In this document: positions 1-64,000 of the stretch, in pieces
How positions within the stretch are numbered: the stretch's first letter is position 1
Layout of the letters: every line of letters begins with the position of its first letter
Source of the DNA: Candidatus Dependentiae bacterium
GTDB lineage: Bacteria; Babelota; Babeliae; Babelales; RVW-14
Reading direction: 5' to 3'
Assembly (NCBI GenBank): GCA_018266175.1
Contig: JAFEAY010000021.1
Coordinates: 248,001-312,000 of the forward strand
DNA length: 64,000 nucleotides
Made by a program: the position numbers and the translations under genes
The notes under the pieces: model-generated
Databases searched by the model: none
Told to the model about the DNA's origin: nothing
The model's input: only the letters and a program-made list of their open reading frames with translations

Positions 1-2405
1 CAGCCGAGCAAACACTTGTTCAAATAAATGGATTGATGCGTGAGCGGTTTGAAGATCAGAATTTAAAAACTTCTGTTCAATTACGATCGTTTAAAAATAA
101 AAACCTTACACAACAAGCATTTTTAGAGAACTTAATGGGTCTCCTTCTTCGGTTTTTTGATCCAAGAAGTATTGAATCACGACTAAAAAACGCCACAGAG
201 GAAAACAATTTTGATTTCATTAAAAAATTACCGATCATTTCGATTGGTGTTATTGAAAATGAAGAAACAGGGGACATTACAATTTGTGCTTTTCCGTCAG
301 GCACTCAAGCTGAACTCGATTGTCCAGACTTCTTGTATCATGAAATGAGAAAAACAAGTTCGTGGGGTAAAGTATTATGCTACGCAGGACTTGGAGCTCT
401 TGTTGTTGGGACTGGTGTTTCTCTTTATGACAATTGGGGAGCTATTTCAGCAAACGCAGCAGAACTCAGAGATAGAGTTTGGGATCCGAATCAATGTGGT
501 GATGACTTAGCAGCAGGTCCTGGATGTACGCGTCCATGGGAGATTCGTTGTCAAGGTGAAAACTGCGGACCAGAAATTATTGGTCCCGATGATGCATCAT
601 GGTTTGTTGTAGGAAAATGTTCAGCTGAAGATGACAATTGTCCAGCTGCAGGATATCAATCAATAGCAATGGTTGGTGGTAGAGACGTCAATGGCATTGC
701 GCATTGTCAGGTCGATAAACCGCTTCCCGCAAATCTTGCTCTTATTGGAAAGATTGCACCAGGTGCTTGGGAATGCCCTGCAGGTAAAAGTCCATTTCAC
801 TTTTTGCAAGATGGAAGACTTTGTTTTTACAGAACTCCTGTGATTCGTGCAGGTGTTGATACAGCTGTGTGTGACCTTAGTGTACCTTATTGCAAGTTGC
901 CTGGTGGACTGACACTTTTCCGTCATGGTGAGGATATGTTGTTAACTCCTCCATGTGGACAGGGTGTAAAAATTTGTAACATTGGTGATTTGAAACTCTA
1001 TCTTCATGAGGATGGAAAATATACAGAAACCTCTCCATGCGATCCAGTGGAGACCGGCGGAGTCTGTGTGTTTGATGAAAATTTGATAGAGTTTTTCAAC
1101 CCTGAAACAAAATTATGGCAAGACAAGCCAGTTGACTGGGTCAATGACAGAATGCTCTATCGCTTTAGAACAGGCGCAGAACAAGAAGTTAAAGTTTTTT
1201 GTAAAGCAGATGGCAGCTGTACGATTAAATTTCCATGTGCTTTAAAAGATGGAAAATGTCCTGTTGATAGCACCGTCTTTTACTCTAAAAAAGGTTCAAA
1301 AGTTTGGACAGAAGGCATGCCATGCGGAGCTGATGAAAAGTTCTGTATTATTGAAAATGACCAAGTATTCTATCCTCACTCAGATGGTGAACAAGATATA
1401 ATTTGGAAAGAAGTTCCAGCCTGGACAGGTGAAACAACCAAGGGTATTTATACCGGTCCAGATGGTAAAAACTTTGTTCCAAATGTAGATTGCACAGCAT
1501 GGGAGCTCTTGCCTGTAGGTGAATGCTTTACTTCAGAAAACGGTTTGTACTGTGTGTCCAAAGAAGGTCAAACACGTTACTGGCATACCAACAAAGATGG
1601 TGAATGCGGTTGGAAAGATGCCCCAGTTTGCACGGGCGCTGAAACAGAAGGTATTTGCACAGGACCCGATGGAAAAGTGTTTATCTTGAATGATGACTTA
1701 ACTGCTTGGGTTCCAATGCCTGCTGAATGCTCGCGTGAAGTATCTTTGTTCTGCGTTAAAGATGGTGCCGTGAAATATTGGCATAAAGGTCAAGATGAAC
1801 AGTCAGGATCTTGGCATAACGTTCCAAGTTGTGAAGAATATGCGGATAAAGATTTCTGTGTAGGTCCCGACAAAAATGTGTTTACACGAAGCAGTGATCT
1901 TTCAGATGACTTTACGCTATTGCTGCCTCCAGCTAACCAAAGTATCACATCGCTTGTGCGATTGAATAATGGTCACTTTGTTGTATGGCATCCACAAGAA
2001 AAGATGTGGATAGTTGACCAAGCACCATGTTCATCGATTAATCATAACAATGGGTATTGCACGCTCGATGATGGTAACGAGCTTTACTCTGTTGTTGTTG
2101 ATGGAGAGCGCTTTTGGAGCCTTAAGCCTGATGTTGCAGATTCAGTCAATAAAATTAAGTTCAATGATGGCGCTCGACGTTGGAGACAAGTTCCTCTTAA
2201 CGGCGTTGAGTGGACTCCTGTAATGCCATGTGACAAGAAAAACGCCTGTTCTTTTGTTGTTACCAAAGAGCAGCTTGAAAAGCTTGAAGCAACTGATGGT
2301 TATGTGAGAATTCAAGACGAAGAAGAGTGCGAAATTTGTCCTTTGGAGACGGTGAAAACATATCGTCCGGGTTCACATGTTACGAATATAAATCAGATAG
2401 ATTAA
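1..2405 (+). CDS. Cysteine-rich tandem-repeat membrane-anchored protein, 5' end cut by window edge
   Basis: The reading frame is open to the first bases of the window, so TTG 33 and ATG 36 are probably internal and the true start lies upstream. About 110 residues precede one hydrophobic segment (roughly bases 365-430, rich in G, L and V), and about 650 cysteine-rich residues follow. The C-terminal part is built from degenerate repeats of about 55-70 residues with a pattern of C, then TGPDGK, then F, then W, then VP and C. The two clearest copies start near 1421 and 1628, 207 bases apart. The many paired cysteines and the single membrane segment suggest an exported, disulfide-stabilised surface protein; this is inference. 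No enzyme family was recognised. A strong terminator follows. Confidence 0.75.
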   Translation, partial: AEQTLVQINGLMRERFEDQNLKTSVQLRSFKNKNLTQQAFLENLMGLLLRFFDPRSIESRLKNATEENNFDFIKKLPIISIGVIENEETGDITICAFPSGTQAELDCPDFLYHEMRKTSSWGKVLCYAGLGALVVGTGVSLYDNWGAISANAAELRDRVWDPNQCGDDLAAGPGCTRPWEIRCQGENCGPEIIGPDDASWFVVGKCSAEDDNCPAAGYQSIAMVGGRDVNGIAHCQVDKPLPANLALIGKIAPGAWECPAGKSPFHFLQDGRLCFYRTPVIRAGVDTAVCDLSVPYCKLPGGLTLFRHGEDMLLTPPCGQGVKICNIGDLKLYLHEDGKYTETSPCDPVETGGVCVFDENLIEFFNPETKLWQDKPVDWVNDRMLYRFRTGAEQEVKVFCKADGSCTIKFPCALKDGKCPVDSTVFYSKKGSKVWTEGMPCGADEKFCIIENDQVFYPHSDGEQDIIWKEVPAWTGETTKGIYTGPDGKNFVPNVDCTAWELLPVGECFTSENGLYCVSKEGQTRYWHTNKDGECGWKDAPVCTGAETEGICTGPDGKVFILNDDLTAWVPMPAECSREVSLFCVKDGAVKYWHKGQDEQSGSWHNVPSCEEYADKDFCVGPDKNVFTRSSDLSDDFTLLLPPANQSITSLVRLNNGHFVVWHPQEKMWIVDQAPCSSINHNNGYCTLDDGNELYSVVVDGERFWSLKPDVADSVNKIKFNDGARRWRQVPLNGVEWTPVMPCDKKNACSFVVTKEQLEKLEATDGYVRIQDEEECEICPLETVKTYRPGSHVTNINQID

Positions 2406-2442
2406 TGGTTATTTAAGATTTCAATAATTTGTCATTAAAATT

Positions 2443-2470
2443 GGGCCTCAAAAATTGGGGCCCTTTTTTT
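2443..2470 (+). terminator. Rho-independent terminator after the cysteine-rich gene
   Basis: A 9-bp stem (GGGCCTCAA with TTGGGGCCC, one G-T pair) has a 3-base loop and is followed by seven T residues. It lies 38 bases past the stop codon at 2405. Confidence 0.9.
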
Positions 2471-2585
2471 ATAATCAATCAAAAAAAGAAAGAATCCTGG
2501 AATTGCAAAGAAAAACATTTTAAACTATCAAAAAAAGTAGGGGAGGTAGGGAAATATCTTTTTATTTTTTCAAAGGTGCAAAATC

Positions 2586-3578
2586 ATGACAATAAAAAAT
2601 CAGTACAAAACACTCTTGCAGCTTATCGGTAATACACCAATAATTCGACTTGATGTTCAAACTCCTCCAACAATGCTTGCTAAGCTTGAATACCTCAATC
2701 CGGGCGGAAGTGTCAAAGACCGCAGTGCTCTTTTTATGATCGAAGAAGCAGAGCGTACCGGAAAACTTAAGCCAGGCGGAACCATTGTTGAAGCAACTTC
2801 TGGCAATCAGGGGATTGCACTTGCAATGATCGGTAAAGTAAAGGGCTACCAAGTAATAATTACGTGTCCAGATCGCGTCTCACAAGAAAAAATTGCAACG
2901 CTCAGAGCCTATGGCGCCCAGGTACATATCTGCCCCAATACCGACTCTCATGAAGATCCACGTAACTATCACACCATGGCGGTGAATTTTGCAAAAACAA
3001 TTCCTGGCGCATTTATGCCCAACCAATATTTTAATAAATCAAACGCCCTTGCGCATTATACAACAACCGGTCCTGAAATTTGGCAACAGACTAACGGAAC
3101 TATTACCCACCTTTTTCTTGCTGCAGGAAGCTGTGGAACTATTTCTGGTGTTGGCCGATATTTAAAAGAACAAAATCCTGATGTCAAAATTATTGGCGTT
3201 GATGCTGCAACATCTTTTTACTCAAGCAAAGAGCCGAAAGCGTATCAGGCTGAAGGTTTTGGTATTGATGTGGTGAGTGATGTTTTTGATCAAAAAGCAT
3301 TTGATGAAATAGCAACGGTAACAGATGATCAGGCTTTTGATATGACGCGAACGTTGACGAAAAAATATGGCATTATGGGTGGTTTAAGCAGCGGCGCAGT
3401 AATGCATGTTGCGCTTGAGTATTCTAAGAATCTTAAGTCTACCGATGTTGCGGTAGTGATTTTTGCCGACTCAGGGCGGGCATATTTGAGCAAGGTATTT
3501 GGTCAAGAAGCTTTGGTTGATGCTGAGCATGAGCATATTCAAAAACAAAGTACTCCAGAAAATGCGGTTGGGTTATAA
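2586..3578 (+). CDS. Cysteine synthase / cystathionine beta-synthase family PLP enzyme
   Basis: This is a fold-type II PLP enzyme of the O-acetylserine sulfhydrylase/CBS family, 330 residues, a typical length for the catalytic core. The PLP lysine is K44 in GGSVKDR. The substrate-binding loop at 71-76 reads TSGNQG (usually TSGNTG). The phosphate-binding loop near 181-185 reads GSCGT where CysK has GTGGT. The C-terminus keeps the family ending around DSGRAYLSK. The loop changes make the exact reaction uncertain: cysteine synthesis, a CBS-like beta-replacement, or another amino-acid beta-replacement are all possible. AAGGTG lies upstream of the ATG. dapF starts 5 bases after the stop, so the two are probably translated from one mRNA. 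Confidence 0.85.
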   Translation: MTIKNQYKTLLQLIGNTPIIRLDVQTPPTMLAKLEYLNPGGSVKDRSALFMIEEAERTGKLKPGGTIVEATSGNQGIALAMIGKVKGYQVIITCPDRVSQEKIATLRAYGAQVHICPNTDSHEDPRNYHTMAVNFAKTIPGAFMPNQYFNKSNALAHYTTTGPEIWQQTNGTITHLFLAAGSCGTISGVGRYLKEQNPDVKIIGVDAATSFYSSKEPKAYQAEGFGIDVVSDVFDQKAFDEIATVTDDQAFDMTRTLTKKYGIMGGLSSGAVMHVALEYSKNLKSTDVAVVIFADSGRAYLSKVFGQEALVDAEHEHIQKQSTPENAVGL

Positions 3579-3583
3579 CCGAA

Positions 3584-4426
3584 ATGTTGACGCACTTTTT
3601 TAAATATCAATCACTGGGCAACGACTTTATCGTCTTTGACTGGTACAAAAAACCGCAGCAAGATCTTGATAAAGTTTTTGATGATGCATTGCACTGGTCT
3701 GCGATTGTTCGTAAGCTCTGTGACCGAAATTTTGGCGTAGGAGCAGATGGTGTTTTGATTATCAAAAATAATCACGAACATGGTGTGCCCGAAATGCTCA
3801 TTTTTAACAGTGACGGTTCTCAGGCACAAAGCTGTTTAAATGGTGTGCGCTGCATTGCGCAACATCTTGTTTCGACTCATCGTTATCCAGAGAAATTTTC
3901 AATAAAACTGAGCAATCGATTAATTGAGTGTGTAATGTCTGAAGTGAGTGGCCAGGTGGCTCCAACCATTTCAACTTCTGTTGGTACCGCTTGTTATAAG
4001 GGCACTAAAGGTGTTCAAACAACATCAGGCTTTTTTTCCGGGCATATTGTTGATGTGGGTAATCCGCATTTTATTATTTTTCAGAACAAGCAGTTGTCCT
4101 GGCTTGAAAAGCATGGAAGTTTGATTGAACAGCACGAACTATTTCCCAATAAAACAAATGTTGAATTTGTTTGGCAAGATGAGCAGGATAAGAAAAAATA
4201 TTACTTAAATGTTTATGAGCGAGGGTGTGGCGTCACACGCGCCTGCAGCTCAGGAGCCGCTGCATTTGCCGGATTACTCAAGCAGCTTGGTATGATTGAT
4301 GTAGATGAACAGATTATTATTTGCATGCCTGGAGGTGCGGTGGCCGCATTGGTTCAGGATTGCGGTAATATTATTTTGCAAGCGTCAGCGGTTCAGGTTT
4401 TTCAGGGAACTTTACCAGAAGTTTAG
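3584..4426 (+). CDS. dapF: Diaminopimelate epimerase-family protein (DapF-like)
   Basis: DapF interconverts LL- and meso-diaminopimelate with two cysteines acting as acid and base, feeding lysine and peptidoglycan synthesis. Both cysteines are present: C84 in the NSDGS...SC motif and C221 in ERGCGVTRACSSG. The length of 280 residues is normal. Two oddities are visible. The first active-site loop is CLNG instead of the almost invariant CGNG, and the second is ACSSGA rather than ACGTGA. Members of this fold also epimerise other amino acids (histidine racemase CntK; Chlamydia DapF acting on glutamate), so substrate specificity is open. It is coupled to the upstream PLP enzyme. A terminator lies 47 bases past its stop. 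Confidence 0.85.
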   Translation: MLTHFFKYQSLGNDFIVFDWYKKPQQDLDKVFDDALHWSAIVRKLCDRNFGVGADGVLIIKNNHEHGVPEMLIFNSDGSQAQSCLNGVRCIAQHLVSTHRYPEKFSIKLSNRLIECVMSEVSGQVAPTISTSVGTACYKGTKGVQTTSGFFSGHIVDVGNPHFIIFQNKQLSWLEKHGSLIEQHELFPNKTNVEFVWQDEQDKKKYYLNVYERGCGVTRACSSGAAAFAGLLKQLGMIDVDEQIIICMPGGAVAALVQDCGNIILQASAVQVFQGTLPEV

Positions 4427-4448
4427 CGTAATAACGGGGAGGGAAAGG

Positions 4449-5603
4449 GTGTTAATTTCGATACAAAAATTAAAAATGAGCTTTATCGTGAGCTCATTTT
4501 TTTTTATAGTTGGATGTCAGGCTCAGGATATCATAGATTTTCTTTTACAGAATCCAATCTATTTTAAAGAGAATCATCTTATTGATCGATTGTACGATCA
4601 AACTTCTGCTTATCCATATGCTCGTCAATTTGAAAAACTTTTTCCAAATTTGTATCAACGTGATAAAGCTGAGATGCAGCAAGAGCCTTGCAACAGACTT
4701 ATCATTCGCTTGCTTCGCATGATGGAACAGGCCCCACGAAAGGCACGCGGGTTGGCATGGTGTGGATGTTCTCAAGCTCCGTTACCCATGCGTATTCGTC
4801 TGGCAATGAGGGTTCTTGATTCGGTTGTGCGGCGTTTTGTGTATACCGGTGAAAAGTTGGTTTACAGCGCTCAGGGGTCAGGTAAACTTCTTCAAGATTT
4901 TATTATTATTGCAGGTCTCATTGAGCTTGGATATTCAAATTTAGCTATCAATATTATTGATATTGAATATGAAACAAAACAACAAACACCAGCAATGCTG
5001 TATGCGCAAATTGCACTGAATCAACACATTCGATCAGCTGTATGGCTTAAACAACAAACAACCCCAGAATATGCTTTGCGATATAACGTTACTGCATATC
5101 ACGATGCGTATGATTATTTAGAAGATGTTAAGCATGGGAAAGCACTAAGAAGTAATATTTTAACAATGGTTGATCCTGGTGATGATTTACTCAGAAAAGA
5201 ATTTAAATATCGCGGACCTACAAAGCAGGTTTCTCTTGTTGAGTTTGTTCTGAAGAATGATAAGACTCGTTGTGCAATCTATCTTTCGCGCAGTAAAAGC
5301 TTTAAATATTTTTATGGGATAAATTTGGCTCAAGGTGAAAAAGAGCTCATTAAATCTATTATTCAGCATGTGCGACAACAAGGATCGGATAAATATTTTC
5401 TTGAATACTTGGTTGCGGTTATGCATGAAAAGTTGAGCATTCGTGAGGTTAATTTTTTTCAGTCACCCTACCGAGTCTTTGATGACCTTGCCGGTGATGG
5501 TGCTCTTCCAAATGCAATAATATTTCAGCTTTGCACTGGCGTTATTACTTCTGGTGTTCGTGATGGCTTGCCCATTAAACATCTTCAAAAAATCTGGTTT
5601 TGA
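4449..5603 (+). CDS. Exported or lipoprotein-like protein of unknown function
   Basis: No family was recognised. The frame is open from 4305, inside dapF, but GTG 4449 follows a GGGGAGGG stretch at ribosome-binding distance. It yields an N-terminus with lysines, a hydrophobic stretch and IVGC, which fits a lipoprotein signal. The ATG at 4476 is an alternative start. A terminator-like hairpin at 4473-4505 encodes the phenylalanine-rich part of this signal, so the true start is uncertain. The mature part (about 360 residues) is mostly helical in appearance, contains a GLAWCGCSQ segment near codon 100, and has no repeats. Confidence 0.6.
   Translation: MLISIQKLKMSFIVSSFFFIVGCQAQDIIDFLLQNPIYFKENHLIDRLYDQTSAYPYARQFEKLFPNLYQRDKAEMQQEPCNRLIIRLLRMMEQAPRKARGLAWCGCSQAPLPMRIRLAMRVLDSVVRRFVYTGEKLVYSAQGSGKLLQDFIIIAGLIELGYSNLAINIIDIEYETKQQTPAMLYAQIALNQHIRSAVWLKQQTTPEYALRYNVTAYHDAYDYLEDVKHGKALRSNILTMVDPGDDLLRKEFKYRGPTKQVSLVEFVLKNDKTRCAIYLSRSKSFKYFYGINLAQGEKELIKSIIQHVRQQGSDKYFLEYLVAVMHEKLSIREVNFFQSPYRVFDDLAGDGALPNAIIFQLCTGVITSGVRDGLPIKHLQKIWF
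4473..4505 (+). terminator. Terminator-like hairpin after dapF, inside the 5' part of the next ORF
   Basis: A 10-bp perfect stem (AAAATGAGCT with AGCTCATTTT) encloses an 8-base loop (4483-4490) and runs into a T tract to 4505. By structure it is a good intrinsic terminator for the PLP enzyme-dapF unit. It overlaps the apparent signal-peptide codons of the following gene, so either it acts as an attenuator or that gene starts later. Confidence 0.7.
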
Positions 5604-5621
5604 TGGCCTTTTTTAAAACTG

Positions 5622-5651
5622 CTGACAATAAAATATATTGGTCGGTATACT
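5622..5651 (+). promoter_or_regulatory. Putative sigma70-type promoter for the aldolase gene
   Basis: CTGACA at 5622-5627 and TATACT at 5646-5651 are separated by 18 bases. This would start transcription about 45 bases before ATG 5703. It is based on motif match only. Confidence 0.45.
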
Positions 5652-5702
5652 CGTCCCTGAATGTATGAATAATTTAAGTAAAATTGTGCTGTGGAGAATC
5701 CA

Positions 5703-6623
5703 ATGCTTGTAAGTCTGACCCCGCAAGATATTCATGTTCCGCTGACTGTACCACTTGATCAGCGTTCAATGTATATTGATCATATGCTTGCAGTAACAAA
5801 GAAAACAGGTCGACTCTTTCTTTTTGCTGCGGATCAAAAAATTGAACATCTCAATGCCGATTTTTATGGCCAAGGAATTCCTGAAGAATGTTCTGATCCA
5901 GAGTATCTTTTTAAAATTGCATCACAAGCAAAAATTGGTGCTTTTGCAACGCATTTAGGGCTGATTGCTCGATATGCTGCCCAGTACAAGTCAATCAATT
6001 ATATTGTAAAATTGAATGGTAAATCCAATATCGTAACAACCAATCAAGATGACCCAATCAGCCTTGCTCTCAACTCGGTTGAACAAGTTGTTCGATTCAA
6101 GCAAGAAAATAATCTTGCAATTGCCGGTGTTGGCTACACTATTTATCTGGGCAGTAGGTATGAAGCGCAAATGCTTACGCAAGCTGCTCAAATTATTGAA
6201 CAAGCACATGCCCATGGTCTTGTGGTTATTTTGTGGATTTATCCACGAGGCAAGGCGGTTACCGATGAGCGCAGTAAAGAAATTATTGCTGGTGCTGCAG
6301 GAGTAGGAGCAGCGCTTGGTGCTGACTTTGTTAAGGTAAATCCCCCATCAGCTCCAACAAGCTTTGAGCGATCTCAGTTACTCAATATCGCAGCTCGTAC
6401 AGCAGGCAGAACCGGTATTATTTGTTCTGGTGGACCGGTGCGTAATGAGCGGGAATTTCTTGAAGAGCTTTTTCATCAGCTTCATACTGGGGGTGCTCGT
6501 GGTGCTGCTGTGGGACGTAATATTTTTCAGCGCCCGCAAGAAGATACAATTAAATTTTGTGATGCGCTTGCTGCACTGATTATTGATGACGTTGATGTTC
6601 AAACAGCCCTTCAATTGCTCTAA
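5703..6623 (+). CDS. fbaB: Class I fructose-bisphosphate aldolase, DhnA/archaeal type
   Basis: This Schiff-base aldolase splits fructose 1,6-bisphosphate into glyceraldehyde 3-phosphate and dihydroxyacetone phosphate in glycolysis. The family is shown by ADQKIEH near the N-terminus, the WIYPRG strand, the Schiff-base lysine at about K211 in DFVKVNPP, the CSGGP strand and the phosphate-binding GRNIFQR. GTG 5691 is also in frame, but GGAG at 5693-5696 lies 6 bases before ATG 5703, so the ATG is preferred. LsrF-like or transaldolase-like DhnA relatives are the alternative. The presence of tpiA elsewhere in the window supports a glycolytic role. Confidence 0.88.
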   Translation: MLVSLTPQDIHVPLTVPLDQRSMYIDHMLAVTKKTGRLFLFAADQKIEHLNADFYGQGIPEECSDPEYLFKIASQAKIGAFATHLGLIARYAAQYKSINYIVKLNGKSNIVTTNQDDPISLALNSVEQVVRFKQENNLAIAGVGYTIYLGSRYEAQMLTQAAQIIEQAHAHGLVVILWIYPRGKAVTDERSKEIIAGAAGVGAALGADFVKVNPPSAPTSFERSQLLNIAARTAGRTGIICSGGPVRNEREFLEELFHQLHTGGARGAAVGRNIFQRPQEDTIKFCDALAALIIDDVDVQTALQLL

Positions 6624-6637
6624 AAAAGGTGGGAATT

Positions 6638-7348
6638 ATGTGCAGAAGAATTAAAGAATATTCACGATTTTTAAAAAGTCTTTTTAAAACAAATGTACGA
6701 CTTTTGTGGGGAATGTGGAAACTGACTAAGCTTCCTCATCCTGCAATTACCATTTTTGGTGGATCGCGCATTGCACTTGAAAGTGAAGTAGCTCTCAAAG
6801 CAAAAGATCTTTCATTTAAGCTTGTTGATGCCGGTTTTTCTATTATTACCGGTGGTGGTCCCGGTATTATGGAGGCAGCAAATTTTGGTGCAATTGAGTA
6901 TTTACGTGAATGCGATTTAAATAGTCCGATGTGTCGAAATAGGCGAATTGTTTCTGCCGGTATTGGCTTGATTCGGTTAAACAAAGAAAAGGCGAATCCC
7001 TACGTGCAAGAAAATATTGTTATGGAACATTTTTTTTCGCGTAAATGGCTTTTGGTCCGCTATTCAGTAGGATTTGTTATTTTTCCTGGTGGCTTTGGAA
7101 CAATGGATGAATTGTTTGAAATTGTTACCCTGGTTCAGACGCAACGTATGAAAAAGCTTCCCATTGTTTTGGTTGATATTGACTATTGGAAGCCTCTTGT
7201 TGACTGGATTGATACTCGAGCGCTCAAGCAAGGTCTTATTACAAAAGAAGATGTTGCGATCTTAAAATTTGTTGATACTGTTGATGAAGCATTTGAATAC
7301 ATAAAGAGCGCATGTATCGAGTGTACTGAATCAAAAAATCATATTTAA
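6638..7348 (+). CDS. LOG-family nucleotide phosphoribohydrolase-like protein
   Basis: The LOG family cleaves the N-glycosidic bond of nucleoside 5'-monophosphates; it was first described for cytokinin activation and was formerly annotated as lysine decarboxylase. Signature motifs are GGGPGIMEAA at about 72-81 and PGGFGTMDE at about 150-158, with FFSRKWLLVRYS in between. The protein has about 236 residues. AGGTGGG lies just before ATG 6638, which makes this start better than GTG 6629. The gene follows the aldolase by 14 bases and is probably cotranscribed. Whether the substrate is a cytokinin-type or a general purine/pyrimidine nucleotide cannot be read from the sequence. Confidence 0.85.
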   Translation: MCRRIKEYSRFLKSLFKTNVRLLWGMWKLTKLPHPAITIFGGSRIALESEVALKAKDLSFKLVDAGFSIITGGGPGIMEAANFGAIEYLRECDLNSPMCRNRRIVSAGIGLIRLNKEKANPYVQENIVMEHFFSRKWLLVRYSVGFVIFPGGFGTMDELFEIVTLVQTQRMKKLPIVLVDIDYWKPLVDWIDTRALKQGLITKEDVAILKFVDTVDEAFEYIKSACIECTESKNHI

Positions 7349-7441
7349 TCGACGATCATGCTATTTTCGTCTCGTAAAAATTTCTAGTTTCATGTACGAT
7401 GCTTTGGTCAAAAAAAGTATTCTGTTCATGAAGGAGTTTGT

Positions 7442-8191
7442 ATGAACATTAAGGCATCGGTTAAATTACTCTTGTTCGTTTTTGGTTTCAATACTACTTA
7501 CACGCAAGTTTTTCCCGTTATTATTGAATCTGATGATATTTGGAGTGTGAAAGAGAATATTGATAGCAACGCAAAACATCCCGTTGTTATTTTTGATATT
7601 GATAATACCTTACTCAGAGCTGAGTTGGTTATGGCACGTGACGAATGTTTTGATGCACGTTTAAAGCAGGAGCTTGCAGCTGGACTTGCAATAAAGCCTG
7701 CTTGTGACAAAGTGTTGCCCGGTTATTTTGAAGCTATGCAAGTTACTCATGTCTCTCTTGTTGATGAAAATTCTGTTGCCATGATTAAAGAATTGCAGGA
7801 ACGAGGGATTGTTGTTATTGCACTTACTGCCCGTTCACCGCATGTTCTTGAAGAATGTACCTTGCGTCAGCTAGAATCAGTGGGCATTAATTTTCGCATT
7901 ACCAGCCCAACGCACGAAAAAGATCTTAATTTTGCAGGGTTGACTGATCGAGCAGATTTTAAAGGCGGAGTTATTTTTTGTGGATGCAACGACAAGGGCA
8001 AGGTTCTTGAACGTTTTTTTAATGAAACAGACCTTCACCCTGATCAGATTATTTTTACTGATGATAAAGAAAAAAATCTCAGTGCGGTTGAGCGTGAAGC
8101 AAACGAGCTGAATATTCCATGTGTATGCATTCGCTACTCAAAATTAGATCAAGCAATTCAAGGCTTTGACCTCACTCAATTAGAGCAATAA
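7442..8191 (+). CDS. Exported HAD-like protein, DUF2608 family
   Basis: An N-terminal hydrophobic segment (residues 5-19) suggests export. The rest has a HAD phosphatase layout: DIDNT with D52 and D54, ALTAR with T129, a lysine in NDKGK near 186, and FTDDK with D207/D208. All four HAD motifs are intact, so phosphatase activity is plausible. The sequence resembles the DUF2608 family known from Legionella and other intracellular bacteria. AAGGAG lies 7 bases upstream of the ATG. The stop codon is one base from the stop of the convergent minus-strand gene. Confidence 0.8.
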   Translation: MNIKASVKLLLFVFGFNTTYTQVFPVIIESDDIWSVKENIDSNAKHPVVIFDIDNTLLRAELVMARDECFDARLKQELAAGLAIKPACDKVLPGYFEAMQVTHVSLVDENSVAMIKELQERGIVVIALTARSPHVLEECTLRQLESVGINFRITSPTHEKDLNFAGLTDRADFKGGVIFCGCNDKGKVLERFFNETDLHPDQIIFTDDKEKNLSAVEREANELNIPCVCIRYSKLDQAIQGFDLTQLEQ

Positions 8192-8202
8192 TTTATTGCT
8201 CT
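8182..8202. other. Hairpin spanning two convergent stop codons
   Basis: AGAGCAATA and TATTGCTCT form a perfect 9-bp stem with a 3-base loop. It covers the stop codons of the DUF2608 gene (+) and the exported-protein gene (-). Neither strand has a T tract after it, so it is not a canonical intrinsic terminator; it may protect 3' ends. Confidence 0.5.
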
Positions 8203-8798
8203 TGCGCCTCGAGGTGCATAACTTTTGTTGCCCCGTAGGTTTTATCTTCATGCTGATGAATGATTGCAGATAAGCGAACGGGGCAATTTTCTGCGCATAA
8301 GTGTTCTACTTTTTTGCGTAATTTCTCATCAGCGTTAGTAACCCATTCTTTGACGCACGTATATGCTTTTTTGATAAAAGAAGATTGCTTATGATTTTCA
8401 TCTTCAAGAAGATAAACGGTATCAAGAGAACCTGATATTTGTAGGAAATAACCACTCTTTCCATGCTTAATAATTCCCCAAGCAGTTATGTTTTTAAGCC
8501 CTTGATACGTTGTTTTTGTTTTTTCAGCGGCTTCTTGCAGTGCTGCTTCAAGTGATTCTAAATTGGCTGTATTTCCATGTTTAAGGGTAAGATCAAGTGC
8601 GCCCTTGGATATATTGGTGCTTGTTAAGTCTTTAAACCACGGATAATGTTTAATTTTTTGAGTGACACCTTTTAATCCGTATGCGCATTTGAGGTCGGGA
8701 ATTGTTACACTCAGTCGTTTAACTTCTGCATGTGAGGTATTAAAGGCACAGAGTGAAATTGAAAATCCAACTAAAAAATAGGTACTTCGTCCGGTCAT
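8193..8798 (-). CDS. Small exported protein of unknown function
   Basis: A 201-residue protein begins with a clear signal peptide (hydrophobic stretch followed by SHA at about residue 24). The mature N-terminus (LSVTIPDLKCAYGLKG) looks like a small alpha/beta domain, weakly reminiscent of heavy-metal-associated folds, but it has only one cysteine in that loop. Two further cysteines (CAENC) occur near the C-terminus. The start lies 16 bases after the secretin 2 stop on the same strand, so it is probably the last gene of the secretion operon. A role as a periplasmic accessory is a guess. Confidence 0.7.
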   Translation of the reverse strand: MTGRSTYFLVGFSISLCAFNTSHAEVKRLSVTIPDLKCAYGLKGVTQKIKHYPWFKDLTSTNISKGALDLTLKHGNTANLESLEAALQEAAEKTKTTYQGLKNITAWGIIKHGKSGYFLQISGSLDTVYLLEDENHKQSSFIKKAYTCVKEWVTNADEKLRKKVEHLCAENCPVRLSAIIHQHEDKTYGATKVMHLEAQEQ

Positions 8799-8814
8799 GG
8801 CTATTTCTTTCTGA

Positions 8815-11394
8815 TTATGATTCTTTTCCGAGTGAATAGGCTACTAGAGGGTGTTGTCGTGTTTGTCTCGTTCCATCAGGCTTAAGGTTATTGGCTATAA
8901 GAGCCGCTTGTGGTGTATCTATTGATTCTTGCATGTCAGTTTTATGTGCAGCATTTTCCGGTGCTTGTTGTACACTGAGTCGTTGCTGGCCGCCACGCTG
9001 TTTAAGCTTTTTTGAGGCAACAGCAGCACGTGTTTGTTCAATAGCTTCTGAAACTTTGTAAAAAGGGTCTTCTGCAATACGAACCATGGTTGGTCGTTGT
9101 TGACCATAGGTAAAGTCATCAATTGGTCTAAAAATTCCGCGCTTCGTTTCACTCACTTTACTCTTGATACTCTGATTTGTTGGCTTAAAAAACCAGCGCT
9201 GAATTGGATCGCTGTCGCGGGTGTAGGTGTCGTTGCGCATCATCTGAAGTTTTGCGTAATCAAGCTTGAGCTGGGTATATTCATCCGGTTCGCCTTCAAA
9301 GCGAGGTTTGATGATGCTTGGACGCAAGAAGACATAAAGATTACCTTCAGCTTTTGATTTTGTTTTGCTTTTAAAAAAATTTCCTAAAATTGGAATTTCG
9401 GCAAGAAGGGGAGTTCTGTAGTGACTTTCTTGCTGATCTCCTCGGGTAAGACCACCCAGTACAAGGACTTCTCCTGTCATAAGAGAAACACGTGTTTTAA
9501 GAGAGCGGGTTGATTTTGTAGGAGTGTCAGGGTCTGATGAATCTGCTTTAAATTCATCAATATTAATATCAAGTGTCAGGTCTACAAAGCCGTCAACATT
9601 AATAGAAGGCGTTAGGTCAATTTTGACTGAAGCCGGTACGTCAACTTGTCGTCTGCGAGACTGTTCGCCATGACTACTTACAAAATCTCCAGGAATTCTT
9701 CGAGTTTCTTTGACTTCAACAAAGCATGGCTGATAATTATTTGCAACTAAAAAAGGTTGAGAAACGATGTGAGAATTATTAATGTTAAAAGCAGAACGAA
9801 TAACTGCCCAGATTGATTGGTTAGCGGTTGTTGCTCCACCAAACGTTAAAAAGCTCGGTGACCCTTTACCTAGATTATCAGGATTGGTGAGCTGTATCAT
9901 ATTTGAAACAGTTTTGCCATCAGTAGTTTTTGTTGAGGGCAAGGAGCTTAAGTTTTTAAAATCAATTTCGTTAATGCCAAGTCCCGGATTTTTGCCTCTA
10001 AAGTTATGCATTTGAGCGCCAAGTTCTCGAGACTGGTCAAGGTTGACGTCTATAATCATAACTTCAATTGCAACTTGTGGTTGTGGTTTATCTAATTTTT
10101 CAATGAACTGCTCGAGTCGGCTCCAGTCATCTTTATTGCACGCAATAATTAGGCGATTTCCGCTTCCCCGTTTTCCTTCACCAGCAGCTTCGGCTGTTTC
10201 ATTGGCGATCAGTACGTCTTCAAAAAATTTATACTCGCCAACGACAGCACTTTTTTCAGATCCTTGTCCTTTTGGAGGTCTGACAATGTTTTCAAGAATA
10301 GGTCGGAGAACTTCTGCTTTTGCATGTCTAATTTCTTTGATGTGTAAACGCGAGTCGGCATCACCAATAGGGACATCCAAGTTTTTTTGAATGAAACCAA
10401 CAATTTTATTGATGTTTACTTCGGTCCCAAGCAAAATTAATGAGTTTTTTGATTGGTCAGGAATAATCTTTGTTGTTGAAGAAAAATAACGTTTTTCTTG
10501 TTGGGATGAAAGTGGGCTGAAGCGAATAGTACGCTGCTCTTCTTGTCCTCCACCTAAAACATCTTTAAAAAGGTCATGAATTGTTTGTGCATCAGCATAT
10601 TTTAGTTTTATTACTTGGATTGATTCACGCAAGCCACCCGTATCAAGCTCTTTGATTATTTTCAGTGCCGCCTTGATATTAGAGCATTGCTCTTTGATAA
10701 TACATGCATTTAAGTCTTTATTAATGATCGTTGCTTTTTCACCAGGAAGCAGTTGACGCAAAATTGCCTCAGCAACTTCTGCTTTGATATTTTTGAAGAA
10801 ATAAACGTAACGAACAATCATATCGTTATCGGGAAGGTCTTCAGGTTCAATCCCTTTTTTAGTGCCATATTCAAGTGATGAGTAGGTTGGTAGCGGCTCT
10901 TGTGCATTTTCTTTGTTCGAAACAACACGGTGCATGCCATCAACATTCACGATAGTGAAGCCATTCATCTCCATGAGCGTGAGGAGTACATCCCATGCTC
11001 GCGTGAGAGTGAGTGGAGCGCGCGTAGAAAGTGTTACCTTGGCAGCTTCAAGATCTTTATGGGGCAAAATATTAATGTTTTTTAGGTCACCCAGGTAGTT
11101 GACTACATTTAAAAGTGAGACTGCATTAAAGTTGAGATAAATGTTCGCTTCTTCTTCATCTTTTTTTACCTCATGTCCAACTGCAATTGGACTATCTCCT
11201 TCTGCTGTTATTGTTGGTAATGCAAGGGGAGATGGTGCTTTGCTCAATTCTTGTGACGAAGCGTTTATTTGCTCTTGTCCTTGAGCTTGCCCGAACATGA
11301 CGTTTGCGGTGGGTGCAAGAGCTGTATCTGCAGCAAAGCAGGTAGTTGTAAGAAAAATGATGAGTATGAGTGGTAAAATTATTTTTCTTAACAT
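8815..11394 (-). CDS. gspD: Secretin 2 (GspD/PilQ-type outer-membrane channel)
   Basis: Secretins form multimeric gated channels in the outer membrane for type II secretion or type IV pili. The order seen is a signal peptide (MLRKII..., ending FAA), a linker with SPLALP, an N0-like domain starting at about residue 80 (IYLNFNAVSLLNVV), N1-N3 domains with repeated IKLKYADAQ-type strands, and a C-terminal secretin core with GEVLVLGGL and TPLLAEIPILGNFF. A roughly 190-residue extension with DPIQRWFF and DPFY follows. The frame is open further upstream to 11622, but that part translates a palindromic element; the signal peptide marks 11394 as the start. The length of 859 residues is larger than typical GspD (about 650-700). 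It is a paralogue of the secretin at 13864-16986. Confidence 0.88.
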   Translation of the reverse strand: MLRKIILPLILIIFLTTTCFAADTALAPTANVMFGQAQGQEQINASSQELSKAPSPLALPTITAEGDSPIAVGHEVKKDEEEANIYLNFNAVSLLNVVNYLGDLKNINILPHKDLEAAKVTLSTRAPLTLTRAWDVLLTLMEMNGFTIVNVDGMHRVVSNKENAQEPLPTYSSLEYGTKKGIEPEDLPDNDMIVRYVYFFKNIKAEVAEAILRQLLPGEKATIINKDLNACIIKEQCSNIKAALKIIKELDTGGLRESIQVIKLKYADAQTIHDLFKDVLGGGQEEQRTIRFSPLSSQQEKRYFSSTTKIIPDQSKNSLILLGTEVNINKIVGFIQKNLDVPIGDADSRLHIKEIRHAKAEVLRPILENIVRPPKGQGSEKSAVVGEYKFFEDVLIANETAEAAGEGKRGSGNRLIIACNKDDWSRLEQFIEKLDKPQPQVAIEVMIIDVNLDQSRELGAQMHNFRGKNPGLGINEIDFKNLSSLPSTKTTDGKTVSNMIQLTNPDNLGKGSPSFLTFGGATTANQSIWAVIRSAFNINNSHIVSQPFLVANNYQPCFVEVKETRRIPGDFVSSHGEQSRRRQVDVPASVKIDLTPSINVDGFVDLTLDINIDEFKADSSDPDTPTKSTRSLKTRVSLMTGEVLVLGGLTRGDQQESHYRTPLLAEIPILGNFFKSKTKSKAEGNLYVFLRPSIIKPRFEGEPDEYTQLKLDYAKLQMMRNDTYTRDSDPIQRWFFKPTNQSIKSKVSETKRGIFRPIDDFTYGQQRPTMVRIAEDPFYKVSEAIEQTRAAVASKKLKQRGGQQRLSVQQAPENAAHKTDMQESIDTPQAALIANNLKPDGTRQTRQHPLVAYSLGKES

Positions 11395-11441
11395 TATGGG
11401 TAATTTTTGAATTGTTAAAAATTGTATGATTTTCAGGGGGA

Positions 11442-11519
11442 TGTCATCCCTGGCTACGATCGGGGATCTACCCTTAAAACTTTCTTCTTCAATGGATCCC
11501 CGCCTGCGCGAGGATGACA
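11442..11519. repeat. 78-bp palindromic intergenic element (MITE/REP-like)
   Basis: Outer inverted repeats TGTCATCC (11442-11449) and GGATGACA (11512-11519) enclose inner inverted repeats GGGGATC (11462-11468) and GATCCCC (11495-11501). It is locally GC-richer than its surroundings, lies in the 242-base gap between the gspM-like gene and secretin 2, and leaves the secretin 2 frame open upstream. It resembles the TCATCC/GGGGATC-type small palindromic repeats dispersed in many bacterial genomes. No second copy was seen in this window. Confidence 0.7.
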
Positions 11520-11636
11520 AACCCGTGAAGAAAAGTGTTTTGAAGAACTGTATAAGTTTAAAGAATAAAATATTTTGATTGAGCTGTTTTACTTTTGCAT
11601 AAGCATATTTTAAATAGACCATAACCTAATCCCCCA

Positions 11637-12188
11637 CTAAGAGCTGATGCCTTTTTTAGGCCTGACTGTTCCGATTCGTAATTCAGTTGTAATTTTTTGG
11701 TTAGGTTCACTGCGAATGGTAACCTCTTTGAGATAGGTTGTTTCCTTTTTATCCAAGGCATCAATAACTTGAACTATTTTTTGCGTACTTTGTCCTTTAA
11801 AGGTTGCTTGCAAAATGGTTTCAGTAAATTTATCCCCAATGTCAGATGAAGTGGTATCCCATCCAGCTTCAGCCGTAATGTTTTGCTGCTTACAGAATAG
11901 TTCAAAATATGATTTTATATTAAAATCTTTTTCTTGTTCAAAAAGCGTTTGTATGCGTTGTTGTTCTTGAAGGAGTTGATCATTTTCGGCTAAGACAAGC
12001 GCGGTCTTATCGCTTAATCGTTGAAGGTTTGTTATTTGCTCAATATACCAAGCGCTTGTTGAGGAAATATAATAAACAATTCCAAGAGCTGTAACTAATA
12101 CGATTGCTAAAAAGATTATGAGATAACGCTCAAATTCTTTTTTTGATAACTCTTGAAGCATCGACATAATTTTTGTGAACTGTTTCAT
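11637..12188 (-). CDS. gspM: GspM/PilO-like inner-membrane assembly protein
   Basis: A 183-residue bitopic protein has a short cytoplasmic N-terminus, one membrane helix at about 22-41, a coiled-coil segment rich in Q and E, and a small alpha/beta periplasmic domain. This is the layout of PilO/GspM, which pairs with PilN/GspL in the inner-membrane platform of type IV pili and type II secretion. Sequence identity to known members is not obvious. The call rests on topology, on the position 2 bases after the gspL-like gene and on the flanking secretins. Confidence 0.7.
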   Translation of the reverse strand: MKQFTKIMSMLQELSKKEFERYLIIFLAIVLVTALGIVYYISSTSAWYIEQITNLQRLSDKTALVLAENDQLLQEQQRIQTLFEQEKDFNIKSYFELFCKQQNITAEAGWDTTSSDIGDKFTETILQATFKGQSTQKIVQVIDALDKKETTYLKEVTIRSEPNQKITTELRIGTVRPKKGISS

Positions 12189-12190
12189 AA

Positions 12191-13867
12191 TTACTTATCT
12201 CGAGGTTTGAGTTTTGCGGTAAATGGAATGCCGCGCTCTTCTGCTGGAGAATCATCAATTTCTTGGGCAAGCGTGAATAATGGTGATTCTTCAAACCTAT
12301 TTTTAAACTGTGCAAAATTTTCCCACAACGGTTGTCCTAGTGGTGCTTTAAAATAGCCCTCTATTTTAACAAAAGTAATACCCTCTTTGCTTGGAGCTAT
12401 TGAAACATAAGCAATTGTGACGTCTGGAAATTTTTTCTTATCAATAATGTTGGTTATTTCTTCAAGCATTTCGAGGGGTTTGAGGCGATCTTTGGTAAAA
12501 GGCGCCCACAGAGCATTGGATTCTTGTAAGAGCTTTCCACTTTCTTTAACCAAGTTTTGAAGGGTTGGTCGCTTGGGCAATTTATCTTTGGGAAATATAC
12601 TTTGAAGTCGACGTTTTTCGCGAACTTCAATTCGATTTACAATGCCCGAAAGATACGAAATATTTTGGTAACCTCGAACACCTAAAAATGTTAAGAAAAA
12701 AACAAGGAGTACGCTTGCACAAATGAGCTGCTTAAACAGTAATGGATCATAAATCTTCGTAAAGTCTTTGCGACGCAAGTCGAATGTTTCCAATAGTGGT
12801 GCAGGGAGCGTTATACCTAGTGCAATAGCAAAGGGGTTCCATGATGTAGGCTGAATCGCTACTTTGTTAACAATCCATTTTTCCTTGAGTAATTTTTTTG
12901 GATCAAATTGCTGACAAGGAATTTGCAAAAGGTTTCCAGAGAATTGTATTAAATTTTTAACATCAGTTCCTTTACCTGCAAACAGAATTTTTTGAATGCC
13001 TTCATAATAATTAAGCTTGAGACTGAACGAGTTGAGTGTAAATTGAATGTCATTAAAAAGAGCTGACATCTGTTTTTGAGCACTACGTTGATATTCTTCA
13101 TCTGCTGGATAGTCAACACCTGAAATATAAAGCCGCTGTAAGACTTCAGAGATTGGCATATTTATTTCATCACTTATGCTCTTTGCGACAGTATTAATGC
13201 CTCGTTGAATGTGTCGTGTGAGGCGAAACTCGCCATCTTGTAAAAAAGCAATGCGTGTGCTGTTTTGACTGATGTCTACGAGCGCCGTTCCATGAGGTGT
13301 TGTTTTGTATTCTTCAATCTGAAGATACAAGCTGTAGAGTGCAAATAAATCAATAGTGATAGCGTTTGGGTCAATGCCTGCTTCTAAAAATGGATCTAAT
13401 ATATTTTTTAAATCATGCTTGCGAACAGCTGCAACAAGTACCTGAGAAGTCTGTTGATCAGAGTTTCTCTTGGTAATAATAAAATCGGTAATTGCTTCGT
13501 CAATTGAAAAAGGGAGCATATTTTCAACTTCATATTCAAGAACCATGCGAATTTTTTCAACATCAAGAAAGGGAACTTGAAGCTCTTTAAAAATAACGAT
13601 TGATGCCGGAACGCAAATGCGTACGTGATCATATTTCCCAACCTGAGAGAAGCAATTGCGTAGTCCATCGCTTATTTTTTCCTCATACGTTTGTCCGTTT
13701 GCACTTTCAATTGAGCACGAAACAAGCGCCTGGATAATTGTTTTTGCCGGCTTGGCGTGAACCAATGCTCCATAAATTGTATCATCCTGAAGAGCGATAC
13801 CTAAAATACGTTGAGCAATCAGGCGACGATTACGAAATTTTTCTGGTAAAAATAGTTCTGTAATCAT
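12191..13867 (-). CDS. gspL: GspL-like protein (PilM actin-like domain fused to PilN-like domain)
   Basis: Residues 1 to about 330 have the actin-like PilM fold: LGIALQDD at the start, VEKIRMVLEYEVENMLPF, ALVDISQNSTRIAFL and the HIQRGINTVAKSI segment. One membrane helix lies at about 375-400 (VLLVFFLTFLGV), followed by a periplasmic coiled coil and a small alpha/beta domain ending at residue 558, like PilN. A PilM-PilN fusion is the GspL architecture; GspL anchors the secretion ATPase GspE to the inner membrane. No gspE, gspF or pseudopilin gene lies in the window. The start codon overlaps the stop of secretin 1 by 4 bases (ATGA), indicating translational coupling. Confidence 0.85.
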   Translation of the reverse strand: MITELFLPEKFRNRRLIAQRILGIALQDDTIYGALVHAKPAKTIIQALVSCSIESANGQTYEEKISDGLRNCFSQVGKYDHVRICVPASIVIFKELQVPFLDVEKIRMVLEYEVENMLPFSIDEAITDFIITKRNSDQQTSQVLVAAVRKHDLKNILDPFLEAGIDPNAITIDLFALYSLYLQIEEYKTTPHGTALVDISQNSTRIAFLQDGEFRLTRHIQRGINTVAKSISDEINMPISEVLQRLYISGVDYPADEEYQRSAQKQMSALFNDIQFTLNSFSLKLNYYEGIQKILFAGKGTDVKNLIQFSGNLLQIPCQQFDPKKLLKEKWIVNKVAIQPTSWNPFAIALGITLPAPLLETFDLRRKDFTKIYDPLLFKQLICASVLLVFFLTFLGVRGYQNISYLSGIVNRIEVREKRRLQSIFPKDKLPKRPTLQNLVKESGKLLQESNALWAPFTKDRLKPLEMLEEITNIIDKKKFPDVTIAYVSIAPSKEGITFVKIEGYFKAPLGQPLWENFAQFKNRFEESPLFTLAQEIDDSPAEERGIPFTAKLKPRDK

Positions 13868-16800
13868 GCTGTAGCCTTTCGTGTGAAGCGGCTAACCGAG
13901 GAGAGTTTTTTTTCCTGTGCAGCTTGCTGAGCAAGAAATTCTTTAAGTTTATTACGTTTTGATGGGTCGATAAATTGTTCTTGTCTTGAAGGACTCGATG
14001 TTTCGTTATCGGCAAAGATATCTTTAAGTTGTTGTCTTTTTTGTTCAATTGGCTGTTCGGATGAACTTTGATTGTCTGGATTAAGAAGCGTTTTGAGTTG
14101 TTCACGTTTTTGTTGCTCATCAGGGAAAGAGGCAATAGTTTGTTTAAATTGCGCACGATTTTTATCTTCGGGCAAATCTTGTGCGATAAGATTTTTCATA
14201 CGCGTACGTTTTTTTTCCAGTGGCTGATAAGGAGTATCAGGCTCCGCTGAATAGTACTGAGCATCAGCTGGTACGCCGTTAAGGAGTGCTTTGAGTTTTC
14301 TTCGTTTAGCATCTAAGTCGGTTTCAGATGGAAGTTGATACGCTGTTTGTTCTGCTGATCTGCGATCGTACTGAATGGTTGGTTGTGTTGGTTGAGAAAG
14401 AGTTTTTTGTCGTGGAGCTGCAAGAAGTTGTTGATCTTCAGCCCGTGCTATTTCTCGTACAAGCTTTGGAGGATTTATATCGGTTAGTGGCAGCTCTTGC
14501 ACAAGTTTTTCAAGTGTGCCTGAAGATTGTGTGAGTGGTAGTTGCTGCGCAGGCTGTGGTTGCGTCATATCTAAGCCAACTAACTTTTTCTCTTGCACAG
14601 GTTCTTCGCGATAATTATTCTGTTGAGTGATTGGCGTTGCATCAAGTTGCAGCGCATGACGACGAAGTTTTTGTTCTTCTTCGGTATTTTTTTTATCCTC
14701 TTCAAGTTCTTCTCTCCGGGTTTGAGATCGATAGTATGGATCGTTACGAATATCAACCGTTGTTGGCTGATAGCGCGCATTTGCAAAATCGATAACTTTG
14801 TGTGAATAATTTTCTTTTTCAGGGTTAAAAAACCAATTATGAACAGGATCATTGCTTGGAGACGTTTGAACCGCTTGCTCAAGGCTTTCTGTTGCTGCAT
14901 GCATTTTCATTTTGGTGTACAGCTGTGTTCCAGGTGTTTGGCGTGGTTTGATGATGGTTGGTACCATAAAAATGAAAATATAGTCTTTGGTTATAGACCT
15001 TTTTTGATTTTTAAAAAACCATCCCAAAACAGGTATATCGCTTAAAATTGGAGTTTTTGCTTTGTCTTCTGAAACTTTTGTTTTAACAAAACCACCAAGT
15101 ACTAAAACCTGCCCGTTTGCCACGGTGATGCTTGTTTTTACCGTTTTATCGTTACGAATAGTTCCATCATCACTCGAAAAATCTTGAATAGTAACCGTCA
15201 TATCCAGGCGAATGAGACCCTCTAAATTGATTTGTGGAGTAACGTCAATACTTGTATTGACCGGAACGCTTTCAAATGATTTGGTTCCGCTGCCATCAGC
15301 TACTTCAGTAACAACTCGTCGCTCTTCTCCAATCTTGATTGTTGCAGCAGTCTTGTTGCTGACGGTTATAAATGGTTGAGAAAGCACTGTTGCATTGGTT
15401 TGTTGCTTAAGAATATTAAAAACACTCCAGATGTTTCCTGTTGCAGCTTTACCAAAACTCAAAAGCGTAGAGCCTTGAGCAACTACTAGCTGATTGATTA
15501 AGTTACCAAGCAAACTTACAGGATCACTGCCAGCTCCACCTGAAAGCTCTTGAGTTGTTTTTCCGGTGAGCGGTACTGATTGAAAATCGACATTATGTCC
15601 AACTTGGCCATGCTTTTTGTTTCGCACCATGCCGCCGAGCTGTTTAATGTCAGTAGAATTTACCGTAACAATAAGAGTTTCGATAGCGACCTGTGGTTGA
15701 GGCTTATCAAGATCTTTGAGTGTTTTTTTCAGCATTTTCCAGTCGTGTTTATCGGTGCATGAAACAATCAGGCGATTGCCATCTTTATCAACTTGAAAGC
15801 TCATTGATTTGAAATATTTAACCCCACCACGAATGGCACCATATTTTCCTGCCGCTTGTCCAACTGATGATTCAGGGGCTTGGGTAACTTGTTCAAGAAT
15901 CTCTTTCATGGCTCCAGCATCGGTATGTTTGCATTCATAAATATGCAGGGGTGATGCGGCAGCAACAAGCTCGGTATCAATGTGAGTTGTAATAAATTTA
16001 ATAATCTTATCGATTGAAGCGTTATTGCCCAGCAAGATGAGCGAGTTTGTTCGCTCTTCGGGAATGATGCGGGTGGTTGCAGAAAAATACTCTGTAGCAC
16101 CTTCTGCTGTTTTGCCTAGTAAACGAGCGAGTGGATTAGTATCCGGTTTTTTGATGAGTGCATCAAGAAGCTCTTTTACATCTTTGGCATTTGCTTTTTT
16201 GAGCTGTATGACCGTGACTGTTTCTTGTAAGCCAATTTGGTCGAGCTCCAATAAAAGCTTTGCAGCAGCTTTAATATTGTATGATTTATCGGTAATAATA
16301 AAAGCGTTAGCATCCTGATGGTCAATACAGCCATTAGGGGTACTGAGCATGCTTATGAGTAAGTCTTTAACATCAGTTACTTTGATGTTTTGTAAAAACA
16401 TAACATAACGAATTTCAAGGTCACTGTTTGGTAACGTGTCCGGTGAGACGTTGATATACGAAGGCAGCGCTTCAGTCAGTTTTTTGTCTTTGGGAAGAAC
16501 TTTCCATACTTCGCCTGACTTAATCATTGAAAAGCCTGAGGTTTCAAGTACGGTCAAGAAAACACTCCATGCGCCATCAATGCTTAAAGGGTCACGAATT
16601 GTAAGCGAAATTTTTGCTTCTTCAATTCCTTTATCCGGAATGATATTCAGATTTTTCAGTTCAGCCATGTAGGTGACAAAATTGCCAAGCGTTGTATTTT
16701 CAAAGTTCAGATAAATATCTTTTTTAGGTGCTGCTTGTGCTTCACTAAGTTGACCCAGCGCTGTATCAGCTGAGGGAATAACCGGTAGCGCAAGAGGAGA

Positions 16801-16986
16801 ATCGGTAAGAACCACAGGATTCATTTGTCCTGTTTGTGAACTTTCGCCAGGCTTTGATGCAACATCAGTTCGTTCAGAATCTTGTAGGGATCCTTGAGGG
16901 CTGTTTGATGGATTGTCAGCACAATGAACAAGCTGCCCAGCTCCAGCAAGCAAGAAAAATAAAATCAGATAGTGGTGTTTGTTCAT
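13864..16986 (-). CDS. gspD: Secretin 1 (GspD-type) with long charged C-terminal repeat tail
   Basis: An outer-membrane secretin of 1040 residues. It has a signal peptide (about 22 residues), a linker with SPLALP, an N0 domain (IYLNFENTTLGNFV, from about residue 90), N1-N3 domains, then the secretin core with NGQVLVLGGF and TPILSDIPVLGWFF. A segment with DPVHNWFFNP and DPYY follows, shared with secretin 2. Beyond this lies a roughly 290-residue tail rich in Q, E, K and R with five copies of a KRxxLKxLL-type motif. Typical GspD ends soon after the core, so the tail is unusual. It lies directly downstream of the gspC-like gene. Confidence 0.9.
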   Translation of the reverse strand: MNKHHYLILFFLLAGAGQLVHCADNPSNSPQGSLQDSERTDVASKPGESSQTGQMNPVVLTDSPLALPVIPSADTALGQLSEAQAAPKKDIYLNFENTTLGNFVTYMAELKNLNIIPDKGIEEAKISLTIRDPLSIDGAWSVFLTVLETSGFSMIKSGEVWKVLPKDKKLTEALPSYINVSPDTLPNSDLEIRYVMFLQNIKVTDVKDLLISMLSTPNGCIDHQDANAFIITDKSYNIKAAAKLLLELDQIGLQETVTVIQLKKANAKDVKELLDALIKKPDTNPLARLLGKTAEGATEYFSATTRIIPEERTNSLILLGNNASIDKIIKFITTHIDTELVAAASPLHIYECKHTDAGAMKEILEQVTQAPESSVGQAAGKYGAIRGGVKYFKSMSFQVDKDGNRLIVSCTDKHDWKMLKKTLKDLDKPQPQVAIETLIVTVNSTDIKQLGGMVRNKKHGQVGHNVDFQSVPLTGKTTQELSGGAGSDPVSLLGNLINQLVVAQGSTLLSFGKAATGNIWSVFNILKQQTNATVLSQPFITVSNKTAATIKIGEERRVVTEVADGSGTKSFESVPVNTSIDVTPQINLEGLIRLDMTVTIQDFSSDDGTIRNDKTVKTSITVANGQVLVLGGFVKTKVSEDKAKTPILSDIPVLGWFFKNQKRSITKDYIFIFMVPTIIKPRQTPGTQLYTKMKMHAATESLEQAVQTSPSNDPVHNWFFNPEKENYSHKVIDFANARYQPTTVDIRNDPYYRSQTRREELEEDKKNTEEEQKLRRHALQLDATPITQQNNYREEPVQEKKLVGLDMTQPQPAQQLPLTQSSGTLEKLVQELPLTDINPPKLVREIARAEDQQLLAAPRQKTLSQPTQPTIQYDRRSAEQTAYQLPSETDLDAKRRKLKALLNGVPADAQYYSAEPDTPYQPLEKKRTRMKNLIAQDLPEDKNRAQFKQTIASFPDEQQKREQLKTLLNPDNQSSSEQPIEQKRQQLKDIFADNETSSPSRQEQFIDPSKRNKLKEFLAQQAAQEKKLSSVSRFTRKATA

Positions 16987-17008
16987 AATTCTGCTCTCTA
17001 CTTTGTGA

Positions 17009-45939: not shown

Positions 45940-46458
45940 TTACTTTTTAACTTGATCGAAACCTAACTCAACGGGGGTTAATCTACCAAAAATACTTACC
46001 ATAAGAGTAAGTCTTTCTCGGTCTTCATCAACCTTATCAATGATACCAACAAAACCAGAAAAAGGGCCGCTTGAAATTTGAACTTCATTGCCAACAATAA
46101 ACGATGTTTTCTCGCTTAAAGCTGAAAGTTTACCAGACATTTGAGAGAAGATTCGCTCAACTTCTCGGTCTGATAGTGGAGCTGGGCTCTCACCACCTAA
46201 AAAACGTGTAACACGTTGATTTGAAGAAACAAGTCGAAAAGTTTCTCCATTCATGTCCATATTAATGAGAAGGTACCCAGGAAAGATTTTTTCTTTTTTG
46301 TTTTTTAGTTCAGAAAAGAAAGAAGCAACCTCGCCAGTTGGAATTAATATTTCCCCGAACAAATCTTGAAGACCTTCTTCCTCGAATCGTTTTTCGAGGT
46401 CAGTTTTTACAATATCTTCAAATCCTGTAAATACTTGTGCCACATACCAACGTTTCAT
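45940..46458 (-). CDS. nusG: Transcription termination/antitermination protein NusG
   Basis: The 172-residue protein begins KRWYVAQVFTGFED, typical of the NGN domain that binds RNA polymerase, with PGYLLINMDM in the core. A C-terminal KOW domain follows (VQISSGPFSGFVGIIDKVDED). NGN variant features such as SFFSELKNKKEK are ordinary. It sits between secE and rplK. Confidence 0.96.
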   Translation of the reverse strand: MKRWYVAQVFTGFEDIVKTDLEKRFEEEGLQDLFGEILIPTGEVASFFSELKNKKEKIFPGYLLINMDMNGETFRLVSSNQRVTRFLGGESPAPLSDREVERIFSQMSGKLSALSEKTSFIVGNEVQISSGPFSGFVGIIDKVDEDRERLTLMVSIFGRLTPVELGFDQVKK

Positions 46459-46500
46459 TGCTTAACCGCGCGCCTTTTCATATTGTTAATCAATTATTAT

Positions 46501-46704
46501 CTAGCCAATTAGTTGTCTGATAAAATAACTAAACGAACTGTCCATTGTTCCAAGAATAGCTGAAAAAATAACAACCACCGTGCAAACAATTACCATGGAC
46601 CCTGTTAGTTCATCTCGACTTGGCCACGTTGTCTTTTTTATTTCGGCTACCACTTCACTTGAAAATGAAGTGATACGACTGAAAAATGAAGTAACATTGC
46701 TCAT
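46501..46704 (-). CDS. secE: Preprotein translocase subunit SecE
   Basis: A single-helix SecE of 67 residues, with the conserved EIKKTTWPSRDEL amphipathic segment followed by one membrane helix. ATG 46704 lies after GGAAAG, and the shorter form matches the family, so the in-frame start at 46722 is less likely. It lies between tRNA-Trp and nusG. Confidence 0.94.
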   Translation of the reverse strand: MSNVTSFFSRITSFSSEVVAEIKKTTWPSRDELTGSMVIVCTVVVIFSAILGTMDSSFSYFIRQLIG

Positions 46705-46732
46705 AAGCCAACTTTCCTTCAATTTTGGGTTT

Positions 46733-46808
46733 TGGCAGGCCAGGAGGGATTCGAACCCCCAACACGCGGATTTGGAGTCCGCTGCTCTACCATTGGAGCT
46801 ACTGACCC
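46733..46808 (-). tRNA. tRNA-Trp (anticodon CCA)
   Basis: Cloverleaf with acceptor GGGTCAG/CTGGCCT, anticodon stem GCGGA/TCCGC with loop CTCCAAA, T-arm GGGGG TTCGAAT CCCTC, discriminator G and an encoded CCA. It directly precedes secE, as in the classical tuf-trnW-secE arrangement. Confidence 0.96.
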
Positions 46809-46818
46809 AACCCTTTTT

Positions 46819-46977
46819 TTATTTTGTTTCTTTATGCACAGAATGTTTTCGGCATTTGGCGCAATACTTATTCAATGCAAGCTTTCCAAATGAACGCTTT
46901 TTTGATACACGCATGCTGTAATTTCTCAAGCCACATCCAGCGCACTCTAAGTGCATGATAACGCGATTTTTAGCCAT
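46819..46977 (-). CDS. rpmG: 50S ribosomal protein L33
   Basis: A 52-residue protein starting MAKNRVIMHLECAGCGLRNY, with four zinc-type cysteines (CAGC and CAKC), the C+ form of L33. The frame extends to 47013, but ATG 46977 gives the family N-terminus. It lies between tRNA-Thr and tRNA-Trp, where tuf is found in many bacteria. Confidence 0.95.
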   Translation of the reverse strand: MAKNRVIMHLECAGCGLRNYSMRVSKKRSFGKLALNKYCAKCRKHSVHKETK

Positions 46978-47020
46978 AATCAAACTTTCAGTACTCGTTA
47001 AACCATTAATCAATTGAAAC

Positions 47021-47096
47021 TGGAGCCCGCGACCGGGCTTGAACCGGTGACCTCTCCCTTACCAAGGAAGTGCTCTACCAACTGAGCTACGTGGGC
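47021..47096 (-). tRNA. tRNA-Thr (anticodon GGT)
   Basis: Cloverleaf with D-arm GCTC...GAGC, anticodon stem CTTCC/GGGAG with loop TTGGTAA, T-arm ACCGG TTCAAGC CCGGT, discriminator T and an encoded CCA. The acceptor stem GCCCACG/CGCGGGC has one A-C mismatch at the fifth pair. Confidence 0.93.
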
Positions 47097-47218
47097 TTTC
47101 TCTTTTATTTCAAATTCTATTCGTGTGGATTATCCACTTGTTTGCTTTTAAAGTTTTTCATCGCTCACTTAGGGCGTGTATGCGGTCATCAAGGGTGTTT
47201 AAGCACTTGTCTAGGTTC

Positions 47219-47294
47219 TGGAGCTGGCAACTGGACTCGAACCAGCGACCTGCTGATTACAAATCAGCTGCTCTACCAACTGAGCTATGCCAGC
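47219..47294 (-). tRNA. tRNA-Thr (anticodon TGT)
   Basis: Cloverleaf with a perfect acceptor stem GCTGGCA/TGCCAGC, anticodon stem GCTGA/TCAGC with loop TTTGTAA, a normal T-arm, discriminator T and an encoded CCA. Confidence 0.96.
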
Positions 47295-47304
47295 TTATGT
47301 CTCT

Positions 47305-47381
47305 TGGAGCGGGAAACGGGGCTCGAACCCGCAACCTACAGCTTGGAAGGCTGTCGCTCTAGCCAATTGAGCTATTCCCGC
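47305..47381 (-). tRNA. tRNA-Gly (anticodon TCC)
   Basis: Cloverleaf with a perfect acceptor stem GCGGGAA/TTCCCGC, anticodon stem ACAGC/GCTGT with loop CTTCCAA, discriminator T and an encoded CCA. It lies 10 bases upstream of tRNA-Thr(TGT) in the same transcript. Confidence 0.96.
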
Positions 47382-47486
47382 GGAGCTTTTACCTGTAGAA
47401 AGAGCACTTTTTGTATTATACAAAAGTTTTTATTAAGTGCCAATTAACAAGTAATTTTTTTCTTAAAAACAATTATTTTAAGAAAA

Positions 47487-47571
47487 TGGTGGGGAGAACA
47501 GGATTCGAACCTGTGAAGGCTGAGCCAACGGATTTACAGTCCGTCCCCTTTGACCGCTCGGGAACCTCCCC
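47487..47571 (-). tRNA. tRNA-Tyr (anticodon GTA)
   Basis: A class II tRNA of 85 bases with a long variable arm, acceptor GGGGAGG/TCTCCCC, anticodon stem ACGGA/TCCGT with loop CTGTAAA, T-arm with TTCGAAT, discriminator A and an encoded CCA. It is the first gene of the tRNA/ribosomal run on this strand. Confidence 0.95.
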
Positions 47572-47637
47572 ATTAAGCATTAAGAATCAACTATTCTTTG
47601 CAATGACATTAAGGATAGATTTTTTATAAAAGATTTC

Positions 47638-47659
47638 AACTTTTTTTTAAAAAAAAGTT
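47638..47659. other. 22-bp A/T palindrome downstream of tsaE
   Basis: AAC, eight T, eight A and GTT form a perfect palindrome 13 bases past the tsaE stop (minus strand). It could form a hairpin with a minimal loop or a rigid A-tract bend. It lies upstream of tRNA-Tyr, so it may act as a 3'-end signal or an upstream promoter element. Confidence 0.4.
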
Positions 47660-47671
47660 CAATATGTGCTA

Positions 47672-48106
47672 TTAGATTCTGATTATTCTACAAGAAAAAT
47701 CGTTTGGATCATATGATAATTTGATAGATTGAGTTCTTTTAATTAGTTCAGAGGTAGCAAGCAATGAATCGATCAGATCGGGCCATTCGATAATAATAAA
47801 AGAATTTTTTTGTGAGAAATATTCATCAAATCCAGCTCCAATAAATTCATCAATTGATGAAAGCCGATAAAGATCAAAGTGATAAAATATTCGATTATGA
47901 GATCCATGATAGGTATTAACATACCCAAAAGTGGGACTTACAACGGTCTGGGTAACGCCAGATTGTTGTAAAATTTCTTTGACCAATGTTGTTTTTCCAG
48001 CTCCCATAGGGCCATGCAAGGTGAAAATATTTTTATAAGCAAGGAGGGGGATGATTTCTTTTTTTACAATCGCGGGAATATTTTCTTGATTAAAAATAAT
48101 ATCCAT
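47672..48106 (-). CDS. tsaE: tRNA threonylcarbamoyladenosine ATPase TsaE
   Basis: TsaE is the ATPase of the TsaBDE complex that makes t6A37 in ANN-decoding tRNAs. Seen are Walker A GPMGAGKTT, SPTFGYVNTYHG, YHFDLYRL and IIIEWPDLI. ATG 48106 gives the usual about 30 residues before the Walker motif. An in-frame ATG at 48154 would overlap the upstream NYN gene by 23 bases. The frame ends at 47672 with a normal C-terminus. Confidence 0.92.
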   Translation of the reverse strand: MDIIFNQENIPAIVKKEIIPLLAYKNIFTLHGPMGAGKTTLVKEILQQSGVTQTVVSPTFGYVNTYHGSHNRIFYHFDLYRLSSIDEFIGAGFDEYFSQKNSFIIIEWPDLIDSLLATSELIKRTQSIKLSYDPNDFSCRIIRI

Positions 48107-48131
48107 AAGGCCTAATAGATCGATGTTATTA

Positions 48132-48785
48132 TCAAAGTTTCTTGAGTTTAGCATAAATCTTTTTTTCTTTTTTAGATAGAGATTGAGCAGCTCCCTTCCT
48201 GCTACGAGGAGTATTTTGCTCTACAATAGGATCTTTTTTTGGAGTAAAAACGCTTGCTTGCTGCATTAAAAAATCAAGAGCCTGTTTATTGGTTTGAGTC
48301 TCAGCTTCAGAGAATTCTTCGTCATAAAGACTTTGAATGGGTTCAAATTTTTTGATTTTTTCGTCATAGAGAAGCGTATTGGTATTATTCGATTGCTCGG
48401 CTATTGCATTGTAAACAAGTTGATAAAAACTTGATCCATCAATCGATTCTGCATGGTATTTACTACATTCTTGAATAAGGCCTCGATCTTTAGTAACAAC
48501 AATAACTTCTCGATTTTTGTTTTTTTTTGCATAATTTATGATCCATTCGTCAGCATTGCTTTGCTGACCTGAAAACATCACAACAACTCCTTTGTGTACT
48601 TCTCGGGTTGCATGATGGAGTGGTCCTGCATCAAAAACAATAATGAGGTCGGAGATTTCGTTTTTTTTATAATTTTTATAGTGTGCAAGTTGTTGGATGA
48701 GGTACTTTCTTTGTGGGTCAAGTTTACCTTTATCACCTGGAAATATTTGTCTAAGCATATTATAACCGTCAATAACAACAATCAT
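48132..48785 (-). CDS. NYN-domain RNase-like protein (YacP/Rae1-type)
   Basis: The first about 135 residues have a PIN-like NYN fold with conserved acidic residues: VVIDGYNML, DLIIVFDAG, NADEWIINYA and VVTKDRGLI. Homologues in Firmicutes (Rae1/YacP) are ribosome-associated endoribonucleases. The remaining 80 residues are charged and include a basic tail (GAAQSLSKKEKKIYAKLKK), which could bind RNA. tsaE follows immediately. The target RNA is unknown. Confidence 0.82.
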   Translation of the reverse strand: MIVVIDGYNMLRQIFPGDKGKLDPQRKYLIQQLAHYKNYKKNEISDLIIVFDAGPLHHATREVHKGVVVMFSGQQSNADEWIINYAKKNKNREVIVVTKDRGLIQECSKYHAESIDGSSFYQLVYNAIAEQSNNTNTLLYDEKIKKFEPIQSLYDEEFSEAETQTNKQALDFLMQQASVFTPKKDPIVEQNTPRSRKGAAQSLSKKEKKIYAKLKKL

Positions 48786-48938
48786 AAGTGGTTTTTTCCT
48801 AAAAAATGGTTGAGGTTTAAAGTGTTGCCCCTTACTATAGCCTATCTCTTTAGTTCACTCATTGTAAAAAAAATGATTTTTTCGTATGTTAATAAGTGCC
48901 GAACAACTGCATGCCGATCTTTTTGACAAGGAATAAAC

Positions 48939-49832
48939 GTGTCTCAACTAGCCCAATTAAAACAGCAGATTAAATCGGTCCAAACAACAAAAAAAATTAC
49001 ACATGCTGTTCGACTCGTATCGATGTCGCTTTATGCTAAACTTGAAAAACAGCGTGTTCCAATGAATACCTATATGAGTAGCGTTCGATCTCTTTTCTTA
49101 CGGTTTACTCAGGGAGCTCATTGGAATGATCCTTTTTTATTTCCTAATGATGTTCTTGATCAAAATCCTCTTTTTCTGATTATTGGCACGTCAAAAGGGC
49201 TTTGTGGTAGCCTTAATTCAAATCTTTTTCGTTATGCAAAAAAATCTATGTTTGTTGAGCCGCATCAAAAACTCAAGCTTATTGCTATTGGCCAAAAGGC
49301 GGTTAAATTTGCAAAAGAGGCTAAGATTGGTGAATTAATTTGTTTTTACCATGAGCTTACATCGCATAATCTAGCAACGATTACCGATGACTTAATGGAA
49401 AAAATTTTAAATACAGATCAGCCATATTCTTCAGTAACTATTCTGAGTAACGAATTAAAATCATTTTTTATGCAACGACCTCTTAAAACAACTCTTACTC
49501 CTGCTTGTCTTGATAATTATGAGGGTGATTCGCATGATTCTGAAAGTATCAACAAGCAAACTGATCTTATCGACGATCAAGAGATTATTTTAGAGCAAGA
49601 TCGTGATGATATCGCAAAATATCTTGCTCATTTATATGTGCGTACCACTCTGGTAAACACTCTCTTTCAGGCTCTTATTGCAGAGCAAGCTGCTCGTTTT
49701 GTAGCAATGGATGGTTCGTATACCAATGCTGATAAGATTCTTGAGCGGCTGACCATTCAATTTAATAAACTACGTCAGGCGCTTATTACAAAAGAAGTTG
49801 CAGAACTTTCAGCAAGCTTACCGGGGAGATAA
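48939..49832 (+). CDS. atpG: ATP synthase gamma subunit, solitary
   Basis: The rotor subunit of F1F0-ATP synthase. The N-terminal SQLAQLKQQIKSVQTTKKITHAVRLVS helix and the C-terminal ARFVAMDGSYTNADKILERL...RQALITKEVAEL helix are diagnostic; GTSKGLCGSLNSNL is also conserved. GTG 48939 follows AAGGA. The length of 297 residues is normal, but an acidic stretch (about 200-225, NYEGDSHDSESINKQ) looks inserted. No other atp gene is nearby, although atpG usually lies between atpA and atpD. Confidence 0.93.
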   Translation: MSQLAQLKQQIKSVQTTKKITHAVRLVSMSLYAKLEKQRVPMNTYMSSVRSLFLRFTQGAHWNDPFLFPNDVLDQNPLFLIIGTSKGLCGSLNSNLFRYAKKSMFVEPHQKLKLIAIGQKAVKFAKEAKIGELICFYHELTSHNLATITDDLMEKILNTDQPYSSVTILSNELKSFFMQRPLKTTLTPACLDNYEGDSHDSESINKQTDLIDDQEIILEQDRDDIAKYLAHLYVRTTLVNTLFQALIAEQAARFVAMDGSYTNADKILERLTIQFNKLRQALITKEVAELSASLPGR

Positions 49833-49878
49833 GCTGCTGACGTATAGTGTGCTTGGTTATCTATTTATGGTATACAGC

Positions 49879-51174
49879 TCAGGCAGATCGTAGCTCAATT
49901 TGAGCACCTAAAATTCGAAGTTTTTCTTCTAGGTTATCATAGCCACGTTGCCAGTGGTGAATACCGGTGACTTTGGTTTGTCCAGCAGCCTGCAGACCAG
50001 CCATGACAAGACTGCATGATGCTCGAATATCATTTGCAATAACTTCACAACCATAGAGTGCATCGACTCCGTGTATTACCGCGGTTGTTCCATTTACAGA
50101 AATTTGTGCCCCCATTTTGCGTAGTTCTTGTGCATGAATAAGGCGATTTTCAAAAACAGTTTCTTCAACAATACTGGTTCCATTTGCCAAACACAAAGCT
50201 GCCATCATGGGAGCTTGTAGATCGGTTGGAAATCCTGGATAGGGAGCTGTTTTAAAACTTACAGCGCGTGGAGATTTTGTTGCAATTAATGTAATTCCTT
50301 TCCAGGTTGGATCAGGATTATTGAATTGCGTAATTACTTGATGTCCCATTTCTTCAAGTTTTGCCAAAAACATATCCATATGATCTGGACGCGCATCGGG
50401 AAGATGAATCTGGCCGCCAGTAATGCTTGCAGCCAGTAAAAGTGCGCCGGCTTCAAGGCGATCTGGAATAACATGATGATCTATTGGATTGAGCTTGCTA
50501 ACGCCTTGAATATGGAGCGTTCCATTTCCAAGTACGCTAATTTTTGCACCCATTTTATTAAGTACATCAATCATATCAAGAACTTCTGGTTCTGTTGCAG
50601 CATTAATAATCGTCGTTTGTCCAGGCAATGCAACGGCAAGCATCATAATATTTTCGGTAGCTCCAACGCTTGGATATTCAAGAACAATTCTGGCATGATC
50701 ACTGCTTTGGTGCGATGATAGTTTTGCGTACAAAAAATGACCTTGACTTTCAATGACCACACCCAATTTTTTTAGACCAATCAGGTGGTAGTTAATAGGG
50801 CGAGCTCCAAGGACACAACCTCCTGGATATGCTACGCGTGCTTTGCCAAAACGTGCAAGCAACGGTCCTAAAACGAGTATCGATGCACGCATTTTATTCA
50901 TAATATCAGGAGAAACTTCAAAACAGTTGAGTGTTGATGTATCAACCGTGAGTTCTTTACTTTGAGTGTTAAAGTTTACAAGAGCTCCCAATGATCTAAG
51001 CAGGTTAATCATTTGATGAACATCTGCAGAGTCTGGAACATTTTTAAGATGAGATGTTCCTTGAGTCAGAATGAGTGAAGCAATAATCCCCAAGACGGCA
51101 TTTTTTGCACCAACAATGGCTGCTTGACCGTGAAGCTCCGGAGATTTTTTGAGTAAAAGATATTCTTCTGACAT
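49879..51174 (-). CDS. murA: UDP-N-acetylglucosamine 1-carboxyvinyltransferase
   Basis: MurA transfers enolpyruvate to UDP-GlcNAc in the first committed step of peptidoglycan synthesis. Seen are GAKNAVLGIIASLIL, MNKMRASILVLGPLLARF, and the loop PGGCVLGARPI with the catalytic cysteine that fosfomycin targets. The PDHMDMF and GFPTDLQAP segments also match. Length 431 residues, full size. It is convergent with atpG and divergent from kdsB. Confidence 0.96.
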   Translation of the reverse strand: MSEEYLLLKKSPELHGQAAIVGAKNAVLGIIASLILTQGTSHLKNVPDSADVHQMINLLRSLGALVNFNTQSKELTVDTSTLNCFEVSPDIMNKMRASILVLGPLLARFGKARVAYPGGCVLGARPINYHLIGLKKLGVVIESQGHFLYAKLSSHQSSDHARIVLEYPSVGATENIMMLAVALPGQTTIINAATEPEVLDMIDVLNKMGAKISVLGNGTLHIQGVSKLNPIDHHVIPDRLEAGALLLAASITGGQIHLPDARPDHMDMFLAKLEEMGHQVITQFNNPDPTWKGITLIATKSPRAVSFKTAPYPGFPTDLQAPMMAALCLANGTSIVEETVFENRLIHAQELRKMGAQISVNGTTAVIHGVDALYGCEVIANDIRASCSLVMAGLQAAGQTKVTGIHHWQRGYDNLEEKLRILGAQIELRSA

Positions 51175-51303
51175 GACGTTCTTTCTACGTAAAGAAATTA
51201 AAGTAGGATAAGCTGTTCAATAAAAATAATTTTTGTTTTTTGATAATATCACTAAAATAAAATTGTTGAACAGCGAATTGTTATTTTGTTCAGGAGTTTT
51301 ATT

Positions 51304-52113
51304 GTGTTAGAAAAAAAAATGGCTTCAAAAAAAATTGTTTGTGTAATACCTGCTCGTTTGCAGGCAACACGGTATCCTAAAAAATTGCTATCAACATTGC
51401 ATGATCGCCCCCTTTTAGAGTGGGTATGGAATGCAGCAAAAAAAGTTTCACTTTTTGATGAAGTAATTTTTGCAATCGATGATCAAGAGCTTGCCGATGT
51501 GATTGATACATTTGGCGGACAATGGACAATGACCTCAAAAGATTGTCAATCTGGTACTGATCGTATTATTGAAATTATGCAACGCAATATTTTATCAGCC
51601 GACATTTGGGTAAATTGGCAAGGAGATGAGCCTTTTATTACGCAATCAATGATCGAGCAGTTATTACAGTCAAGTGGCTCAAATGATGCTGATGTTTGGA
51701 CACTTAAAAAACAAATTATTACTGCACAAGAATTAACAAGTCCTAAGTTTGCAAAAGTTGTATCCGATCATAATGGATATGCACTTTATTTTTCTCGAAG
51801 CATGATTCCTGCTGTGCGCGATGAGCAAGATTTAGAAGTAATTATAAAACAGCAAATTCACTACAAGCATGTTGGGCTCTATGCTTATACGACCGATGCT
51901 CTGAAAAAAATAGCGCTCGCCGAAGCTTGTGCCCTTGAAGAAGCTGAGAAACTTGAGCAGTTGAGATTTCTTTATCATGGCTTACGCATTAAAATGCATA
52001 AAACAGATCAAGAAGTAATCGGTATTGATACTCCAGAAGATCTTGTACGAGCTCATGAATACGCTCAAATCCGTGGACTGAGTGGATTTATTCAAGCTAC
52101 AATTTCAAAATAA
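51304..52113 (+). CDS. kdsB: 3-deoxy-manno-octulosonate cytidylyltransferase
   Basis: KdsB activates Kdo with CTP for lipid A-core synthesis. Seen are VIPARLQATRYPKKLL, the CQSGTDRI segment and the WVNWQGDEPFI catalytic strand, in about 270 residues. GTG 51304 lies 7 bases after CAGGAG and is preferred; ATG 51319 and an upstream TTG are alternatives. It implies a Kdo-containing lipopolysaccharide, consistent with the LptE-like protein. Confidence 0.95.
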   Translation: MLEKKMASKKIVCVIPARLQATRYPKKLLSTLHDRPLLEWVWNAAKKVSLFDEVIFAIDDQELADVIDTFGGQWTMTSKDCQSGTDRIIEIMQRNILSADIWVNWQGDEPFITQSMIEQLLQSSGSNDADVWTLKKQIITAQELTSPKFAKVVSDHNGYALYFSRSMIPAVRDEQDLEVIIKQQIHYKHVGLYAYTTDALKKIALAEACALEEAEKLEQLRFLYHGLRIKMHKTDQEVIGIDTPEDLVRAHEYAQIRGLSGFIQATISK

Positions 52114-52210
52114 TTACTCTCATGTGCGTCCATTTTTTATATTCAGATTGAAAAATAGGCGCACATTTATTTATTATTCTCATAATAATATAATTACAAC
52201 AATTCCCTAT

Positions 52211-52238
52211 TTGACACTTTCTTTGTCTTGGCTAAACT
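52211..52238 (+). promoter_or_regulatory. Promoter of the first paralogous exported protein
   Basis: TTGACA (52211-52216) and TAAACT (52233-52238) are separated by 16 bases. The same elements with the same spacing occur before the second paralogue (53966-53993), so conservation after duplication supports function. Confidence 0.7.
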
Positions 52239-52325
52239 TTGACTATCGTTAAAATACTGATTCTTAGGACCATTTACTTGATTATTTGGTACTCACTTCA
52301 ATCATTTAATTAAAAAATGAGATTT

Positions 52326-53828
52326 ATGCACTACAGATTGCAAAGATATTTTGGCTTAGATATGAGCGTAGTTTTTAGTAAGGTTTGGATACTCTTTTTT
52401 TTTCTTTTTTCATTAGTTAGTCAATGTAAGTCCCGAGATGCATTACCATCTCTTTATAAATTTCAAAAAAAAGTAGAGCATGCTCGTAGTTCGTTTGAAG
52501 ACGTTTATTATGAGCTGGTAAAAAGTCACTTCTTTGATGATGTGAATAATCCAAGTTCTCCTTATTCTAATAATTTAATTATTTCAACTAATCTTAATGA
52601 TGACCCTGTTATGCAGGGTACTATTTTATTACGTTTAATTTCCTGGCTTGAGAAAAAAAATGATCGAGATAGTCGTTTTTTATTACGTAAAATTAATCGC
52701 CTTTATTATTTAGAGTTTCATAGAAATCTGGCAAGCTTAAATCCTAAGGATGAAAGCTTGCCAGATTCCCTTATGGATTCATTTCATACATTAGGTAAAT
52801 ATAAAATTTTTAATGTTGCAATAGGCTCTGATTATCCTTTTAGAACTGCTATTACAAAATCTGTTTTAACATTATTGGTTCTTAATAAAACTTCAATTCC
52901 CTATTCGGAAAAAAAAGAATCAGTTCTCTATATTCTTCAAAAAATTAAACAGGAAATACTATACATTAATAATAATTTGGGTAAAGAAAGCATTGATGAA
53001 GAAGTTATTCATGCCTTTATTTTTGGGCTTGAAAAATTTGGGGTACGTCAAACGCTTGTTGAATCTAAAATATTTAGAAATTTAATTATAACTACCATTA
53101 CCATTACTGTAATTGGTTTTTGCTTTTACCGTTGGGATTTAGTTGCTAAAGGGTCTCATAAAGCTGGTGAGTGGGCAAACTATTTTTTTACACAAGCAAT
53201 TAATGGGCTTACAAAGAAAATGGCTGAAGGCTTTGAAGAAGTGTGGCACATTAATGCGCGTGTCAACAGAATAGAAGCACAACTATCTCCTCAAGGAGTT
53301 GCAGATTTATCGCGAAGGGCTGGAGAAAGTATGATGGATGCTCTTGCGATTTCTTTAGAGGGAGGGGTTTTGGGCGATGTTGTGAGTACGCCTCAATATA
53401 TAGCCGCAGCTCGCCAGCGTTTCCACGAGCAGGGAATCCGAGAGCAGGCTGCGTTAGAGCTAGCTCTCGCTCAAGCTGCCTTAACAGTCGCACAAGCCCA
53501 GGCTGCATTAAATGAACAAGGCAATGAGGATCAACCTGGACAACATGCTGCATTAGAATTGGCACAAGCTCAGGCTGCGTTAGCATTAGTACAAGCTCAG
53601 GCTGGACTAAATCAACCGGCGCCTGCCTACATACCTCTACCGGAGCAGCCTATAATTCAGGCTGAAGTGCCATCAAGAATGAAACGAGCACTTGCTCGAT
53701 TCGCTTTAAAGGGATTAGGGGTAAGGCCCTCTGATTTAGATCTTAACTTGCAAGAAGCCCCTGCAGCGCCTGCAGTTGGCAGATTGCGCTTCATATGGGA
53801 TAATTATTTTTATGGGGTTGGAACTTAA
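52326..53828 (+). CDS. Exported membrane-anchored protein, tandem paralogue A
   Basis: About 500 residues: a signal segment (FFFLFSLVSQC), a conserved helical domain (about 25-255), a membrane helix near 260-280 (LIITTITITVIGFCF), a conserved KAGEWAN...GFEEVWHINAR segment, and a variable tail. The tail holds A/Q-rich repeats of the AQAALxxAQAQA type (about 375-435). The first about 320 residues are closely similar to the next gene. ATG 52326 aligns with the paralogue's ATG 54081; ATG 52317 is also possible. No known family was recognised. The layout (exported domain, anchor, divergent tail) suggests a surface or host-interacting protein; that is inference. Confidence 0.75.
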   Translation: MHYRLQRYFGLDMSVVFSKVWILFFFLFSLVSQCKSRDALPSLYKFQKKVEHARSSFEDVYYELVKSHFFDDVNNPSSPYSNNLIISTNLNDDPVMQGTILLRLISWLEKKNDRDSRFLLRKINRLYYLEFHRNLASLNPKDESLPDSLMDSFHTLGKYKIFNVAIGSDYPFRTAITKSVLTLLVLNKTSIPYSEKKESVLYILQKIKQEILYINNNLGKESIDEEVIHAFIFGLEKFGVRQTLVESKIFRNLIITTITITVIGFCFYRWDLVAKGSHKAGEWANYFFTQAINGLTKKMAEGFEEVWHINARVNRIEAQLSPQGVADLSRRAGESMMDALAISLEGGVLGDVVSTPQYIAAARQRFHEQGIREQAALELALAQAALTVAQAQAALNEQGNEDQPGQHAALELAQAQAALALVQAQAGLNQPAPAYIPLPEQPIIQAEVPSRMKRALARFALKGLGVRPSDLDLNLQEAPAAPAVGRLRFIWDNYFYGVGT

Positions 53829-53849
53829 TTTCAAGAAAAGAATATCAAT

Positions 53850-53891
53850 AATGCACATTGGTATCAATTATGCATTAATTTGCTATTTTTT
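53850..53891 (+). terminator. Weak terminator-like hairpin after paralogue A
   Basis: An imperfect hairpin (AATGCA.ATTG with CAAT..TGCATT) at 53850-53876 is followed, after 9 bases, by a run of six T. Stem interruption and the distance to the T tract make this uncertain. Confidence 0.35.
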
Positions 53892-53965
53892 AAAATTCAA
53901 ATTGAGAATTTAACCATGAAACACTTTATTTTAAGGTTGAATTATCAGGGTTGACAGGCTACTTT

Positions 53966-53993
53966 TTGACATTCTTCAAGCCTTGTCTAAACT
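53966..53993 (+). promoter_or_regulatory. Promoter of the second paralogous exported protein
   Basis: TTGACA (53966-53971) and TAAACT (53988-53993) with a 16-base spacer. The downstream leader (TTTGACTA, then ACTGATTCTTA) also matches the leader of paralogue A. Confidence 0.7.
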
Positions 53994-54080
53994 TTGACTA
54001 CTGTTGAAATACTGATTCTTAAGACTATTTACTTGAGCATTTAATGCTCGCTACAATTATTTAGTTGAAACGTGAGATCT

Positions 54081-64000: not shown

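Follow-up and report, generated by a model that had tools for sequence, protein, structure and literature searches.

The window analysed here is a stretch of 64,000 nucleotides (G000:C21:248001-312000) from a Dependentiae (TM6) genome of 1.83 Mb in 30 contigs. Its minus strand carries a run of six genes, namely moxR, gspC, an upstream secretin gene (secretin U), gspL/pilM, gspM, and a downstream secretin gene (secretin D) (Table 1). This order had been read from the sequence in the original prediction, which also described the locus as one type II-like operon with two tandem paralogous secretins. Both points were confirmed: the two secretins are intact, full-length, and paralogous, with 34% identity over 739 aligned residues (E 2e-131). 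The nearest named relatives of U come from Dependentiae/TM6 metagenome bins. Across the phylum, the median intergenic gaps are short (7 bases between gspC and the first secretin, −4 between this secretin and gspL, −2.5 between gspL and gspM, and 7.5 between gspM and the second secretin), and the genes were thus considered to form a single operon.

Table 1 Features of the two-secretin operon (window positions; amino acid positions in brackets) and enlarged operons in other Dependentiae genomes.
Feature	Position	Strand	Evidence or remark
AAA+ ATPase of the MoxR family, first in the cluster	18243..19268	-	Pfam AAA_3 4.7e-65
GspC-like protein, HR (T2SSC) and PDZ domains	17009..18178	-	Pfam T2SSC 8.2e-09, PDZ_2 2.6e-05
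Secretin U (upstream, GspD-type), 1040 aa	13864..16986	-	Pfam, NCBIfam; clade U in trees
N0 domain of U (aa 93-163)	16498..16710	-	Pfam PF21305 5.3e-10
Secretin core domain of U (aa 526-680)	14947..15411	-	Pfam PF00263 2e-33
Post-core DPxxxWFFxP segment of U (aa 713-722)	14821..14850	-	Sequence DPVHNWFFNP
GspL/PilM-N-like inner-membrane platform protein	12191..13867	-	Pfam PilM_2 5.6e-24, T2SSL 1.5e-07
GspM/PilO-like protein	11637..12188	-	Size, single N-terminal hydrophobic segment, position
Secretin D (downstream, GspD-type), called ORF of 935 aa	8815..11622	-	Pfam, NCBIfam; clade D in trees
Palindromic repeat in the 5' part of the called D ORF, between gspM and Met77	11432..11529	-	Contains GTCATCCTCGCGCAGGCGGGGATCC; 18-nt arms 83% complementary; once in the window
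Probable start of D (Met77 of called ORF)	about 11394	-	Opens a signal peptide
N0 domain of D (aa 163-233 of called ORF)	10924..11136	-	Pfam PF21305 1.2e-06
Secretin core domain of D (aa 615-772)	9307..9780	-	Pfam PF00263 1.3e-31
Post-core DPxxxWFFxP segment of D (aa 805-814)	9181..9210	-	Sequence DPIQRWFFKP
Operons with three or four secretins	L021 (G004), L069 (G011), L108 (G012), L036 (G042)

In the 54 genomes in which the neighbourhood was read, moxR was found upstream of gspC in 49, and the GspM/PilO-like ORF was recognised between gspL and D in 52. The HR domain of the GspC-like protein was detected by T2SSC above the Pfam cut-off, and the NCBIfam GspC models remained under their cut-offs, although the match to GspC_delta (2.5e-20) extended across most of the protein. 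PilM_2 and T2SSL both matched the GspL/PilM-like protein above the Pfam cut-offs, PilM being the best match. The GspM/PilO-like protein gave no significant match in Pfam or NCBIfam and was assigned from its place and size. ExeA of Aeromonas is an AAA+ protein that helps assembly, and the MoxR-family ATPase of the operon might assist in a similar way, a guess made from its position. MoxR proteins are typically partnered by Bat-like vWA proteins; a BatA/BatB-like pair of neighbouring vWA membrane proteins is encoded at L117 1114-3117 (G000:C25:207-209 kb), far from the moxR gene of the operon.

A domain search had been proposed for both secretins. Each was found to contain a GspD N0 domain (PF21305), two Secretin_N stretches (PF03958), and the Secretin domain (PF00263), all above cut-off, and no AMIN domain was matched by Pfam in either protein. 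The best NCBIfam model was the GspD equivalog (TIGR02517), matched over its full span with 288 bits for U and 275 bits for D. Since these scores fall under the cut-off of 351 bits, we classified both proteins, from their sequences, as GspD-type rather than GspD proper. The PilQ model yielded half of these scores (146 and 139 bits, for a cut-off of 284). A joint U and D profile aligned to the GspD structure 5zdh from N0 to the core (E 1.4e-67, residues 94-678). The operon thus shares with PilQ of type IV pili a secretin core and an L protein that matches PilM best, but differs from it by the GspD-type N0, the missing AMIN match, and the lower PilQ score. As in GspD of type II secretion systems (TIGR02517; PDB 5zdh, 5wq7, 5wq8, and 6hcg), N0, N1-N3, and the core align end to end, and the two genes lie beside gspC and the putative gspL and gspM in a genome that encodes a GspE-type ATPase over the curated cut-off. 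In contrast to GspD systems, Dependentiae have two ancient paralogs, both scoring under the GspD cut-off and bearing an extra conserved post-core segment; their E, F, and pseudopilin genes are located elsewhere, and a moxR gene heads the cluster.

When 54 U and 56 D sequences were aligned together, the same residues were conserved at a level of at least 80% in the two clades, over a stretch reaching from N0 as far as the post-core segment. Per-domain identity was slightly lower within the D clade (0.32-0.37) than within the U clade (0.41-0.42), and among the folded domains, identity between U and D was lowest in N0 (0.245-0.275). It had been envisaged that one copy might be a degraded remnant or lack the beta-barrel gate and lip strands. 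However, the core is conserved in both, and dN/dS between close genomes ranged from 0.03 to 0.25 for D and from 0.06 to 0.28 for U, with one pair saturated at synonymous sites. As judged from these sequence comparisons, U and D are under similar purifying selection and neither copy is degraded.

AlphaFold models computed from nine sequences each were poor (mean pLDDT of 50 and 51, pTM of 0.28 and 0.29), and for this reason only the local order of strands was used; the same series of long core strands was present in both. The top Foldseek matches were PulD, with E values of 1e-25 to 1e-28 but TM-scores of about 0.16-0.25, and therefore add little to the sequence comparison. A search for a lipobox in U or D returned only scattered weak matches. 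The called D ORF is probably over-long at its 5' end, where it includes a palindromic repeat, and Met77 is the likely start of the protein.

The original prediction had also pointed to two shared short sequences. One of them, a DPxxxWFFxP segment followed by DPxY after the core, is present in both proteins, the second part reading DPYY or DPFY, and a search for it had been recommended. The strict form DPxxxWFF was found in only 19 U and 33 D sequences, but in the relaxed form DPxxxx[FY][FLYIV] the segment is a feature of the phylum (47 of 54 U and 52 of 56 D) that is absent from all 23 comparison secretins (22 from other lineages and the PilQ-type secretin of the window genome). A nine-sequence alignment showed that D carries, in addition, an insertion of 11 residues (around GIFRPIDDFTY) missing from U. 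The post-core segment is located at the place of the pilotin-binding S domain of GspD, and a role in outer-membrane targeting or in clasping a neighbouring subunit would thus be likely. The other sequence, the linker SPLALP, is indeed identical in both window secretins (aa 63-68 of U and aa 131-136 of D), but it was found in no other U or D sequence; it is thus private to the window genome rather than a family feature, and its sharing may be due to chance or to a past exchange involving both genes.

The distribution of the pair was then considered across the phylum. Secretins were detected in 96 of 101 Dependentiae genomes, and the order gspC, secretin, gspL, gspM, secretin was observed in all 54 genomes read, including the window genome, one secretin being split into two frames in two of them. 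The two genes lie on one contig in 82 of the 96 secretin-bearing genomes, that is, these 54 genomes, one more that was read (L072 of G067), and 27 in which the pair was recognised from coordinates (4-6 kb apart on one strand). In the other 14 genomes the pair is broken across contigs, and all nine of the broken contigs that were read end where the partner belongs, one of them showing a truncated partner. No lone operon secretin in an intact neighbourhood was found in the 96 genomes, which are drafts; related genomes with a single secretin in such a neighbourhood, a finding that would have spoken against the prediction, were thus not observed. That U and D were never found apart suggests, from gene content, that the outer gate may need both.

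Copy number varied in the other direction. D is doubled in three genomes and both U and D in one, and these extra copies stay in the same operon. The rule of one secretin per type II system is therefore not followed in Dependentiae, with two secretins in the operon and three or four in G004, G011, G012, and G042. In the five genomes without a secretin, PilM_2 matches were either weak and located in frames of MreB- or FtsA-like length, or missing. GspL thus appears to be missing as well, and the whole block seems to be absent. Two of these genomes, G087 and G017, are about 96-97% complete and contain the ATPase and GspF without a secretin or a clear GspL; loss of the whole block is possible in both.

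A phylogeny of secretins from related genomes, also proposed beforehand, placed U and D in two deep clades, fitting one ancient duplication. In a careful tree of 43 sequences, the Dependentiae pair was set apart from the seven included secretins of other lineages (100/100), and the U copies of the window group, the remaining U copies, the D copies of the window group, and the remaining D copies each received support of 99-100. Joining of both D groups was supported at 87/78, and the monophyly of U was not rejected by the AU test (p 0.463). In a quick tree of 133 rows, the window-group D copies fell beside U (94), so that the two trees differ on this point and the deepest U/D split is not firmly settled by these sequences. 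Replacement or gene conversion of the window-group D, as the quick tree might indicate, was set aside since the 43-sequence tree moved these copies to D and did not reject a single U clade. A local duplication was ruled out by the phylum survey and the trees. The sequence data would most simply be explained by one duplication, no later than the base of the phylum.

To what extent the two proteins evolve together was estimated from distance covariation. After removal of the signal of the other four operon proteins, the partial correlation between U and D was 0.60, and that of the next pair was 0.33. At equal length (180 columns each), it was 0.36 for U and D versus at most 0.26 for other pairs. 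Only one column was conserved but different between U and D, and with so few such positions no clear complementary interface was visible.

The genes for the remaining parts of the machine, for which a search had been advised, are present outside the secretin operon. The window genome encodes an ATPase of 569 aa that passes the GspE cut-off (648 versus 630 bits), a GspF on contig C25, N-methyl pilins, and a prepilin-peptidase-like ORF in L016 that was recognised by eye only. It also contains a second ATPase of 419 aa as well as a PilQ-type secretin, the latter at G000:C21:45 kb; the separate cluster at this place (L014 8468-13644, G000:C21:45-50 kb) includes a GspE-type ATPase over cut-off, PilO/PilP-like ORFs, and the PilQ-type secretin. 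Both this type of secretin and the short ATPase have a patchy distribution across the phylum, the former occurring only in some families, whereas the operon pair is unsplit. Eighteen genomes (G013-G016, G018-G020, G022-G028, G030, G031, G034, and G035) have exactly two secretins with exactly one full-length T2SSE ATPase over cut-off (570-612 aa) and one GspF, counted as exactly two T2SSF domains. No second E-family ATPase, such as the retraction ATPase PilT of type IV pili, was found in these 18 genomes. U and D should therefore share one motor in them, unless a second one is hidden by an assembly gap.

The operon, the co-retention of the pair, and the single motor make it very likely that U and D both belong to one type II-like machine. 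It had been suggested that one of the secretins might be part of a different machine; this now appears unlikely in view of the phylum-wide co-retention in the operon and the 18 single-motor genomes. In particular, the idea that one of them serves a type IV pilus and is merely encoded in the operon draws on the presence, in some genomes including that of the window, of a PilQ-type secretin and a second ATPase. However, the window genome has this PilQ-type secretin in its own right, the 18 genomes keep U and D with one ATPase and one GspF, and both proteins score closer to GspD than to PilQ, all of which renders a pilus secretin very improbable. Even less credit can be given to a dosage effect or a leftover copy without a role of its own. 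Tandem duplication of a secretin does occur elsewhere, in an 81% identical pair, and extra copies exist in four Dependentiae genomes, but 34% identity, two deep clades dating from the base of the phylum, and similar purifying selection already disfavour it.

Two arrangements within one machine were weighed. We tentatively propose that the operon encodes the envelope-spanning part of the machine and that its outer channel could require two GspD-type subunits, U and D, that co-assemble. GspC, GspL, and GspM would tie both to the same pseudopilus motor; U and D would assemble together in the outer membrane, most simply as a mixed ring and possibly as paired or stacked rings; and proteins with signal peptides would leave the cell through this channel, a predicted multimeric outer-membrane channel for folded proteins. 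It is also possible, albeit with less confidence, that U and D form two homomeric channels docking on the same C-L-M-E-F platform, for different substrates or at different stages, for example in free-living cells and within a host. This alternative agrees with the general knowledge that known secretins are homo-oligomers and with the complete domain set that U and D each keep, including an N0 for GspC. N0 is the domain of secretins that faces GspC, and its low U-D identity would fit different docking. In addition, Pseudomonas aeruginosa offers a precedent for an alternative secretin, XqhA beside XcpQ, with two secretins for one type II machine; XqhA is nevertheless an accessory encoded outside the main cluster, whereas U and D are both in one operon phylum-wide. 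On the other hand, the operon has only one gspC, and under genome reduction two separate channels should occasionally lose one member, which was seen in none of 96 genomes even though PilQ and the second ATPase are absent from many lineages.

We lean slightly towards co-assembly, as the secretins are never single, the operon is tight, the distance covariation is strongest for this pair, and extra copies remain within the operon. Against co-assembly, only a modest covariation is left at equal length, two paralogs that share a fold could covary in the absence of contact, hardly any position suggests a complementary interface, and contact between U and D is so far a prediction from sequence. To our knowledge, the solved secretin structures that we found are homomeric rings, and the literature searched yielded no heteromeric secretin. 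A hetero-oligomeric ring built from two obligate GspD paralogs would be the first natural two-subunit secretin channel; such a ring is possible but less likely than not.

A published study describes a type II secretion system for Babela massiliensis and TM6SC1, and for Babela it is said to be the only secretion system (PMC4378268); the main text of that study does not use the word secretin and reports no second one. For Chromulinavorax, pilus proteins were described together with the suggestion that a derived pulD channel might serve them (PMC6561590). The literature searched yielded no report of a type II operon with two secretins, nor of two secretins in Dependentiae. Secretin rings are described as having a single type of subunit, and a phylum-wide two-secretin operon allows the rule "one machine, one secretin" to be tested, the outcome being either the first mixed secretin or one motor with two outer gates. 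Either outcome would also point to how the host-dependent Dependentiae export their large predicted secretomes.

Outside the phylum, a tandem pair of long paralogs was observed once among 71 sampled secretin-bearing genomes, each from a different family. This pair, in G138 (L094, G138:C90), resembles U and D in that two full-length secretins of about 1000 aa each are encoded next to each other, downstream of L- and M-like genes. Unlike U and D, its members are adjacent instead of flanking gspL and gspM, and their 81% identity indicates a recent, independent duplication. The near pairs L078 and L088, from two further phyla, were set aside, as they belong to different secretin clades or sit on long unsure branches and, as far as seen, are not paralog pairs. 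Finally, in G164, two proteins of about 330 aa were found next to a larger one.
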